Shown piece after piece: positions 1 to 64,000 of a stretch of 64,000 nt of DNA (the stretch's first letter is position 1; every line of letters starts with the position of its first letter). The notes beneath the pieces were generated by a model. It was given only the letters and a program-made list of their open reading frames with translations. It did not search any database and was not told the origin of the DNA. The stretch is from Candidatus Saccharimonadota bacterium (GTDB lineage: Bacteria > Patescibacteriota > Saccharimonadia > Saccharimonadales > Saccharimonadaceae), in the NCBI GenBank assembly GCA_946893605.1, contig OX335598.1, forward strand, positions 248,001-312,000, written 5' to 3'. Made by a program: the position numbers and the translations under genes.

Positions 1-21
1 TCCGCAGTTGATTCCTCCCAT
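1..21 (-). CDS. start of an unidentified protein (partial)
   Basis: Seven codons beginning with ATG at 21-19 read M-G-G-I-N-C-G and then leave the window. The start is well supported: a strong Shine-Dalgarno, AAGGAGGTGATTACC, sits directly upstream (22-36) and a good promoter lies behind it. Too little of the protein is visible to name it. The orientation matches the downstream ABC-F gene, but a promoter and spacer separate the two. Confidence 0.6.
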
Positions 22-85
22 GGTAATCACCTCCTTGGGCGGGATATCAGGTACGATAAGGGAAAGTCTCCCAAATATAAGTCAT

Positions 86-115
86 ATCATAGCACGAGAA
101 AAACCCACTCGTCAA
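86..115 (-). promoter_or_regulatory. promoter of the partial gene at the window start
   Basis: On the minus strand, TTGACG (115-110) and TATGAT (91-86) are 18 bases apart, a good sigma70-type promoter. The predicted transcript carries a leader of about 55 bases ending in the strong ribosome binding site. This contrasts with the many leaderless-looking genes elsewhere in the window. Confidence 0.6.
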
Positions 116-122
116 GTATATT

Positions 123-1739
123 CTACCTAGTAGGTATACTTATGATATTTGTTATACCGATATTCTGCACAAAATCTCGGTCGTGAGACACAATCAGGAC
201 GCCTCCATTATAGTTTTTTAACGCGTGTTCTAGCGCTTCGATTGTCGGTATATCAAGATTATTGGTCGGCTCATCAAGAATCAATAAACCAGCATTATTG
301 GCAGCTATTCCTGCCAAGAGTACCTTGGCGCGTTCACCTCCGCTTAACTCGCTGCCTGGTGTTACTTGAATAATATCTTTCTTGAGATTGAACCGAATAA
401 GTAAATTAATTGCGTCATGCAATTCAAGTGATGGCGCAAGGTGACGAAGGTTATTGAGCGCAGAGTCGTCAGGTAACGGCAATGTTTGATTTTGATCGAC
501 GTAGATAACATTTGCTTGCTTGCTGGCATGAACATCGCCAGATGAAACAGGAGCGTCACCTATGATACCGCGTATCACAGAGGTCTTTCCTGAGCCATTT
601 TCACCCTTCAATAAAATCTTATCGCCAGTGCGAATCGAGAATGACACGGGACCGATAGTATGCTCGTTGCCATAGTCAATTTCCAGATTAGATACGGAAA
701 GTAGATTTAGTTTCTTGCCCGCTTCTTCCTTGAAAAGAAACTTTAGCGACACATCTTCTTCCGGCCGCTCCGGTTCCTCAAGTTGTCCGAGCCGACTACT
801 CATGCTGCTGGCTGCGCTTGCCAGCCCACTTGCGGCTTTTTCTTTACGAAAATGAGCCGTGAGCTTATCGTTGTCAGAATTTGAGCGGTTTGACCCAGCG
901 GAATTTGCCTTAATCCGTGCTGCCCTCGCAGCACGACCAAGTCGCTTCTTTTCTTTTTCATACTGTTCGTAGCGATTAAACGTTGCTTGCTTTGCCTTTT
1001 CACGGGCTTCAACATATTCATCATAACCGAGTCCATATTGCCGCATACCTTGATCACCGCCCATAAGCTCAATAATACGGCTTGTTGCATTTCTTAGGAA
1101 ACGACGGTCATGCGAGACCATCAAGAAGGCCGCATTCGAATCCCCAATAAATTTTTCCAATACAACGACACCTTTGTCATCGAGGTTGTTAGTCGGCTCA
1201 TCCAATAAGACAACATCGTAGCGTGAGGCAAATACCGCTGCAAGTGCAATGCGTGTTCGCTGACCACCAGAAAAATTACCAATTTCTTTACTTGTATCGA
1301 TAGAGGATATATCGGCGCGTTTAAGTGCTTTTTCTAGATTCGCATCAAATGACGCCACCTCAAACTTGTCATATTTCTCGAGCGCATCAGCATATAGCAG
1401 GAGAGTTCGTTCACTCGAGTCATGCTCAAGATTCGCACATTGCTCATCAAACTGCTCGCGCACATCCTTGACACCGGTCACTTCCTCAATAAATTCATAC
1501 ACGCTATGATCTAGCCAATCACGCATGTCCTGTGGTAATATCCCGATTTCTTCGTTGGTTTTAATGATTTCCCCAGAGGTTGGAGTTAGGCTACCATTAA
1601 TAAGTCTTAAGAGGGTTGTCTTGCCTGCGCCGTTTGGACCGACGAGGCCGATCTTATCACCAGTGTTAATAGAGAACGACACATCGTGAAGGATCTCTTT
1701 GCTACCGGTAGCGTAGTTGACGCGATTGAGGTTAATCAT
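123..1739 (-). CDS. ABC-F family ATPase (ribosome-associated, Uup/EttA type)
   Basis: A 538-residue cytosolic protein with two ABC ATPase modules and no membrane segment, the hallmark of ABC-F translation factors that act on the ribosome. Module 1 has Walker A GPNGAGKTT (about 34-42), signature FSGGQRT (about 157) and Walker B DEPTNNLD (about 180). A basic, helical linker (about 245-300) follows. Module 2 has GENGSGKTS (about 378), LSGGERAK (about 465) and DEPTNNLD (about 488). The inter-module linker usually contacts tRNA in the E site. A TATAAT (1753-1748) stands eight bases before the ATG with no Shine-Dalgarno, suggesting a leaderless mRNA. Whether it is a housekeeping factor or an antibiotic-protection type cannot be told from the sequence. 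Confidence 0.93.
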   Translation of the reverse strand: MINLNRVNYATGSKEILHDVSFSINTGDKIGLVGPNGAGKTTLLRLINGSLTPTSGEIIKTNEEIGILPQDMRDWLDHSVYEFIEEVTGVKDVREQFDEQCANLEHDSSERTLLLYADALEKYDKFEVASFDANLEKALKRADISSIDTSKEIGNFSGGQRTRIALAAVFASRYDVVLLDEPTNNLDDKGVVVLEKFIGDSNAAFLMVSHDRRFLRNATSRIIELMGGDQGMRQYGLGYDEYVEAREKAKQATFNRYEQYEKEKKRLGRAARAARIKANSAGSNRSNSDNDKLTAHFRKEKAASGLASAASSMSSRLGQLEEPERPEEDVSLKFLFKEEAGKKLNLLSVSNLEIDYGNEHTIGPVSFSIRTGDKILLKGENGSGKTSVIRGIIGDAPVSSGDVHASKQANVIYVDQNQTLPLPDDSALNNLRHLAPSLELHDAINLLIRFNLKKDIIQVTPGSELSGGERAKVLLAGIAANNAGLLILDEPTNNLDIPTIEALEHALKNYNGGVLIVSHDRDFVQNIGITNIISIPTR

Positions 1740-1806
1740 GCTAACATATTATAGATTATTCTTTACTGTTAGGCAACTTTCCTGAACTCTCGAAATGTCA
1801 ACACCT

Positions 1807-2007
1807 CTGCCATGAAATGGCAGCCGAACCGCCAGAAAAACCCTTTGCCTTATTTTTGAGATTTCCTTCGCCGAATTTCTTTTTAGTTGTAAAGGGTATT
1901 TTCTGGCGGGACGAGCGCGGGCTTGCCTGGGCAGGCGTTGGGACTGAGCCTATACGACTCAGCTAACATCGCGCTGGAAATAGGTTCGAATCCTGCCGTC
2001 CCAGCCA
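1807..2007 (+). ncRNA. unidentified structured RNA with a tRNA-like CCA end
   Basis: No protein fits here, but the segment is full of helices. CTGCCAT-gaa-ATGGCAG lies at 1807-1823. A stem of about 18 bp pairs 1829-1846 with 1891-1909. AGCGCG (1914-1919) pairs with CGCGCT (about 1969-1974), enclosing two hairpins, GCCTG/CAGGC and CTGAG/CTCAG. The 3' end has a T-arm-like GGTTCGAATCC (1983-1993), then GTCCCAG and encoded CCA. Upstream GGGAC copies at about 1908 and 1940 can both pair with GTCCC. A terminator follows at 2028. It does not fold as a normal tRNA: the only candidate anticodon loop has nine bases. No tmRNA tag frame is evident. A divergent tmRNA or tRNA-like RNA is possible; boundaries are approximate. 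Confidence 0.4.
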
Positions 2008-2027
2008 AATTTGAATAGGTGTAAATT

Positions 2028-2050
2028 ATCGCTCTTTTGGGCGATTTTTT
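2028..2050 (+). terminator. terminator after the tRNA-like RNA
   Basis: ATCGC (2028-2032) and GCGAT (2041-2045) form a hairpin followed by a run of T. It lies 20 bases beyond the CCA end on the same strand and marks the upstream segment as a separate plus-strand transcript. Confidence 0.65.
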
Positions 2051-2087
2051 GTTTTTATATTAAATTTCAGAAACGGAATAAAATTCT

Positions 2088-2125
2088 ATTAAAATAAAAA
2101 AAGCTCCCACTTGCCAGTGAGAGCT
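2088..2125 (-). terminator. terminator of the Gre-type gene
   Basis: On the minus strand AGCTCTCACT-ggca-AGTGGGAGCT (2125-2102) is followed by a long T-rich run. It lies 65 bases past the stop of the minus-strand Gre-family gene. Confidence 0.75.
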
Positions 2126-2189
2126 AAACTGTCGTGGTGGACAATTTGGATTAGCTAATTTTAACGACTTGTAGCTGTCTGGTCGCTGC

Positions 2190-2609
2190 CTATTTTTCCA
2201 GGAACAGTTTCTTGGATTTCTTGTGGTTCAGTAGGCTTTTTCCCAGTGGACTATCCACGGAAATTCGCCCGTCCAGAGGGTTTGCTTCCAGGCTATGAAC
2301 TAGCGTATAGCGGAAAATCCTTCCCTGTTGATCCACCAAATCCACGACTGAGCCGATAGCAATTTTCAATCGATCGCGCTTCCTTGGCAGCGGCTTAGCG
2401 TGACGTAAAATATCCTTCTTCGTAAAGATTTTTGATTGAATATTTTCCAGTTGCGTAATTACATCGTTACGGCGTAATTTGTCATCACGCGATTTGGCGC
2501 GCCCAATTTCTTTCAATTCTAATATGAGCGCTTTCTCTGAAATCTCTAGTCCAGAAATTTCTTTCTGAAGCTCCTTAAATCCTTTTTTGCTTAAAAATGT
2601 TGTACTCAT
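2190..2609 (-). CDS. GreA/GreB-family transcription elongation factor
   Basis: A 139-residue protein built like Gre factors, which enter the RNA polymerase secondary channel and stimulate cleavage of backtracked RNA. The N-terminal half (about 7-80) is a charged antiparallel coiled coil starting SKKGFKELQKEI, as in the GreA N-terminal domain. The C-terminal half holds the FKBP-like fold with the conserved ISVDSPLGKSLL stretch (about 115-126). It is slightly shorter than E. coli GreA (158 residues). It is probably monocistronic, with a terminator behind it and AAGGGGAAG upstream of the ATG. A GreA-like decoy cannot be excluded, because acidic tip residues are not clear. Confidence 0.85.
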   Translation of the reverse strand: MSTTFLSKKGFKELQKEISGLEISEKALILELKEIGRAKSRDDKLRRNDVITQLENIQSKIFTKKDILRHAKPLPRKRDRLKIAIGSVVDLVDQQGRIFRYTLVHSLEANPLDGRISVDSPLGKSLLNHKKSKKLFLEK

Positions 2610-2686
2610 ACTTCCCCTTTCGGATCGACAATTTTGCCAATCAACAATCCTATTACAACATCTAATTCTGAAAAATAGCTGAAAAT

Positions 2687-3637
2687 TTACAGAATCGGCA
2701 AGGAAATTGTGAAAATGGTTGAGTTTTTTGAGGTGCTAACAGAGATTTGTCCGCCTAGCGCTTTTGTCAATTGCTCCGCTAATGGTAATCCTAATCCATA
2801 GCCTTTCGTCTGTTGGTTGCCGCGGAAAAATCGCTCAAAAACGTGTGGCAGAGTTTGTTGCGAGATTGTGCCGTCGTTGATGAAGTTGACGGTGATGTTT
2901 TGTTTCGATGGAATGATGCAAATTTTTACTACAGAATTTTTCGGGCTATGTTTCAATGAATTATCGAGCAAAATCGCGCACAATTCTCGCGTGGCGGTGT
3001 GATGAAGCGGAATATTTATGTGTTCCGGGCAATTCATTTTAACTCGCGCTTCAGCTTTCCGCTCGCGAACGAGTTCGGATATCAATTCCGTCAAATTGAA
3101 ACTTTTATCTTCCAGCGCCAACTTATTTTCCGTCCGCGACAGTTCCAGGAGCATCGCCGTAAGCTCAGTCAACTTATTTATTTCCTCCAAATTGCTTTCC
3201 AGAGTTTCCGTAAGTTCCGCCTTATTCGCCTTCCGATTTTTTAGCGCAAATTCAGTTTCTGCTTTCATAATTGCCAGAGGCGTTCGGAGCTGATGGCTGG
3301 CATTGGCAACAAATCGCGATTGGGCTTTGTGGGCGGTTTCTATTGGTCGCAAAGTGATTTTCGCCAATAAATATGAACACCAACCGCCAGCGAGCAAAAC
3401 TATAAGATTTATATAGCCCAGACTAATCAAAAGATTTCGAGTTGAATTATCTATTCTCTCTGACAAATTAATTGCAGGAAAATCACCCTTCCTTTGAACG
3501 ATAATTTTATGAATTTGCGCATCAACTTCCGAGCGCGCCACCTGAAAAATAATGCTACTAAACAGCAAACTGACGATCATCAAAATCATCAGATACCAGC
3601 CCGCCAACTTAATTGTTGCGGAAGTAAAAATTTTCAT
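2687..3637 (-). CDS. membrane sensor histidine kinase
   Basis: A 316-residue two-component kinase. Membrane segments at about 10-32 and 67-90 bracket a short extracytoplasmic loop of about 35 residues. The H-box is FVANASHQLRTPL (about 108-120, phospho-His in SHQLRTP), the N-box DNSLKHSP (about 228) and the G-box GYGLGLPLAEQLT (about 278). There is no clear HAMP domain. Its start overlaps the stop of the upstream response regulator by four bases, so the two are translationally coupled partners. The neighbouring divergent ABC exporter is a plausible regulated target by analogy with bacitracin-type systems, but that is inference. The stimulus is unknown. Confidence 0.93.
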   Translation of the reverse strand: MKIFTSATIKLAGWYLMILMIVSLLFSSIIFQVARSEVDAQIHKIIVQRKGDFPAINLSERIDNSTRNLLISLGYINLIVLLAGGWCSYLLAKITLRPIETAHKAQSRFVANASHQLRTPLAIMKAETEFALKNRKANKAELTETLESNLEEINKLTELTAMLLELSRTENKLALEDKSFNLTELISELVRERKAEARVKMNCPEHINIPLHHTATRELCAILLDNSLKHSPKNSVVKICIIPSKQNITVNFINDGTISQQTLPHVFERFFRGNQQTKGYGLGLPLAEQLTKALGGQISVSTSKNSTIFTISLPIL

Positions 3638-4302
3638 GATTCAATCCTATAACCGAAGCCGCGCACGGTTTTTATCAATTGTTTTTTGAACGGTTTGTCG
3701 ATTTTTTGGCGTAGATTTTTTATGTATGCCTCGACATTATTCGGTAAAATATCAGCGTCAAAATCCCAAACGTGATCAATCAGCGTTTCTTTACTGAGAA
3801 TCTGATTCGGATGTTGCATCAAATATTCCAGCAGCGCATATTCTTTGTTCGTGAGGTCGATATTCTTCCCGGCTCGCGTTACGGTTTGCTGCTGCTTGTC
3901 AATTTTCAAATCGTCAATTTTCAAGATGTCTGGTTGCTGAATTGGCGGGCGGCGAAGTAAAGCTCGCACTCGCGCCAACAATTCATCAATTGCAAAAGGC
4001 TTAGTCAAATAATCATCGGCTCCCACGTTCAGCCCGAGCGTTTTATCTTCGGTCGTGCTCAGCGCTGTCAGAAACAGAATTGGCATATTTTTCCCATTCT
4101 CGCGCAATTTTTTAACAATCTCCGTGCCTTCTAATCCCGGCAACATTCGATCAACAATCAACAAATCATACGGCTGACTATCCGCCAAATTAAAGCCCTC
4201 TTCCCCGTCGTACGCCGCATCAACTGCGTATTTCTCACGCTTCAAAGATTCGGTTATAACCCTCGCAATTTTTCGTTCGTCCTCAATGACTAATAGTCGC
4301 AT
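3634..4302 (-). CDS. OmpR-family response regulator
   Basis: A 222-residue regulator. The receiver domain (1-115) has the acidic pair DE near residue 8, the phospho-acceptor Asp in LLIVDRMLPG (about 51) and the Lys of LTKPF (about 100). A winged-helix DNA-binding domain (about 125-220) ends with the usual VRGFGYRI. It is the first gene of a pair with the kinase downstream. A TATAAT on the minus strand (4314-4309) ends six bases before the ATG and no Shine-Dalgarno is present, so the transcript is probably leaderless. The gene is divergent from the ABC exporter at 4366 across only 63 bases, so its promoter region could also control that operon. Confidence 0.95.
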   Translation of the reverse strand: MRLLVIEDERKIARVITESLKREKYAVDAAYDGEEGFNLADSQPYDLLIVDRMLPGLEGTEIVKKLRENGKNMPILFLTALSTTEDKTLGLNVGADDYLTKPFAIDELLARVRALLRRPPIQQPDILKIDDLKIDKQQQTVTRAGKNIDLTNKEYALLEYLMQHPNQILSKETLIDHVWDFDADILPNNVEAYIKNLRQKIDKPFKKQLIKTVRGFGYRIES

Positions 4303-4365
4303 ATTTATATTATATCTTTTTTCCTGCGCTAAGTGCTATAATTTTATTTAAAGAAAAGGAGGCGT

Positions 4366-5115
4366 ATGCCAGATAATAAAAAAATGGTTGAGATTCGTCA
4401 TTTTAAGATGAGTTTCGGTGATAAAACTGTTATTAAAGATCTGAGTTTCGATGTTTTTCGCGGCGAAGTTTTTGGTTTTTTGGGAAGTAATGGCTCGGGA
4501 AAAACTACGACGTTGCGTGCACTGCTTGGACTATATCAGCCGACCGCGGGCGATTTATTGATAAACGGCAAGCCATATTCGGTGGAAAGTCAGATTCGCC
4601 TCGGATATCTTCCTGAGGAGCGCGGTTTGTATAAAAAAGAAAAAGTCTTAGATGTGATGCTTTACTTTGGTCAATTGAAGGGCTTTAGTCGCAAAGAAGC
4701 TAAGGATTTTTCTATGAAGTTTTTGGAGCGCGTCAATCTGAGCGATAAGGCTAATACGCAACTTGATAAATTATCTGGCGGACAGCAGCAGAAAATTCAG
4801 CTTGGCGTAACGATTATGGGCGATCCAGAACTGCTGATTATGGACGAGCCAGCCAAAGGTTTTGATCCAGTGAATCGTCGTTTGTTGATGAATATAATTG
4901 AGGAGCAGCGAAAAGCTGGCGCGACAATTATTTACGTTACGCACCAGATGGAGGAAGTTGAAAGGTTGTGCGATCGCTTGATTTTATTGAAGGACGGTCA
5001 AGCGGCGGCATATGGAACATTGGAAGAAGTGAAAAAACAATTTGGCGGCGCGTCAATGGACGACATTTTTGTCCAAGTTTACGGCGGCGAAGCGAAGGAG
5101 TTGAGCGATGAGTAA
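4366..5115 (+). CDS. ABC-2 type exporter ATPase (NatA-like)
   Basis: A 249-residue ATP-binding subunit. Walker A GSNGSGKTT is at about 42-50, signature LSGGQQQKIQL at about 141, Walker B LLIMDEPAKGFDP at about 162, and the switch His in VTHQMEE at about 196. A strong AAGGAGG precedes the ATG. The stop overlaps the start of the permease by eight bases, so the two form one transporter operon. This subfamily (NatA, also DrrA-like) drives export of sodium, drugs or lipids; the substrate here is unknown. The C-terminal extension after residue 220 is typical of NatA-like proteins. Confidence 0.93.
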   Translation: MPDNKKMVEIRHFKMSFGDKTVIKDLSFDVFRGEVFGFLGSNGSGKTTTLRALLGLYQPTAGDLLINGKPYSVESQIRLGYLPEERGLYKKEKVLDVMLYFGQLKGFSRKEAKDFSMKFLERVNLSDKANTQLDKLSGGQQQKIQLGVTIMGDPELLIMDEPAKGFDPVNRRLLMNIIEEQRKAGATIIYVTHQMEEVERLCDRLILLKDGQAAAYGTLEEVKKQFGGASMDDIFVQVYGGEAKELSDE

Positions 5116-6338
5116 AATGCATAATTTGGGGACGGTTTTCAAATTTGAAACTCTTAGAACACTGAAGAAACCGACGTTTTGGTTGACGGCATTAGGTTTT
5201 CCTTTGTTGATTGGCGTGCTGTATGGCATTATGTTTTGGTCGCAAAGCACAACTATTGAAGCATCAAAAAATCTGGAAAAGCAAGAATTTTCATTGGAGG
5301 TTACGGATGATTCGAAGTTAGTGAAGCCAGAATTACTGGCGGCGATTAAAGCCAAAACCGCCAAATCGAAAGAATCTGGAATTGACGACGTAAAAAATAA
5401 TAAGATTGATGCGTATGTTTATTTTCCAAAGGATTTGAGCAAGCAAAAGGTTGAAGTTTACGGTAAAGATGTTGGGCTATTCCAAAACGGAAAATACAGC
5501 GGTGGCGCAGAGCTTATTGAGTCAATCAGTAGCAAGCGGCATCAGTCCAGCACAAGTTGCAATTTTACGCGACAAAGTCCAATTGTCGTCAACCGCATAT
5601 CTGGACGGAAAAGAGCACGGCGGCATTAATGAGATGATTGTGCCGGGAATATTTTTGGTTGTTTTGTTCATTCTCATCAGTATTTTTGGCAATCAAATGC
5701 TTATTAGCACCACCGAGGAAAAAGAAAATCGCACGGTGGAAATGCTGCTTACGACCGTTAAAACCGACACTTTAATTACGGGTAAAATTCTGTCTTTGAT
5801 GGTGTTGGCTTTGATTCAGATTTTGGTAATTGTTTTGCCAGTTTTGGCGGGCTATTTGGCGTTTGGGTCGAAATTGCAATTGCCAAACTTGGACTTGAGT
5901 ACGCTCGTGTTTGATCCTGTGAGAATTGGTCTGGCGATCATAATTTTCTCCGCCAGCTTCACTTTATTTACGGGAATGTTGGTGACTTTGGGCGCGATGA
6001 TGCCGACCGCCAAAGAAGCCAGTCAGTGGTTCGGAATTGTGATTATGCTATTCATTGGTCCATTTTACGGAATCACGGCGTTTGTTTCCTTCCCTGATTA
6101 TTTCTTCGTTAAGTTCTTGTCGCTATTTCCATTCACCGCGCCGATTCCATTGTTATTACGAAACGCAATAGGCAATTTGCCAATTTGGGAAGCTCTGCTC
6201 GGTACGGCAATTTTGGTTGCTACGGCAGTGTTTGTTATGTGGCTATCGGTGCGCGTTTTCCGCTACGGTGCGATGTCTTATGATAGTAAATTATCTCTGT
6301 CGGCGTTGCGGACACGCCGAAAAGCTGGTAAAGTTTAA
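5108..6338 (+). CDS. ABC-2 type exporter permease (NatB-like), frameshifted
   Basis: This is the membrane partner of the upstream ATPase. The first 130 codons (from 5108) give a cytosolic start, a membrane anchor near residues 27-50 and part of a large external domain. The rest, in the next frame to 6338, gives the remaining external domain and about five membrane segments (from VPGIFLVVLFILISIFG onward). The frames join at the AAAA of 5491-5494: removing one A yields GLFQNGNTAVAQSLL without a break. As read the gene is broken; since the change is one base in a homopolymer, a sequencing error is likely. The join gives about 409 residues, normal for NatB-type permeases. Confidence 0.85.
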
Positions 6339-6340
6339 TT

Positions 6341-7474
6341 ATGAAAGTACGTATAGAGATAGACACGAAAACATTTGTGCGATTTTGGCTGGTCGTGATG
6401 GGCTTTGGTCTGGCTGGTTTGGCAATTTATTCCGCAAAGGACGCGCTGGTTTTATTGGGGATTTCCCTGTTCTTGGCGTTGGCGTTGAATCGTCCGGTTG
6501 CGGCAATTGCTAAGAAGCTTCCTGGAAAAAGCCGATTGGGCGGCACGGCGCTGGCGTACACGACGCTGGTTCTGCTTTTGGGTTGTGTGATCTGGTTTGT
6601 GATTCCGCCAATCGTCCAACAATCTGCCAAATTTGTCGAAAGCATTCCGAGCATAATCGACCAAGCCAGCTCACAGTGGCGTGGCGTCAATGATTTCATT
6701 GATAAGAACAATTTGCGCCCGCAGGTCGATTCGATGATGGAAAACATCAAGCAGCAATCTTCGTCTTGGGCTACGAGCGTCGGCACGAATCTATTGTCCA
6801 GCGTTGGCTCTTTGGCGTCGTTCTTAGGCTCGCTATTCTTGGTGTTGGTGCTGTCATTCCTGATGCTTCTCGAGGGTCCAACTTGGGTGAAGCGTTTGTG
6901 GGGACTATACAACGATGAAGAAAAAATGGAGCGTCATAAGAAGCTGGTTGGTCGAATGTATAACGTGGTCACAGGTTATGTTTCTGGACAATTGACGGTT
7001 TCTGGGATCGATGCGATATTATCAGGTTTCGTGGTGTTTGTGCTGAGTTTGACATTCCCTGTCATAAATTCCAATTTGGCAATGCTCACCGTTATGGCGA
7101 CGTTTGTGTTGACGCTAATTCCGATGTTTGGCGCAACGATTGCTGGCGCGTTGATATCACTGTTATTATTCTTCAATAATATGACAGCGGGCGTTATTTA
7201 CGCGATTTATTTCGTGATTTACCAGCAGATTGAGAATAACTTTGTTTCTCCTTCTATCCAATCAAAGAAGGTTGAGTTGTCGGCTCTGACTGTCTTGGTC
7301 GCGGTGACAATTGGTTTATATGTCGGCGGTCTATTGGGTGGTCTGGTCGCCATTCCATCCGCTGGCGTCGTGAAGGTTTTGCTAGACAATTACTTAGAGC
7401 AAGCCAAGTCTAACCGCGTCGAAAACGAAAAGCCGCTTAATAAATTAGTTAAGAAATTGAAAAACGAAGATTAG
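6341..7474 (+). CDS. PerM/AI-2E-type membrane permease
   Basis: A 377-residue polytopic membrane protein beginning two bases after the exporter permease stop, so probably in the same transcript. It has two N-terminal helices (about 12-45), another at about 60-80, a soluble amphipathic segment (about 85-150), and four to five C-terminal helices. The C-terminal part YAIYFVIYQQIENNFVSPSI is the conserved heart of the AI-2E transporter family (PF01594). Family members include autoinducer exporters and Na+/H+ antiporters. The actual substrate cannot be read from sequence. No Shine-Dalgarno is visible, consistent with coupling to the upstream gene. Confidence 0.85.
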   Translation: MKVRIEIDTKTFVRFWLVVMGFGLAGLAIYSAKDALVLLGISLFLALALNRPVAAIAKKLPGKSRLGGTALAYTTLVLLLGCVIWFVIPPIVQQSAKFVESIPSIIDQASSQWRGVNDFIDKNNLRPQVDSMMENIKQQSSSWATSVGTNLLSSVGSLASFLGSLFLVLVLSFLMLLEGPTWVKRLWGLYNDEEKMERHKKLVGRMYNVVTGYVSGQLTVSGIDAILSGFVVFVLSLTFPVINSNLAMLTVMATFVLTLIPMFGATIAGALISLLLFFNNMTAGVIYAIYFVIYQQIENNFVSPSIQSKKVELSALTVLVAVTIGLYVGGLLGGLVAIPSAGVVKVLLDNYLEQAKSNRVENEKPLNKLVKKLKNED

Positions 7475-7483
7475 TTGACACAG

Positions 7484-7515
7484 AAAAAATTATAGCCCGT
7501 TGAATCCAGCGGGCT
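7484..7515 (-). terminator. cysS terminator (also shields the plus-strand operon)
   Basis: On the minus strand AGCCCG-ctggattcaa-CGGGCT is followed by ATAATTTTTT. The cysS stop codon lies inside the 5' arm of the hairpin. The same stem sits just past the PerM-like gene on the plus strand but has only a weak T run there. Confidence 0.7.
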
Positions 7516-8947
7516 ATTTCCATGTCCAAACGCTGCCGCTTGGTGTGTCGCGAACAGCAACGCCAGCCTGAAGAAGTTCATCGCGAATTCTGTCGGATTC
7601 TTCCCAATTTTTCTCTGCGCGTGCTTGACGCCGCTGGATAATCAGCCTCTTCAAATCGTCAGTAATATCAGGCGTGGACTCAGCCAAATCCAGCCCTAAA
7701 ATCTCGTCAATCTCATCAATAAACTGCACCAAACTCTGCCGATGAATCTTATCGAGCGGCGTATGATCTAACTTTGAAAATACTTCATCAATCAGCGCCA
7801 GTGCGCCCGGAGTATCCAAATCATCATTCAATTTCTCGACCAACGCTTGACATCCCGCTAGCAACGAAACCGAATCGTCCTGCTCGTCTTTATCATCGTC
7901 GTCCTCCAGTGTGTCGTGAGTCTGATGTCTTAGAACCGCGTAATCCCGCCAATGATTCAATCGTGCTTCCGCTGCTTCCAGAATTTCCCAAGTAAAATTG
8001 CCCTCCGTTTGATAATGCTTGCTGAGAATTGCCAGCTTAAACGCCATCGGACTAAAGCCTCGCGAAATAATATCTTCCAGCGTAATAATATTACCCAGTG
8101 ATTTGCTCATCTTCCGGCCGTCAACTTTTATGTGATTATTATGTAGCCAAATCTGAGAAAATTGTTTTCCAGTCAAACTCTCGCTTTGGGCAATTTCATT
8201 CGTGTGGTGTACTGGAATATGATCAATCCCGCCCGCGTGAATATCTATGGAATCACCGAGCGTTTCACGGGCAATTGTCGAACATTCCAGATGCCATCCA
8301 GGAAAACCGACTCCCCACGGACTATCCCACTCCATATCGCGCTTGGCGTCTTTTGGTGAAAATTTCCAGACGGCGAAGTCGGTAATATTGCGCTTTCCTT
8401 CAACGCTCACTCTGGCGCCAGCCTCCAGTCCCGCCACGTCTAGCCGCGCTAATTTCCCGTAATCCTTCAAAAGCGACGTATCAAAATACATGCCGTCGCC
8501 GTCGATTTTATATAAAAATCCCTTTTCGTCCAGTCCTTTTGCGAAGTCAATCTGCTGTTGAATATAATCCGTCGCCCGCACCAAATAGTCAGGTTTTATC
8601 AATTTCAGTACGTCGTAGGCTTCATGATTTGCAACGGAAATGTACCTTTCCGCCACATCCCAGGCAGTCTTCCCTTCACGGCGCGCACCTTTTTCCATTT
8701 TGTCCTCGCCGTTATCGTCGTCGCTGGTCAAATGTCCAACATCAGTGATGTTTTGTGTTCGAATAACGGGAATATCTTGCCAGCGTAACAATCGTACCAA
8801 CACATCCCAGTAAGTATAGCCAACCCAGTTGCCGATGTGCGGTTGCGAATAAACTGTTAGTCCACAGGTGTAAAATTTGACCGTTTCTCCGTCAAGCGGC
8901 GTCAGTTCGTCTTTTCGTCTAGTGAGCGTGTTATAGAGTTTTATCAT
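7514..8947 (-). CDS. cysS: cysteinyl-tRNA synthetase
   Basis: A 477-residue class I synthetase that charges tRNA-Cys. The HIGH motif appears as PHIGN (about 36-40) after the zinc-ligand Cys in FYTCGLTVY. Further zinc ligands are the Cys in HLECSTIA (about 225) and the His of HHTNEIAQSE. The KMSKS loop is KMSKSLGN (about 280). The C-terminal helical domain (about 350-477) is of normal length and interrupted by an acidic DDDDKDEQDD loop. A perfect promoter stands seven bases before the ATG, so the mRNA is probably leaderless. Single gene, terminated by a hairpin. Confidence 0.97.
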   Translation of the reverse strand: MIKLYNTLTRRKDELTPLDGETVKFYTCGLTVYSQPHIGNWVGYTYWDVLVRLLRWQDIPVIRTQNITDVGHLTSDDDNGEDKMEKGARREGKTAWDVAERYISVANHEAYDVLKLIKPDYLVRATDYIQQQIDFAKGLDEKGFLYKIDGDGMYFDTSLLKDYGKLARLDVAGLEAGARVSVEGKRNITDFAVWKFSPKDAKRDMEWDSPWGVGFPGWHLECSTIARETLGDSIDIHAGGIDHIPVHHTNEIAQSESLTGKQFSQIWLHNNHIKVDGRKMSKSLGNIITLEDIISRGFSPMAFKLAILSKHYQTEGNFTWEILEAAEARLNHWRDYAVLRHQTHDTLEDDDDKDEQDDSVSLLAGCQALVEKLNDDLDTPGALALIDEVFSKLDHTPLDKIHRQSLVQFIDEIDEILGLDLAESTPDITDDLKRLIIQRRQARAEKNWEESDRIRDELLQAGVAVRDTPSGSVWTWK

Positions 8948-8954
8948 TAGTTCT

Positions 8955-8983
8955 ATTGTACGGCACTATGGTCAGTTTTTCAA
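8955..8983 (-). promoter_or_regulatory. cysS promoter (leaderless)
   Basis: TTGAAA (8983-8978), 17 bases, TACAAT (8960-8955) on the minus strand; the ATG of cysS begins seven bases after the -10 box. Transcription would start at or next to the start codon. Confidence 0.7.
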
Positions 8984-8991
8984 AATTGGTA

Positions 8992-9013
8992 TAAAAATAG
9001 CCCCAACGGGACT
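8992..9013 (-). terminator. terminator of the GC-rich orphan gene
   Basis: On the minus strand AGTCCC-gtt-GGGGCT (9013-8999) is followed by ATTTTTAT. A second imperfect helix upstream pairs GAAATG (9032-9037 region) with CATTTC (about 9068-9073). The pair lies between the orphan gene at 9086 and cysS. Confidence 0.55.
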
Positions 9014-9085
9014 TAATAATTTCAAGGAAGAAATGACAGACAGTATTATTACAAAACGCCGCCTGCCATTTCTCCCGTCGGAAGA

Positions 9086-9733
9086 TTAGTCCTGAGGACG
9101 CTTCCACTCTAGGAGGGTTTTAACCTTCCCGAGTAGTTTGTGCAACTGGGAGACTTGGTGCTCTTCCAGTCGAAGAAGATCGGAATTGTCGAGAAGCGTC
9201 TCGATATTCTCCTCTATTTGCAATGAGAATATCGCGATCTCTACGAGATAGTTTCCGAGATCTTTCACTCCCTTCCTCTGTTCTTCCAAGGAGCGCACTG
9301 CCTTTTTCAAGGCAGAGATGGTTGCGCCGTTCAGAGCGCTTTGTAGCCTGGTGTGACACGACGCAAGACGATTGTACTGTGTCATGGTCGCCCAAGCCAT
9401 CCGGGGCTGAGTCCTGGCTGCAGCTCCTGCCGTGACAAACACGGTAAGGAGGTTCTGCTCTGCTGTGCGCGAAGCATTTGTCACTCTGCGAACAGAATGA
9501 TATCCGACGTCAAGCGATGACGTCAGGACATCATGGAGGACAATCATGACCGAAAGATATCCCTCGGTCATATCAGTTAGGAGTTGCCTCCTTTCCGAAT
9601 CTGGGATTTTACCAGATTCCCAAAACACGCGCCCGATCTCATCAACGGAATGCTTCAGCCTATCAAAGAGCTTGATGTCGCTCTCTTTGAAAGAGAGGCT
9701 CTTTCCGTTGATCTTCAGGATGCTATCATCCAT
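9086..9733 (-). CDS. GC-rich orphan helical protein
   Basis: I do not recognise this 215-residue protein. It is soluble, almost entirely helical, and lacks a signal peptide or membrane segment. Heptad-like leucines occur at about 165-210 (EENIETLLDNSDLLRLEE). The middle is Ala/Thr/Arg-rich (about 90-125). Its codons prefer C and G at third positions and the base composition is visibly richer in GC than nrnA and cysS on either side. It has its own promoter, a 175-base structured leader and its own terminator, so it forms a self-contained unit. Two other GC-rich genes in the window (21072 and 41924) share this architecture. The function is unknown. Confidence 0.7.
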   Translation of the reverse strand: MDDSILKINGKSLSFKESDIKLFDRLKHSVDEIGRVFWESGKIPDSERRQLLTDMTEGYLSVMIVLHDVLTSSLDVGYHSVRRVTNASRTAEQNLLTVFVTAGAAARTQPRMAWATMTQYNRLASCHTRLQSALNGATISALKKAVRSLEEQRKGVKDLGNYLVEIAIFSLQIEENIETLLDNSDLLRLEEHQVSQLHKLLGKVKTLLEWKRPQD

Positions 9734-9768
9734 GATCTCTTTCCTGTCTTCTCACCCCTGGATGGTGT

Positions 9769-9844
9769 TAAGTGGCGTTTTGCCACAAGGTGAGATTTCA
9801 TGCCTCTTTTCTGCTTTTTATAAAAGGAATAAAAACTCACCTTG
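9769..9844 (-). promoter_or_regulatory. structured 5' leader of the orphan gene
   Basis: Within the predicted leader, CAAGGTGAG (9786-9794) pairs exactly with CTCACCTTG (9836-9844), closing a 41-base A/T-rich loop. A second hairpin, GTGGC-gtttt-GCCAC, lies at about 9771-9785 close to the start codon. A regulatory role is inferred from structure only. Confidence 0.4.
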
Positions 9845-9914
9845 TATATAACTGTCTGTCAAAGTACGCTTTCGGACAAGGACTTACTCAACTTGTCAAC
9901 AAAAGCTACCTCTA

Positions 9915-9943
9915 TTTATACCATACTAACGTAAAAAAGTCAA
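9915..9943 (-). promoter_or_regulatory. promoter of the orphan gene
   Basis: TTGACT (9943-9938), 17 bases, TATAAA (9920-9915) on the minus strand, directly after the nrnA stop. The start of transcription would be near 9908, giving an unusually long leader for this genome. Confidence 0.6.
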
Positions 9944-9945
9944 CA

Positions 9946-10925
9946 CTAATCTGCTTCTCGCAAAGCTTGATCTGTCGCTGTAACTAATTCCCTTACGATT
10001 TCGTCATAGTTTTCATATACGCGGAATCCTGCCGCGTACGGATGACCTCCGCCACCGAAGTAGCCAGCTACGGTGTCGGCGATTGGCAAATTACCTCGTA
10101 GGCGCGCAGTCAATTTGCCGTCAGGGTAAGTTTTAATAACGCAACTAAGCGCCACGCCTTCAACCAACCGCAGTTCGTCGCCAATCAACGCGCCGGGATT
10201 ATAAGCGTCGCTGTAGGTTTGGATTTCCTCAAATGGCACATGTACCAACGCCAATTGCCCGTCTAATAAATATTCGATTCGCTCGATCAATTTACCCTTG
10301 TACGCCAAAATTTCTGGCGATTTTTTCATAAATTCGCGTCGTCGCTCTTCAATTTCCGCGTTGGAAGCGCCCAGCTCTGTAAGTTCTCCTGCCGCATGAA
10401 AAGTCTGAGCTGTGGTGTTTTGCGTAGTAAGCCCCAGACTATCGCTCATAATAGCTATCAATAGGTTTTCTGCGGCTTGGGCGTTTATCTTCCAGTCGGA
10501 ATGCTTGAACAGTTTATATAGCAATTCCCCAGTCGCCACGACGGTTTCTGATAACATAATATGATCAAAGCTGAGTGTCGATTCGGCTGTGTGATGATCG
10601 ATAACCAGAGTTGGGTGCGTTTCCAAAAAATGTCGCGCTCCAGGAGTTTCTAATACCTTGCTAAGAAGGACATCCGCGCTTGTATCGACAATTATCGCGG
10701 CGTCGGCTTGAAACGGAAAGTCGTTCTGCACTCGATCCCAACCGCGAATATAATGAAGATATTTCGGTATATCTACTGGACAATATAAAGTGACAGTCTT
10801 CCCTAGGTCACTTAAGACTTCTTCTAGCGCCGCTTTGAACCCAGGCTGTCGCCGTCGGGATTTTCGGCTTGAATAATAACTATATTGTTTGCGGATTGAA
10901 TGAATTGTTTAGCTGTATCTAGCAT
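9946..10925 (-). CDS. DHH-family phosphoesterase (NrnA-like nanoRNase), frameshifted
   Basis: A DHH/DHHA1 phosphoesterase that probably degrades nanoRNA or pAp. The true start is ATG at 10925-10923, reading to NPDGDSLGS, the first metal-binding motif. The frame then breaks at the TTT of 10834-10836 (AAA on the coding strand); adding one A restores AALEEVLSDLGKTVTLYC and the rest. Later motifs include VDTSAD, DHH as VIDHHTAES, and the DHHA1 glycine loop YFGGGGHPYAAGF. The joined protein has about 325 residues, the usual length. TATAAT ends seven bases before the ATG (leaderless). The break is one base in a homopolymer and so is probably a sequence error. Confidence 0.88.
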
Positions 10926-11060
10926 ATTATTTATTATAACAAATGATTTTTACTCTAATATAATATACATTGTTTTTAATTACATAAGTGGTATAATATG
11001 TGATGGACTATTAAAAATACTGCGCAATCGAAAAAACATAAACATTTTTATAAATTATTA
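10926..11060. other. intergenic region between nrnA and the LPKTG gene
   Basis: An A/T-rich divergent spacer. It carries the nrnA -10 box at its left end (TATAAT about seven bases from the ATG). I see no further gene, repeat or strong hairpin before the plus-strand promoter at 11061. Confidence 0.5.
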
Positions 11061-11089
11061 TTGACAAAATATAAAGATTGTGCTAGTAT
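11061..11089 (+). promoter_or_regulatory. promoter of the LPKTG surface protein
   Basis: A consensus TTGACA (11061-11066), 17 bases, TAGTAT (11084-11089). A 5' leader of about 36 bases with GAGGAG ahead of the ATG at 11133 follows. This is one of the strongest promoter matches in the window, fitting an abundant surface protein. Confidence 0.75.
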
Positions 11090-11132
11090 GAGGACATAAA
11101 GCCTGAAGATAGGGCTGGAAAGAGGAGTTTTT

Positions 11133-12298
11133 ATGAACAAATTTAAGAAAATCGGCATTGCTATCTCTTTGGGATTTGCTATGCTCGGTGGAATCTGGTT
11201 GGCATCACCTTCACAGGCTGCCGGCTGTAACAGTTTTAACGTTGTATACTGTGGTACACATTCTATGTCAGAATTGCAAACAGCATACAGTCGTACAGAA
11301 ATTAAAGAACTATACAAAGAGTGGTACGTTACTGAGACTATGGTTCAAGGTGGCTCAAACATGCGTGAAGGTGTAGTTGATGCAAATGGTAACATTACAG
11401 TTGATGGTCGTGTTGTAGCTACAAACGCTATAACCGTACAGTCTAAAGCTGGTACTCGTCAACCTCAGCCACAACGTAGCTACAAGACATCAAACGGATA
11501 TACTTACTACCAATACACAACTGGTCAGAGCTTCGTTGACGGACCTAAGAGCTACAATATTTACGCATGGTTTGATAATAACGGCTCATTTATCACTGGT
11601 GTGATTAAAGACTGTGGTAACCCAGTTTGGGGTAACCCAACAACACCTCCAGCAAAGCCTGCTCTAACATGTGACGCTTTGCAAGTAACTGAAATTTCTC
11701 GAAACACCTTCAAATTCAGTGTTAAGGCAACCGCTAAGGATGGTGCATCTATCACCAGCTACACATACAACTTCGGTGATAACAATATCAAGACAACTAA
11801 CTCATCAGAAATTCAATACACTTACGCAAAAGAAGGCAACTACACAGTTACTATTACTGTAAACGGTAAAGAAACTGGTGAAGTTAAGAGGCAAAACCCT
11901 AACTGTCAAAAAACTGTTACGGTTAAGCCAGAACCAAAGATGATCGTTTGCGACCTTAATACTAAGAAATATCCAACAGAAATTAAGGAATCAGAATTCG
12001 ACAAGAGCAAGCATTCAAAGAATCCAAACGATTGTAAGGAAGCTCCTGCTAAGATTAAAATCTGTGTAATCGAGAAAAAGAGATTCGTGAAATCAAGAAG
12101 GAAGAGTACAACGAGTCAAAGTATACAACTGACTTGAGCAAGTGTCAGGAAACCCCTACACCAAACACTCCTTCACCACCAACACCTAGCCCAGAATTGC
12201 CAAAGACTGGTGCAAGTGACGCGATCATGTCAGCACTAGGCCTAGGTGGACTAACTACAGCTACTATCGCTTACATCGCTAGCCGCCGCCAAATGTAA
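11133..12298 (+). CDS. LPKTG cell-wall-anchored surface protein with PKD domain, frameshifted
   Basis: A secreted protein with a classical signal peptide (1-30, MNKFKKIGIAISLGF... ending SQA-A). Residues about 180-255 look like a PKD-type beta sandwich (YNFGDNN, YTVTITVNG). A Pro-rich stalk leads to LPKTG, a hydrophobic helix and the basic tail SRRQM, a complete sortase sorting signal. The frame breaks at AAAAA (12075-12079); one more A joins IEKKEIREIKKEEY to the C-terminus, giving about 388 residues. It is therefore probably intact in the organism. A strong promoter and terminator make it monocistronic. As an exposed protein of an epibiont it could contact the host cell, but that is inference. 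Confidence 0.85.
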
Positions 12299-12322
12299 TC
12301 AGGTGCTAAGCTAGCAACGAAA

Positions 12323-12350
12323 TACCCGCCGAGATGGCGGGTATTTTTAT
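12323..12350 (+). terminator. terminator of the LPKTG gene
   Basis: ACCCGCC-gagat-GGCGGGT (12324-12342) followed by TATTTTTATT. Strong and 25 bases past the joined stop codon, supporting the frameshift reconstruction. Confidence 0.85.
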
Positions 12351-12370
12351 TGGCGATGAAACTGTTGAGT

Positions 12371-12988
12371 CTATAACTGTTTTCGACCCTCTAGTGCGTG
12401 AGTTAGCGTAATTTGGTCTGCGTACTCAAGGTCAACGCCGACTGGAATACCTCTAGCCAAGCGTGTGATAGTCGTATTTAAGCCAGCCTCTTGGATGTAT
12501 CTTTGCAAAAACAGTGCTGTTGATTCGCCTTCAACTGAAGCGTTCGTAGCGATAATGATCTCTTGAACGTCATCTGTTTTTATGCGCTCAATTAGTTCTG
12601 GGATATGTAATTGTTCTGGCCCGATATTGTCAATTGGTGAAATAACGCCGCCCAGCACGTGGTATGTACCTAGGAACTGCCCTGTTCTTTCTATAGCAAC
12701 GATATCTAACGGTTCCTCAACTACGCAAACGATTTTTTTATTCCTGTTCGAATCTGCATATAAAGGCGACACGTTATCCTCTGAGTCGATCAACGCAAAT
12801 GTCTTCGGGCAGGTTTTTACTCGGTCGTGCAATTGGTCTAATGAATGCGCTAATTGCTTTGCGGATTTGGGATTACGGCGTAAAACCGCGTAGGCATATC
12901 TTTCAGCCGTACGCGGTCCAACTCCAGGTAGATTACCAAAATCATCAATTAAAGCAGTCAGGGCTTTTGGTAAAATGTCGATTGACAT
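12371..12988 (-). CDS. recR: recombination mediator RecR
   Basis: A 205-residue RecR, which works with RecO/RecF to load RecA on gapped DNA. The N-terminal helix-hairpin-helix region contains GNLPGVGPRTAERYAY (about 17-32). The Toprim domain has the acidic stretch VVEEPLDIVAIE (about 86-97) and the ATNASVEGESTALFL loop (about 147-161). The C-terminus has ARGIPVGVDLEYAD. The usual four-cysteine zinc finger between these domains is gone: only one Cys remains in VKTCPKTF, and the second CxxC is replaced. ebfC lies directly upstream, four bases before the recR start, as in many bacteria (dnaX-ebfC-recR). Confidence 0.95.
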   Translation of the reverse strand: MSIDILPKALTALIDDFGNLPGVGPRTAERYAYAVLRRNPKSAKQLAHSLDQLHDRVKTCPKTFALIDSEDNVSPLYADSNRNKKIVCVVEEPLDIVAIERTGQFLGTYHVLGGVISPIDNIGPEQLHIPELIERIKTDDVQEIIIATNASVEGESTALFLQRYIQEAGLNTTITRLARGIPVGVDLEYADQITLTHALEGRKQL

Positions 12989-12992
12989 GACT

Positions 12993-13283
12993 TTAGAATG
13001 GCAAGTTGCTCAGGCTGCCCATCAATGGCTTCATAAGCCCAGCAGCGACTTCCTGAGCCTTTGTCATACCGTCGCGAACTGCGATTTCGATCCAGTGTTC
13101 CAACTCTTCGATATTCTCCAAGTCAACCATTTCTGGGTCAATCTTTACAGACTTGATCTTTAATTCGCCAGTGATTTGTACGATCACAGCGCCATCGCCA
13201 GCCTCAACTTCGATGATTTCTTTGCCTAATTGTTTCTGTGCTTTGCGTAATTGTTGCAGCATTTTTACCTGATCAAACGCCAT
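12993..13283 (-). CDS. YbaB/EbfC nucleoid-associated protein
   Basis: A 96-residue dimeric DNA-binding protein of the YbaB family. It starts with the typical helix MLQQLRKAQKQLGKEI (about 8-23), followed by the central beta strands GAVIVQITGELKIKSVKIDPE and a C-terminal helix with AAGLMKPLMG. An AGGAGG precedes the ATG. It is the usual companion of recR and runs straight into it. Length and motifs are normal. Confidence 0.9.
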   Translation of the reverse strand: MAFDQVKMLQQLRKAQKQLGKEIIEVEAGDGAVIVQITGELKIKSVKIDPEMVDLENIEELEHWIEIAVRDGMTKAQEVAAGLMKPLMGSLSNLPF

Positions 13284-13315
13284 ATTCCTCCTTATTTAAC
13301 ACTTACAATTATACC

Positions 13316-14777
13316 CTATTTGCGGTCGGATGTGTAGATATAGAATCGGTCACCGTTTTTATAGTCATTGACAATTACTGACGACAGGTGTCCAGAGTAA
13401 GTCTGCGGAATTTGAGCCTTTACACTGTGGCTCACATATAAAGTCTGTCCTACGTTCGCTGGTGCTGTGTGGATAATTGATATCTGGTGATAGTTGTGTT
13501 TTTTAAGCGCTTCGTAAATCGGCAACTCTTCTTTACTGACTAATAACGAGAACGAATCGGTCGGCGCGGTATTTTTACGGAGTAGAGACAGATCTTTATT
13601 GAAGCGTGAAGCTGCTTCTGGGAAATAGCGATAACCGTCAATATAGCGGAAGCTGCCGCCCACCACCATAACGATAATTAGCATTGATATAAGAACCAGT
13701 CCTGTGCCGCGAGCGTATGGATTGCGCGGGAAAAGTCCGTACCACATGTTCATTAGGGATTCCAATCCGACCGCCAAGAGAATAAATAGCGGGATGATGA
13801 TTATCGGGGTGAGGCTTGGCTGGAAGATGAGTAGCGCCAATGCTAAGATTAGCCACGACCAAATCATAAACGAGCGGGCGCTGGAGATTTTTTGGAAGCT
13901 GCGGAATAGCCCTAGTCCGATTAGCACCATTGCGTTGATGTCCATAATTGGCGTGATTTGGTTCCCTACGACTGATGGGAAAATACGGATGTATGTGTAA
14001 TATAAAGTTCTGAGATTTGCGACAATGTCGAAACTTAGGCTGTTGATGCCGATGAGGTTGTAAAATAGCGCGTGGGATTTATAGCAAAGAAAACTAATCG
14101 CACAACCAATCGCGAATAAAATAGCGGACGGCACAATCCAAGATTTACGATGTTTTCGGGAGATGAGGAAATAGCGTGGATGCGGGTGTAAAAAGGCGAT
14201 GACCAGAAGTCCCAGATTGATGTACCAAAAATACGGAGTGAAGAGGCTGAGTGCCGTGGTGATTGCTAAGCTGATTCGCCAAATGGAGGCGTTCTGGGCT
14301 TTTTTGGAGAATTAATGTGGCAAAAAGTAAAGTTAGCGCGGTGTAAAAGATGTATAAAATGCCAACAGTTGCGCTTTGTCCGATGAATAAGAATTGTCCA
14401 GTCGTTGCCATGATCAATAATGATAGAATCGTTGTGGACGGCTTAAACCAGCGCTTTAAGAGGAAGAAAATTGCGACGGAGCTGGCGATTGAAAGGATTA
14501 CGGCGGGTGCTTTAATTGTTAATAAACTGACGCCGAATAGTTTGAAGAATAGCAATTGAAGAAGGTGAAATGGCAGATTTGTAACGGCGATTCCCTCGAC
14601 GCTAAAATTCAAGTGATTCGTCGTATTGACCATGTCGATTTCTGCTTGCGACAAACCTCCCGGCACGTGCAACGCGGAAATTATAATAGCCCCTATGTAT
14701 AGCAGCGCCAGCAACGTGTAGCCGAAAACGTAGCGCCATCGGTAAAGGAATATATCGGTAACTTTTTGCTTTTTCAT
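13316..14777 (-). CDS. membrane glycosyltransferase, GT-C/ArnT-like, frameshifted
   Basis: A polytopic protein with around ten predicted membrane helices, resembling Dol-P-Man/ArnT-type glycosyltransferases that transfer sugars from polyprenyl carriers outside the membrane. The N-terminal part (from ATG 14777) has an early acidic loop GGLSQAEIDM, the usual site of the catalytic acid. The frame changes in the T run 14300-14305: removing one base joins LILQKA to QNASIWRISLAI and on to 13316. Joined length is about 486 residues, with a soluble C-terminal domain. The -10 box TATAAT lies seven bases before the ATG. Family membership is likely but the sugar and acceptor are unknown. Confidence 0.7.
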
Positions 14778-14798
14778 TGGTATGATTATAACACAATT

Positions 14799-16151
14799 CT
14801 ATTCATGCTTGCGATCCAGGCTCATAAAGCGTAGGCGCTCTGGGTGGAAGTACAATTGAACTTTACCGACTGGGCCGTTACGGTGCTTGGCGATGATTAA
14901 GTCTGTAATATTCTGAACTTCCGGGTTGTCTGGCTCATAATATCCAGGGCGATAAATAAAGCTCACGATGTCGGCGTCCTGCTCAATGGAACCGGATTCA
15001 CGCAGGTCGGCTAGTTGTGGAATTGGCGGCGTGCGCGATTCAACGGAACGGCTCAGCTGGCTCAGGGCAATTAGCGGCACATTCAATTCGCGAGCAATAA
15101 GCTTCAGCCCGCGTGAAATTTCCGAAACTTCCTGAACGCGGTTTCCGTTGTGGTTTCCGTTGGCTTGCATAAGTTGCAAATAGTCGACGATGATTAGTCC
15201 CAATTGGTTTTCATGGGCAATTCGACGCGCTTTAGTTCGCATTTCCAAAACTGATAATCCCGGCGTGTCATCGATGTAAATTGGTGCCTCGGCCATTTCA
15301 CCCATAGCTTCAGACAACTTTGCAAAATCTTCATCGCTCAGATTTCCGGTACGAATATTCCAGCTATCAACTCCCGACGCGTCTGCCAACATACGGTCGA
15401 CCAGTTGCTCCTTGCTCATCTCTAGGCTGAAAAATAGGACAGGATTTTTCTCAATCGTCGCCACGTTATAAGCCAGATTCGTCACCAGCGTCGTCTTACC
15501 CATGGCTGGACGCGCCGCCAGAATAATCAAGTCTGATTTTTGCAAGCCAGCGGTCATATTGTCGAGATCACGATAGCCAGTGCGAACTCCCCTGAGAGAG
15601 CCTTTATTCTTACTGAGTTCTTCGATTCGGTCAAAACTATCCGTCAGAATGCTTTCCAGACTGACCAAATCTTGCTTGGTTGATTGGTCTGATACGCTGA
15701 AAAGTTCGGCTTCGGCCTTCTCTAATAATTCCTGTGTGGTCGTCGATTCGTCATAGCCAAGCTCGGAAATGTCACCGCTCGCTTTTATCAGGCGTCTGCG
15801 AACCGCTGCTTGCGCAATCATCTCCGCGTAAGCCGATGCGTGCGCTGCTGTTGGGACGTAGTTTGTCAGCTCTGTCAGATATGCCGAGCCGCCAACCAAT
15901 TCCAGTTCGTCCTTTCGCTTCAATTCGTCGGTTAAGGTCAGAAGGTCGACGGGCTTGTGTTTTTCAAATAGCCGCATCATTCCGGCAAAAATCAATCCGT
16001 GATTCTTGTCGTAAAAATCACTAGGGTGAGTAATTTCTGCGGCATCCGCCAAAACTTCCTCGTCAATTAGAACTGCCCCAAGCAAACTCTTTTCCGCGTC
16101 CAAATTTTGTGGCGGTATCTTCCCTTTTACTTCTTCGCTTTTGTCTGCCAT
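14799..16151 (-). CDS. dnaB: replicative DNA helicase DnaB
   Basis: A 450-residue hexameric 5'-3' helicase of the replication fork. The N-terminal domain (about 12-120) begins PPQNLDAEKSLLGAVL. The RecA-like motor follows the linker helix with GVRTGYRDLDNMTAGL, Walker A AARPAMGKTTL (about 212), the catalytic LFFSLEMSKEQL, Walker B LIIVDYLQLM (about 320) and the ELNVPLIALSQLSR sensor. No intein is present. The start overlaps the dnaX stop in TAATG, so helicase and clamp-loader subunits are coupled in one operon. Confidence 0.97.
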   Translation of the reverse strand: MADKSEEVKGKIPPQNLDAEKSLLGAVLIDEEVLADAAEITHPSDFYDKNHGLIFAGMMRLFEKHKPVDLLTLTDELKRKDELELVGGSAYLTELTNYVPTAAHASAYAEMIAQAAVRRRLIKASGDISELGYDESTTTQELLEKAEAELFSVSDQSTKQDLVSLESILTDSFDRIEELSKNKGSLRGVRTGYRDLDNMTAGLQKSDLIILAARPAMGKTTLVTNLAYNVATIEKNPVLFFSLEMSKEQLVDRMLADASGVDSWNIRTGNLSDEDFAKLSEAMGEMAEAPIYIDDTPGLSVLEMRTKARRIAHENQLGLIIVDYLQLMQANGNHNGNRVQEVSEISRGLKLIARELNVPLIALSQLSRSVESRTPPIPQLADLRESGSIEQDADIVSFIYRPGYYEPDNPEVQNITDLIIAKHRNGPVGKVQLYFHPERLRFMSLDRKHE

Positions 16152-17599
16152 TAAATATCCTCCAACTTAACTTCTTCGCCGCCACCCATTAATTCTGCAA
16201 TTTCCGCCAATTTTTCGTCCTCTGGCGGTTTCTTCTCTCCAATTATATCAATTTCCAAATCCATCGCGGTTTCTTCTGAGATAATTTCTGAGATCAATGG
16301 TTTGTTTTTTGCGTCGTCCAGCTTTTTCTTATAAAACGCGGAACCTGCGTAAATTGTCAATTTTTCACCGTCAAACGACCACTGGCTTTTCTGTAATAAT
16401 GACGCCAGTCCGAGGGATTTCTCCTTCGCTCTTTCAATGACTTTTTCCCAATTTAGCTCTAGCGGCGCGTCGGTCTTCTTTGATTTTGCGGCGGGTTTTT
16501 TTGCTGGCTCGGCTGTTTCCCCTTTCTTTTCAATCGGTTTTTCTGTTGGTTTGGCTGGCTCTATGGGCTTGATTGACGTTGGTTTTTCGGCGGGTTTTTT
16601 GGGCGCAGCTTGAGTTGTATTTTTCTTTGGCGCGGCCGGCTTTTCTACTTGCTGAGAATTGCTATTCATGAATATCGTCAATAATTTCAAGTCTGGGTGT
16701 GGGTGCCGATCAACCTCGATCAATTGTTGAACCAGCCCAACAAGATTTGGATTTTTCCGCAATCTATTGCGAGCAATCGACAATAATTGATGCGACACAA
16801 CAACTGAATTTGCGCCGCTATTTTCTAATTCCTGGAAGATATTTAAGACTTTTTCGTTATCGTCGGATGGGTATAAATCCAGCAAATTGCCGAGCATCGC
16901 CGCGTCACTCAATCCCAAATATTCGGTAACCATATTCGCTGTCAGTGGCTGGTCTGATGTTGCTAAAATCGACAATTGGTCAAGCGTACTAATGCCGTCA
17001 CGGAATCCGCCACGGGAACGTTCAGCGATTAACCTGGCGGCATCCTCCTCAATTGCAAATCCCTCTTTCTTCGCTATATTCATTAACTGGCGCGTCATAA
17101 TTTCCGTCGGAATTGGGCGGAAGAAAAATTGCTGGACACGGCTAAGAATGGTGTCTGGAAGTTTGTCGGCGTCAGTTGTAGCTAAGATAAACACCACGTG
17201 CTCTGGCGGTTCTTCCAGGGTTTTTAATAGCGCGTTAAATGCCGATTTTGACAGCATATGAACTTCGTCGATGATATAAACTTTTTTCGGCGCAGAAACA
17301 GGTGCAACTTGGGCTTTTTCTCTTAAAGCACGAATGTCGTCAACGCCGTTATTGCTGGCTGCGTCAATTTCAATAATATCCAAGTTTGAAGAATCGTCAT
17401 CATATGGCAAGTGGTTAATTTCGTGCGCCAAAATTCGCGCCACCGATGTTTTTCCTACGCCACGCGGTCCAGTCAACAAGTACGCATGAGCAATTTTTCC
17501 CTGCTCTAACGCTCGACGTAAAATACCAGTCACGTGATCTTGACCTAAAACTTCATCCAAACTACGACTGCGATATTTACGATATAGCGCCTGACTCAT
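16151..17599 (-). CDS. dnaX: DNA polymerase III subunit gamma/tau
   Basis: A 482-residue clamp-loader ATPase. Walker A GPRGVGKTS is at about 44-52, Walker B with IIDEVHMLS at about 106, sensor 1 in FILATTDADKLP and the SRV arginine finger in ILSRVQQFF. The cysteine zinc module normally between Walker A and B is missing; that segment reads AHEINHLPYDDDSSNLDIIE. The C-terminus (about 310-390) is a Lys/Pro/Ala-rich linker leading to a small DnaX-like tail domain (about 395-470). TATAAT and a GAGG-containing 23-base leader precede the ATG. dnaB is coupled downstream. Confidence 0.95.
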   Translation of the reverse strand: MSQALYRKYRSRSLDEVLGQDHVTGILRRALEQGKIAHAYLLTGPRGVGKTSVARILAHEINHLPYDDDSSNLDIIEIDAASNNGVDDIRALREKAQVAPVSAPKKVYIIDEVHMLSKSAFNALLKTLEEPPEHVVFILATTDADKLPDTILSRVQQFFFRPIPTEIMTRQLMNIAKKEGFAIEEDAARLIAERSRGGFRDGISTLDQLSILATSDQPLTANMVTEYLGLSDAAMLGNLLDLYPSDDNEKVLNIFQELENSGANSVVVSHQLLSIARNRLRKNPNLVGLVQQLIEVDRHPHPDLKLLTIFMNSNSQQVEKPAAPKKNTTQAAPKKPAEKPTSIKPIEPAKPTEKPIEKKGETAEPAKKPAAKSKKTDAPLELNWEKVIERAKEKSLGLASLLQKSQWSFDGEKLTIYAGSAFYKKKLDDAKNKPLISEIISEETAMDLEIDIIGEKKPPEDEKLAEIAELMGGGEEVKLEDI

Positions 17600-17652
17600 C
17601 CCCTCATGCTCCTCATGAGATAATTATAGCAAACTATACCTTGAGACAGAAG

Positions 17653-17874
17653 TTAACAAATGTGATTTCCGAGTATTCGAGATCGCATAAATACGATTAT
17701 TATTGTGATAATGGCAGTAATTATACAAGTTAACAGCAGAGCCTTAGGCTTCTTACTAATTTTTTCTTTCTTAAGGATGAATATTGATGTAATTAGAGTC
17801 ACCGTTCCCAAGATGTATGGCAAGTATCGTGCCAGTACTATTGAAGTATTTAATAATATTGTAGTTAAGCTCAT
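17653..17874 (-). CDS. small two-helix membrane protein
   Basis: A 73-residue protein of two hydrophobic helices (about 12-34 and 46-64) joined by a Lys-rich turn, KKEKISKKPK. An excellent AAAGGAGG seven bases before the ATG supports it as a real gene. It fills most of the otherwise empty space between dnaX and the DUF2797 gene. Two-helix proteins with a basic loop include VirB2/TrbC-like pilins and T7-holin-like proteins, but nothing here is diagnostic and no secretion signal cleavage site is clear. Function unknown. Confidence 0.55.
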   Translation of the reverse strand: MSLTTILLNTSIVLARYLPYILGTVTLITSIFILKKEKISKKPKALLLTCIITAIITIIIVFMRSRILGNHIC

Positions 17875-17972
17875 TAGTAGCCTCCTTTACTGTGAAAGTT
17901 TGATTTATATATATCAGTAATAGAGTGAAATTTCAAGCTATTTCATCAAAAGTATATCGTAAAAATAAGGTC

Positions 17973-18848
17973 TTAAAATAACGTTAATTGCTCGGTTGGT
18001 AAATCCAGCTCAATTTCTCCGTTGGCTTTTTGCGCCCGATAACCAATAAGCTTTTTGATGTTGTAAGCCAGCAGCTGACCGCCGTAATCAGTGATGACAA
18101 TTGAGCCGATGATGCTGCGTACACGCCCGACCAATTGACTACAATCCTTCATTAAAACGACACGTGACAAATCAACACCAGTAGTTTGAAAATAATCTTC
18201 GCAAGGAATTAGCTCGGATTTCGGAAACGACACGCCAATTTTTTGCTCAATTTCAAGTAATTTTTGTCGCAATTCCCTTTCGCCGGCTGCATGGTCAAAA
18301 GGTTGTTTTATTAATTCCAGCTTTTTGTGCGCTGGCAGAGTTTCAACTATTCCGTCCAGCTTGGAAATTTTCGCCTCGTATTGCCTGGCGATCAATGCCG
18401 AAGAAAATGTTTCTAATTTTACGGCTAATCGCGCTCCTTGCTCCAATAATCTCCGAATTCCGCGTTCTTCTTGCGAGATTCCAACTTTTATGACGCTCGG
18501 CGCGAAGTATGCCAAGTAAACAAAGTGCGGATTTTGATTGATTTTTTCTTGTTGGGTGGAAACCGAACTGGCGTTATAAAATGCTGGATTAAAGCCAGTT
18601 TTGTCGCGGCATTTTAAGCAATTCTCATACTTTTCATCAACCGTGGCGTGGTCTGGGCAGATTTGGCTACAGCGATTCTCAAAATCCACCCAACCCGTGC
18701 AATATTTGACAGAAAAATCAAACTTAAGAGATAAATCTTGCCCGAACAATTCATGACGCTCAATTTTATCGCCAACTTGACATTCGACGAATGGCTTATT
18801 GTCAGCGTTAAAACTGGCGTAACTGAGCAAAAATTCGCTCGGTAGCAT
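17973..18848 (-). CDS. DUF2797-family protein
   Basis: A 291-residue protein of the DUF2797 family, which has no proven function. Eight cysteines near the N-terminus (CTGWVDFENRCSQICPDH and ENCLKC, about 49-84) suggest a zinc site. A GIY-YIG-like core follows: HFVYLAYFAPSVIKVGISQEERGIRRL (about 108-133, motif VYLAYF...IKVG). The start ATG at 18848-18846 is preferred over an earlier one at 18884 because it has AAGGAAA upstream and avoids overlap with the preceding gene. The two genes lie eight bases apart and probably form an operon. Confidence 0.75.
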   Translation of the reverse strand: MLPSEFLLSYASFNADNKPFVECQVGDKIERHELFGQDLSLKFDFSVKYCTGWVDFENRCSQICPDHATVDEKYENCLKCRDKTGFNPAFYNASSVSTQQEKINQNPHFVYLAYFAPSVIKVGISQEERGIRRLLEQGARLAVKLETFSSALIARQYEAKISKLDGIVETLPAHKKLELIKQPFDHAAGERELRQKLLEIEQKIGVSFPKSELIPCEDYFQTTGVDLSRVVLMKDCSQLVGRVRSIIGSIVITDYGGQLLAYNIKKLIGYRAQKANGEIELDLPTEQLTLF

Positions 18849-18856
18849 AAATTTCC

Positions 18857-19372
18857 TTACAGTGCGGCTTCGACTGCAGCCCAAGTTGCGTCAGGATTGT
18901 CTTCAGGGATGATGATTGTAACTTGGTCGCCGACGTTAATTCGGAAGTAAGTTACGCTAGCAAGCAAAATACGATATTCGCGGCCAGAAGCCTCGACGTA
19001 GTAAATTCCGTCGTGCTGGACAAGTGTTCCGATAATCTGCTTTCGCGGCACAGGACCGATTTGCTTATAAATAAAGCTGCCGTCTTCAGCGATTGTCAAT
19101 TTCATCAAGTCGCCCTCAACCAGCTTCGACTTTGAAGCGTAGTTAGCTGGGATTGGGTAATTTTTACCATCCGGGCTGAGCATCATTTGTCCGTCAAATA
19201 CGCCTTCGATAATCTTTCCTGCTACGTTATCTGACGAAGTTTTTGGCGTAACAACTTGACCGTCGTCGCCAATAATACTAATCAATAATTCTTTTGCGGC
19301 AGCTAAATTGGTCTCCGCCTCTTGAATAAGTGTCCTCAGACGCTTAATTTGCTTTTCTGGTAATTCAGACAT
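18857..19372 (-). CDS. conserved hypothetical protein with coiled coil
   Basis: A 171-residue soluble protein that I cannot name. Residues 1-35 form a short coiled coil (LPEKQIKRLRTLIQEAETNL). The remainder is beta-rich, with two similar half-repeats: one around KLVEGDLMKLTIAEDGSF (about 84-101) and one around INVGDQVTIIIPEDNPDA (about 144-161). These resemble small OB-like or SH3-like barrels. No signal peptide or membrane helix is present. It is the first gene of a two-gene unit with the DUF2797 protein. Confidence 0.65.
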   Translation of the reverse strand: MSELPEKQIKRLRTLIQEAETNLAAAKELLISIIGDDGQVVTPKTSSDNVAGKIIEGVFDGQMMLSPDGKNYPIPANYASKSKLVEGDLMKLTIAEDGSFIYKQIGPVPRKQIIGTLVQHDGIYYVEASGREYRILLASVTYFRINVGDQVTIIIPEDNPDATWAAVEAAL

Positions 19373-19561
19373 GGTTCTCGCAATTCCTTTGTCTATTTTT
19401 TATAATACTTAACTAATATATAGCATATCCTTACATTTATATCAAGTCGTGTCATTTGATTTTCTCTGATTTTCCACAGCGCTATAAGATATGGACGGAA
19501 AAGTGTTGCAAATTTTACTCTTGAAATTGACGTGCGGTTCGTGATATTAAGATTGGCGACA
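19373..19561. other. intergenic region
   Basis: A/T-rich spacer between the promoter side of the gene at 19372 and the rplL terminator. TATAAT-like hexamers occur around 19400-19425 on the minus strand and could drive the two-gene unit. No ORF with support is visible. Confidence 0.4.
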
Positions 19562-19591
19562 TAAAAATCACCGCCCAGAGCGGACGGTGAT
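19562..19591 (-). terminator. terminator of rplJ-rplL
   Basis: On the minus strand ATCACCG-tccgctctggg-CGGTGAT followed by TTTTTAT, 30 bases past the rplL stop. Confidence 0.85.
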
Positions 19592-19622
19592 TAAACGAAA
19601 CAAATTGGCGTTATATAACAAA

Positions 19623-20000
19623 TTATGAAAGCTCGACAGTAGCGCCAGCGTCTTCCAAAGTTTTCTTTGCAGCTTCAGCTTCGTCCTTAGAAACTTTTTC
19701 CTTGACTGGTGCTGGAGCGCCGTCAACGATAGCTTTTGCTTCACCTAGACCTAGGCCAGTGATTTCCTTAACAGCCTTGATGACTGCAACCTTCTGAGAA
19801 CCAGCGTCTTTCAAAGTAACTGTGAACTCAGTTTTTTCGTCAGCAGCAGCGGCGTCACCACCAGCAGCTGGACCAGCAACAGCGACAGCTGCAGCAGCTG
19901 GCTCGATGCCGTATTCTTCTTTAAGATGATTTTTCAATTCGTTAACTTCTAGAACTGTCAATTTTACAAGTTCTTCAGCCAATTTCTTAATATCAGCCAT
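19623..20000 (-). CDS. rplL: 50S ribosomal protein L7/L12
   Basis: A 125-residue stalk protein that recruits translation factors. The N-terminal dimerisation helices (1-30) are followed by an Ala/Gly-rich hinge (about 34-53) and the C-terminal domain with [20 protein letters not shown] and the factor-binding [15 protein letters not shown] (about 82-96). Length and order are normal. It follows rplJ in the same operon, with AGGAG before the ATG. Confidence 0.98.
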
Positions 20001-20065
20001 TGATATTCTCCTTTATTATTATATTGTTGCGATGAATGCAACGTTACTAGTGTTGATTGCTAAAC

Positions 20066-20590
20066 TTAAGCAGCAGCTTTGGCTTCGATGCCGTCCAAAA
20101 GTCCGTGCAAATTGCCACCAAGCGCGTTGACTGTGTCGTGTACTGGTGATAGCAATTGCGCCACCACTTCGGCGACAAGTTGGTCTTTGCTTGGTAGACC
20201 TGCCAATGCTTTAACGTCAGCTTCGCTAATTGCTAAGCCTTCGCCTGAGAAGCCGCCTGCAAGTTGTAATGCTGGATGTGTTTTTGCAAACGTATCCAAT
20301 ACCTTTGCTGGCATAACTTCATCTTCGCTACTTACAGCGTAAACCAATTGACCAACCAATAAGCTGGTGTCGGTTTCTTTGTAAGTATCGATTTCCTGAA
20401 GAGCTACGCGTACCAAGCGGTTTTTAACAACCTTGATGGTAACGCCCACTTCGCGAGCAGCCTTGCGTAGTTCTTGTAGGTCGGCAACGGTAAGGGTTTG
20501 ATATCGAGCAAAAGCCGTACCCTTAGCGTCTTTTAATAGCTCTGTCAGTTCAGCAACCAAAGTTTGTTTTTTATCGCGTGAAATTGCCAT
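20066..20590 (-). CDS. rplJ: 50S ribosomal protein L10
   Basis: A 174-residue protein that anchors L7/L12 dimers to the ribosome. The rRNA-binding N-terminal domain begins AISRDKKQTLVAELTELL and contains VVKNRLVRVAL (about 54-64). The C-terminal helix (about 140-170) binds the L12 N-termini. The gene heads a two-gene operon with rplL and is preceded by a long leader with a visible attenuator. An AAAGGAT-type site lies before the ATG. Confidence 0.97.
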   Translation of the reverse strand: MAISRDKKQTLVAELTELLKDAKGTAFARYQTLTVADLQELRKAAREVGVTIKVVKNRLVRVALQEIDTYKETDTSLLVGQLVYAVSSEDEVMPAKVLDTFAKTHPALQLAGGFSGEGLAISEADVKALAGLPSKDQLVAEVVAQLLSPVHDTVNALGGNLHGLLDGIEAKAAA

Positions 20591-20640
20591 AAAAATCCTT
20601 TCTTTGATTGAGTTAATTTGTTATGTGCCAATTTGTTAAC

Positions 20641-20700
20641 GTGCGGTAATGGAGAATCAAAAAACGTCTTTGATTCTCGCACTACCAAAGACGTCAAATA
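20641..20700 (-). promoter_or_regulatory. L10 leader with two competing hairpins (attenuator)
   Basis: In the rplJ leader two hairpins cannot form together. On the minus strand ACGTCTTTG (20694-20686) pairs with CAAAGACGT (20672-20664), followed directly by a T run: an intrinsic terminator. Alternatively GAGAATCAAA pairs with TTTGATTCTC (20678-20652 region), which destroys it. The upstream part of the leader (about 20700-20780) can hold the L10-L12 binding site. Autoregulation of rplJL by L10 through such leaders is well known in other bacteria; the pairing is seen here directly. Confidence 0.75.
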
Positions 20701-20783
20701 AAACTGTTAGTTTCATCCCTCGGTGGCATTTTTATATCTGTTTTTTATACAAATCGCCACTGTCTTTGGTAATGTTCCAGACC

Positions 20784-20812
20784 ATTGTAGCAGAAATGAC
20801 AACGAAAAACAA
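20784..20812 (-). promoter_or_regulatory. rplJ-rplL promoter
   Basis: TTGTTT (20812-20807), 17 bases, TACAAT (20789-20784) on the minus strand. Transcription from about 20777 gives a leader of roughly 190 bases containing the attenuator. Confidence 0.6.
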
Positions 20813-20954
20813 GAGTTATGGTGATTATTTTCCAGACGATTCAATCGCCTTTTTTATCGCATTTTTGCCTTCTATCACACTCTCATTATTCAATTTTGAC
20901 ATATTATTTACAATAATAACGTAATAAAATCAATAGGAGTCTATATCTAATCAA
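20813..20954. other. intergenic region with possible 25-codon ORF
   Basis: No established gene. On the minus strand an ATG near 20903 opens a 25-codon frame (M-S-K-L-N-N-E-S-V-I-E-G...) that ends before the rplJ promoter; it lacks a Shine-Dalgarno. It could be a gene remnant or chance. Confidence 0.25.
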
Positions 20955-20984
20955 AGAGAAAGCCCGCTCCGTGGTGGAGCGGGC
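20955..20984 (-). terminator. terminator downstream of the LAVTG gene
   Basis: GCCCGCTCC-accac-GGAGCGGGC (20984-20962) on the minus strand, followed by TTTCTCTTTG. Unusually GC-rich for this genome, like the gene it serves. Confidence 0.6.
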
Positions 20985-21026
20985 GAACGAACCTCCTTTC
21001 TCTCTGTATCTATTTTTCGTTTCCTG

Positions 21027-21064
21027 TCGAGGGGGTGCTAGTCGATTAAACTAACACCCCTCGA
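21027..21064 (-). other. second GC-rich hairpin behind the LAVTG gene
   Basis: TCGAGGGGTGTTAG (21064-21051) pairs with CTAGCACCCCCTCGA (21041-21027) around a nine-base loop; no T run follows. It begins eight bases after the stop codon and may protect the mRNA 3' end or act with the next hairpin in termination. Confidence 0.5.
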
Positions 21065-21071
21065 CGAGAGA

Positions 21072-22366
21072 TTAGTCCTCCGAGTGTGCCGTCTGGCGAC
21101 GGCGCACCCAGAGGACAACGCCTCCGACAGTCAGGAACACGATCGCTAGTGCAATCGCATCCCCGTCGGTACCGGTCACCGCCAGCTTCTTGTGCTGGGG
21201 TGCTGGCGCCAGAGCTGCCGACGGACTTGGCGTCGGAGTCGGACTCGGAGATGTCGACGGCGTCGGACTCGGAGTCGGTTCCGGTGTCACACTAGGTGTC
21301 GACGGTGTCGGCTCCGGGGTCGGAGTCGCGGTTGGAGTCGGACTCGGTGCGGGTGTCACGCTAGGCGTCGGACTCGGAGTTGTCGACGGTGTCGGCTCCG
21401 GGGTCGTCGTGCCGTCACCGTCCGTGCCACCCGACGCTTTAATTTCGACGGAAGACTCGTACTTGGTGCCGTTCACAGACGCCACGTTCGTGACGCTCTT
21501 GGCGCCGGCGGGAGACACCATCTTTTCCGGTGTGTATGTGACACACACCTTGGCATCGGAAGGTGCCGTCAGCTTGATGGTGCTATCGTCGACCTTAGTG
21601 GCCTTGACCTTGATGGTCGTGTTCGGCTCCCAAGTGTTACCCTTAGCACAGTCAACGTCAGAAGACAGATGGGTGTTGAAGTCGTGAACGGTATATTCTG
21701 TTCCTGGCTCTACGAGCCAGCTGATCATCCACGACGTTGAGCCATCGGCGTTAAGCCAGCCGGCCTTGAAGTTGTCCGCCGTGACGTAGCTGTAGTGGAC
21801 AGGACCGCAGTCCTTATCACACACGCCATCGCCGTCGGAGTCTCCGAAGACAACAGACGTCGTCTTGCCGTTCAGGGTGAGGTCAGTAACGGTTCGACCA
21901 ACGGAAGACTCCTGAACCCTAGCGGTAGCCACCAATGACCGGAAATATCGGTCTTGTTGGCCACCGAAGCAGGGATGGTGTTGACGGTACAGGTGAGGCC
22001 ACTGCTGACCGTGCAGTCTCTTCGATCTGCTCCCCTGAATCTAGGACAAAGGGGAAACTGCTGGCCCACTTGAGGTAAGCGCCAGCATCTACCGTGAATG
22101 ACTGTCCCGTTTCGAGTTTGGCTACAGCCCACGTTCCGCTTGCGGAAACACTCGAAGTGATCTTGGGTTCCCGCGGAAGTTACGCGGGTGATTTCGGCGG
22201 TCATCTGGTGACCGGTAGTGGCGGTAGACGCCACTTCGATACCAGACGGCTGAGTGCTGAGGGTCGGAACGGCTTCGGACGCTCCTCCGAAGAGGAGCAT
22301 CGCAAAGAGTGTGATGAAAATCGCCACAATGGGGACTCGTAGCGGAGTCCTGCTATGGTGGTACAT
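21072..22366 (-). pseudogene. GC-rich LAVTG surface protein with Thr/Pro stalk, three frameshifts
   Basis: A secreted protein: signal peptide (about 1-33), about 230 residues of beta-type external domain, a long stalk of [13 protein letters not shown] repeats (about 80 residues), then LAVTG, a hydrophobic helix and VRRRQ tail. LAxTG is the motif known for class E sortases of Actinobacteria, unlike the LPKTG of the protein at 11133. The frame changes at GGG 22165-22167, CCCC 22032-22035 and AAA 21943-21945; one-base corrections give [26 protein letters not shown] and [14 protein letters not shown] in one frame of about 431 residues. GC content is far above the neighbours. Either truly decayed or damaged by sequence errors. 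Confidence 0.7.
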
Positions 22367-22429
22367 TTCACATCCTTTCTCTTTTGTAAATGATCTAGAT
22401 ACAGATGTTAAGGTTCTTTTATCCAGCTA

Positions 22430-22446
22430 GGCTGGAAATCAAGAAA
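22430..22446 (-). other. hairpin in the LAVTG leader
   Basis: TCCAGC-cta-GCTGGA forms a compact six-bp hairpin about 65 bases upstream of the start codon. The other two GC-rich orphan genes also have leader hairpins. Confidence 0.35.
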
Positions 22447-22514
22447 CTCTCGAACATCAGTACCTAGTTGGACTTTACTATTTTATCATAAAAAATGAAA
22501 AATGCAATAGTAAC

Positions 22515-22543
22515 ACAAAAATCCCGCCAGAATCGACGGGATT
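22515..22543 (-). terminator. rplA terminator
   Basis: AATCCCG-tcgattctgg-CGGGATT followed by TTTGTG on the minus strand, 20 bases past the rplA stop. Confidence 0.8.
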
Positions 22544-22564
22544 TGATTGCCTGAAATATAAAGA

Positions 22565-23572
22565 TTACAGAGAGTTCTCTACTTTAATGCCAGGGCCCAT
22601 AGTTGTGGCAATTGCAACGCTCTTAACGTAAACACCCTTTAAGCTGGATGGCTTTTGGGAGTTCAAACTGGTCAAGAATGCGCGTGCGTTTTCTGACAAT
22701 TTTTCAGCGCCGAATGACACCTTGCCGATTGACAAGTGAACGATGGCTTGCTTATCAACACGATATTCAACTTTTCCGGCTTTCGCTTCAGAAACGGCTT
22801 TAGCGACATCGGTAGCAACAGTGCCAGACTTTGGATTTGGCATCAAACCGCGTGGGCCAAGCAAACGTGCGTATTTACCAAGCTTTGGCATGTACTGTGG
22901 AGTTGCAACCAAAATGTCGAAGTTCAATTCTTCCTTGTCCAATTGGCTTAGGAATTCTTCGTCACCGATGATGTCGGCGCCAGCTTTTTTAGCGGCAGCG
23001 TGTTCTGATTCTGGTGCGAAAACAGCAACTCGAACATCCTTACCTGTACCGTGTGGCAATGCTACGGTTGAGCGAATGTTTTGGTCGGCTTGGCGTGGGT
23101 CAACACCTAGGCGGATGTGGATTTCAACGCTAGCGTCGAACTTGACTGGGCTGGTTTCAGTAGCCAATTTCAAAGCTTCGTCTAAGCTGTACAATTTGTT
23201 CTTTTCAACGTTTTTTGCAGCGCCTTGATATTTTTTACCGCGGCGCTCCAAGCGTGGACGAGTAACCGGCTTTGGGCCTTTCTTTACGTGAGCTTCAGCG
23301 TCGTCTGATTGTGGAGTAGTGTCGCCAGCTTCCTTGCGAGCTTCCTTCTCTGCTTTTTCAGCGGCTTCGTCAAGAGCTTTTTGGCTGCGTTTGCCAGATT
23401 TAGCGACAGTAGCTTCGCGCTCAGCAACAACGTCTTTATCTTTGTTGTCGTGAGATTTGCTTGCGTCTGTAGCTTCTGCAATTGCTGCTTCAATTTCAGC
23501 GATTGTGTTTTTTTCGCTGACTTCTAGTTTTAGTTCTGCTGCTTTTTCTAGCAACTCGGCTTTCTTTGCCAT
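22565..23572 (-). CDS. rplA: 50S ribosomal protein L1 with long N-terminal extension
   Basis: The last 235 residues are a normal L1: [21 protein letters not shown], the domain with [16 protein letters not shown], and the signature [14 protein letters not shown] (about 240-253). L1 forms the mobile stalk that moves deacylated tRNA. The first 100 residues are extra. They begin with a small helical, SAP/Rho-N-like segment ([19 protein letters not shown], about 6-24) and continue as a highly charged, probably disordered Lys/Glu/Ala tract. The gene stands alone with its own promoter instead of following rplK. GTG or other internal starts are less likely because AAAGGAT precedes this ATG. Confidence 0.95.
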
Positions 23573-23650
23573 AAAAATCCTTTCTGTGGTGCGAACGGCA
23601 ATTTGTCATCTTAACAAATCAGCCTCCCAACATTGATTGATAATGTTGAA

Positions 23651-23680
23651 ATTATACCACATTTTCAGAGATTGAGGCAA
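23651..23680 (-). promoter_or_regulatory. rplA promoter
   Basis: TTGCCT (23680-23675), 18 bases, TATAAT (23656-23651) on the minus strand, giving a leader of about 70 bases. It sits back to back with the plus-strand promoter at 23685. Confidence 0.55.
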
Positions 23681-23684
23681 ATGT

Positions 23685-23712
23685 TTGATTTTATGGAGAA
23701 TAATTGTACAAT
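23685..23712 (+). promoter_or_regulatory. promoter of the orphan gene at 23722
   Basis: TTGATT (23685-23690), 16 bases, TACAAT (23707-23712). The ATG at 23722 begins nine bases after the -10 box, so the mRNA is almost leaderless. Confidence 0.55.
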
Positions 23713-23721
23713 ATTTGTACT

Positions 23722-24225
23722 ATGAGTGAAGTTTTAAGTGGTTCAGATAATAATTTTGAGGAAATAGTAAGTGGAATTACTCCGTCTTGGGAGAAGGAAG
23801 ACGCTATAATCGTTCCGCCACAATGTGAATCTTGCCCGAGAGTAATGGCGGCACTACTTGAATTAGATGAATATAAGGAAGCGGTAGGCGAACTCCTGAG
23901 AATGGCATCGGCGGAAGAGGAGGAGATCGTAGTAGTTGACGTACTTACTGGCGAAAGAGTGTCTGAAGGAGTTATTGATTACGCTTGTAAAATAGCTGGC
24001 GGTAAATTGGGCGGATTAAGCGAGAAAATAGCAGAAACACAGAGGGATATTTCTATCATAGCCAAAGAATGTAAAGGACCTTTAGCTCTTAGGGCGTCTG
24101 ATGGTTCTCGGGTTGTGCGCGTCGCTATGTGTGATAGTCCGAAGGTGTTTTATTCGGGGTTGGGTGAAACTCAAATTGGTGAGCCAGTGATAATACAGCG
24201 CGACCTGAAGAGAGATGAAGATTAA
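23722..24225 (+). CDS. acidic orphan protein
   Basis: A 167-residue soluble, acidic protein of unknown function. An N-terminal CESCPR pair (about 36-41) could form half a metal or disulfide site, and a Glu run EEEEIVVVDV lies at about 66. The start ATG at 23722 is chosen over an in-frame TTG at 23704, because that would fall inside the promoter. The C-terminus (LKRDED) overlaps the enolase promoter. With eno it forms a plus-strand insert between rplK-tsaC and rplA, which are minus strand. No membrane segment or signal is present. Confidence 0.65.
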   Translation: MSEVLSGSDNNFEEIVSGITPSWEKEDAIIVPPQCESCPRVMAALLELDEYKEAVGELLRMASAEEEEIVVVDVLTGERVSEGVIDYACKIAGGKLGGLSEKIAETQRDISIIAKECKGPLALRASDGSRVVRVAMCDSPKVFYSGLGETQIGEPVIIQRDLKRDED

Positions 24226-24251
24226 CATATAATTGCTGTTTTTGATAAAAT
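24222..24251 (+). promoter_or_regulatory. eno promoter (leaderless)
   Basis: TTAACA (24222-24227), 18 bases, TAAAAT (24246-24251); the eno ATG begins seven bases later. No Shine-Dalgarno lies before the start. Confidence 0.6.
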
Positions 24252-24258
24252 AGTAATT

Positions 24259-25539
24259 ATGGATATAACAATTACAAACATACAAGCAAGGCAAATTTTA
24301 GATTCGCGTGGAAATCCGACGGTTGAAGCGGACGTGACTTTGAGTGACGGTTCGTTCGGTCGTGCGGCTGTTCCGTCTGGCGCAAGCACTGGTTCTTTCG
24401 AGGCTGTTGAGCTTCGGGACGGCGAGTTGGCGTTTGGTGGTAAAGGCGTGCTTCGTGCGGTCGAAAATGTCAATGGTGAGATTGCGCAGGCTTTGAAAGG
24501 CTCTAATCCGTTCGATCAGGCTGCAATTGATGAAAAAATGAAGAGCCTGGACGGTACGCCAAATAAGGCGCGCTTGGGTGCAAATGCGATTTTGGCTGTG
24601 TCGCTGGCTGTAGCGAAAGCTGCCGCTAAGTCGCGTGGCGTGGAGTTGTATCAATATGTCAATAGCTTGGCTGGAAATCCTGCAATGTGCTTGCCGATGC
24701 CGATGATCAACGTGATGAACGGCGGTCAGCATGCGTTGGGTGCGACTGATTTTCAGGAATATATGATTATTCCAACTAGTGCGGCAACTTTTGCGGACGC
24801 AGTTCGAATGAGCGCGGAAGTTTTTCACGCGTTGGCAAAAATCCTGAAAGACGAAGGTTATCCTACGACGGTTGGTGATGAAGGCGGTTACGCTCCTCAT
24901 GTCAGGAATGGCAATATGGAGCCTATTTTGTTGCTATCTCGCGCCATCGAGCAGGCTGGCTATAAATTAGGCGTGGACTTTGGTTTTGCGCTGGACGTTG
25001 CAGCGAGCGAGCTTTACAAGGACGGCAAATATAACTTGGCGACTGAACACCGAATTCTGTCGGCTGACGAAATGATTCGCACGTATAAAGCCCTGTTAGA
25101 ACGCGTCCCTGTTCTCTCGATTGAGGATGGATTGAACGAAGAAGCTTGGGAAGATTGGGAGAAAATGACAGCTGATTTGGGCAATTTTGCGCAATTGGTT
25201 GGCGACGATCTTTTGGTGACAAATGTCGAGCGATTGAAGCGCGGAATTGAAGAAAAGGCTGGCAATGCGATCTTAATCAAGCCGAACCAAATTGGCACAT
25301 TGACTGAGACGATTCAGGCTGTTCTGATGGCAAAGAATGCTGGCTGGAATACAGTGATGAGCCACCGATCTGGCGAGACGGAAGACGTAACGATTTCTCA
25401 TTTGGCGGTCGGTTTGGGTACAGGTCAAATTAAGACTGGCTCAATGTCGCGTTCAGAGCGAATTGCTAAGTACAACGAGCTGCTGAGAATTGCGGAAAAG
25501 CGCCCAGATTTGGAGATTGCGCATCCGTTTGTGAAGTAA
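24259..25539 (+). CDS. eno: enolase
   Basis: A 426-residue enolase (2-phosphoglycerate to phosphoenolpyruvate), also an RNA-degradosome partner in many bacteria. It has the N-terminal [11 protein letters not shown] (about 13-23), GASTGSFEA loop, the metal ligands in VGDEGG (about 204), [14 protein letters not shown] (about 283) and VGDDLLVTN (about 308), the catalytic Lys in [10 protein letters not shown] (about 336) and SHRSGETED (about 366). Length is normal. Glycolytic genes are among the few metabolic functions kept in this lineage. It has its own promoter and terminator. Confidence 0.98.
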
Positions 25540-25546
25540 CTCGCGC

Positions 25547-25581
25547 AAAGACTTCCCCGTAATTCAGAGAAGTCTTTTTTA
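25547..25581 (+). terminator. eno terminator
   Basis: AAAGACTTC-cccgtaattcaga-GAAGTCTTT followed by TTTTATTT, eight bases past the stop. Confidence 0.85.
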
Positions 25582-25611
25582 TTTGGCGATTATTCGACAA
25601 TTATTCGAGGA

Positions 25612-26169
25612 TTATCTTCTTAAAAACTCAATTTCCCTGCCCTCGTTGATTCGGACAATTTGCGACGGTTGAGCGTCGGCGGTTTCTCCGGAATCGACAT
25701 AAATCGGCACTAATTCGTGGAAGTAATTTATCGCTTCGGTGACGTTCTTTGCCGGTTCTTCTCCTGATGGATTCGCACTGGGCGCGACCAAAAGACCGAC
25801 GGTTCGAATTAACTCTGCCAACGGAGATTCTGGCACGACTCTGAATGCCAATGTTCCGCCGTTTCTCGGAAGGTGTGGTAGAAAATTAGGACTCGCTTTG
25901 GTGATGATTGTTGTTGGTCTATTTTTGGAGATTTCTTGATATTTGCGTTTGATCGACGGCGTGAGATCAGGAATGTCATCAATATCCGCAACCAAAATAA
26001 TAACGGGTTTATCCAAGGGGCGCCGCTTAACTTCGTATAATTTCTCGACGGCTTTTTCTGAATTGGCAGCGGCTAATATTCCGTAAATCGTGTCGGTTTT
26101 AGCAATTATCAATTGCCCATTTTTAAGCGCGGAGATTGCGCCGTCATCTAAAATATTCTTCACAATCAT
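25612..26169 (-). CDS. L-threonylcarbamoyladenylate synthase (TsaC/YrdC/Sua5)
   Basis: A 185-residue enzyme making threonylcarbamoyl-AMP for the t6A37 modification of ANN-decoding tRNAs. The family fold is visible from GQLIIAKTDTIYGILAAANSEKAVEKLYEVKRRP (about 18-51, KTDT...Y..KRRP core), TLAFRVVPESPLAELI (about 108) and GLLVAPSANPSGEEPA (about 124-139, SAN motif). It is the short single-domain TsaC form without the Sua5 C-terminal domain. It lies between rplK and eno, downstream of the rplK terminator, so it should have its own start of transcription. Confidence 0.93.
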   Translation of the reverse strand: MIVKNILDDGAISALKNGQLIIAKTDTIYGILAAANSEKAVEKLYEVKRRPLDKPVIILVADIDDIPDLTPSIKRKYQEISKNRPTTIITKASPNFLPHLPRNGGTLAFRVVPESPLAELIRTVGLLVAPSANPSGEEPAKNVTEAINYFHELVPIYVDSGETADAQPSQIVRINEGREIEFLRR

Positions 26170-26183
26170 TTATTACATCTTCC

Positions 26184-26216
26184 CATAAAATAACCCCGAG
26201 AAGTCCGGGGCTATTT
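26184..26216 (-). terminator. secE-nusG-rplK terminator
   Basis: AGCCCCG-gacttct-CGGGGTT followed by ATTTTATG on the minus strand, just past the rplK stop. Confidence 0.75.
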
Positions 26217-26233
26217 GCTAAAAGTTCTGTAGA

Positions 26234-26659
26234 TTAGTCGACGACTTCAACGCCCATTGAGCGTGCTGATCCGGCGATAACTTTCATTGCGCCTTCGATG
26301 TCGATTGCGTTCAATTGGTCTTTTTTCGCCTCAGCGATTTCTTGCAATTGTGCGCGAGTAATCTTACCGACCTTGTCTGAGTGCGGCTTACCACTACCCT
26401 TTTGGATTCCAGCTTTCTCACGAATCATATCGTCAACTGGTTGACCAAGTGAGTTCCAAGTAAATGTTCGGTCTTCGTAAACTTGAATGTGAACAATTAC
26501 GTCCTTACCCATCATGTCTTTTGTAGCGTCATTGAATGGATTAATGAAATCCATCATGTTTAGCCCCCACTGACCAAGCGTTGATCCCACTGGAGGACCT
26601 GCTGTTGCTCGACCGGCTGGAATGCGTAATTTCAAATTACCAATAATTTTCTTTGCCAT
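26234..26659 (-). CDS. rplK: 50S ribosomal protein L11
   Basis: A 141-residue L11 of the GTPase centre. The N-terminal domain has RIPAGRATAGPPVGSTLGQWGLNMMDF (about 12-38; Pro-Pro-Val thiostrepton region), and the C-terminal rRNA-binding domain ends with ARSMGVEVVD. Length matches the family. Usually followed by rplA, here by a terminator and tsaC, so L1 is uncoupled from L11. Confidence 0.98.
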   Translation of the reverse strand: MAKKIIGNLKLRIPAGRATAGPPVGSTLGQWGLNMMDFINPFNDATKDMMGKDVIVHIQVYEDRTFTWNSLGQPVDDMIREKAGIQKGSGKPHSDKVGKITRAQLQEIAEAKKDQLNAIDIEGAMKVIAGSARSMGVEVVD

Positions 26660-26725
26660 AGTTCTTCCTTATAGTTTGTAGTGCGTAACTCGAATATTAT
26701 ATCGAAAAATGCTTAAAATTGCAAG

Positions 26726-27271
26726 CTAAACTTTTTTAACCTGCAAGGCGTCTAGCTCGACTGGAGTGTCGCGACCAAACATACTGACCATAACTTTCAA
26801 AGTGCCCTTAGATGCATCAATTTCGCTCACTGCGCCATCAAAGCCCTTGAACGGACCGTCGATAATTGAAACAACTTCGCCCTCTGAGAAGTCAATCTGA
26901 TGCTTTGGTTCTTCAACGCCCATTCGCTTCTTAATTTTCGCAATTTCTTTTTCAGAAACTGGAGTTGGCGTAGTATCGGCGCCCACAAATCCTGTCACAC
27001 CTGGCGTGTTGCGGATGATGTACCAAGTTTCGTCGGTCAATTTCATCTCAACCAAGACATAACCCTGGAAGATTTTAGCTTCAACAATTTTACGTTTGCC
27101 GTTGCGAATTTGGATCTGTTTTTCCTTTGGCACGATAACGTCAAAAATCTTATCAGCCATATCAACACCATTGATTCGTTGGCGAATTGATTCGGCAACT
27201 TTTTCTTCGTAGCCAGAATAGGTATGAATTGCGTACCATTGCTTACTGTCGTCATATCGTTTTGAACTCAT
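26726..27271 (-). CDS. nusG: transcription termination/antitermination factor NusG
   Basis: A 181-residue NusG linking RNA polymerase to the ribosome or Rho. The NGN domain starts KQWYAIHTYSGYEEKVAESI (about 10-29) and has YVLVEMKLTDETWYIIRNTPGVTGFVG. The C-terminal KOW domain has VSIIDGPFKGFDGAVSEID (about 129-147). It follows secE with a GAGGAG that overlaps the secE stop, and precedes rplK, the standard order. Confidence 0.97.
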   Translation of the reverse strand: MSSKRYDDSKQWYAIHTYSGYEEKVAESIRQRINGVDMADKIFDVIVPKEKQIQIRNGKRKIVEAKIFQGYVLVEMKLTDETWYIIRNTPGVTGFVGADTTPTPVSEKEIAKIKKRMGVEEPKHQIDFSEGEVVSIIDGPFKGFDGAVSEIDASKGTLKVMVSMFGRDTPVELDALQVKKV

Positions 27272-27281
27272 AATATCTCCT

Positions 27282-27610
27282 CTATTTCAAAATTTGGTTA
27301 AAGCCCCAGTTGAATGCGGCGTCAAGTAATAAAATCAGAACGACAAACGCAAAGGTGAAAATAAGCACCGCCGCTGTCATTGCCCAAGTTGCTGAGCGGG
27401 TTGGCCAGCGAACTAGCTTCAACTCTTCCCAAGCGCCCTTAAAATATCCAATCAATCCACCTTTTTCGCCAGATTTTTTAGACGCTTTTGTGGTGATTTT
27501 AGTTGGTTTATTGATTTTTTTGCTACAGCTTTTTCTTTTTTTGGCGCGTCGTCGGTAGCCTTGATTCGACGAACCGTAGTTTTGCTGCTTGCCTTGCCTT
27601 TCTGTGCCAT
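27282..27610 (-). CDS. secE: preprotein translocase subunit SecE, frameshifted
   Basis: SecE is an essential part of the SecYEG channel. The start MAQKGKASSKTT (ATG 27610-27608, GGGAGA upstream) reads in one frame as a Lys-rich cytosolic tail. The conserved part lies in another: GYFKGAWEELKLVRWPTRSA, then a single membrane helix and the end NQILK. The join is the T run 27515-27521 (seven A on the coding strand); eight A give AVAKKINKPTKITTKASKK in one frame, 109 residues in total. An essential gene broken only by homopolymer length is strong evidence for a sequence error. Order secE-nusG-rplK is standard. Confidence 0.9.
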
Positions 27611-27699
27611 ATTTTCTCCCAATTTAAAAAGTCTGTTTTTCACAGACTGTCAATAGTCATTGTAATTCATCCGAGTCAAAAAAACAAGTTGACCGAATA

Positions 27700-28892
27700 T
27701 TATTTGTCATTATTTTTGAACTCTTTCAGTTTGAATCCGAACGTCGATCCGTGGTTTAATCGGCTTTCTACCTCAATCTTGCAGCCCAATTTCTTCGCCA
27801 ACTTAGCGGAAACGTATAGACCTAATCCCGTGCCTTTCGTCTCGCGAGTTCTATAATCTTCTGCGCGGTAAAACTTGTCGAAAATTTTTGCTATGTCGGC
27901 TTTGCTAATGCCAATTCCCGTGTCAATAACCTTGAAGGTGATTTCGCCAGATTTATTTTTCTTGATTGATAAAGTTATGGAGCCTTTTTGTGTGTATCGA
28001 ATGGCGTTGGTGATGAAGTTTTGGAGAATTTCCTCCAGATATAAACGAGAAACTTTAACCACGCCAAGTCGCCCGCCGATATCAAATTGAAAGCCAAACC
28101 TTTTTCGCTCGCCTGAGGTGAATATTCGGAATTTATCTGAGCAGCCAGCTCTGCTACGTCGATTATTTCTGTTTCATCAGCCACACCTCGCTCTGCGCGC
28201 GATAACGTACTGAGGTCGTTGATCATTCGCGCTAAGAATAAAATTTGCTTATGAGATTCGTCAATGGCTTCAGGAATTTTGCTAGTCATTTTACGCTCGA
28301 CCAGCAATTTGGCGTTGCTCAGCGAGCCTTCAGCAATAGCAATCGGCGTGCGTAATTCGTGACTAACTACGCTAATAAATTCATCACGCTCCTCTTCGAG
28401 GCTCTTCGTCTTCGTGATGTCGCGCAAGATAAGTACATATCCGTCCGGCGTCATCTTGTCGCCGCCTTGAACTGGCGCAAGTGTAACTTCCAGGCGAATA
28501 TAATCGCCATCTTCGATTTTCATTAGAATGTCGTCACGCTGGCGAATTGCGGAAGATTTGGTGAGTTCCTTAAAAATGTCAATCGGCTTTTTATCTGTCG
28601 TTTCAAGGTTCAGCACCTGACTGATATGTTCGCCGTTAATTCCGCTGTTCGTGTCAATCAAATTAAGCGCCGCAGAATTGTACGTATTGATAATTCCGTG
28701 CTCGTCCGTGCTGAGGATTGCGTCGGTGATATTATTGATAAGCGTGATCATTCTTTGATGTTCGCTGAGGCTTTTTTTATCATTTTTATAATCAGATTTA
28801 TCGCTAATTTCCGACAATATTTTATGTAAAACAATAGCTATAACACCTAAAACAACACTCAGAGTGATCAATAGAAAAATTAGCGCCCACAT
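27700..28892 (-). CDS. orphan PAS-domain sensor histidine kinase, frameshifted
   Basis: One membrane helix (about 2-24) is followed by a PAS domain (about 48-155: DAILSTDEHGIINTYN ... DGYVLILRDITKTK), HisKA with FISVVSHELRTPIAIAEGS (about 168) and, after a frame break, the HATPase with N-box LQNFITNAIRYT and G-box GTGLGLYVSAKLA. The break is at AAA 28084-28086 (coding TTT); one more T gives AFNFDIGGRLGVVKVSRLY. Joined length is about 396 residues. No response regulator is adjacent, so it is an orphan kinase. TATACT ends six bases before the ATG, so it is probably leaderless. Confidence 0.85.
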
Positions 28893-28922
28893 AGCTAAAG
28901 TATAACATAAGCATATGCGTTT

Positions 28923-29616
28923 CTATATGTATGGCGAATATTTTTTCAATTCATTTCGGTGAATTTTATAATGCGGGTCAAATTTGGCAACTTCGTCCCA
29001 GAATTTCGTCGAGTGATTCATATGCCTGGTGTGGCACAATTCGTGGATAATTACGTAATCAATTAGCTCAAATGGCAAGTTCATCATCCCGATATTCAAG
29101 CTAATCGTCCCAGATGAAGAGCAGCTTCCCCAGCGACTTGATGAGTGTGTGATTTTACTCCGAGCAAAAGAAAAGCCGTGTTCTTTTGCTAAAAACGACA
29201 ATCGCCTCGGCAGATATGACTTGGCTTCTTTTCTGAGAGCTGCCAGAATTTTACTGCGGATAAGTTGTTGGTTTGCGGCCGATTCAACGGATTCCGCCTC
29301 GTTGATTTCTGCCAATATCTGCGTCCCGACGATTTTCACGCTCGAAGGTTTCGCGGTCGTTTGTATCAATAAATTATGGCTTTTGCCAATTTGCTGATTT
29401 TCTGTGTAAGAAAGTTTTTCTCTGTATTGAGAAGCTAATTCGCGGATTTGCTTTCGAGAGGTTTTAATCAATGCCTTTGCAGCCAACAGCGGCGCATATG
29501 GCGGCATTGTAATTTGTATTCGCCCGTCTGGCGCAATTTTTAAAACTAACAGTCTTCGCTAAGCTACGTTTTTTAACGACAATTTCTCCGAATTCTTCGT
29601 CGGTAATAATTGTCAT
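28923..29616 (-). CDS. YgjP/SprT-like metallopeptidase domain protein, frameshifted
   Basis: A zinc metallopeptidase-fold protein (YgjP-like, DUF45). The zinc motif HELCHTRHMNHS is near the C-terminus, with SRWGSCSSSGTISLNIGMM before it, both typical. The true start is ATG 29616-29614 (MTIITDEEFGEIVV), two bases after the stop of the upstream kinase gene. The frame breaks at the T run 29537-29541; removing one base joins VSFKIAPDGRIQITMPPYAP. Joined length is about 230 residues. Family function is uncertain; some members sit near UPF0758 or restriction genes. Zinc ligands are intact. Confidence 0.82.
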
Positions 29617-29618
29617 AA

Positions 29619-30161
29619 CTAACCTATGTTAATGCGATTTCCGGCAATTGGGTGGCGTGGAGCTTCTGGGCGACTGGCACCAATTTGCTTAAGAACGGTG
29701 CGAGCTTGGCTGCTTAAGGTGTGACGACCGCTGATCACGACGTAAGATTCGCTGCTGTGTGGCGCTGAGAATTGCTTCAGTCGTCGTTCAAAAGATTCAT
29801 CATTTCCGCCGTAAGTCTTTATCCAACGATGTTTGGCTGTGGCGGGATCGGTTTGCACCCAAACAAATAGGACTTTATATCCATATTCCCTGGCAAGGCG
29901 ATTGATACGCATACGATTCGTGCGCTGATCCGTTGATCCGTCCAAAATAACAGTTTGTTTAGTCTTCAAAAATTCTTCCAAAAGCGACAATGTTGCGTCA
30001 GAAATGGTTTTTGTATTGTCCGTAAAAACTTCAAATTGTCGAGAACTTACCACTGGAGAATTGAAAATCTTCGCAAATTCTACAGCGAATTGTGTCTTCC
30101 CTGAACCTGGCGCACCAACCATGGCGATAATATGCGGAAGTGAAGGTGATAAAGGTTTCAT
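29619..30161 (-). CDS. P-loop nucleotide kinase of unknown substrate
   Basis: A 180-residue AAA_33/zeta-like small kinase. The P-loop is VGAPGSGKTQF (about 15-25); a Walker B-like VILDGSTDQ is at about 70 and a lid with Arg residues RMRINRLAREYG at about 82-93. PDB-style relatives phosphorylate polynucleotide ends, small molecules or UDP-sugars. No second domain is present. It is the first gene of a pair with the YgjP-like protein and shares a two-base spacing with it. TATAAT ends eight bases before the ATG. Confidence 0.75.
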   Translation of the reverse strand: MKPLSPSLPHIIAMVGAPGSGKTQFAVEFAKIFNSPVVSSRQFEVFTDNTKTISDATLSLLEEFLKTKQTVILDGSTDQRTNRMRINRLAREYGYKVLFVWVQTDPATAKHRWIKTYGGNDESFERRLKQFSAPHSSESYVVISGRHTLSSQARTVLKQIGASRPEAPRHPIAGNRINIG

Positions 30162-30190
30162 ATTGAGAAATTATAGCAGATTTTTGACTA

Positions 30191-30221
30191 ATAAAAAAGA
30201 TTCTCTTTCCAGCGAGAATCT
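30191..30221 (-). terminator. tRNA-Trp terminator
   Basis: AGATTCTC-gctggaaa-GAGAATCT followed by TTTTTTATT on the minus strand, immediately after the encoded CCA. Confidence 0.85.
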
Positions 30222-30298
30222 TGGCAGGAGTGGAGGGACTCGAACCCCCGACACCTGGTTTTGGAGACCAGTGCTCTAGCCACCTGAGCTACACTCCT
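30222..30298 (-). tRNA. tRNA-Trp (anticodon CCA)
   Basis: All arms pair: acceptor AGGAGTG/CACTCCT, D-arm GCTCAGGTGGCTAGAGC, anticodon arm CTGGT-CTCCAAA-ACCAG, T-arm with GGTTCGAGTCC. Discriminator G and an encoded CCA. 77 bases including CCA. Its own terminator follows. Confidence 0.95.
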
Positions 30299-30386
30299 AT
30301 AACAACTATTTTATCACGAATTAGCTTTGTCGCAAATGTTAAAATTGTGAAAAATAAAAAACTCGTGAAAAAGATCCCAAAATCCC

Positions 30387-30415
30387 TTGAAAAAACATAA
30401 GCGTAGTTCTACAAT
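30387..30415 (+). promoter_or_regulatory. promoter of the alpha-glucan pair
   Basis: TTGAAA (30387-30392), 17 bases, TACAAT (30410-30415). It overlaps the 5' end of a longer TTG-initiated frame, so the real start is ATG 30426, ten bases past the -10 box. Confidence 0.65.
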
Positions 30416-30425
30416 TAACTCAGAG

Positions 30426-31628
30426 ATGAAAATTTTAATGCTTGGGTGGGAACTTCCTCCGCACAATAGTGGCGGACTTGGCGTTGCTTGCTATCAGATG
30501 TCGAAGGCGCTTGCTTCGGAGGGCGTTGATATTGACTTTATTATCCCCTACACCGCTGAGCATCCCGGAATTGACTATATGAATATCTATTCAGCTACTC
30601 CTTTGCCGCCGAATTATCACGATTTGGGTGCGTATAATAACGGTTCAGAGGAAGATCGTGAAAACGCTAAGGATGAATATGGTCTTTCGCCGATGCGCGC
30701 CGTGCAACGTAGATATGGCAAATACGTTCGGAAGTTTGTGAAAAATCATCAGCCCGATGCAATTCACGCGCATGATTGGTTGACGATGGAAGCTGGAATA
30801 ATTGCCAAAGAAATGACGGGCGCGCCGCTAATCGTGCACGTTCACGCGACGGAATTTGACCGTTCTGGCGAGCAGTCAGGAAATCCTCTGGTTCACGAAA
30901 TTGAGCAACAAGGCTTGTTGATGGCTGATCGGATAATCGCCGTCAGTGAAATCACGAAGGAAATAATTGTTAAGAACTATCACATTCCGCCAGAGAAAAT
31001 TGAGGTGGTTTATAACGCGATTGATTTGGCTGATTTGCCGCCACATGAGTATGACGCCAGCACTTACAGGTATTTGGAGGAGTTGAAAAAGGATGGCTAT
31101 ACGGTTGTCGGCGCGTTGACGCGACTCACGGTTCAGAAAGGTCTGACGTATTTTGTGCGAGCTGCAGCGAAGGCGCTTGAAAAATATGAGAAAATCGTTT
31201 TTGTTTTATCTGGAAATGGCGAGCAAAGAGATGAACTGATTGAACTGGCGGCAGATTTGAGAATTAGCGATAAGATGATTTTTACGGGATTTGTGCGCGG
31301 AAAACAGTGGCGAGATATTTACTGTTTGATTGATGTTTTTGTGATGAGTTCGGTTTCTGAGCCATTTGGCTTGACTGCCTTGGAGGCGGCGCATCATGAT
31401 ACGGCATTACTTATTAGTCGTCAATCCGGCGTTGGTGAGGTTCTGAATAATATTATGCGATTTGATTATTGGGACGTGAATAAATTGGCGGATGAAATTG
31501 TTAATATCGCTGAATCACCTGCCCTACAGAAATCTTTGAAGAAAAACGTTAAGAATGAATACGCGAGAATTTCCTGGCAGGACGCCGCTAGAAAATGTCT
31601 GAAACTGTACAAAGGAGCGCTGGCATGA
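30426..31628 (+). CDS. GT4-family glycosyltransferase (glycogen synthase-like)
   Basis: A 400-residue GT-B glycosyltransferase. The start MKILMLGWELPPHNSGGLG (about 1-19) is the typical donor-loop region (PPHNSGGLG) of starch/glycogen synthase-like GT4/GT5 enzymes. HAHDWLT lies at about 111 and the C-terminal domain has GALTRLTVQKGLTYFVRAA, GFVRGKQW and SVSEPFGLTALEAAHHDT (about 304-321). The start at 30426 is chosen because the promoter occupies the upstream codons. The stop overlaps the GH57 gene in ATGA. Together they suggest making and remodelling of an alpha-glucan; donor and acceptor are not proven. Confidence 0.9.
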   Translation: MKILMLGWELPPHNSGGLGVACYQMSKALASEGVDIDFIIPYTAEHPGIDYMNIYSATPLPPNYHDLGAYNNGSEEDRENAKDEYGLSPMRAVQRRYGKYVRKFVKNHQPDAIHAHDWLTMEAGIIAKEMTGAPLIVHVHATEFDRSGEQSGNPLVHEIEQQGLLMADRIIAVSEITKEIIVKNYHIPPEKIEVVYNAIDLADLPPHEYDASTYRYLEELKKDGYTVVGALTRLTVQKGLTYFVRAAAKALEKYEKIVFVLSGNGEQRDELIELAADLRISDKMIFTGFVRGKQWRDIYCLIDVFVMSSVSEPFGLTALEAAHHDTALLISRQSGVGEVLNNIMRFDYWDVNKLADEIVNIAESPALQKSLKKNVKNEYARISWQDAARKCLKLYKGALA

Positions 31629-32827
31629 ATAGAAATAAAGGAATAGTTTTATATCTGCACGTACACCAACCGTGGCGAATACGCGAGTATAGTATATTTG
31701 ACGTGGCTTGGAAGCATAATTATTTCTCTGGCGGCCAAAACCCAGATCAGGACAATCAAAAAATATTCCAAAAAGTTGCAGAAAAGTCGTATTTGCCGAT
31801 GAATGCTTTGCTTGAAAAACTGTTGAAAAAATATCCTGATTTTAAGATCTCGCTGAGTTTTAGTGGAGCGTTTTTAGAGCAAGCCGGAAGGTTTAATCCT
31901 GAAGTTTTGGAAAGTTTCAAGCGCTTGGTAAAGACTGGTCAAGTAGAAATCTTATCAAGTCCGTATCATCACAGTCTGGCGTTTTTCTATTCGCGCAAGG
32001 AGTTCGAGCGTCAAGTTGAGCTTCACCGCTGGAAGATTCGCGAGATTTTTGGTGCAGAAACGCGAGTTTTGGCAAATACGGAATTGGCGTATAGTGATGA
32101 CTTGGCGAAATGGGCTGAGCAGGATGGCTTCAAGGGTGTGCTGGCTGAAGGCTGGGATCCAATCCTGAATTGGCGCAGTCCGAATTATGTATATCGCCCG
32201 AGAGGCACGAAGAAGATTGGATTGCTACTTAAGAATTATCGATTAAGTGATGATTTGGCGTTTAGGTTTAGTGATCGAAAATGGAATGAATGGCCGCTGA
32301 CCGCCGATAAGTTTAATACGTGGGTGGAAGATTCTGTCCGTTACGCGCCACTACTTAACTTGTTTATGGACTATGAAACTTTCGGCGAGCATCAATGGGC
32401 GGAATCTGGGATTTTCGGCTTCTTTGAGAACTTTGTTGATAAATGGCTGAGCGCTGATGGCAATACTTTTTATACCGTTAGCGAAGTACTGGACGCGAAT
32501 GCGCCTGCTGGTGAAATAAGTATGCCGTCACCTGTAACGTGGGCGGACGCCGAGCGGGATTTGACGGCTTGGAACGGAAACAGCCTGCAGAAAGAAGCTT
32601 TGCGATATGTCTATGAGCTTGAAGATGAGGTCTTGAACAGTAAAGACGAAGGTCTAATTAGCGATTGGCGAAAATTGCAAACTTCAGACCACTTCTATTA
32701 CATGGGAACGAAGAATTTTGCTGACGGCGACGTCCATGCTTATTTTAGCCCGTATGATTTGCCGTACGACGCTTTTCTTTACTATATGAATACCATTCGT
32801 GATATGAAATCTCGATTGAGGAAATAG
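31625..32827 (+). CDS. GH57-family alpha-glucan hydrolase or branching enzyme
   Basis: A 400-residue glycoside hydrolase family 57 protein. It begins GIVLYLHVHQPWRIREY (about 6-22; HQPWR is motif 1), has the nucleophile motif VLANTELAYSDD (about 148) and the acid motif FMDYETFGEHQW (about 248). A C-terminal helical domain ends with the conserved MGTKNFADGDVHAYFSPY. ATG 31625 is chosen for AAAGGAG upstream and the ATGA overlap with the GT4 gene. GH57 covers alpha-amylase, amylopullulanase and branching activity; the single-domain length here fits an amylase-like enzyme. Cytoplasmic, no signal peptide. Confidence 0.9.
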   Translation: MNRNKGIVLYLHVHQPWRIREYSIFDVAWKHNYFSGGQNPDQDNQKIFQKVAEKSYLPMNALLEKLLKKYPDFKISLSFSGAFLEQAGRFNPEVLESFKRLVKTGQVEILSSPYHHSLAFFYSRKEFERQVELHRWKIREIFGAETRVLANTELAYSDDLAKWAEQDGFKGVLAEGWDPILNWRSPNYVYRPRGTKKIGLLLKNYRLSDDLAFRFSDRKWNEWPLTADKFNTWVEDSVRYAPLLNLFMDYETFGEHQWAESGIFGFFENFVDKWLSADGNTFYTVSEVLDANAPAGEISMPSPVTWADAERDLTAWNGNSLQKEALRYVYELEDEVLNSKDEGLISDWRKLQTSDHFYYMGTKNFADGDVHAYFSPYDLPYDAFLYYMNTIRDMKSRLRK

Positions 32828-32844
32828 CCAAATATCCTTGCCAA

Positions 32845-32875
32845 ATAAAAACTCCCTCTGAATGCGAGGGAGTTT
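32845..32875 (-). terminator. rpmG terminator, partly bidirectional
   Basis: ACTCCCTC-gcattca-GAGGGAGT followed by TTTTATTTGG on the minus strand. In the other direction the same stem ends the glucan operon, with a weaker T run. Confidence 0.8.
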
Positions 32876-32893
32876 CTGTATAATTCTGTTAAA

Positions 32894-33112
32894 TTAGCTT
32901 TTACGAGCTTTAACTTCGTTACGACCAAGGTTTTTCTTAGTCTCGGTGTAAGTAGCGTGTTGCTTTGCAATTGGGTCGTACTTACGTAGTGTCAATTTAC
33001 CCTGACCTTTTGTGGTGCGGTTCTGGGTGTTAACAGTAGTATAGTAAGTTCGGTGGTTGCTCAAGTTACTCACCAAACCAATCAGCTTTCGTTTCGTATT
33101 CTTCTTTGCCAT
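32894..33112 (-). CDS. rpmG: 50S ribosomal protein L33
   Basis: A 72-residue L33. The conserved core is RKLIGLVSNLSNHRTYYTT (about 8-26) and LTLRKYDPIAKQHATYTETK (about 40-59). It lacks the CxxC zinc pairs, so it is the Cys-free form. It is longer than the usual 50-55 residues through a basic C-terminal tail (NLGRNEVKARKS). Single gene with its own terminator. Confidence 0.93.
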   Translation of the reverse strand: MAKKNTKRKLIGLVSNLSNHRTYYTTVNTQNRTTKGQGKLTLRKYDPIAKQHATYTETKKNLGRNEVKARKS

Positions 33113-33370
33113 CTCTTTACTCGTTAGATTTTATAAAACGTCTTGGCTAATTATAGCATGGGTGAAGTGAAAATGCTAGTACCATATCAGATTTTACTAA
33201 TTTTTATGCTTACTTCGCCAATCAATAAAGCGCGTCGGACTTTTATGGGTGTAGATATTTTCATTTCAGCGAACTTAAGTATTTTAAGCTAATGGCCGAT
33301 GCTTCGTAAAAAAATGAATCTCATGATATTATGTGTAATAGAGATATTTATAATTTGTGGGGGTTCTGGC
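33113..33370. other. intergenic region before the decayed DNA-modification island
   Basis: A/T-rich, with the rpmG promoter side at the left. I find no second copy of the tRNA-Thr 3' end and no clear repeat that would mark an integration border. A short frame from 33299 runs into the methyltransferase start but adds nothing recognisable. Confidence 0.4.
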
Positions 33371-36040
33371 GTGGCTAAATATACCTTTGATCAGGTTAAA
33401 CGTAACGTAGCTGAAATTGCTAATCGCGATTCATATACTAAAGAATTTATTTTTGAGTTAATGGCGGCTTACGGTCGCGCAACTTCGGCAATTAATCAGT
33501 TGAAGTCTGGTGCTATCGATAACCTGATAGACCCTAATGCTCTTCTTCAAAAAGGTGTATTGTATTTCAAGGTATTCCCTCAAGGAACTCCGCTCGAAGA
33601 AAAAGTAGGAAAATGGGATCCGAATCTCTCTTTCGTCGCTATGAGCCACGCTATATTGTTGCCACCGATCTTCACCATATTGTTGCAAAAGATACTATAA
33701 AACACACCACTTTAGATATTGAAATAAAAGACATTGATAACGAAGTGGCTTTTTACGGATGGACTGGCAATGAAATTAACAAAGGTAGCGCTGATGAATC
33801 GGTTGCTGATCGACGTGCGGCCGACAAGATGAAAGATCTCTACGACGAAATCGAGCGTGAAAACATCGATAGTTTTAAGGCCGACCCTGTCGGATTTCGT
33901 CATAACCAGAAAGCGTATTTTTAGTCGCCTTCTTTTTTGTTTCTTTGCTGAAGATACGGGACTCTTCAGACCAAAGCAACTTACAAACTCCATTAAAGTA
34001 CACCGAGACTGACGGATCAAATCTTGATCTATTTTTTAATGAGCTGTTCAGATCCCTAGATTCTGAAGATAAAAGCGGAATGACGACTCCGTATTCAATT
34101 TCCATATGTGAATGGTTCTCTATTTGACACAAAAAAGAACATAATATTGCTATACCAAAATTCTCACCAACAGCACGCCATATTCTGATTCTATGTGCTG
34201 ATTTGGACTGGAGTGGTGTTAACCCTGATATTTTCGGTACGATTTTTCAGGGTATTGTAGATGAGACTCGACGTGACGAAAATGGTATGGACTATACGAG
34301 TGTCCCGAATATATTAAAAGTTATCAACCCATTATTTATGGATGAATTACACGAGGAATTCGACAAGGCTTTTGATGACCAAAATAGATTATTCAAGTTG
34401 TGGGGTAGAATTTCTAAGATTAAAGTGTTCGACCCCGCCTGTGGAAGCGGTAATTTTTAATTATTTCATATAAAAAGCTGCGTGAACTGGAGCATGATAT
34501 TATTCGTCGCATTGCTGAATTAAAGCATGGGGTTCTGAGTGTTAAGCTAAATTCACAAATTAAATTAGATCATTTCTTCGGCATTGAGATAGAGGATTTC
34601 CCGCGTGAGCTGGCTGTTTTATCAATGTATATTGCCGCCCATCAAATGAACGTAGAATTTGAAAAAAGAATTCGGAAAGAAGATTTCAATTATTCCTTTG
34701 ATTGATATGCCTACAATTTATTGTGATAACTCAGCTCGGGTTGACTGGAATTCTATATGCCCAAATAATGGATCAGATGAAATCTATGTCATCGGTAATC
34801 TGTTAAGAAGGTAGCCGTAGCCAGACAGTGAGCTAAAGAAGGATATGGATCTCAACCTATCTAGCGTAGATGGCTATAGATATCTAGACTACATAGGCTA
34901 TATGGTTCGAAAAACTTAGTAAATATATTGCGGCGGAACATCTGCAAAGGGCGCCTTCGTTTTTACTAATTTATTTGTCAAGGAGACTAGGTTGATTTTC
35001 TGGCCACAATTCGAACGAGGGGATCCAATTTGCCTATACGTCATTCAGGTGGACTAATAACGCCCAGATGTTGTCGGCGTAATGGTTTCTGCATCATATC
35101 TCTTTTGTAATGAATCTAGATAAAAACACACCACTCTACACGATAATATATAGTAATGTCAATAAAATTAACGCATATCTATCCGACGGTAGCGATGGTG
35201 TCGTATTAAAGCGTAGAGATAATCTTTGTGGTTTTCCGGATATGGTAAGGAAGCACTTGCGCGATGGCAACCATCTGTCTTTAACGCAGGAAGATCGCGA
35301 CGAGCTGCTACGCCAATCACCAGAAGCTAAGAGGTTTATAAAGAACTACTCTGGTTCAAGAGAATACATAAACGGTATTAAAAGATACTGCTTATGGATT
35401 GACGACAAATATCATCTTGAAGCTGAAAAAGTTCCATTTATTAAACAACGTGTAGATGAAGTTAGAAAATTTAGATTGTCCGAGAAGAATGCAGCTACGC
35501 GTGCGATGGCATCAAAGCCATGGTCGTTCTTCCGCAAATCATACAAGCCAACTAATGCCATTATAGTGCAGTTGTTTCTTCTGAGCAGGCAGTATATTCC
35601 GTTAGGATTCGTCGATGAAAATATGTTATATCGTATGCCGCATTTTTGCAGTATATGACGCTGGCTCATATCTATTTGCATTGTTAAATTCTAAGATGCA
35701 TATGGCCTGGATTCGTACGGTGTACGGAAAACTTAAAACAGATTATCGCTATTCATCAACGTTGGGTTATACTTACTTTCCGTGTCCGCCACTTACACCT
35801 CAACAGAAAGAAAAAATGAACCAATCTGCAAGAAATATTCTATTTGCGAGGAGCTAATCATCAGAATTAACGCTGGCCATTATGTATGATCAAACAAAAT
35901 GCCGAAGATCTGCGTCAAAGACTCACGAGAAAAATGATATATTAGTTGACAAGCTTTATCGCTCGACTCCGTTCCAAACAGATGAGCAAAGGGTTAGCTA
36001 CGCTATTCAAACTATATGAGAAATGACAGGACGTGAGTAG
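33371..36040 (+). pseudogene. decayed class I DNA methyltransferase (MmeI/type IIG-like)
   Basis: Pieces in all three frames line up in order with a large N6-adenine methyltransferase. GTG 33371 opens AKYTFDQVKRNVAEI; then CFFAEDTGLF (about 33950), an N-terminal helical part, the SAM motif FDPACGSGNF (34428-34460), HFFGIEIEDFPRELA, and a target-recognition/C-terminal part (35110-35860) with RRDNLCGFPDMVRKHLRDG, YINGIKRYCLWI and TYFPCPPLTPQQKE. It ends near TAG 36038. Motif IV, NPPY, expected after YVIGN near 34800, is destroyed by a short replacement. More than ten frame changes and several stops show it is inactive as read. Such proteins methylate DNA and some also cut it; the helicase and GIY-YIG genes follow. 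Confidence 0.8.
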
Positions 36041-36056
36041 TTTATTCATATTTGTA

Positions 36057-36085
36057 TTGACTTTGTTTATATTCTGCGCTAAAAT
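36057..36085 (+). promoter_or_regulatory. promoter of the helicase/GIY-YIG pair
   Basis: TTGACT (36057-36062), 17 bases, TAAAAT (36080-36085), then AAAGGA and ATG at 36112. It is well preserved although the genes behind it are broken. Confidence 0.65.
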
Positions 36086-36111
36086 GTTCATAATTGAAAG
36101 GAAATATTTAC

Positions 36112-38327
36112 ATGGAAGATAATATTACAAATATGAATAAGACTTCCGTCGAGATTGATGATAAGATCGTTTTTAAACTCCAAGAAAAGCCCATCGTTGA
36201 TATTAACGACATTAAGCGTTGGACTGGCTATACAGACCGCGGTGCATATAATATCGTTGAGAAACTTTTGGCACTCAATATTCTTCTTCCCTACGGAGAC
36301 GATAACTATGGAAAACGATACATATATAAAGATTACCAGACTGAATTAGATTCCGATTCTGGAAAAACCAGCCCCGATACGATTAATATAGTGAATGTCG
36401 CCTATAATACTACCGGAAAAAGCACTAAGGTAGATGAGCTTGGTATGCGCGAGATGCAGAAGCGTGCATATAATAAGCGTACTAGCGCGAAATTACTGAT
36501 TAAAGCGCCACCCGCTTCTGGCAAATCTCGTGCATTGATGTTTATTACACTAGACAAACTCCATAATCAAGGAATTAAAAAAGCTATCATTGCTGTTCCG
36601 GAGCGTTCAATTGGTGCTTCGTTTTCCGACACAGATTTAACAGCTTCGCTTTTATGAAAGGTGGCATATTGATGATCGTAATAATCTTTGCACTGATGAT
36701 GGATTAGACGATGAAAGTAAAGTCGGTGCATTTTTGAGATTTATGGATGGCGACGATGAAATCCTTCTCTGTACTCATGCAACCCTTCGTTTTGCATTGA
36801 AGAATTGCCACCTAGCAAGTTTCAAGATTGTCTGCTAGCAATTGATGAATTCCATCACGCCTCTATATCTGAAAATAGTCGCCTTGGCCAACTTCTTCAA
36901 GATGTGATGCGCAATTCAAATGCTCATATTATAGCGATGACTGGCTCATACTTCCGTGGCGATGCCGTGCCAATTCTTACTCTGAAGACGAAGAAGAATT
37001 CGATAAAGTTACATATACTATTATGAGCAGTTAAATGGCTACACATATTTAAAGCTTTAGGTATATCGGCTACCATTTCTATACCGGTAGCTATCTATAT
37101 AGAGGCGCACTCGATGCTGTACTTGATATGAAGACAATTATTCACATTCCGAATGTCAATTCGAAAGAATCTACACAGAAAGGCAAGCTCGAAGAAGTCC
37201 AAAATATCTATGATATTATTGGCCGCTGGGATCACAAAGACGAGAATAACGTCGACTATATTGAAGCTCCAGATGGCAGAATGCTTAAAGTAGCCAACTT
37301 AGTTGAAAGACGAGCCAGAATACCGCAAGAAATTGGTAAATTACCTAACAAATGTAGCTCGCAATGATATTGCTGGTATTGATATTATTATTGCATTAGG
37401 TATGGCAAGGGTTTTGACTGGCCATATTGCGAGCATGCACTAACTGTAGGATATCGCTCTTCCCTAACTGAGATAGTTCAGATTATTGGTCGCTGTACTC
37501 GTGATAGCTACAATAAGAGACACGCTCAGTTTACAAACCTAATTGTTCAACCAAATGGTACTAATGATGATATCGTAATTGCGGTAAATAGTATGCTTAA
37601 GGCTATTACTGTCTCTCTTCTTATGGAACAGGTGCTAGCTCCAACATTCACATTTACGCCTAAGTCGCGCGAGACTCGTCCATCTAAACCAGGCGAGATT
37701 ACGATTAAAGATCTTTACCACCAAAGACTCCAAAGGTTAAGCAAATTATCGCAAGCGACCTAGAGAAGATCTTACCGCGGCTGTACTGCAGATTCGCGAG
37801 TCGAGAAGGCTGCTACTGAAATATCACTAGCCCTTATATGAAGCATCTCCAGAGTGAAATTATTCGTGAAAAAAATCCTGGACTAACTGATGAAGAAACT
37901 GAAGTTGTAAGGCAATACCTTGCTGCTAATATTGCCACTAAGGTGGCTGAGCCAATCAAAGATGGTGAAGGTAATATTAAGTTCCCTGAAGATTGCTAAT
38001 CGCTTTGTAAGATCGATGACCTTGATATAAACCTCATTGATTCTATTAATCCATTTCATCACGCTTTTGAAGTTATTTCGAAAAAGTGAAACGTCATTGA
38101 AGTATTCAGGATACTATTGCTGGTAGTAGGATTGATATGCGCGTAGAGGATGCGCTTGCAATGGTTCCTCAAATAAAAGCATTCGTAGTTGCACAACGGT
38201 GGGTATCAATCGCTACGCTCTAATGATAGCAATGAAAAAAATTCTTGCGCAGGCGCAGAAATACGACCGCACAGAGAGCCAAATATGAGCGAGAAAAAGC
38301 TCGCAGAGTAGCGAAGGTGCGTTGTAA
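36112..38327 (+). pseudogene. decayed DEAD/DEAH-type helicase
   Basis: An ATP-dependent superfamily 2 helicase in several frames. The first 180 codons are open, with a winged-helix-like start (DINDIKRWTGYTDRGAYNIV) and Walker A KAPPASGKSRAL (36505-36540). Further on come CTHATLRFAL, the DEAH-like box LLAIDEFHHAS (36833-36865), motif III IIAMTGSYFRGD, the C-terminal helicase domain with IIIALGMAR, and motif VI EIVQIIGRCTRDSY (37465-37510). Frame breaks occur about every 200-300 bases. The last codons overlap the GIY-YIG start in TAATG, so the genes were coupled. Start ATG 36112 has AAAGGA upstream. Confidence 0.8.
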
Positions 38328-39481
38328 TGGACTACTATGATAAGTTGGCCGGATTATTTGAGGGACCAGACTCAGATCTATTTAAGCCAGTTCCAAAGAA
38401 ACATGCAATCACCGAAGATGAATGTTTAGTTAGTTCGTTTGAGCAGATAAATGAGTTTGTGCGCAAAAACAATCGTACACCTAATGAACAGGCTAATGAT
38501 ATCAGTGAGGCTATGCTCGGCCATATGCTTAATGTGATAAAAGTAGACAAAAAGAAAGTCGAAGCATTAGCTGAGTATGATGAGTTTGGATTGTTTGAAT
38601 CTGAAAAGGCGCCAGAATCACTAGAAGAACTATTTGCTGAAGATAGTGATTTATTCAAGGTTTCTGGTGATATTTGATATCCAGAAGCTACCTAGGCAAG
38701 GAGTAGTCGATAAAAAAATACCGGGAAACAGCAAGTCGCAAGCTTGTTGAAGACTTTTCTATGTATAGATCCCTGTTTAAAGAAAAACAGGATGGTCTTT
38801 TCTTCTGGTAAATATAAGTTAATGAAATTCATAAGACAAGAGGAAGTCGTCGAAGGTGGCTACTATATTTCTGGCGGTCAAATGTGTTATGTGGAAAGTA
38901 TTGGCGAAGAGAAGCTAACCTTTGGTCGCATGAAAGCGCGCCTTCGTGTTATTTTCGAAAATGGAACAGAATCAAATATCTATCTTCGTACCCTTTCAAG
39001 CCAACTTTACAACGATGACGGTTATATTGTCGTTAATGCTAGCGATGAAAGAGCTATTGACGATAAAGAGATTGTTGGTCATATTTATGTCCTCAAATCG
39101 AAGAGTGAAGACATGCGTATTCAAGAAATTGCCAATCTCTACAAAATTGGAATGACCGAGGATACCGTAGAAAATCGTATTGTTAATGCTAAAAAAGACC
39201 CCACTTACCTTATGGCGCCAGTTGAAATTGTTGACACTTATAAAGTAACCGGGAGACTATAAAGCCAGAAAGTTGAAGCCCTCATCCATCGGTTTTTTGC
39301 TGATGCAAAAGTTACTCTGACTGTGATTGATAAAGACAGTAAAGAATACTCTCCGAACGAATGGTATTCTGTGCCGATTGGAGTAATACGCGAAGCAATA
39401 GATTTATTAAATACGGGTGATATTATTAATTTTGTTTATGATAGCGAAAAACAAAAGATCGTAGAGATTGAGCAGGACTGA
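38327..39481 (+). pseudogene. decayed GIY-YIG (T5orf172-type) nuclease-domain protein
   Basis: Starts MDYYDKLAGLFEGPDSDLF (116 codons open), then crosses at least three frames. The C-terminal part has the T5orf172/Mug113-type GIY-YIG core: HIYVLKSKSEDMRIQEIANL followed by YKIGMT (39080-39155), AKKDPTYLMAPVEIV, and after a break KVEALIHRFFADA and NEWYSVPIGVI. It ends at TGA 39479-39481, about 385 codons in all. The Y...YKIG tyrosines and the Arg of VENRI are present. Family members often accompany restriction or helicase genes in defence islands. The breaks are not all at homopolymers. Confidence 0.75.
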
Positions 39482-39565
39482 TAGTATATTATAGTTACAA
39501 TTATTGTAGCGAAGTGATAGAAAAAAAGAAAAACAGTTAAATTTATAAACTTAATGAAATCGGAA

Positions 39566-39594
39566 TAAAAAAAGATCCGCATCTCTGCGAATCC
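39566..39594 (-). terminator. tRNA-Thr(GGT) terminator
   Basis: GATTCGCA-gaga-TGCGGATC followed by TTTTTTTATT on the minus strand, just past the tRNA. Confidence 0.75.
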
Positions 39595-39604
39595 GTGTTT
39601 CACA

Positions 39605-39680
39605 TGGAGCCACGATCGGGGCTTGAACCCGAGACCTCATCCTTACCATGGATGCGCTCTACCAACTGAGCTATCGCGGC
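39605..39680 (-). tRNA. tRNA-Thr (anticodon GGT)
   Basis: Acceptor GCCGCGA/TCGTGGC, D-arm GCTCAGTTGGTAGAGC, anticodon arm CATCC-ATGGTAA-GGATG, T-arm TCGGG-TTCAAGC-CCCGA, discriminator T and encoded CCA; 76 bases. Its 3' end faces the decayed DNA-modification island, a common arrangement for integrated DNA. Confidence 0.95.
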
Positions 39681-39727
39681 GTAACAGGCTTAATTTTAGC
39701 ACATTAAGCCGTGTTTAATCAACTGAG

Positions 39728-40021
39728 TTATTTTTTACGAGTAGATTTTTTGGCTGGCGTGCTGACTTCTTTTGGCAGTTTTGGCGTGACAAACGCTTCT
39801 ATTATTCCCCACGCTACGCTATTGACTAAGAATGTAACGAACAATATTCCTGAAGCTGATGCCGCCAAGTGCGCTGATGAGGCGTTAAATAATGTCAATA
39901 ATCCCGCCGCGGCTAGCCCAATTATAGCCAGCATAATATAAGCGTACTGTAATTTCAATCGTTGGTTTTTTTCGCTATTCCATAATGTCAGAATAGATTT
40001 TGTAAATTCAAACATATTCAT
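39728..40021 (-). CDS. small two-helix membrane protein
   Basis: A 97-residue protein with membrane helices at about 27-46 and 55-76 and a basic C-terminal tail (PAKKSTRKK). The N-terminal 25 residues form an amphipathic cytosolic helix. I do not recognise a family. It sits between tRNA-Thr and the cluster of small acidic genes and has no strong Shine-Dalgarno. Confidence 0.55.
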   Translation of the reverse strand: MNMFEFTKSILTLWNSEKNQRLKLQYAYIMLAIIGLAAAGLLTLFNASSAHLAASASGILFVTFLVNSVAWGIIEAFVTPKLPKEVSTPAKKSTRKK

Positions 40022-40122
40022 ATGATAGCATATAAATTATCAAAAGTCAATGGTGCTCAGCCTGGCGTCTTGCGACCAATTATATAAAAATATCCACGTA
40101 AGAAAAATATTATTTTCCGGCC

Positions 40123-40416
40123 TTATAATTTATCAATTAACTCGAGTAGCTTTTCCCATGATGCTCTGTCGGTGTGGTCATTATCAACGGTAACAGCGTA
40201 TACGCAAACTTTATACAGGAGAGGATATTCTTGTGAATTAATCCAAGTCTGCATCTCCAAAGGATACGCTAACTGGTCAGAAACTCCAATAGCCGCACCA
40301 TAATCAGTAGTCAATAAGTCAAGCCCATCATGTCTAATTTGATCTGCCCAATATTTGCAGTGCTCGACTGCTTGTTCGTAAGTCATTTGAGGGTATTGGT
40401 TGCTGCTATTATTCAT
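40123..40416 (-). CDS. small orphan protein, paralog of the gene at 41493
   Basis: A 97-residue acidic protein starting MNNSSNQYPQMTYEQAV. It is clearly a duplicate of the gene at 41493: both share QYPQMTY.QAV, DQIR.DGLDLLTTD.GAA and end SWEKLLELIDKL. The start ATG 40416 is chosen over 40425 because the latter overlaps the TATAAT box (which ends seven bases before 40416) and because it matches the paralog. No known domain, signal or membrane segment. Part of a run of five small minus-strand genes. Confidence 0.65.
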   Translation of the reverse strand: MNNSSNQYPQMTYEQAVEHCKYWADQIRHDGLDLLTTDYGAAIGVSDQLAYPLEMQTWINSQEYPLLYKVCVYAVTVDNDHTDRASWEKLLELIDKL

Positions 40417-40436
40417 ATTTATCATTATAATGACTT

Positions 40437-40769
40437 TTATTGATTTGTTTTACGCGTCTCAATCTCGTCAGCAATCGCAAATAGTGCCTGCCAGTCCTTT
40501 GGTTTATCGACACCTTTGTCTAGACTGCTCAATATAGACAACATCTCATCCAGAGCGGGATCTAACTCGACTGTCGCATCTTGTAACATCAAACTAAGTA
40601 ATTCATCGACGATACGTTCAGATTTAGTTTGCGGATAGCGTGCGTTAGGCTGGTTATAATCTCCTCGCTTACACAATTCCGCGATATCCATAGCACGCGC
40701 AGCTTGGATTAACGCCAATACTTTAGCAGTATTACCATTTTGGACTGTACTATCTGGCACTTTCTGCAT
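40437..40769 (-). CDS. small acidic orphan protein
   Basis: A 110-residue soluble, helical protein of unknown function. Notable stretches are AKVLALIQAARAMDIAELC (about 15-33) and the acidic LDPALDEMLSILSSLDKG. It lies between the duplicated gene at 40123 and the gene at 40793 with short gaps. TTATAAT lies about 15 bases before the ATG. No similarity to its neighbours is apparent. Confidence 0.55.
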   Translation of the reverse strand: MQKVPDSTVQNGNTAKVLALIQAARAMDIAELCKRGDYNQPNARYPQTKSERIVDELLSLMLQDATVELDPALDEMLSILSSLDKGVDKPKDWQALFAIADEIETRKTNQ

Positions 40770-40792
40770 AATTCTATCTCATATTATAACAT

Positions 40793-41101
40793 CTATGGGT
40801 GAGTCAGTTTTTCGTTTCGCTTATGAGTCACGAACTTTTGGCAAGAATTTCTGGATAGATCGTCATACTGATTAAGTAACTTGACATCAAGTGGTACTGG
40901 GCTGTTGTTATTTAAAGAATAATACCTCTGGTCACATACACTAGCGAGATCATCCCACGACACGACAGACGAGTCTTCAAGACCACGCGCCAACGAGAAC
41001 GCAAAGCTATCAAGATATTCAAGGACATCTGAATTGTCGGCATTTTCACGAATCATTTGAATCATATCACGTGCTAGAATTGCCTGTTCACTCTGTTTCA
41101 T
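40793..41101 (-). CDS. small orphan protein, related to the gene at 47198
   Basis: A 102-residue helical protein. It shares a pattern with the gene at 47198: an N-terminal AILARDMIQMIRENAD-like helix, LDSFAFSLARGLED and the short motif SWDDLAS (WDDLAS in both). TACAAT ends six bases before the ATG and no Shine-Dalgarno is present. It differs from the paralog in its basic C-terminus (THKRNEKLTHP). Function unknown. Confidence 0.6.
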   Translation of the reverse strand: MKQSEQAILARDMIQMIRENADNSDVLEYLDSFAFSLARGLEDSSVVSWDDLASVCDQRYYSLNNNSPVPLDVKLLNQYDDLSRNSCQKFVTHKRNEKLTHP

Positions 41102-41113
41102 AATCTCATTGTA

Positions 41114-41377
41114 TCAATTAATCTGGCTTAACTTTTCCTTAATCTCGTGTACGATATTGGCAGCATACTCCGTGTCTTCGGTCGTTTCAAGTTCAGCGCC
41201 TAATTCGGCAATTTCGTCGAGTAGTGGATAATTATCCTGGAACACGTCTTCCCAATCATCGCGCGCAAGTGTTGCACCTACAATATAACTACCTAGACAG
41301 TCGAGTGGCTCATTCTTATTGTTTTGCAGTATATGCTTGATTTTATCTATTACAATCTGCTTTCTGTCGTCATACAT
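41114..41377 (-). CDS. small acidic orphan protein
   Basis: An 87-residue helical, acidic protein, with LGSYIVGATLARDDWEDVF in the middle and EIAELGAELETTEDTEY near the end. TATGAT ends six bases before the ATG. The DDWEDVF motif recalls the WDDLAS of the neighbouring family, but the match is too short to claim homology. Function unknown. Confidence 0.55.
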   Translation of the reverse strand: MYDDRKQIVIDKIKHILQNNKNEPLDCLGSYIVGATLARDDWEDVFQDNYPLLDEIAELGAELETTEDTEYAANIVHEIKEKLSQIN

Positions 41378-41492
41378 AAAACTATCATAACATGAGAAGT
41401 ACCTCCCCCGACCTGAAGGGGGGCAATTCGCATCCTTTCTACACTAGCGGTTGGGTCGCCACTCCGAGAACAAATTTTCTGGTTTTCCGGCT

Positions 41493-41786
41493 CTATAATT
41501 TATCAATTAGCTCGAGTAACTTTTCCCACGATACCCTGTCGGTGTGGTCGTGGTCGACAACGCCAGCATAGTATCGTATTGCATAAATATCTGGATATCT
41601 TGGGGCTGAGATCCATTCCTGCATATCTAGTGGATAAACTAACTGGTCAGAAACTCCGACAGCCGCACCCCAGTCGGTAGTTAACAAATCAAGTCCATCG
41701 GCTCGAATCTGATCTACTTGTTGCAGAAGACACTTGACTGCTTGTTTGTAGGTCATTTGAGGGTATTGGCTCTTCTTATTATTCAT
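41493..41786 (-). CDS. small orphan protein, paralog of the gene at 40123
   Basis: A 97-residue duplicate of the gene at 40123, most similar at the two ends; the last 12 residues (SWEKLLELIDKL) and the DNA around the stop codon are nearly identical. The middle has diverged (ISAPRYPDIYAIRYYAG versus INSQEYPLLYKVCVYAV). TATAAT ends seven bases before the ATG. The pair frames the other small genes, as if the cluster grew by tandem duplication. Confidence 0.65.
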   Translation of the reverse strand: MNNKKSQYPQMTYKQAVKCLLQQVDQIRADGLDLLTTDWGAAVGVSDQLVYPLDMQEWISAPRYPDIYAIRYYAGVVDHDHTDRVSWEKLLELIDKL

Positions 41787-41805
41787 ATTTGTTATTATAT
41801 AACAT

Positions 41806-41848
41806 GAAAAAGTCCCAGGCTAATAATAATATAATATTAGCCTGGGAC
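41806..41848 (-). terminator. terminator of the coiled-coil gene
   Basis: GTCCCAGGCTAAT (41848-41836) pairs with ATTAGCCTGGGAC (about 41824-41812), followed by TTTTTCATG on the minus strand. The inverted repeat is nearly perfect. Confidence 0.75.
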
Positions 41849-41923
41849 GGTCTCCTTTCTATTTATCGAGCATCTTCAGGTGGATTATGTCTGTCAGGGT
41901 GACCGTATGGAAGCTCTGGTTTG

Positions 41924-42964
41924 TCAGTGATGGTCTTTGTCAGATTCTCCGTCGGTGTCCCACGAGATGCGGTAGTTATCTCCGTAGTACTGCGTCACAT
42001 GCGGATCTACCTGGCGATTCCTATCGTAGAACACTCCACCGCGATCATTGATGTCGTTGTCGCGGTTTCGTACACCGAGTGGTGGCGCATCTCTCCGGGC
42101 GCGGCGGTCATACAGTGTTCCACCAGGCTCATCGGTGAAGTTCTGCGCACCATGCGGTGCGAACGGATCGCGTCTGTATGTTACGGTTCCGTTTTGGCTC
42201 ATAACATAGTGTCCGTGACCAGGACCATCAGGTTTATCAACACCACCGAAGTAGATGTTGACGTTGCCGTTCGGTTCCATCGAGATCCATACGTCGTCCT
42301 GGTACTGAAGCGGAACTCCAGCCTTTGCGGCCAACTCCTTACGCTTCTTTCGGCTTGCCGACTTCAGTTCATCGAGCCTGGAGCGGAAAGCCTTGGTGCA
42401 TGCTTCAAAGTCGGCCTTGGCGCGCTTGAACTCAGCCTCCGCTAGTTCGTGCTCTGCCCTGGCAGAATGAAATGTCTGCTGCGCACGAGCAAACTCATCC
42501 TTAGCCGACCAGAAGGCTGGCTTGACGGCATCGAACCGCTCACGTGCGGCGCGAATTTCAGAGACAAGCTGTCGCCGTTCGGCGGCAAAGGTCTGAGACC
42601 TTTCCTTGAAAGAATGTCCCTGATTTGCATACATACGCGCGCTAGCGTCATCACGCATGTCGTGGGCTAATGAAGCCGACTCGAAAGCCGACTTCATTTC
42701 CTTATATGCTTGCTCTTGCCGAGCATTCAAGCTGTCGATTCGTGGGCCGTTGGTTAGCTTTATGGACATGTAAGCTTCCCATGCGGCTTGCTGGTCTGCA
42801 TAGGCGGCTTGCTTGGCTTCCCAGGCACGGTTCATGACTGCACGAGCCGAGGAGCGGCGCTCCCAGGCGGCTTGCTGAGCTTCCCAGGCTGCCTGCTGCT
42901 GTTTGCGGGCAGACTCGCGAACCACCTTCAAACGGTCAAGCTCAGCGTCTCGCTGACGAGACAT
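41924..42964 (-). CDS. GC-rich coiled-coil protein with Trp/Ala repeats
   Basis: A 346-residue protein of unknown function. Residues 1-220 are a long, charged alpha-helical region. It starts with a tandem AAWEAxx-type repeat (QQAAWEAQQAAWERR, RAWEAKQAAYADQQAAWEAY; about 20-65) and continues as a heptad coiled coil. The C-terminal 120 residues are different: a beta-rich segment with YVMSQNGTVTYRRDPFAPHG and GGTLYDRR, then a Gly/Asp/Arg/Tyr-rich tail. ATG 42964 is chosen (GAGAGGAT upstream) over 42997. The gene is much richer in GC than its neighbours and has its own leader hairpin and terminator. No secretion signal is visible. Confidence 0.65.
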   Translation of the reverse strand: MSRQRDAELDRLKVVRESARKQQQAAWEAQQAAWERRSSARAVMNRAWEAKQAAYADQQAAWEAYMSIKLTNGPRIDSLNARQEQAYKEMKSAFESASLAHDMRDDASARMYANQGHSFKERSQTFAAERRQLVSEIRAARERFDAVKPAFWSAKDEFARAQQTFHSARAEHELAEAEFKRAKADFEACTKAFRSRLDELKSASRKKRKELAAKAGVPLQYQDDVWISMEPNGNVNIYFGGVDKPDGPGHGHYVMSQNGTVTYRRDPFAPHGAQNFTDEPGGTLYDRRARRDAPPLGVRNRDNDINDRGGVFYDRNRQVDPHVTQYYGDNYRISWDTDGESDKDHH

Positions 42965-42986
42965 GATAATATCCTCTCTGTAAAGG

Positions 42987-43018
42987 AGCGAAGTCACAGC
43001 GATTACTGCAACTTCGCT
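42987..43018 (-). promoter_or_regulatory. leader hairpin of the coiled-coil gene
   Basis: AGCGAAGT (42987-42994) pairs exactly with ACTTCGCT (43011-43018) across a 16-base loop, 23 bases upstream of the start codon. It resembles the leader hairpins of the two other GC-rich genes in position, not in sequence. Confidence 0.4.
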
Positions 43019-43224
43019 ATTTTACAACATGAAGAGGGTTTTGGCAATAGTCTATTTAATACAACAAGGACCCAGTAGATTAACAGATATATTATTTCTA
43101 TTGAGCATTTAAGGTATGACGAATGCTTACCATCTTTTGAAATAGCCCTTCTGAAGACTTGCGTGATAGCGGTGGCGCGATGCCTTATCGCGGAAGATTA
43201 ATTTATAAAGAGTCTGTTAGTATT

Positions 43225-43249
43225 ATAAAAAGTCGCCCGAAAAGGCGAC
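43225..43249 (-). terminator. terminator of the tRNA-Thr/tRNA-Tyr pair
   Basis: GTCGCC-ttttcg-GGCGAC followed by TTTTTATAA on the minus strand, 14 bases past the tRNA-Tyr CCA. Confidence 0.85.
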
Positions 43250-43262
43250 GATGATTCAAACT

Positions 43263-43347
43263 TGGTGCTGGAAGTAGGACTCGAACCTACGAAGCCTTAC
43301 GGCGGGAGATTTACAGTCTCCTGTGATTGCCACTACACGATTCCAGC
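43263..43347 (-). tRNA. tRNA-Tyr (anticodon GTA)
   Basis: Acceptor GCTGGAA/TTCCAGC, anticodon arm GGAGA-CTGTAAA-TCTCC, a long variable arm (CGCCGTAAGGCTTC region) and T-arm with GGTTCGAGTCC, discriminator A and encoded CCA; 85 bases, normal for a class II tRNA-Tyr. Confidence 0.95.
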
Positions 43348-43353
43348 GTGATG

Positions 43354-43430
43354 TGGAGCCGCTTCTCGGGCTCGAACCGAGGACCTACGGTTTACAAAAC
43401 CGTTGCTCTAGCCAACTGAGCTAAAGCGGC
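43354..43430 (-). tRNA. tRNA-Thr (anticodon TGT)
   Basis: Acceptor GCCGCTT/AAGCGGC, D-arm GCTCAGTTGGCTAGAGC, anticodon arm ACGGT-TTTGTAA-ACCGT, T-arm CTCGG-TTCGAGC-CCGAG, discriminator T and encoded CCA; 77 bases. Six bases separate it from tRNA-Tyr, so both are cut from one transcript. Confidence 0.95.
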
Positions 43431-43473
43431 AACTGAATTTATTTTATCAATTTTTTCTCTCTGTGACAAGAGT

Positions 43474-44165
43474 TTACATAACTATTTTTCGTGGTTGATG
43501 TATTTTGCGCTGCTGGCGTGGGCGTCGTGCTTCAGTTTTACTATTTGTCGGCGCCACAGGAGCGATCATCTTTGTGGCTTTCTTGCGTAATTCTTCAGCT
43601 AATTCAGCCTGTCCGGCATTGTCGTAAGCCTCCGCTAAGATCTTCAGGGTTTGAGGAATAGGCTCCAATTCAACGGCCTTTTCCAGTGCATTAATAACCT
43701 TCTTCGTGTTCCCTATTTTTCCTGAACTTTGGCGTAAGCGATGTAACGTGCCGCCAAATCATCTTCCATCTCCAATGCCTGCTCAAATGCTAAAGACGCC
43801 TTTTCATAGTTCTCTGTTTCGTAATAGATCAAGCCGACATTATGAAGACTTGAAGCGCTTGGCTCGAGACTCTGAGCAATCTCAAAGCATTCGATAGCGT
43901 CCTTATACGCCTTCTGCTTAGCATATAAAATTCCCAAACGGTTATATGCAGTGGCATTTTTCTCATCGACGCGTAAGATTGTCAGCAGAGCTTTTTCTGC
44001 GCGCAGGTACTTATTCTCACGAATCGATTCTTGGGCAATTTCCCATAATTGATCAAGTTTATTAGTAATTTTAGTTGGCAAATCGCCAGTTTCTTTAATT
44101 GACGGATGATAAAAAATCGCCCAAATCATTAAAATCAGAATGAGGAGTAATCCAAACATATCCAT
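43474..44165 (-). CDS. membrane-anchored TPR protein, frameshifted
   Basis: An N-terminal membrane helix (about 3-19) is followed by four or five tetratricopeptide repeats for protein-protein contacts: YLRAEKALLTILRVDEKNAT, YNRLGILYAKQKAYKDAIECF, HNVGLIYYETENYEKASLAFE and so on. At the T run 43716-43720 the frame changes; one more base joins KVQEKIGNTKKVINALEKAV to the last repeat (LEPIPQTLKILAEAY) and a basic tail. Joined length is about 230 residues. It lies four bases after the holB stop in the same direction, so likely cotranscribed. Specific partners are unknown. Confidence 0.82.
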
Positions 44166-44169
44166 ACTA

Positions 44170-44979
44170 TTATATCACAAGTTGCGTCAGCGCCAGCCTG
44201 ACGTTGGCGTTGGATTTTAATGCGCTAGCAACAGAGGTGGTTTTTTCAAGTTGCTCTTCAAGCGACGGATTTATTCCGCAGGATAAAGATTGAAAGCGAA
44301 TCATATTTACTATAATATCCGTCAGCAATATCGCTTTTTGGCGGTCAGAAAAGTATTTGACGAGATTCTTAAACGTGTCGTATCCTCGATTTGTGGCTAA
44401 AATTTGCTTTGCGTCGGTGGCTAATTGTCGATATTCGGCGAATTTTTCTGGATTTTCCGCCAATTCCTTTATTAACAACGGTCGCCCAGCCGCGAGGAAA
44501 AGAATTTGCTGGCTGGAAGCTGGGTCTAAATTGTACTTTTCGAGCAGTTTTTTATCTTGGGCGGATGTCGTTTTATGAAGTGTCAACGTCTGACAACGAG
44601 ATCTAACAGTATCAAGCATCAACTTCGGGTTTTTCGCGACAAGGATAAAATTGGTATTTTTATTCGGTTCTTCCAGCGCTTTCAGGAATGCATTTTGTGA
44701 CGGCTCGGTCATTGAATCGGCTTCGTCAATGATAATAACTCGACGATTTATGGCGTAAGTTCGGAGCATAGAGATGAGCTCGCGGATTTGATCAACAGAT
44801 ATGGTTTGCTTTTCTGGAAGCGGCTTCAGGTGAAAAGTATCGTTATTTTTTGCTAGCATTTTAGCCACGCCCAGTCCATCGAGCCCGTAATCCGCAATTA
44901 CCAAAAGCGCGTGAGGCAACTGCGATGAAATCTGGCTGATTTTTTGAGCGTCTCGAGCGGATATAATCATTTCAGACAT
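44170..44979 (-). CDS. DNA polymerase III delta' subunit-like clamp loader protein
   Basis: A 269-residue HolB-like protein. It has VIIIDEADSMTEPSQNAFLKALEEP (about 80-104, Walker B-like and sensor region), FILVAKNPKLML and the SRC motif (TVRSRCQTLTL, about 123-133). The Walker A loop is absent, normal for delta', which does not hydrolyse ATP. The zinc cysteines are also lacking. It follows the pseudouridine synthase without a gap. With dnaX it would make the clamp-loader core; delta (HolA) is not in the window. Confidence 0.85.
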   Translation of the reverse strand: MSEMIISARDAQKISQISSQLPHALLVIADYGLDGLGVAKMLAKNNDTFHLKPLPEKQTISVDQIRELISMLRTYAINRRVIIIDEADSMTEPSQNAFLKALEEPNKNTNFILVAKNPKLMLDTVRSRCQTLTLHKTTSAQDKKLLEKYNLDPASSQQILFLAAGRPLLIKELAENPEKFAEYRQLATDAKQILATNRGYDTFKNLVKYFSDRQKAILLTDIIVNMIRFQSLSCGINPSLEEQLEKTTSVASALKSNANVRLALTQLVI

Positions 44980-46125
44980 CTATGAATCCTCTGGGAAGAA
45001 TTTCTTGAATTCGTCAGGAACTGCGGCTTCAAAAACTTTTCTCTCGCCAGACGGCAAAATTATCTCTAATTTTTGAGCATGCAACATCATACGACAATCC
45101 GAAGACTTTCCATAAACTCGATCGCCAAGAATCGGTGCATTCAAATGAGCCAAATGGACGCGCAATTGATGAGTTCGACCAGTGGTCGGCTTCAGCTCCA
45201 CGAGTGATTGAGTGTTATTTTCCGCCAAAACATGGTAAGTTGTCTGAGCTGGTTTTCCGTTCGGCTCTATGCGGAACGTGCTCGGCGCCGAAGGATTGCG
45301 ACCAATTGGCAGATCAATTTTTGCGGCACTCAACTTTGGCTTGCCGTCGGTTATCGCTATGTAGGTTTTCTTGGCGGTTCGTTCGGCAAATTGCCTCTGT
45401 AGATGTGCGGCAGATTCTGGGTTTTTGGCTATAATCAATAACCCCGAAGTATCGCGGTCAAGCCTATGGACAATTCCCGGACGATCCGTGTCCGTTGCAA
45501 ACGAAGTTCTCGGGCGAATTATCTCCGCAACCGTCGGCTCGTCAGAAAGCCCGCCCTTCGCGTGCGTCAGCAGTCCGCTTGGCTTATTGACGACAATCAC
45601 ATCGTCATCCTCGTATAAAATCGGCAAGTCAACGTCTGCCTGCTCTTTTTCCGGTAAATTAAGCGCAATCTCATCAGTTTCATCAACCTCAAATTTTGGC
45701 GTCGTCACGGCTTTATTATTGACCGAAACATATCCAGCTTTTATGTATTTTTGCCAAAGACTTCGGGAAATTGTCGTGTCGAATTTGGTCGATAAATAAA
45801 TATCCAAGCGCACTTTGGTTGGCGAAATTCGGAACATTATGACATATTTTCCCTGGAATGGCGTTTCGATAAATTCCGGATCTAGCGGATTCGGCAAAAT
45901 CTCGGCGTTATCTGGTTTTTCCGTCCACAACTCGTCAATAGATTCTTCGTCAACAATCGAGCCGTAAAGCAGCGCAAAATGCTGCTTATTCAAAATAAAT
46001 TCCGCAAAAACGTGCGACTCGTCCGTTTGAATTTCCAGCCGACGCAGCGCCTTGACGGGCGTATTGTCGTCCGCCAGTTTGTACAGTCTAGCTATTTTCA
46101 GCACTGTCCGAGGTAATATTTTCAC
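44980..46125 (-). CDS. RluA-family pseudouridine synthase with N-terminal extension
   Basis: A 381-residue enzyme that isomerises uridines in 23S rRNA or tRNA. After about 100 extra residues (unknown; contains YKLADDNTPVKALRRLE and an acidic stretch) comes an S4 RNA-binding domain (about 105-165: VRLDIYLSTKFDTTISRSLW) and the catalytic domain with YEDDDVIVVNKPSGLL (about 168) and the catalytic Asp in GIVHRLDRDTSGLL (about 215-228). ELKPTTGRTHQLRVHLA is conserved at about 312. The exact target site (RluC or RluD type) cannot be told. Confidence 0.92.
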   Translation of the reverse strand: MKILPRTVLKIARLYKLADDNTPVKALRRLEIQTDESHVFAEFILNKQHFALLYGSIVDEESIDELWTEKPDNAEILPNPLDPEFIETPFQGKYVIMFRISPTKVRLDIYLSTKFDTTISRSLWQKYIKAGYVSVNNKAVTTPKFEVDETDEIALNLPEKEQADVDLPILYEDDDVIVVNKPSGLLTHAKGGLSDEPTVAEIIRPRTSFATDTDRPGIVHRLDRDTSGLLIIAKNPESAAHLQRQFAERTAKKTYIAITDGKPKLSAAKIDLPIGRNPSAPSTFRIEPNGKPAQTTYHVLAENNTQSLVELKPTTGRTHQLRVHLAHLNAPILGDRVYGKSSDCRMMLHAQKLEIILPSGERKVFEAAVPDEFKKFFPEDS

Positions 46126-46137
46126 GCGATTTGCTCC

Positions 46138-47181
46138 CTATTTTCGAAGCCCTACAGCTTTTTGAACACGGTACAAAGTTTCATTAGCGACGGCATTCAT
46201 ATCTTTTTCACTGGAAGCCAGCTTTTCTTCAATTGCTTGCTCATCAACCGCTGCAAGCCGATTTTGGAAATTCTCCAAAAATTCTGCAACTTCGTCAGCC
46301 ACAATTCGCTTGAAATCGCCATAACGATCCATCCCAAAGTACTCGTTGGCGGTCTGCTCCAGAGTAACTTCTCTGCCCGCGTCTTGTCGAACCAAAGTCA
46401 AAATCTCCAGCAAATTAGAAATTCCCGGCTGATTTTCCTTGTCGTATTGAACTTTACCAATTGAATCTGTTGTTGCGCTCATTATTTTCTTATGTGCTGA
46501 TTTTGGATCGTCAGAAAGGAAGATAATTCCCTTGCCACTCTCGTCAGATTTGCTCATTTTCTTCGCTGGATTCACGAGATCTTTAATTCTCAATCCTTGG
46601 TCTTTTCCGAAGAATTGATGTTGCTGAATTACAGGTTTCGGCACGATAAATAGATCACCAAACTTACGATTCATTCGCTCAGCAATATCACGCGTGAACT
46701 CCAAATGTTGGGTCTGGTCGTCACCAACTGGCACGTAAGTCGCACCGTAAAGCAAGATGTCGGCAGCCATCAGGACGGGATAGTTAAATAGCCCAACAGA
46801 GGCATCGCCTTTACTCCCCTTATCCTTAAACTGCGTCATCCGGCTCATCTCGCCAAATCCAGTGAAGCAGTCCAGAATCCACGCCAGTTCGCTGTGCGCC
46901 GAAATGCGACTTTGGCGGTAAAGATGAATGGAAGGATTGTCCAGCGGCAATCCAGCGGCAGTATAAACTCGCGCGTTGTTCAGGATGCTGTCGTATAACT
47001 TGCTATGGTCAATTGGCGTCGTAAAACTGTGAAGGTCTGGGATAAATAGATTGATGTCGTACTCGTCCGAGCGACGTTTCGCCATGTTGATAATTGGCAA
47101 AATAGCCCCAAAGTAATTACCTATGTGGATGTTGTTGTTGGCGCGCACGCCAGTGAGGATGACGGGTTTGGATGGTTTCAT
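46138..47181 (-). CDS. trpS: tryptophanyl-tRNA synthetase
   Basis: A 347-residue class I synthetase. HIGH is seen as NIHIGNYFG (about 17-25), the tryptophan/ATP site includes GDDQTQHLEFTRDIAERM (about 153) and the KMSKS loop is KKMSKSDESGKG (about 206-217). Length is normal. TATAAT ends seven bases before the ATG, with TTACTT 16 bases upstream, so the mRNA is probably leaderless. The rlu and holB genes follow closely. Confidence 0.97.
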   Translation of the reverse strand: MKPSKPVILTGVRANNNIHIGNYFGAILPIINMAKRRSDEYDINLFIPDLHSFTTPIDHSKLYDSILNNARVYTAAGLPLDNPSIHLYRQSRISAHSELAWILDCFTGFGEMSRMTQFKDKGSKGDASVGLFNYPVLMAADILLYGATYVPVGDDQTQHLEFTRDIAERMNRKFGDLFIVPKPVIQQHQFFGKDQGLRIKDLVNPAKKMSKSDESGKGIIFLSDDPKSAHKKIMSATTDSIGKVQYDKENQPGISNLLEILTLVRQDAGREVTLEQTANEYFGMDRYGDFKRIVADEVAEFLENFQNRLAAVDEQAIEEKLASSEKDMNAVANETLYRVQKAVGLRK

Positions 47182-47197
47182 TAGGTATATTATACCA

Positions 47198-47521
47198 TTA
47201 TTCGATCGTTAAGTAATGGGATGATAGTTGTTGCTTTATAATATTTAAAGATTTTTTATATGTAGACGCTATATCATTTTCTATCTTTCGTATAGCTGAT
47301 ACATCACTTTGGGATGTTGCTATGCCATCAAAGTTACTTGCTAAATCATCCCAGTCAATTGTTGGATAGTCAACTTTATCGCAGTCAGTCAATCTCGCCA
47401 TTGCAAAACACAATACATCAAGCGACGCAGCCGTCCCGATTTTGTCTTGTGAATCTCGGTAGAGATCAATGATTTCGCGAGCAATGATAGCCTGTTGTAT
47501 ACGGTTATTATCAGCCTTCAT
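47198..47521 (-). CDS. small orphan protein related to the gene at 40793
   Basis: A 107-residue helical protein. It shares with the gene at 40793 an N-terminal AIIAREIIDLYRDS helix, LDVLCFAMARLTD and the motif DWDDLASNFD. Its start overlaps the HAM1 stop by four bases, so they are coupled. This shows the small-gene family is present at two loci about 6 kb apart. Function unknown. Confidence 0.6.
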   Translation of the reverse strand: MKADNNRIQQAIIAREIIDLYRDSQDKIGTAASLDVLCFAMARLTDCDKVDYPTIDWDDLASNFDGIATSQSDVSAIRKIENDIASTYKKSLNIIKQQLSSHYLTIE

Positions 47522-48108
47522 GCATCTATTAAATAATCCCTCAACATCGCGAGCCCATCAACTTTCTCAATTATCGTCAAATATTCCTGCCATTCTTCAT
47601 CATTCAGCTCTGCCAAACTACGACCAGGAAAGCTCGGATGTCCGTAAATATATAACAATTCCGTCCAGCCATGGAGATTATCTCCGCGTGGCTCGTCGGT
47701 GATAAATCCCTCTTCGTTAGCTACGAAAATGTGGTCTTTTTCGCCGTCAAAATAGCCAACCGCAAAAGAAAAAATAGCTCGACGATCAGTCTCGCCCTTC
47801 ATTAACTTAATAATGCCGGGATAGCTAAAGCTATTCAGTAGCAATTTAACAAACGGCCCCGGAAATCCTTTCAGCGCCGGGATGAAGAAACCGCGATCGT
47901 CAACGACCAGGCGCTTGTTCGGAAACGCTTTCTTGGCTTGAGATAATTTACTTTTGGCAATCGTCTGAATATCCAGCCCTCGCCCTTCGTCAAAATCATA
48001 ATCGAGCTGCCTTAAATCAATACCAAGCGGCTGAAGGAGTTCTTGAAGACTGGTGAATTTACTGTGATTGGAAGTGATAAAATAAATTGGGCTATTCTCT
48101 TGTTTCAT
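47518..48108 (-). CDS. HAM1-family nucleoside triphosphate pyrophosphatase
   Basis: A 196-residue enzyme of the ITPA/RdgB (HAM1) family, which removes non-canonical purine nucleotides. The start IYFITSNHSKFTSLQELL (about 8-25; SN.SK.. loop) binds the phosphates. VVDDRGFFIPALKGFPGPFVK (about 67-87) is the metal/base-binding part. A second HAM1-family gene lies at 59063, quite different in sequence, so the genome keeps two. TATACT ends seven bases before the ATG (leaderless). Confidence 0.85.
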   Translation of the reverse strand: MKQENSPIYFITSNHSKFTSLQELLQPLGIDLRQLDYDFDEGRGLDIQTIAKSKLSQAKKAFPNKRLVVDDRGFFIPALKGFPGPFVKLLLNSFSYPGIIKLMKGETDRRAIFSFAVGYFDGEKDHIFVANEEGFITDEPRGDNLHGWTELLYIYGHPSFPGRSLAELNDEEWQEYLTIIEKVDGLAMLRDYLIDA

Positions 48109-48123
48109 ATTGATAAGTATACG

Positions 48124-48700
48124 CTAACTAACGTTATTTTGCAGATTTCTAATGCTTGTGTCGTACGGAATTTTCCATAATTCGCCGTCGATATCCAGGT
48201 TTTTCAGAAAATTACACATTTGTTGCTGAATATTTTTTACATCGGCACTATCTTCGGTCAAAACCTCCAGTTCAATAAATAGTCCTAGTCCGGCAACTTC
48301 GTCGATGCAGATCGTATAGTCCTCAGTCTTTGACTCAAGGCGGATTTTATCAACCGTAACGACTTTTTGCCAGCCTAATGCCGTGAGCATTTGGCGCGCC
48401 ACATTTCCGTCATCAACTGCAAATTCATATTCATCAGACACTAGCTTTGTCTGTCCCTCGACCTTCAGCGTCATCAAGCTCCGCTGCAGCTCACCAGTTT
48501 CCGGATTAAAAACATCGCGCACTCGCATAATCTTTGAGCCAGAATAATTGGCGCGTCAACTTGCTCGGGCAATAAAAACACTGTGGCTGATCGAGGCGCT
48601 TGCTTGAGATGGGTGTGATAAATTGGCTTTTTAGCATGGCGATGAGATTATCGCGAGTAATATCAGACGCTAATTTGAATTTGGATTCGATTTCAATCAT
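48124..48700 (-). CDS. CYTH-domain protein, frameshifted
   Basis: Starts IEIESKFKL, the ExExK signature of CYTH triphosphate tunnel enzymes (class IV adenylate cyclase, thiamine triphosphatase). The C-terminal part from MRVRDVFNPETGELQRSLMTLK continues the tunnel strands (LRxR and T-LK), then VDKIRLES and GLGLFIELEV. Between about 48540 and 48600 the frame changes; the middle reads best as FLLPEQVDAPIILA in a third frame, so two indels are likely. Joined length is about 190 residues, normal for a single CYTH domain. It starts four bases before the hydrolase stop. Substrate unknown. Confidence 0.78.
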
Positions 48701-49559
48701 AAGCTTCCTCGTTTGGACTTTGCTATAGAATGACTCGTTTTTGGTGAATATTTTTCCGCCAAATAATCTTTCGCAATTTCCGACAGCTTCTTCGCATATT
48801 TATCGGTTATTTCGTGCCGCTGAGTTGCCATTGACGTATGAGTGATATTGTTATGATCTTTTGTCAATTTCTTCAGGTTTCTCTCTACGATCAGTGGGTC
48901 AAGTTTTCCCGACAAAATAGCAATCGGAAGAGTGAGCTTAGTGATGTCATTCATTGTCGTCTGATTGATAATCGCGGTGTTCAAGGCGATTAAAAACGAC
49001 TCGGAGGTAACTTCATCAGCCTTAAATCCAGCGTCAGGCCAAATATTGTGCCGATCAGCGAATTGCAAAAAGCGTTTCGAACTGCGCGGATGACTATTGA
49101 AAAACTCATAAAGCGCACGCAAAATCTTCTCTGGATGATGATTTTTTCGTCGACTCTCGGATAATATATCGGCGGACTACACAAAATCAGCGACTTGCTT
49201 AACTTCGGATATTGCTTGGCGAGCTCTACGGCAGCCAGCGACCCCATAGAATGACCGATGACAATATCGACGTTATTTATGAATTCCCTGCGCAAAGTGG
49301 CGACGATGCTTGCGGCTTGGTCGTGGGCGTTGTAGGATTTCCAATCAGGCTTGGGCGAATTGCCAAATCCCAGCATATCAATTGCTATAACTCGCGTGTC
49401 CTTCGGTAAATACGGCTCCAGCGGCGTCCATGTTTTCCAGGATGTGCCTAATCCATGAATAAGTAAAATCGTCGCTTTCGGTTTTTCTGGACGAGAAAAA
49501 TAATGCACGTTCAATGCATATGGAATCCGTAACCAGCGATGGATAATCTTGTCCAACAT
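48697..49559 (-). CDS. alpha/beta hydrolase, frameshifted
   Basis: A serine hydrolase fold. The oxyanion region is LLIHGLGTSWKTW (about 32-44), the nucleophile elbow GHSMGS (about 104-109), the acid probably the Asp in LSGKLDPLI and the His in a C-terminal TQRHEI. The frame breaks at the T run 49142-49147 (coding A run); one more A gives VDEKNHHPEKILRALYEFF. Joined length is about 287 residues. TATACT ends six bases before the ATG (leaderless). It heads a unit with the CYTH gene. Substrate unknown; esterase or lipase-like activity is a guess. Confidence 0.82.
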
Positions 49560-49573
49560 ATTTTTAGTATACT

Positions 49574-49611
49574 ATGAAAATACTCCGCCTGCATATGAAA
49601 CGGAGTATTTT
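49574..49611 (-). terminator. terminator of the infA-rpsI operon
   Basis: AAAATACTCCG-tttcatatgcagg-CGGAGTATTTT on the minus strand, then TTTTCATAG, 18 bases past the rpsI stop. The hairpin overlaps the start region of the hydrolase unit. Confidence 0.75.
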
Positions 49612-49629
49612 GTGATAGCCTTTTCTGTA

Positions 49630-50025
49630 CTAACGCTTAGAGAATTGTTCGCGTTTACGAGCAGAACGAAGACCGTATTTCTTGCGCTCTTTCTCGCGTG
49701 GGTCGCGCTTCAATAGTTCAGCCTTCTTTAGAACTGGACGCAGATCGGCGTGAGCAGCTGTCAAAGCTTTTGCGATACCAAGCTTGATAGCATCAACTTG
49801 ACCAGCTAAGCCGCCACCCTTAACTAGGATAGTAACGTCGAATTCCTTTTGCTTGCTGACAATTGCAAGTGGATCGGTTACTTCTGCTAGTAGAGTTTTG
49901 TTGCCATCCAGGTACTCAGCGGCAGGTTTGCCGTTGATAGTGATAGTGCCTTTTCCAGGAAGCAATCGAACGCTTGCTGAAGCACTTTTGCGTCGACCTA
50001 AGCCGTAGAAATAAGTATCAGCCAT
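49630..50025 (-). CDS. rpsI: 30S ribosomal protein S9
   Basis: A 131-residue S9: it starts YGLGRRKSASASVRLLPGKG and ends with the conserved ARKREQFSKR tail, whose terminal Lys-Arg contacts the P-site tRNA. Directly follows rplM, one base after its stop, the usual pairing. Confidence 0.98.
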   Translation of the reverse strand: MADTYFYGLGRRKSASASVRLLPGKGTITINGKPAAEYLDGNKTLLAEVTDPLAIVSKQKEFDVTILVKGGGLAGQVDAIKLGIAKALTAAHADLRPVLKKAELLKRDPREKERKKYGLRSARKREQFSKR

Positions 50026-50026
50026 A

Positions 50027-50458
50027 TTACTTCACCTCAACTTTCTCTGGTGTTTGTGCTGTGTGAGCGTGGTCGCTGCCAGCAAAAATGCGTAGACGCT
50101 TTAGGCGCTCTGCTTGTAATTTATTCTTTGGCAACATACCTTTAACAGCTTCTTCAATAATTCGCTCTGGGTGGCGTTCGCGCATTTCTTTGAATTGCGT
50201 TTCCTTAATTCCACCTGGGAAACCACTGTGGCGATAGTAATACTTATCAGTTTCCTTGTATCCAGTAACGACTGTTTGCGCAGCATTGATAACAACTACG
50301 TAGTCGCCACCGTCGATATGAGGAGTGTAAGTTGGCTTGTATTTACCAGTCAAATGCTTAGCAATTTCTGTAGCCAAACGTCCAAGTGGTAATTCGTTAG
50401 CGTCAAACAATACCCAACGGCGAGAAACTTCAGATGGTTTTTGTGAATAAGTCTTCAT
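50027..50458 (-). CDS. rplM: 50S ribosomal protein L13
   Basis: A 143-residue L13. The start KTYSQKPSEVSRRWVLFDA and GKYKPTYTPHIDGGDYVVVIN (about 43-63), PGGIKETQFKEM and GMLPKNKL are conserved. ATG 50458 is chosen because AAGGAAGGAAAA precedes it; a longer frame from 50581 would overlap rplQ and adds unrelated residues. Sits between rplQ and rpsI. Confidence 0.97.
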   Translation of the reverse strand: MKTYSQKPSEVSRRWVLFDANELPLGRLATEIAKHLTGKYKPTYTPHIDGGDYVVVINAAQTVVTGYKETDKYYYRHSGFPGGIKETQFKEMRERHPERIIEEAVKGMLPKNKLQAERLKRLRIFAGSDHAHTAQTPEKVEVK

Positions 50459-50459
50459 C

Positions 50460-50846
50460 TTATTTTCCTTCCTTTGGCATTGGTTTAATATCGTCAACAA
50501 ACTCGATGATCGCCATTTGAGCGCCGTCGCCGACTCGCAAACGTGTTCGTTCAACGCGAACGTGCCCGCTGGTTCGACCACTTAGCTGTGGCGCAATTTC
50601 ATCAACTAGTTTGTAAGCAGCAGCGCGTGTGCTTAATGCTGCAATCACCTGACGTCGGCTAGCTAGGTCGCCCTTTTTAGCCTTGGTGATGATTTTTTCA
50701 ATGTGACGCTTTAGTTCCTTAGCCTTTGGTAAGGTGGTCTCGATTTTTCCGTACTCAACCAAGCTGGTAGCCAGACCTTTGAGTAGGGCTCGTCGCTGAT
50801 CACGCTCGCGGCCGAACTTGCGCCCTTGATATCCGTGTCTATGCAT
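50460..50846 (-). CDS. rplQ: 50S ribosomal protein L17
   Basis: A 128-residue L17 beginning MHRHGYQGRKFGRERDQRRALLKGL (canonical RHG..RKLGR..HR start) and ending with the RLRVGDGAQMAIIEFV strand. It follows rpoA by two bases, as in most bacteria. Confidence 0.97.
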   Translation of the reverse strand: MHRHGYQGRKFGRERDQRRALLKGLATSLVEYGKIETTLPKAKELKRHIEKIITKAKKGDLASRRQVIAALSTRAAAYKLVDEIAPQLSGRTSGHVRVERTRLRVGDGAQMAIIEFVDDIKPMPKEGK

Positions 50847-50848
50847 AG

Positions 50849-51772
50849 TTAAAACTCCAACTCCGCCATCTTGTCACGTACTTCGTCTAGTGCCTTTGAA
50901 CCGAAACCTTTCAATTCTCGCAAATCTTGCTCAGTCAAAGTTACCAAATCGCGAATAGTGCGGATTTCATTGTTAATTAGCGCGTTCGTCGTGCGGGCGC
51001 TTAAGTTTAGCTCTTCGATTGGCATTGCTAGCTCTGACTCTTCGTCTTCCTTAGCTGCGCCAAGTGCTGGTGCGCCAGTTACCATCGTATTGCCAGCCAA
51101 AGCTGTATATTGGTTGACAAGAATCGCTGCTGCTTCTTCGAACGCCTCACGAGGTGTGATTGTGCCGTTAGTTTCAATAGTGATTGCCAACTTGTCCAAG
51201 TTCGTCTCCTGGCCAACACGAGTTGAGTCGACTTTGTAGCGAACGCGTAGAACTGGTGAGTACATTGCATCAATAGCAATCATGTCGCTGTGCAAACGCT
51301 TTTCGCTTGACTCTTCAATTGTCTGGTAACCGCAGCCTGTCTCAACTACCAAATCCATAACCAAATGCTTGTTTGGGTCGTCGATTGTAGCAATTACTTG
51401 CTCTGGGTTAACGACTTCAACGTCAGCATTAGTTTTAATGTCAGCGGCAGTTACTTCGCCGGCGCCAGTTTTCTCAATGCGTAGTTCAACTGGATCGTCA
51501 GTAAATACGCGTAGGTGAACGTTTTTCAAGTTCAACATAATGTCGACAACATCTTCTTTGATGCCCTCAACAGTAGTAAACTCGTGAGTCGCGCCCTCAA
51601 TCCTGAAAGCTACAACTGCGCCACCGCGAACGCTTGACAATAGAACGCGTCGCAATGAGTTACCAAGAGTATTACCGTAGCCTGGGTGAAGTGGCTCGAT
51701 TAGAAAAGTAGCACTGGTTGCTGAAATATCATCAACGCTCGCGAGTGCTGGATTGTAAATTGCTTTTGCCAT
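50849..51772 (-). CDS. rpoA: RNA polymerase subunit alpha
   Basis: A 307-residue alpha subunit. The N-terminal assembly domain has FLIEPLHPGYGNTLGNSLRRVLLSS (about 24-48) and VDSTRVGQETNLDKL. The C-terminal domain, which binds UP elements and activators, is present (LNLSARTTNALINNEIRTIRDL and LKGFGSKALDEVRDKM, about 250-300). Normal length. Lies between rpsD and rplQ. Confidence 0.98.
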   Translation of the reverse strand: MAKAIYNPALASVDDISATSATFLIEPLHPGYGNTLGNSLRRVLLSSVRGGAVVAFRIEGATHEFTTVEGIKEDVVDIMLNLKNVHLRVFTDDPVELRIEKTGAGEVTAADIKTNADVEVVNPEQVIATIDDPNKHLVMDLVVETGCGYQTIEESSEKRLHSDMIAIDAMYSPVLRVRYKVDSTRVGQETNLDKLAITIETNGTITPREAFEEAAAILVNQYTALAGNTMVTGAPALGAAKEDEESELAMPIEELNLSARTTNALINNEIRTIRDLVTLTEQDLRELKGFGSKALDEVRDKMAELEF

Positions 51773-51793
51773 AATTCTTCCCTAACCCTTCTT

Positions 51794-52414
51794 TTATCGT
51801 GAGTAATACTCAACAATTAATTGCTCGTTGATGTCAGCTTCTGCTTCCTCGCGCTTTGGCAAACCAGTTACTTCAATCTTCAGTTTCTTGCTATCAGCTT
51901 TTAGCCAGCTTAGTGGACCTTGGACTGAATTGTTGATTACATCGTCAATTCGTGTAAAGTACTCTGACTTTGTACTCTTTGGACGAACTGTGATGACATC
52001 GCCAGCTTTAACGCGAATCGATGGAATATCGACGCGTCGACCGTTCAATTCAAAGTGTCCGTGGCTAACTAGTTGACGAGCTGCGCGACGTGATACGGCA
52101 AACCCAGAACGATAAACGACGTTATCCAAACGGCGCTCTAATAGCTTCAACAAGTTTTCGCCCGCCAAACCTTCTTGAGCGCGTGTTGCTTCGTCCATCA
52201 AGCGAGCAAACTGCTTCTCAACTAGACCATACAAACGACGAACTTTCTGCTTTTCACGAAGCTGTGTAGCGTATAGGCTTGGCTTATTCTGACGACCATG
52301 TGCGTGCTGACCTGGAATGCCAGATTTTTTCGCCAAAATTTTATGTGCTTTTGGATGAAGCGCATAACCTTCGCGGCGGCTTTGCTTGACAATTGGTGAA
52401 TTATCTCGTGCCAT
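51794..52414 (-). CDS. rpsD: 30S ribosomal protein S4
   Basis: A 206-residue S4, a primary 16S rRNA binder and assembly starter. The S4 domain has RLDNVVYRSGFAVSRRAARQLVSHGHFELNGRRVDIPS (about 91-128). The N-terminus lacks the zinc cysteines, so it is the Cys-free form. Ends with LIVEYYSR as usual. Follows rpsK. Confidence 0.98.
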   Translation of the reverse strand: MARDNSPIVKQSRREGYALHPKAHKILAKKSGIPGQHAHGRQNKPSLYATQLREKQKVRRLYGLVEKQFARLMDEATRAQEGLAGENLLKLLERRLDNVVYRSGFAVSRRAARQLVSHGHFELNGRRVDIPSIRVKAGDVITVRPKSTKSEYFTRIDDVINNSVQGPLSWLKADSKKLKIEVTGLPKREEAEADINEQLIVEYYSR

Positions 52415-52416
52415 AA

Positions 52417-52806
52417 TTATGCCCTCCGTGCCTTTCGTGGACGAACACCACCGTGAGGTACGCCAGTTACGTCCTTAATGCTTTCTACTGAGATGTCGAA
52501 TGCGCTGACCGCACGAATAGCGGCGTCACGACCCAAGCCGACACCTTTCACGAAAACGTCAACAGACTTCAAGCCGTATTGAGTTTTCGCAGCTTCAGCA
52601 GCTTTTTCAGCAGCAACCTGTGAAGCATAGGCTGTACCTTTTTTGCTTCCACGGAAACCACATGCACCAGCTGATGAAGCGGTTAGCACGTTACCCTTCT
52701 TGTCGGAAAAAGTAACGATAGTATTGTTAAATGTTGCCTGAATGTGCAGCTGACCAGCTGGGACTGATCGGCGCTGCTTCTTCTTGGTAGATTTTGCGTC
52801 TGCCAT
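52417..52806 (-). CDS. rpsK: 30S ribosomal protein S11
   Basis: A 129-residue S11: it has GQLHIQATFNNTIVTFSDKKGN (about 18-39) and the C-terminal VTGVPHGGVRPRKARRA. Lies 15 bases downstream of rpsM, two bases before rpsD. Confidence 0.98.
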   Translation of the reverse strand: MADAKSTKKKQRRSVPAGQLHIQATFNNTIVTFSDKKGNVLTASSAGACGFRGSKKGTAYASQVAAEKAAEAAKTQYGLKSVDVFVKGVGLGRDAAIRAVSAFDISVESIKDVTGVPHGGVRPRKARRA

Positions 52807-52821
52807 TTCTTAGTCCTTTCT

Positions 52822-53208
52822 TTAGGTCTTACTTGCTGCTTTTGGTTGTGTACCGCCCACGGCGATGGCGCGACCCTTGCGAGTTCGTGCATTCGTACGA
52901 GTCCGCTGTCCGCGTGTTGGCAGTCCTGCTTTGTGGCGAAGACCGCGATAGGCGTTGATATCCTTCAAGCGCTTAATATTATTTGTCACCAAGCGCTGGA
53001 GATCACCTTCAACGGTGTATTCGCTGTCAATAATTTCGCGAATCTTGTTTTCTTCAGCCTCGGTGAGATCTTTCACCCGAGTGGTCGGCTCAATTTTAGC
53101 CGCCGCAAGGATGCTCGAAGCGTGCTTTGGCCCAATACCGTAAATATAGGTGAGCGCAATTTGCACCTGCTTCTCTGTTGGGATAACTACCCCAGCAATT
53201 CGAGCCAT
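52822..53208 (-). CDS. rpsM: 30S ribosomal protein S13
   Basis: A 128-residue S13, with [25 protein letters not shown] (about 2-26) and the C-terminal [19 protein letters not shown] tail. Begins two bases after the rpmJ stop. AATTGCTGGGGT-type weak ribosome site; probably coupled. Confidence 0.98.
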
Positions 53209-53210
53209 GC

Positions 53211-53327
53211 TTAACCCTGCCTTTGCTTATTCTTAGGTTTTTTCTTGTTGATGATATATAGTCGGCCTTTGCGGCGAACGAACTTATCATCGGGACTGAT
53301 TTTTTTCACACCTGCACGAACTTTCAT
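53211..53327 (-). CDS. rpmJ: 50S ribosomal protein L36 (Cys-free)
   Basis: A 38-residue protein starting [20 protein letters not shown] and ending PKNKQRQG, clearly L36. The usual zinc ligands CxxC...C...H are replaced: the CRNC segment reads SPDD and the later Cys is an Asn or Ile. It lies between infA and rpsM, the standard position. AAGGGAG lies in the upstream spacer. Confidence 0.93.
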
Positions 53328-53381
53328 AAAGTGCTTAAATCTCCCTTCCCGAGTAAACCCGAGATTACCGTTAATATTTAA

Positions 53382-53624
53382 CTACCGACCTTGAGGTCGA
53401 TCGTCACGTAGGCGGAAGCTGATTCGTCCCTTTGTAAGATCGTAAGGGGTCATCTCAACCTCAACCTTATCACCAGGCACTAGGCGAATATAATGCTTGC
53501 GCATTCGTCCTGAAATGTGCGCGATGATACTATGGCCATTCTCCAGTTCCACCTTAAATTGAGTATTAGGCAGTGCTTCCACTACCTTTCCTACCATTTT
53601 GATGACTTCCTTTTGACTCGCCAT
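53382..53624 (-). CDS. infA: translation initiation factor IF-1
   Basis: An 80-residue OB-fold protein that occupies the ribosomal A site during initiation. It has [22 protein letters not shown] (about 9-30) and [33 protein letters not shown]. First gene of the infA-rpmJ-rpsM-rpsK-rpsD-rpoA-rplQ-rplM-rpsI operon; TATAAT lies about 15 bases upstream of the ATG. Confidence 0.98.
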
Positions 53625-53729
53625 AAGTTACAGTTGTCAATTATACAGTACTAAACACAGTTTGACAAGGGTTTTCGCCGTAAATTTACGTGCTATAATC
53701 GTGCTATCAAATTTAACATAAGGATTTTT

Positions 53730-54317
53730 ATGGCAAGCAAGAAAAAACCAGCAAACTTTAAGGTTACAAAATCGAAGAATGAGATAATGACCGCGGTGTT
53801 AATTAGTCTGATGACTGCTTTTATAGTGATAGTCATTGGCGTAATTTTATTACACGCCAACCAAACTTCCGACAAGACGTTTCAAACAGTCGAAAATGTT
53901 GACGGTGGATCCGTGAACTTGGGTTCTCTAGGCTTTCGAATTGAAGGAGATAAAGCGGTTATTCGCAACGATTCAGCCACGCAAGAGCTTCGCGATTTTC
54001 TGAAAGCAGACGTAAAGAAGTCAGGTTGTAAGGGCAACAACGGCGTAACTGCGGTAATTGCCCATTCCCAGGACGAGAAACAGTTGTTACTAGGCTATGG
54101 TTGCGGCAATTCTGCGGCGCGAATGTTTGCAGTCAAGGAAGACGGCAGATGGAAAGCGATTTCCCCAACCAATCAATTTAACCTATTTGAAATTCCGAGC
54201 TGTAAGATGGTTGATGAAAATAACATTAGTAATGAAATTGCGCCAGTCTGCCAAAATGAGAAAAAAAGTTGGCGACAATTTATCTTACGATTACGAAATA
54301 CGATAATTCGTTCGTAA
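53730..54317 (+). CDS. single-pass membrane protein of unknown function
   Basis: A 195-residue protein with a Lys-rich cytosolic N-terminus and one membrane helix (about 20-43). Its external domain contains four Cys, including GCKGNNG and GYGCGNSA, which may pair as disulfides. AAGGA precedes the ATG. Near the end, the A run at about 54262-54268 may have lost or gained a base; without it the protein would end about 16 codons later as VGDNLSYDYEIR. Divergent from infA across 105 bases. I do not recognise the family. Confidence 0.6.
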   Translation: MASKKKPANFKVTKSKNEIMTAVLISLMTAFIVIVIGVILLHANQTSDKTFQTVENVDGGSVNLGSLGFRIEGDKAVIRNDSATQELRDFLKADVKKSGCKGNNGVTAVIAHSQDEKQLLLGYGCGNSAARMFAVKEDGRWKAISPTNQFNLFEIPSCKMVDENNISNEIAPVCQNEKKSWRQFILRLRNTIIRS

Positions 54318-54320
54318 AAA

Positions 54321-54351
54321 AGAATTCCCCGCTTTTCGGCGGGGATTTTTA
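54321..54351. terminator. bidirectional terminator between the 53730 gene and secY
   Basis: CCCCGC-ttttcg-GCGGGG with ATTTTTAATG on the plus side and GAATTCTTTTTT on the minus side. Serves two convergent genes. Confidence 0.8.
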
Positions 54352-54358
54352 ATGTCAA

Positions 54359-55792
54359 TTATTTTCTCTTAAACAAACGACGCTTCTTACTCTTCTTTTT
54401 GTCGCTATCAAGCAGCTCGTCTGGGTCAAAGTCATCATATGTAACCATCAGCGCACGAGAGTTGACTTGTCGCAGAGTTTCAAGGGCAACAGATACGATA
54501 ATCAAGATTCCAGTACCGCCGATTGACAAACGCAAACCTTGCAAGCCTGTTAAATTGTACGTGAGATATTCCGCGACGAATGGCAAAATAGCCACGATTC
54601 CTAGGACAATTGAGCCGAACAAAATCAAGCGATTGACAGTTCTCATAAGGTATTTTTCAGTCTGAGCGCCCGGACGTACGCCTTCAATAAATCCGCCCTG
54701 CTTCTGTAGATTTTCGGCGATTTCGTTAGCATTAAAGACGATTCCAGTGTAGAAATATGTAAAGGCAATAACCAAGATGAAGTATAGGGTTGGGTAGATA
54801 AATGCTTCAGCGGTACTTCCTGTAAACGAACCTGCGTTTGGAGCTTGGAACCAAGTGATAAGCTTGTTGGCTGTTGGTAGAAGGTTGGCATTACCAGACG
54901 CTTTCATAACTTGACCGACGAATTGCGGTAAGCTCAGGAATGCAACCGCAAAGATGACTGGGATAACTCCCGCCGCGATCAATTTAACCGGCAAAATGCT
55001 TTTTACGTCGCCGTAATTACTGTTTCCGTGAACGCGCTTTGCGTAGTTAATTGTAATGACACGCTGAGCTTCGTTGATTTTAACCAGGAAGTAAAGGACG
55101 ATAAGTCCGGCGATTGACATGATTAATATCGTCCAGAACATAACTGGGTTTACAGGGAGAGTGAACCAGTTGAAGACGTTTAAGCTGCCAGATGAGGTGT
55201 TGAACAATGATGAGATTAATGACGCGAGCATTTGTGGCAATTGGCTAATGATACCAGCGAAGATTACGATAGAAATACCGTTGCCGATTCCTTGCTCAGT
55301 AATCAACTCACCGAGCCACATCAGAAGGACAGAGCCTGCTGTCATTGAAGTGATTGAAACGATCCATTCCATCATCGTAGGGTCGGCTAATGTCGTACTG
55401 CCGCCTTGAAGAACTGTTTGCCTCAAGATGAAGATGAAAGCGATTGACTGGACAATAGCAAGTGGCACAGTAATAACACGTGTCCATTGCTGAATTTTTC
55501 GACGTCCAGATTCACCATCTTTGTGTAGTTCCTCAAGCCTTGGAATGGCTTTGGTCAGAAGCTGAATGATAATACTGGCGGTAATAAATGGGCTAAGTCC
55601 AACCAACACCAGAGAGAAGCTCGACAACGCGCCACCAGATAGCAAGTTCAAAATTCCACCGAGGTCAGATTGCCCAAGCACCGACGAAATCGCGTTACGC
55701 AGTTGTGTTGGTTCCGCCAACGGCACTGGAATGTGCGCTAATAATCGATAAACAACAATTATACCTACGACAATAAATAGTCGTTTTTGCAT
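54359..55792 (-). CDS. secY: protein translocase subunit SecY
   Basis: A 477-residue channel protein with ten membrane helices. Conserved parts are IPVPLAEP, SALSSFSLVLVGLSPFITASIIIQLL and the YF.TG tract of the later helices; the C-terminus is Lys/Arg-rich. ATG 55792 is chosen over an upstream TTG at 55807 since the protein then begins MQKRLF and the context fits. An upstream 11-codon frame (M-N-W-R-I-I-S...) could be a leader peptide. A terminator separates secY from rplO, so it is transcribed from its own promoter (TATAAT at about 55880-55875). Confidence 0.97.
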   Translation of the reverse strand: MQKRLFIVVGIIVVYRLLAHIPVPLAEPTQLRNAISSVLGQSDLGGILNLLSGGALSSFSLVLVGLSPFITASIIIQLLTKAIPRLEELHKDGESGRRKIQQWTRVITVPLAIVQSIAFIFILRQTVLQGGSTTLADPTMMEWIVSITSMTAGSVLLMWLGELITEQGIGNGISIVIFAGIISQLPQMLASLISSLFNTSSGSLNVFNWFTLPVNPVMFWTILIMSIAGLIVLYFLVKINEAQRVITINYAKRVHGNSNYGDVKSILPVKLIAAGVIPVIFAVAFLSLPQFVGQVMKASGNANLLPTANKLITWFQAPNAGSFTGSTAEAFIYPTLYFILVIAFTYFYTGIVFNANEIAENLQKQGGFIEGVRPGAQTEKYLMRTVNRLILFGSIVLGIVAILPFVAEYLTYNLTGLQGLRLSIGGTGILIIVSVALETLRQVNSRALMVTYDDFDPDELLDSDKKKSKKRRLFKRK

Positions 55793-55952
55793 ATCTTTAT
55801 TTTTCAACGAGCGAAATTATTCTCCAATTCATGTTTTAGCCCCTCATAGTCACTAACAATTCTTAACTCTGTTAATTATACATTACCTTAGCGGATATTT
55901 CCATACTAAAAACATAAAGCGTATGCGCTATAGATGAAACCGCTATTTTAGG

Positions 55953-55988
55953 ATAAAAGAAAATCCCCTTCTTTTTCGAAGGGGATTT
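55953..55988 (-). terminator. terminator of the rplF-rplO operon
   Basis: AAATCCCCTTC-gaaaaa-GAAGGGGATTT followed by TCTTTTATCC on the minus strand, 20 bases past rplO. It cuts secY off from the spc operon. Confidence 0.8.
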
Positions 55989-56005
55989 ATTATTACCGAG
56001 AAAAT

Positions 56006-56479
56006 TTATTTCTCTTCAGCTTCTTTCGCACTTTGGCGTAGAGGTGTAGCTACTTTCTCGAATGAGCCACCGGCTTTTTCGATGGCAGCAACAACTGAAG
56101 CTGAGGCAGCTTGTACTTTCAAGTCAACCTTAGCCTTCAATTCACCACGAGCAATCACCTTAACCGTGTGGAATGGAGTTGCAATATAGCCTTCAGTGAA
56201 TAGCAAAGCATTGTCAACAGTCTTGCCGTCAAATGCGTTCAAGTGATCCATGTACACAACTTGAGCTGGAGTTCGCAAGCTCTTGAATCCGCAGGCAACT
56301 GGCACAGCTTGAGCTAGTGGACGCTGACCACCTTGGAACATTACGCGAAGCTTCTTACCTGTTCGGGCGTTCTGACCTTTAGTACCGCGACCAGCTGTTT
56401 TACCTTGACCAGCAGCAATACCGCGACCAACGCGCTTTTTATTCCTGTTTGCTGAAACTTGGAGATCATTGTACTTCAT
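56006..56479 (-). CDS. rplO: 50S ribosomal protein L15
   Basis: A 157-residue L15. The Gly-rich start KKRVGRGIAAGQGKTAGRGTKGQNAR (about 14-39) and FQGGQRPLAQ are canonical. The start overlaps the rpsE stop in TAATG. No rpmD (L30) gene lies between the two, as expected for CPR bacteria. Confidence 0.97.
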   Translation of the reverse strand: MKYNDLQVSANRNKKRVGRGIAAGQGKTAGRGTKGQNARTGKKLRVMFQGGQRPLAQAVPVACGFKSLRTPAQVVYMDHLNAFDGKTVDNALLFTEGYIATPFHTVKVIARGELKAKVDLKVQAASASVVAAIEKAGGSFEKVATPLRQSAKEAEEK

Positions 56480-57069
56480 TATTTAGCCTCCTTTTTAGCA
56501 ACCTTTTTTACAGGCTGAGCGCTTAGCCATTGATCGCGTGGAACTAATGACTTTAGAGCTTCGATAGTCGCGTAAGCAATGTTAACCTTGTTGGTTGAGC
56601 CAAGAGATTTGGTCAATAGGTTACGAACACCTGTTACACCGATAATTTGGCGAACTACACCACCAGCGATAATACCGGTACCAGGAGCGGCAGGTTTTAT
56701 CAATACGCGTGCGCCAGAGAATTTAACTTCGCTGTCGTGTGGGATTGTCTCACCGTTTAGTGGCAATGTAATTAGGTGCTTTTTAGCGACTGACGTAGCC
56801 TTAGCGACGGCAGCTTGAACGTCTGCGCCCTTGGCAACGCCGACACCAACCTTATCTTTGCGGTTACCAACAACTACCAAAGCCTTAAATCGGAAGCGGC
56901 GACCACCTTTAACCACGCGAGAAACGCGGTCAATGTTAATTACCAACTCTTCAAATTCTTTTGGTGCGTCATCGCGCACATTTCGCCGGTCATCGCGGCG
57001 ACCACCACGTGGATTTCGAGGTCGACGACCTTCTGCACGTGGGGTAGTATTTGCAGCTTGCTCTGCCAT
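56479..57069 (-). CDS. rpsE: 30S ribosomal protein S5
   Basis: A 196-residue S5. An Arg-rich extension of about 35 residues (RRPRNPRGGRRDDRRN) precedes the dsRNA-binding domain, where INIDRVSRVVKGGRRFRFKAL (about 49-69) is conserved, and the C-terminal domain with GVRNLLTKSLGSTNKVN. ATG 57069 is chosen because GGAG lies upstream and it just overlaps the end of rplR. In rplF-rplR-rpsE-rplO order. Confidence 0.97.
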   Translation of the reverse strand: MAEQAANTTPRAEGRRPRNPRGGRRDDRRNVRDDAPKEFEELVINIDRVSRVVKGGRRFRFKALVVVGNRKDKVGVGVAKGADVQAAVAKATSVAKKHLITLPLNGETIPHDSEVKFSGARVLIKPAAPGTGIIAGGVVRQIIGVTGVRNLLTKSLGSTNKVNIAYATIEALKSLVPRDQWLSAQPVKKVAKKEAK

Positions 57070-57070
57070 A

Positions 57071-57421
57071 CTAAAACTCCAATCCTTCTTGGCGCGCAGC
57101 ATCAGCCAAAGCCTTTAGGCGGCCAGCGTATTGACGACCATTTCGGTCAAACACTACTGCGCTAATCTTAATTTTCTTTGCTTTTTTAGCAATTTCAGTA
57201 CCGATAGCAGCACTTTTTTCAGTCATCGTGCCAGTTGCTTTTGTGCCAACTGTAGTTGCCGCAGATAATGTTTTACCAGCCACATCGTCAATCAATTGTG
57301 CGCTAACGTGCAAATTGCTAATAGTAACTGTCAAGCGTGGGCGCTCTGCCGTACCTGAAACCTTAGCGCGAACGCGGTTTTTGCGAAGAGCGCGGTTGAG
57401 TAGCTTCTTATTTTCAGCCAT
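57071..57421 (-). CDS. rplR: 50S ribosomal protein L18
   Basis: A 116-residue L18, a 5S rRNA binder. It has RKNRVRAKVSGTAERPRLTVTIS (about 13-35) and VVFDRNGRQYAGRLKALADAAR at the end. Lies two bases after rplF. Confidence 0.97.
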   Translation of the reverse strand: MAENKKLLNRALRKNRVRAKVSGTAERPRLTVTISNLHVSAQLIDDVAGKTLSAATTVGTKATGTMTEKSAAIGTEIAKKAKKIKISAVVFDRNGRQYAGRLKALADAARQEGLEF

Positions 57422-57423
57422 GA

Positions 57424-57963
57424 TTACTTACCTGTCTTTCCTGCTTTACGCAAAATCTGCTCGTCGACGTACTTGATACCCTTGCCCTTGTATGGTTCAG
57501 GCTTCTTCAAGGCGCGGATTTCCGCTGCAACTTGGCCGACTTGTTGTTTATTGATACCGCTAACAACGATAATCATTTTTTCGTTGGTAACAGTTACGCC
57601 TTCTGGGGCTTTGTATTTGACTGGATGTGAAAATCCAAGTGCCATTTCTAGCTCGTTGTTGCTTGAGCTAACACGGAAACCGACACCGTTAACCTCTAGG
57701 CGCTTTTCATAACCTTTGGTTACACCGATTACCATGTTGTTAATTAGCGCGCGCATCAGACCATGCTGACTACGGGCTACTTTGGACTCGTCCTTAGGAT
57801 GTACCGTGACTTGTCCGTCTTCGACTTTCACCTCAACTGCTGGTGTGATGAATTGCTTCAATTCACCCTTTGGTCCTTTAACGACCACATCACCAGAGTC
57901 AACCGTGATTGTCACACCGGCCGGAATAATCACCGGCAGTTTTCCGATTCGACTCAGACTCAT
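57424..57963 (-). CDS. rplF: 50S ribosomal protein L6
   Basis: A 179-residue L6: it starts SRIGKLPVIIPAGVTITV and ends with the conserved KGKGIKYVDEQILRKAGKTGK. Here it is the first gene of its transcript, because rpsH, its usual upstream neighbour, is 5.9 kb away beyond an accessory island. A promoter and GAAAGGTGAG lie in front. Confidence 0.97.
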   Translation of the reverse strand: MSLSRIGKLPVIIPAGVTITVDSGDVVVKGPKGELKQFITPAVEVKVEDGQVTVHPKDESKVARSQHGLMRALINNMVIGVTKGYEKRLEVNGVGFRVSSSNNELEMALGFSHPVKYKAPEGVTVTNEKMIIVVSGINKQQVGQVAAEIRALKKPEPYKGKGIKYVDEQILRKAGKTGK

Positions 57964-57999
57964 TACTCACCTTTCGTGTGATTTGATATTAACTTCAGT

Positions 58000-58029
58000 A
58001 TTTTAACACAGATTAGAGGTAAAAAGCAA
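58000..58029 (-). promoter_or_regulatory. rplF promoter
   Basis: TTGCTT (58029-58024), 18 bases, TAAAAT (58005-58000) on the minus strand. It restores transcription of rplF-rplR-rpsE-rplO downstream of the island. Confidence 0.6.
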
Positions 58030-58039
58030 GGTTTTCAAG

Positions 58040-58984
58040 TTACGAATTAACCTCATATATGTCTAGCTCGATTGAATTGATCATTTGCCCTATTCGAGCA
58101 CTATCCGCTATTTCCAACCAACCTTTGCCGCCAATAACACACCCTCCAAGGATCGCATTTAGCACACTCCTGTTTAATATAACCTGTTTATGATTGTCTG
58201 AGCATCGAACAAGAGCTTTTTGTAAATTATCACAAAAGACAGACGACGATAGACTTTTTATATACTCTAAGAAATCACGGCTCAATTGATTAATTATTTT
58301 GTTATCTTTCTTCAATAGTCCAAGAAACATTCTGTATCCAACCGAAATCGACGCCTCCGACCACTGATCGCCACGATCATACACTGTATATTTTTCTCGC
58401 ACGACCGTCAAGAAATTGAGAGCCACAATCTGCATAACAATTGCCGCCAGAGCTTGATCAACCGGCGTTTGTATGTGACTTTCATCAATTGAATACTCCA
58501 GAACGCATTCACGAAAAAGATCATCAGACTCTTTACTGTATTTTATATACGAAGTACGAAAAAGCGTATTTACAGAGCTCTCATCGTGAGCTTTACGGTA
58601 CGCCATATCAATTTGCTTACACCACGGAGAAAGCTGAACTTCGCGTAGCTTTTTACTCAGTTCACTTCGGTCGACTTCTACTATATTTCGATTCATTTCT
58701 ATCCCGCACTCGTTGGCGGCTCTCAAAATATCATCTTCTGGAATAACTAATTTATCAAACTCTCGTAATGCTTCGTCATATGTCTTTTTTGCTTCTGGGC
58801 TATATAATTCGGCATCCATAAAACAAGTGTCGCCATATGTTTTTGCAAACAGTATGATATCGCTCAGAACAAAGAACTCATTATCTTGAAGACACTTCAA
58901 AACGTATTGAGCTAATAAATGTTCATAAATATGAGCGATTAGTCCGTCGTTGTCGGCTGTTTTGTATATGGATGAAATCATCAT
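58040..58984 (-). CDS. M16-like metallopeptidase domain protein (HxxEH)
   Basis: A 314-residue protein that I tentatively assign to the M16 (insulinase/pitrilysin) fold. Residues 18-22, in GLIAHIYEHLLAQYV, form the inverted zinc motif HxxEH. A candidate third ligand, Glu96 in ECGIEMNR, lies 74 residues on, close to the family's spacing of about 76. The C-terminal half has VREKYTVYDRGDQW, like the REk.glvY motif of M16 domains. The length fits one half of an M16 pair; no partner is next to it. No signal peptide. It is divergent from the HAM1 gene, in the island between rplF and rpsH. Confidence 0.5.
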   Translation of the reverse strand: MMISSIYKTADNDGLIAHIYEHLLAQYVLKCLQDNEFFVLSDIILFAKTYGDTCFMDAELYSPEAKKTYDEALREFDKLVIPEDDILRAANECGIEMNRNIVEVDRSELSKKLREVQLSPWCKQIDMAYRKAHDESSVNTLFRTSYIKYSKESDDLFRECVLEYSIDESHIQTPVDQALAAIVMQIVALNFLTVVREKYTVYDRGDQWSEASISVGYRMFLGLLKKDNKIINQLSRDFLEYIKSLSSSVFCDNLQKALVRCSDNHKQVILNRSVLNAILGGCVIGGKGWLEIADSARIGQMINSIELDIYEVNS

Positions 58985-59062
58985 TGCTTGGTTCGATGAT
59001 ATTATAATGCCGTCAAATTAGCAATTTTTCGATATTTATGATAGTTGATATAATCATACTCA

Positions 59063-59725
59063 ATGACAGCAACTATACTTTTCGCCACCAGAAACCCAGG
59101 CAAATACGCAGAATTCGTTGCCGCGTTTCATAAATTCTCTCCGCAGACGTCAATTATTTCGTTGGCAGATTTGGGCTATCAAATTCCTGACTGCATAGAA
59201 ACGGGTACAACATTTGAACAAAACGCCCTATTGAAGGCGCGACACGCAAGGAATCATTTACATGAAAATGATAAAAACCTGATAATTATCGCCGATGATT
59301 CCGGCATGGAAATTGAAGCCTTAAATGGCGAGCCTGGCGTATTTACAAGACGTTGGAATGGACATGAGATGAGTGATCAAGAAATCGTAGATTATTGTCT
59401 GAAGAAGCTTGAAGGTAAAACGAACAGACGAGCGCAATACACGACGTGTTTTGCGATAAACTCCCCTGATGGTCGCGAGGAAGTAATTTTTGGAGAAAAT
59501 TCTGGCATTATCTTAACCGAGCCACGAGAGGAATCGCGACTTAAAGGAATGCCGTTTCGAGAATTATTTTTCGTGCCTGAGCTTAATATAATGTTTCACG
59601 AAGCGCGCGAGCTACCGAAATTAAAGCGCAATGGATATTCACTCTGGCATGAAGTTGCAGTCCAGAAAATGTTCGCCACTCTTATAAAAGAGCATGCAAT
59701 GTTGCATTCTTCGACTGTTGTTTAG
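59063..59725 (+). CDS. HAM1-family nucleoside triphosphate pyrophosphatase
   Basis: A 220-residue enzyme of the ITPA/RdgB family. The start TILFATRNPGKYAEF (about 3-17) has the T.N..K phosphate loop. IIADDSGMEIEALNGEPGVFTRRW (about 73-96) is the catalytic DDSG.E.. stretch. It is the better match to canonical RdgB of the two HAM1 genes in the window. TATAAT ends eight bases before the ATG, so it is probably leaderless. It is the only plus-strand gene in the rplF-rpsH island. Confidence 0.92.
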   Translation: MTATILFATRNPGKYAEFVAAFHKFSPQTSIISLADLGYQIPDCIETGTTFEQNALLKARHARNHLHENDKNLIIIADDSGMEIEALNGEPGVFTRRWNGHEMSDQEIVDYCLKKLEGKTNRRAQYTTCFAINSPDGREEVIFGENSGIILTEPREESRLKGMPFRELFFVPELNIMFHEARELPKLKRNGYSLWHEVAVQKMFATLIKEHAMLHSSTVV

Positions 59726-59738
59726 CGATGGGGATGTC

Positions 59739-60035
59739 TCACTGATTGATGTCGCAGATAAGTGCAGCGAGCTTATTAATAAGCGTCGAATCGAGCTGGT
59801 TAGGGACAATATCCTGTGGGTGAAGATAGGCTAGCTCCTCGACTTCCTCGCTCACCCGTGGATTACCTAGGAGCGTCACCTCAAAAGCAATGATAAGCAT
59901 CGGGTCATCGAACTTGTTATGCCATGTTGGAATAATCAAGGGATTTTCTGTAGAGACTTTGACATCTGTTTCTAATTCTTCCAGAAACCTTCGTTTCAAC
60001 GCTTCCATAACATCCTCACTATGTTCCAGACCGCC
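59739..60035 (-). pseudogene. Nudix hydrolase, C-terminal part (interrupted gene)
   Basis: Reading downstream from GGCGG (60035-60031), the codons give G-G-L-E-H-S-E-D-V-M-E-A-L-K-R-R-F-L-E-E-L, a Nudix box (Gx5Ex7R..xEE), then about 75 residues of the Nudix fold to the end at 59739. The N-terminal part is missing here: only a stop-containing stretch lies upstream. It is found 3.6 kb away at 63650-63764, collinear and in frame. The Glu after Arg in the box is Arg here, which may reflect decay. The short frame from ATG 60008 could still be translated but would lack the fold's start. Confidence 0.75.
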
Positions 60036-60151
60036 CTATGACGTCAAGAGGATGGTTTTATTTAGCATTGCAATACACCTCCATCGAGAAAGGAATTCGT
60101 GTTTTTCTATTCTGTCTTTTCCTCAATGCTTTTCTAGAATAAACTCTAGCA

Positions 60152-60193
60152 ATACCTAAATCGTTACAAATAGCAGATTTTAGGTATTTTTTC
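60152..60193 (+). other. hairpin with T run at the protease-side end of the cassette
   Basis: AATACCTAAA pairs with TTTTAGGTATT across a loop of about 15 bases and is followed by TTTTTTC on the plus strand. No plus-strand gene ends here. On the minus strand it lies about 75 bases past the protease stop, where it could stabilise the mRNA end or insulate the cassette border. Confidence 0.4.
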
Positions 60194-60264
60194 TTATAAT
60201 GTTACCCTAACCAATACCTATAGACTGTTCTAAAAGTTGCATAAAAGTCTCCTTTACACCCTTC

Positions 60265-62505
60265 TTATTCGAATTCAATTTCTTCATTTAGACTATTAAA
60301 TAGTTCAACTTGTACATCTATTTGAAGCCTATTAACAAGCCATCCCCGTAATTCTGCTTGTTGAATAAAATCTTCGATACGATTCTCTCCATTCAATTCC
60401 TTTAAAGTGACAACAACACCGAATCGAACTCCTTGCCCATCTCTAGTTTTTAGCCGTTCAATTGTTTTTATACTCATCCCCCACTGAGGATTAGACTGAT
60501 TTAAAATTGGTTTAACTCGCTTTCGGGCAGTGAACGTCTCTCCTATATGCTTAACATTATCCCATTTTCTAAAAACATTTCGAGCTGCGTTTTCCTTCAC
60601 ATAACCTGGAGTACCTTCCGTATACTGATTATCTTTATTGATTGATTCAATGCCGTCTGGCTTTAGTCTACCAAAGGTAATTTGCATCTCTGTATTTGTA
60701 TAGTCGACTCCCTGATTTCTTGAGCAATTCGGAGAATAACACATTGTTGCTTTAGCAACATATGGATAATTTCCGTTTGATATCGGCACTGGAAAATCAT
60801 AGTTATATGTGTCATATGCTTTAGAAACATCCGAGACGATAAACTTGATTTCATCGTCAGGAGTAGATAAGATGTCCTCCATCTTTATTGGAACTATACC
60901 ATTGCCAATTAAAGATAAATCAGCAAATGTTTTTTTATTATTCCATGGTATTGCTGAATCAATTAACAAAGCCTTTGCCTCCTCTCGATTAAGTCCCATA
61001 ACATGTATAAGATAAGCCATTTTTCTTGCGATAAACGGTGCTGCAAAACTAGTGCCTGCTACTCGACCTAAACCCAATGGTTCACAAACATTTATAAAAT
61101 CACCATTTCCACCACCATAATATGAAACATCTGGCTTAACAAAGAATGATAAAACAACACCCTCTCGTGAATATGAAACTACTTGATTGTTAAAATCAAC
61201 AGAATTTACAATTACAGAATTAAGCGAATCTGCGGGAGCACCTATTCTTTTGCGTTTTCCGTTTATAGTGGTAGCATTTGTCCCTGCTATGATAAAAATC
61301 ACATCATTCTCAAATTGAATTTCATCCAATAACGCTCCCTCGACAGAAATAAAATTTTCTCTTATTTCATCATTAGATCCTAAAGAAAGATTCCAAACTT
61401 TAATGTCAGAATTCTGGGAAATAATCTCTCTAATCTGTTTTATGATTGTAAATGAATTAAATCCACTTTGCAGAGATACACCAAAATGTCTCACCCTAAA
61501 ATGTCCACAACCATCATCTAAATTTGGATTCAAACTAGCGCCATCAACTATTAGAGAAGTAACTGCCGTTCCATGTTTATAGTCTTGGCTATACTTTTTT
61601 ATTTCATTTGAAACCATATCATGATACTCAACCCAGTCGTTAAAGTAAACTCTCTCATCAAATAAGGTATCAATAACACCAATAATTGGTTCATTCATTG
61701 GGGATGGAAGATTCGTTTGGAAATTATTATTACCTAAATAAAAATCATCTAGAGATAATTTAGAGAAGTCCTCAACAATCATGGAAACGAGATATGGAGC
61801 TTTTGATAATAGCAATTCAATATTTTTTTCATCAAGCAAGACAGTTGTTTGATTCATAACATTGGCTTCTGAAACGTTAACATTGATTCTCTTAAGTACT
61901 TTTAAAATATCTGTTTGAACATCATAGAATGTAACAATAGAATTAGTTACATCTGAAATTTTAGCGTACTCAACGCCAAATTTCTCAACAAAGCAAGAAT
62001 CTCTCAAATATTGCTGAAACTTAGATTTTGGAATACCATATTCCGAAAATTTTATGGAAGCAAATGTTGATGACTCAGAGAACATCTCACTTGTTATCTC
62101 TCCATCGAAATGTTTCTCAAAAACTTCAATTGTCTTACTCAAAACTATAATTGTTTTATTAAGTACATCTCCAGAGATATAGTGAGTAATAATATGCTTT
62201 CTCTTCTCACCATCAAATTTTGCTCCCACAATGGTATCATTAGGAACTGGATTCTCTGTTCCTACATTGAAGAAGCCGTTAATACGGTTACTTTTAGCTA
62301 CAATTCGATTATAGTATACACTTATCAAAACACCATCAATAATACTGTCCTTCTCCCAATATTTTTTTACTTCTTCTAAGGAAGAATAAAGACGTTTCAA
62401 ATGTTCTAGCGTAATTATCGTATCTTTTGGTACGGTAATTGGTCCTCTGCCATTATTTCTCGATTTTGGTTCATTTTTACCGCGTAATGTCAATAATGTA
62501 TTCAT
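60265..62505 (-). CDS. subtilisin-like serine protease (S8) of an ATPase-protease pair
   Basis: A 746-residue cytoplasmic S8 protease with no signal peptide. The complete triad is visible: Asp in IIGVIDTLFD (about 278), His in DYKHGTAVTSLIVDG (about 311) and Ser in VAGTSFAAPFIARK (about 478). The first 260 residues and last 230 are unlike secreted subtilases and probably bind partner or target; the C-terminus repeats short beta stretches (VRFGVVVTLKELNGENR). It follows the AAA ATPase by one base. Over 2.2 kb there is no frame break, unlike the ATPase. Similar S8/AAA gene pairs occur in many bacteria, generally uncharacterised and often suspected to act in defence. Confidence 0.85.
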   Translation of the reverse strand: MNTLLTLRGKNEPKSRNNGRGPITVPKDTIITLEHLKRLYSSLEEVKKYWEKDSIIDGVLISVYYNRIVAKSNRINGFFNVGTENPVPNDTIVGAKFDGEKRKHIITHYISGDVLNKTIIVLSKTIEVFEKHFDGEITSEMFSESSTFASIKFSEYGIPKSKFQQYLRDSCFVEKFGVEYAKISDVTNSIVTFYDVQTDILKVLKRINVNVSEANVMNQTTVLLDEKNIELLLSKAPYLVSMIVEDFSKLSLDDFYLGNNNFQTNLPSPMNEPIIGVIDTLFDERVYFNDWVEYHDMVSNEIKKYSQDYKHGTAVTSLIVDGASLNPNLDDGCGHFRVRHFGVSLQSGFNSFTIIKQIREIISQNSDIKVWNLSLGSNDEIRENFISVEGALLDEIQFENDVIFIIAGTNATTINGKRKRIGAPADSLNSVIVNSVDFNNQVVSYSREGVVLSFFVKPDVSYYGGGNGDFINVCEPLGLGRVAGTSFAAPFIARKMAYLIHVMGLNREEAKALLIDSAIPWNNKKTFADLSLIGNGIVPIKMEDILSTPDDEIKFIVSDVSKAYDTYNYDFPVPISNGNYPYVAKATMCYSPNCSRNQGVDYTNTEMQITFGRLKPDGIESINKDNQYTEGTPGYVKENAARNVFRKWDNVKHIGETFTARKRVKPILNQSNPQWGMSIKTIERLKTRDGQGVRFGVVVTLKELNGENRIEDFIQQAELRGWLVNRLQIDVQVELFNSLNEEIEFE

Positions 62506-62506
62506 G

Positions 62507-63536
62507 TCAATTCTCGCTTAATTCTCGTGAGACACTGCTTTTAGAAATACCTGTTAAAATCGCGATTTCTCGAACAGTAAAACCAAGCTTTGATAATTTA
62601 GGAATAGATAAATTCCTTCCATTATGCAAGCTCCTTAATAAACGTTTTTGATAGTCATGTGGATATGTCGGATCACTAAATGCCAGTGAAGTTCTTATTA
62701 AATTCCTCAAGTCGCCAGGATTCGGTATAATCTCAGAGCTATAAATAATTTTCTTAAATAACTTCAGATCTCTTGCTACATTTTTGAATTGTTTCAATAA
62801 CTCCGTCAAAATAACCACAGCAACTTCAACCTTGTCATCATCAGAATAGCGATCGAAATCAATTATAGCGTCGAATCTTTAGTAACTGCTTTATCAAGAT
62901 TTTCAAAAGATTCGTTGTGGCAATGAGTATAATCTCTGGAGATAATCTATCTAACTCTTTTAAAAGCAGAAGTTACTCTCCCCATTTCTCTTAAATCATT
63001 CTGATTAACCCTATCCAATACGATAGAATCAATTTCATCAAAAAGGATGATATAATTTTGCTTAAAAGGCAAATGATTGATTTCATTAAAAGAGCTGCTA
63101 AATTTTTAACTGTCTGTCCTAGTTTACTATCAACTAGGTGACTAAAATCTACCACAAGTAATTCTTTGTCAATAAGTCTAGTCACCTGCTTCACACTTTC
63201 AGTTTTTTCAGTACCTGGTGCCCCTACAAATAAGAATTTATTTATTCCAATGTGATGATTAACAGCGTTTATTATTCCTTTTAAGTCATTCATAATGGGA
63301 AGTGGCAATGGAAGAGGACTAATATCTAATTTAACAGGAGTCAAATACTCACTTATATTCTCTATTTGTGGTACTAATCTATCACTTTGAGATATCATCC
63401 CCATAATATATTGTGCTAATTGTGCATCTCCATGTTTATCAAAATTTCGAGCAATAGCTATGCTTTGATTTCTGAATTCTGTCTCTTTGCTCTCATAATG
63501 ATACTTTATTAAATCAAGAACATCTGATTTTTTCAT
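62507..63536 (-). pseudogene. AAA+ ATPase with C-terminal helix-turn-helix, several frameshifts
   Basis: The ATPase partner of the S8 protease. From ATG 63536 (AAGGAGG upstream) come an N-terminal helical part, the P-loop LFVGAPGTEKTESVKQ (about 110; usual second Gly is Glu) and the frame-broken middle: FNEINHLPFKQNYIILFDEIDS (Walker B), ATTN sensor and KRFDAIIDF. The last 104 codons give the lid (GDLRNLIRTSLAFSD) and a helix-turn-helix, LGFTVREIAILTGISKSSVSREL. Breaks near 63093, 62964 and two around 62900-62945 sit in T or A runs, so they may be sequence errors. About 343 residues when joined. Confidence 0.72.
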
Positions 63537-63560
63537 GACTCAATCCTCCTTCTATAAAAA

Positions 63561-63604
63561 ATGATACTACGCCTTTGGGACAAAGTCAATTTTTTTGGGA
63601 CAAA
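63561..63604 (-). promoter_or_regulatory. promoter and twin operator of the ATPase-protease operon
   Basis: On the minus strand TTGACT (63589-63584), 17 bases, TATCAT (63566-63561). Two copies of TTTGTCCCAAA lie at 63604-63594 and 63584-63574, 20 bases apart, one upstream of the -35 and one in the spacer. Each is a small palindrome, TTTG-tcc-CAAA. Spacing of two helical turns and overlap with the -35 suggest a repressor site; the ATPase's own C-terminal helix-turn-helix is the obvious candidate. Confidence 0.65.
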
Positions 63605-63649
63605 TTATAAATAAAACCTAGAAAAATATTATTCTTTAATCTCTCTATC

Positions 63650-63764
63650 CCGCCAGGAAGATCCCATAAATCACTTCTCTCTTGAACGAACAATAGCTTG
63701 CCTGAAGAATCACACACCAATCCCTTGACTACTACTCGATATGCTGATTTATGTCTTTTAGCAT
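63650..63764 (-). pseudogene. Nudix hydrolase, N-terminal part (interrupted gene)
   Basis: From ATG 63764-63762 (AAGGA upstream) the protein reads M-L-K, then, after adding one base to an AAAA run, RHKSAYRVVVKGLVCDSSGKLLFVQERS and DLWDLPGG, the first strands and entry of a Nudix domain. It stops matching at GGCGG (63654-63650) and runs into unrelated DNA. The continuation GGLEHSED... is at 60035. Rejoined, the gene encodes about 135 residues, a normal single-domain Nudix hydrolase of the nucleotide-cleaning type. Confidence 0.75.
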
Positions 63765-63792
63765 GTCAATCCTTGTATAATAAAAAGCTTAC

Positions 63793-63829
63793 CATAAAAA
63801 TAAACGCCCTGCAATGAGGACGTTTATTT
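63793..63829 (-). terminator. terminator behind rpsH
   Basis: AATAAACG-tcctcattgcaggg-CGTTTATT followed by TTTATGG on the minus strand, 15 bases past the rpsH stop. It ends the upstream half of the spc operon before the island. Confidence 0.75.
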
Positions 63830-63843
63830 GATTTGCGTGAGGC

Positions 63844-64000
63844 TTAGTAAACCTTCAACAACAATTCGCCACCAAGTTTAGCCTTAGCTGCTTCAGCGCC
63901 AGTCATGACACCTTTTGATGTTGAGATGAGTACCAAACCGCGACCACTCTTTACCTTCGGAATCTCGCTAGCACCGACGTAAACGCGACGACCAGGTTTT
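63844..64000 (-). CDS. rpsH: 30S ribosomal protein S8, C-terminal part
   Basis: The last 51 codons of a gene that enters from beyond the window. They read [20 protein letters not shown], then [17 protein letters not shown] and end GGELLLKVY, the typical S8 C-terminal domain (normally ...GEvLc.v). In almost all bacteria rplF follows directly; here a terminator and 5.9 kb of accessory DNA intervene. Confidence 0.95.

Follow-up and report, generated by a model that had tools for sequence, protein, structure and literature searches.

The window analysed here, 64,000 bp of contig OX335598.1 of a Candidatus Saccharimonadota bacterium, a small parasite, carries at positions 33371-39481 an island of three genes, which we regard with fair confidence as a horizontally acquired DnmA-YeeB-YeeC operon, i.e. 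an MmeI-derived, ATP-dependent restriction-modification system, with reading frames that were most likely broken by errors of the assembly consensus. The gene content and order, the conservation of the operon, the loss of the nuclease motif from the methyltransferase, the catalytic residues of the helicase and of the GIY-YIG protein and the absence of the island from the related genome G133 are directly supported. The genes are designated M (MmeI-type adenine methyltransferase), H (SF2 helicase) and G (T5orf172/GIY-YIG protein), and their order, strand and coordinates, as given in the preliminary description of this DNA, were all confirmed. The reading of the trio requires about 40 frame changes in total. 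The features of the island and of its surroundings, in positions of the window unless indicated otherwise, are as follows.

32894..33112, minus strand: left flank, small gene for a ribosomal protein, resembling L33 by eye and conserved in relatives
33242..39511, no strand assigned: accessory segment with the trio, missing in G133 (blastn against G133)
33371..36037, plus strand: M, N6-adenine DNA methyltransferase of the MmeI/DnmA type, including a target-recognition domain; some 20 frame changes; GTG start at 33371 taken from the sequence
33634..33858, plus strand: MmeI_N piece of M (Pfam PF20464, 6.4e-10)
34362..34457, plus strand: MmeI_Mtase piece of M with methyltransferase motif I, DPACGSGNF (Pfam PF20473, 2.5e-8)
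35188..35794, plus strand: target-recognition domain of M (MmeI_TRD), divided between two frames (Pfam PF20466, 5.2e-36 and 1.3e-20)
36057..36085, plus strand: sigma-70-like promoter match (TTGACT-17-TAAAAT), no more frequent than by chance
36112..36375, plus strand: winged helix-turn-helix (wHTH) homologous to the Fic C-terminus and in frame with the start of the helicase (38-45% identity in blastp, with E-values of 3e-18 to 3e-12)
36376..38313, plus strand: H, core of a YeeB-type SF2 helicase; some 17 frame changes; 180/189 near-invariant residues kept
38327..39481, plus strand: G, YeeC-type T5orf172/GIY-YIG protein; 3-5 frame changes; 31/33 near-invariant residues kept
39077..39247, plus strand: T5orf172 (GIY-YIG) piece of G (Pfam PF10544, 8.6e-5)
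39605..39680, minus strand: right flank, tRNA-Thr(GGT) (ARAGORN); conserved in relatives
Source contig G000:C1, 60461-60992, 82777-83023 and 88130-89167, lying outside the window: infC and infB broken, 5S rRNA gene with clustered indels; all intact in relatives

The preliminary description had read three coupled genes through many frame changes, and this was borne out by Pfam searches and by frameshift-aware alignments alike. Separate short open reading frames gave Pfam matches to MmeI_N (6e-10), to the beginning of MmeI_Mtase (2.5e-8), to MmeI_TRD, here in two different frames (5e-36 and 1e-20), to DEAD (8e-4) and to T5orf172 (9e-5). The island could be aligned from end to end, hopping between frames, with intact homologues carried on Niallia, Lactobacillus, Klebsiella and Rhodococcus plasmids or encoded in two genomes of this family, at 33374-36037 for M, 36367-38313 for H and 38327-39475 for G. 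The match to intact trio genes is far beyond chance. These alignments placed about 20 frame changes in M, about 17 in H and 3-5 in G, and showed three in-frame stops at most. The remainder of the 64-kb window is occupied mostly by full-length open reading frames, and the immediate flanks of the island have no short indels relative to a close relative.

Intact operons of the same make-up proved to be very widespread. One scan of GTDB species returned at least 559 stretches encoding a helicase relative, in hosts from Bacteroidota to an archaeon, and the operon counts given here refer to the best 80 of them. G lies directly downstream of H in 79 of these 80 loci, the contig of the remaining one ending at that point, and M is present in 71; in each of the nine loci without M, the contig extends 2.4 kb or less upstream. 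The order and strand of the trio in the window are identical to those of the intact operons. The survey speaks for M-H-G as a fixed unit, with a separate motor and a separate nuclease in place of the MmeI nuclease and with the restriction step itself still putative. It also agrees with the earlier proposal of a restriction or anti-phage type system having its nuclease as a separate GIY-YIG protein, since intact three-gene versions do occur together elsewhere. In some plasmids, toxin-antitoxin or other genes are placed between M and H, and trio loci adjoin other defence genes, such as CBASS-type genes and mcrC in Nitrobacter. It should be added that in Lactobacillus amylovorus (L014:4450-5160) an extra gene between M and H matches the PADLOC candidate family PDC-S32 (4e-32). 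No PADLOC or NCBIfam model identified H or G of the Saccharibacteria trios, and a scan of viral contigs (viral_contigs) returned one helicase relative only.

Judged by gene content and order, the trio corresponds to the already described DnmA (YeeA)-YeeB-YeeC system of Bacillus subtilis, here present as a further copy. In B. subtilis the same three genes stand in the same order: DnmA, an m6A methyltransferase and MmeI homologue without the nuclease motif, precedes a helicase gene and the gene of a T5orf172/GIY-YIG protein, and a type I-like restriction-modification function has been suggested for them (PMC7261158, PMC9973331); m6A methylation by DnmA has been reported, and restriction was not detected in B. 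subtilis (PMC9973331). In our control search B. subtilis matched the MmeI_TRD family, and the link of the trio to DnmA-YeeB-YeeC rests on the intact relatives and on PMC9973331. The copy in the window differs from that of B. subtilis in its Saccharibacteria-like genome, in the many frame changes of its assembly and in a Fic-type wHTH preceding the helicase.

The methyltransferase of the intact trios was aligned to MmeI, a type IIL restriction-modification enzyme (PDB 5hr4), from residue 107 onwards, sharing with it the helical spacer, the methyltransferase, the target-recognition domain (TRD) and the C-terminal domain; M also fits the type IIG model of PADLOC along its whole length. In contrast to MmeI, the N-terminal D-ExK nuclease is missing, and any cutting would need H and G. 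At the aligned columns, E and K of the EQK nuclease motif were found in none of 74 trio M proteins and in 4/4 solitary MmeI-type proteins, a test made on intact relatives, the copy in the window having a frame break near the motif region, at about 33572. Aligned columns were used in place of a loose D-x-ExK pattern search, in which 14/68 M proteins matched by chance. A solitary type IIL enzyme was ruled out by the absent nuclease motif and the presence of the partner genes. Adenine methyltransferase domains related to that of M also occur in PglX of BREX and DrmMI of DISARM, whose PADLOC matches were only weaker domain matches, and a remnant of either system was rejected on this ground. Partner genes of BREX or DISARM are absent from the trio loci read.

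H and G retain the residues expected of a motor and a nuclease. SF2 motifs are legible in the window copy of H as Walker A (APPASGKS), a DEAH-like box (AIDEFHHAS) and motif VI (QIIGRCTRD), and away from the breaks it has lost 4 of 152 near-invariant residues (2.6%). Near-invariant GIY-YIG residues were identified across 79 G proteins (G253, Y256, K275-I-G277, R286 and E319), and in the window copy of G two of 33 near-invariant residues are changed, both conservatively. Pfam matches to T5orf172 and MUG113 support the placement of G in the GIY-YIG superfamily. The model of an intact G, of good local quality (pLDDT 87.6), gave in Foldseek only partial matches to SH3-like folds of the EF-P/eIF5A type, none below E 0.001, and no GIY-YIG structure; sequence searches of the PDB returned nothing with H and a chance match only with G.

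On these grounds we propose that the system would operate as a type I-like enzyme split over three genes. M, without the nuclease carried by its solitary MmeI relatives, would recognise a short asymmetric site and methylate an adenine in host DNA; on unmethylated DNA it would recruit H, which would move along the DNA or remodel it with ATP, and G, guided by M, would then cut. Complex formation, translocation and cleavage by G are the steps that we infer. In outline such an enzyme would be similar to type I HsdRMS, in which a modification and specificity unit is likewise combined with an ATP-dependent motor and a nuclease. The two are not homologous as systems: in the trio, specificity and methylation are joined in one MmeI-derived chain, the motor and the nuclease are encoded by separate genes, and the nuclease is of the GIY-YIG type.

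The trio might instead be an epigenetic regulator, as proposed for B. subtilis DnmA, in which case M would be an orphan methyltransferase, and its partners H and G would serve another role or be relics. We hold this to be improbable, in spite of the observations in B. subtilis that deletion of dnmA alters the expression of some genes and that deletion of yeeB or yeeC left phage sensitivity unchanged (PMC9973331). In Vibrio crassostreae, on the other hand, deletion mutants of the homologues showed increased phage sensitivity (PMC9973331); moreover, the association of H and G with M extends across phyla, and the neighbouring genes are other defence genes, as in the Nitrobacter locus.

The condition of the present copy requires a separate consideration, the trio frames not being open in the assembly. 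Errors of the consensus are quite probably the main cause of the broken frames. The lesions in the trio are nearly all small indels (about 40 indels to 3 stops), and the genes are near full length, with neither large deletions nor insertion elements. In spontaneous mutation, substitutions outnumber indels roughly 10 to 1. Simulated decay with 10 substitutions per indel fitted the observed stops and residue loss in 0/300 runs, and a fit was obtained with about one substitution per indel or fewer. Furthermore, 21 of the 121 orthologues with 90% or more identity to their G133 counterparts are split over frames in the source contig, among them infB, uvrA, a Mur ligase and a penicillin-binding protein (PBP). 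infC is broken as well, being open in 8/8 relatives, and the 5S rRNA gene, which contains an indel cluster, scores 52.6 bits in the source contig against 84.8 bits in G133; infB, infC, uvrA, the Mur ligase and the 5S rRNA are intact in a 95%-identical relative. Since a cell is not expected to live with these genes broken, the source contig contains consensus errors, and calls of gene decay made from it are unsafe.

The density of the indels deserves a comment, amounting in the island to about one per 150 bp, or some 30 times the contig average of one per 5 kb. Dense indels between clean flanks count against consensus error, and a real dead island would look alike. A second cluster was however found at 106-110 kb of the contig, where short indels reach 13 per kb and mismatches are not in excess, so that dense local clusters are a property of the assembly. 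It should also be added that the segment at this second cluster (G000:C1 105495-110145), where the indels were scored relative to G133, holds RCC1-repeat genes, and G133 contig ends near it map in opposite orientations, which possibly reflects an invertible segment.

A genuine pseudogene cluster, in which an acquired operon lost its value, accumulated frameshifts and died, is in our opinion unlikely. It would explain why some 40 frame changes are restricted to an accessory segment whose flanks are clean, and the B. subtilis copy has been described as a functional relic (PMC9973331). It would also account for the state of M, which has lost 21 of 136 near-invariant residues, and for the NPPY motif. 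The loss of this motif had been put forward as a sign of decay, and the motif is indeed unreadable in frame, P514 and P515 being read as L and L, but frame breaks adjoin it. Decay is opposed by the near absence of in-frame stops, by gene lengths close to full without large deletions or insertion elements, by the retention of nearly all conserved residues in H and G, and by the false-looking breaks in essential genes and 5S rRNA of the same contig. The earlier statement that the system is probably dead here was therefore not sustained, its lesions being almost purely small indels with equivalents in infC, infB, uvrA and 5S rRNA.

In a mixed case, which seems less probable still than outright decay, most indels would be errors, M would be truly damaged or very divergent, and H and G would persist as an intact remnant without modification. 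M does have the largest number of breaks, and its loss of near-invariant residues away from breaks reaches 14%, compared with 2.6% in H and two conservative changes in 33 positions in G. Nevertheless, M is generally more variable than H, and intact M proteins lose up to 14% too, the window copy being equal to the most divergent intact M. Besides, an active nuclease without its methyltransferase should harm the host, if it is able to act alone.

As to the winged-helix start that had been assigned to the helicase, a wHTH is present in frame with H at 36112-36375, but it corresponds to a Fic C-terminal domain and not to a normal part of the helicase: residues 5-83 of the frame opened at 36112 match the C-terminal wHTH of Fic proteins with 38-45% identity (blastp). 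In other Saccharibacteria, the matched Fic genes adjoin restriction genes of type I or type III, as identified by eye. A Fic-type wHTH joined to a helicase was seen in no other helicase examined or matched, and with an indel every 150 bp in this stretch the wHTH and the helicase could be two genes. A true fusion, in which a module of a restriction-associated Fic protein would have been joined to the motor of an intact and active DnmA-YeeB-YeeC system under its own promoter, is improbable; if real, it would place the motor, or the expression of the motor, under a control distinct from that of the methyltransferase. The promoter described as intact at 36057 does exist as a site (TTGACT-17-TAAAAT), but such sites occur at chance frequency, 26 having been found in the sequence versus 24.0 +/- 5.0 expected after shuffling.

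The island occupies a variable site between conserved flanks. In blastn, G133 is collinear with the window at about 96% identity up to 33241 and again, at 93%, from 39522, with a short partial match from about 39511. Between the ribosomal-protein gene and tRNA-Thr, G133 holds a different segment of about 1.3-1.4 kb, and remnants of the trio, sought there, were not found; more distant relatives have other sequence between the same flanks. The gene of G133 at the island site (L067/L068, joined stretch 17740-18860) is ADP-ribosylglycohydrolase-like by eye.

The helicase is present in only 3 of 295 genomes of the family, with two further carriers in other families of the order. In a quick tree of 84 helicases, in which the row of the window was assembled from frame pieces, the window copy grouped with that of G035 (support 100) and the helicase of the intact trio of G132 (L018) with Actinomycetota (support 100). 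Because of these separate placements, at least two entries of the trio into Saccharibacteria are probable, one of them near an actinobacterial clade, and the position of the G132 copy suggests a transfer from or to an actinobacterium. Actinobacteria are the known hosts of cultured Saccharibacteria.

A second stretch missing in G133 lies at 40057-43227 of the window and encodes two similar small proteins (40123-40425 and 41493-41786; QYPQMTY..QAV...DGLDLLTTD.GAA.GVSDQL). Outside the window, at 605900-611100 of the source contig (G000:C1), a type III Mod methyltransferase and a Fic core are likewise shattered over frames.
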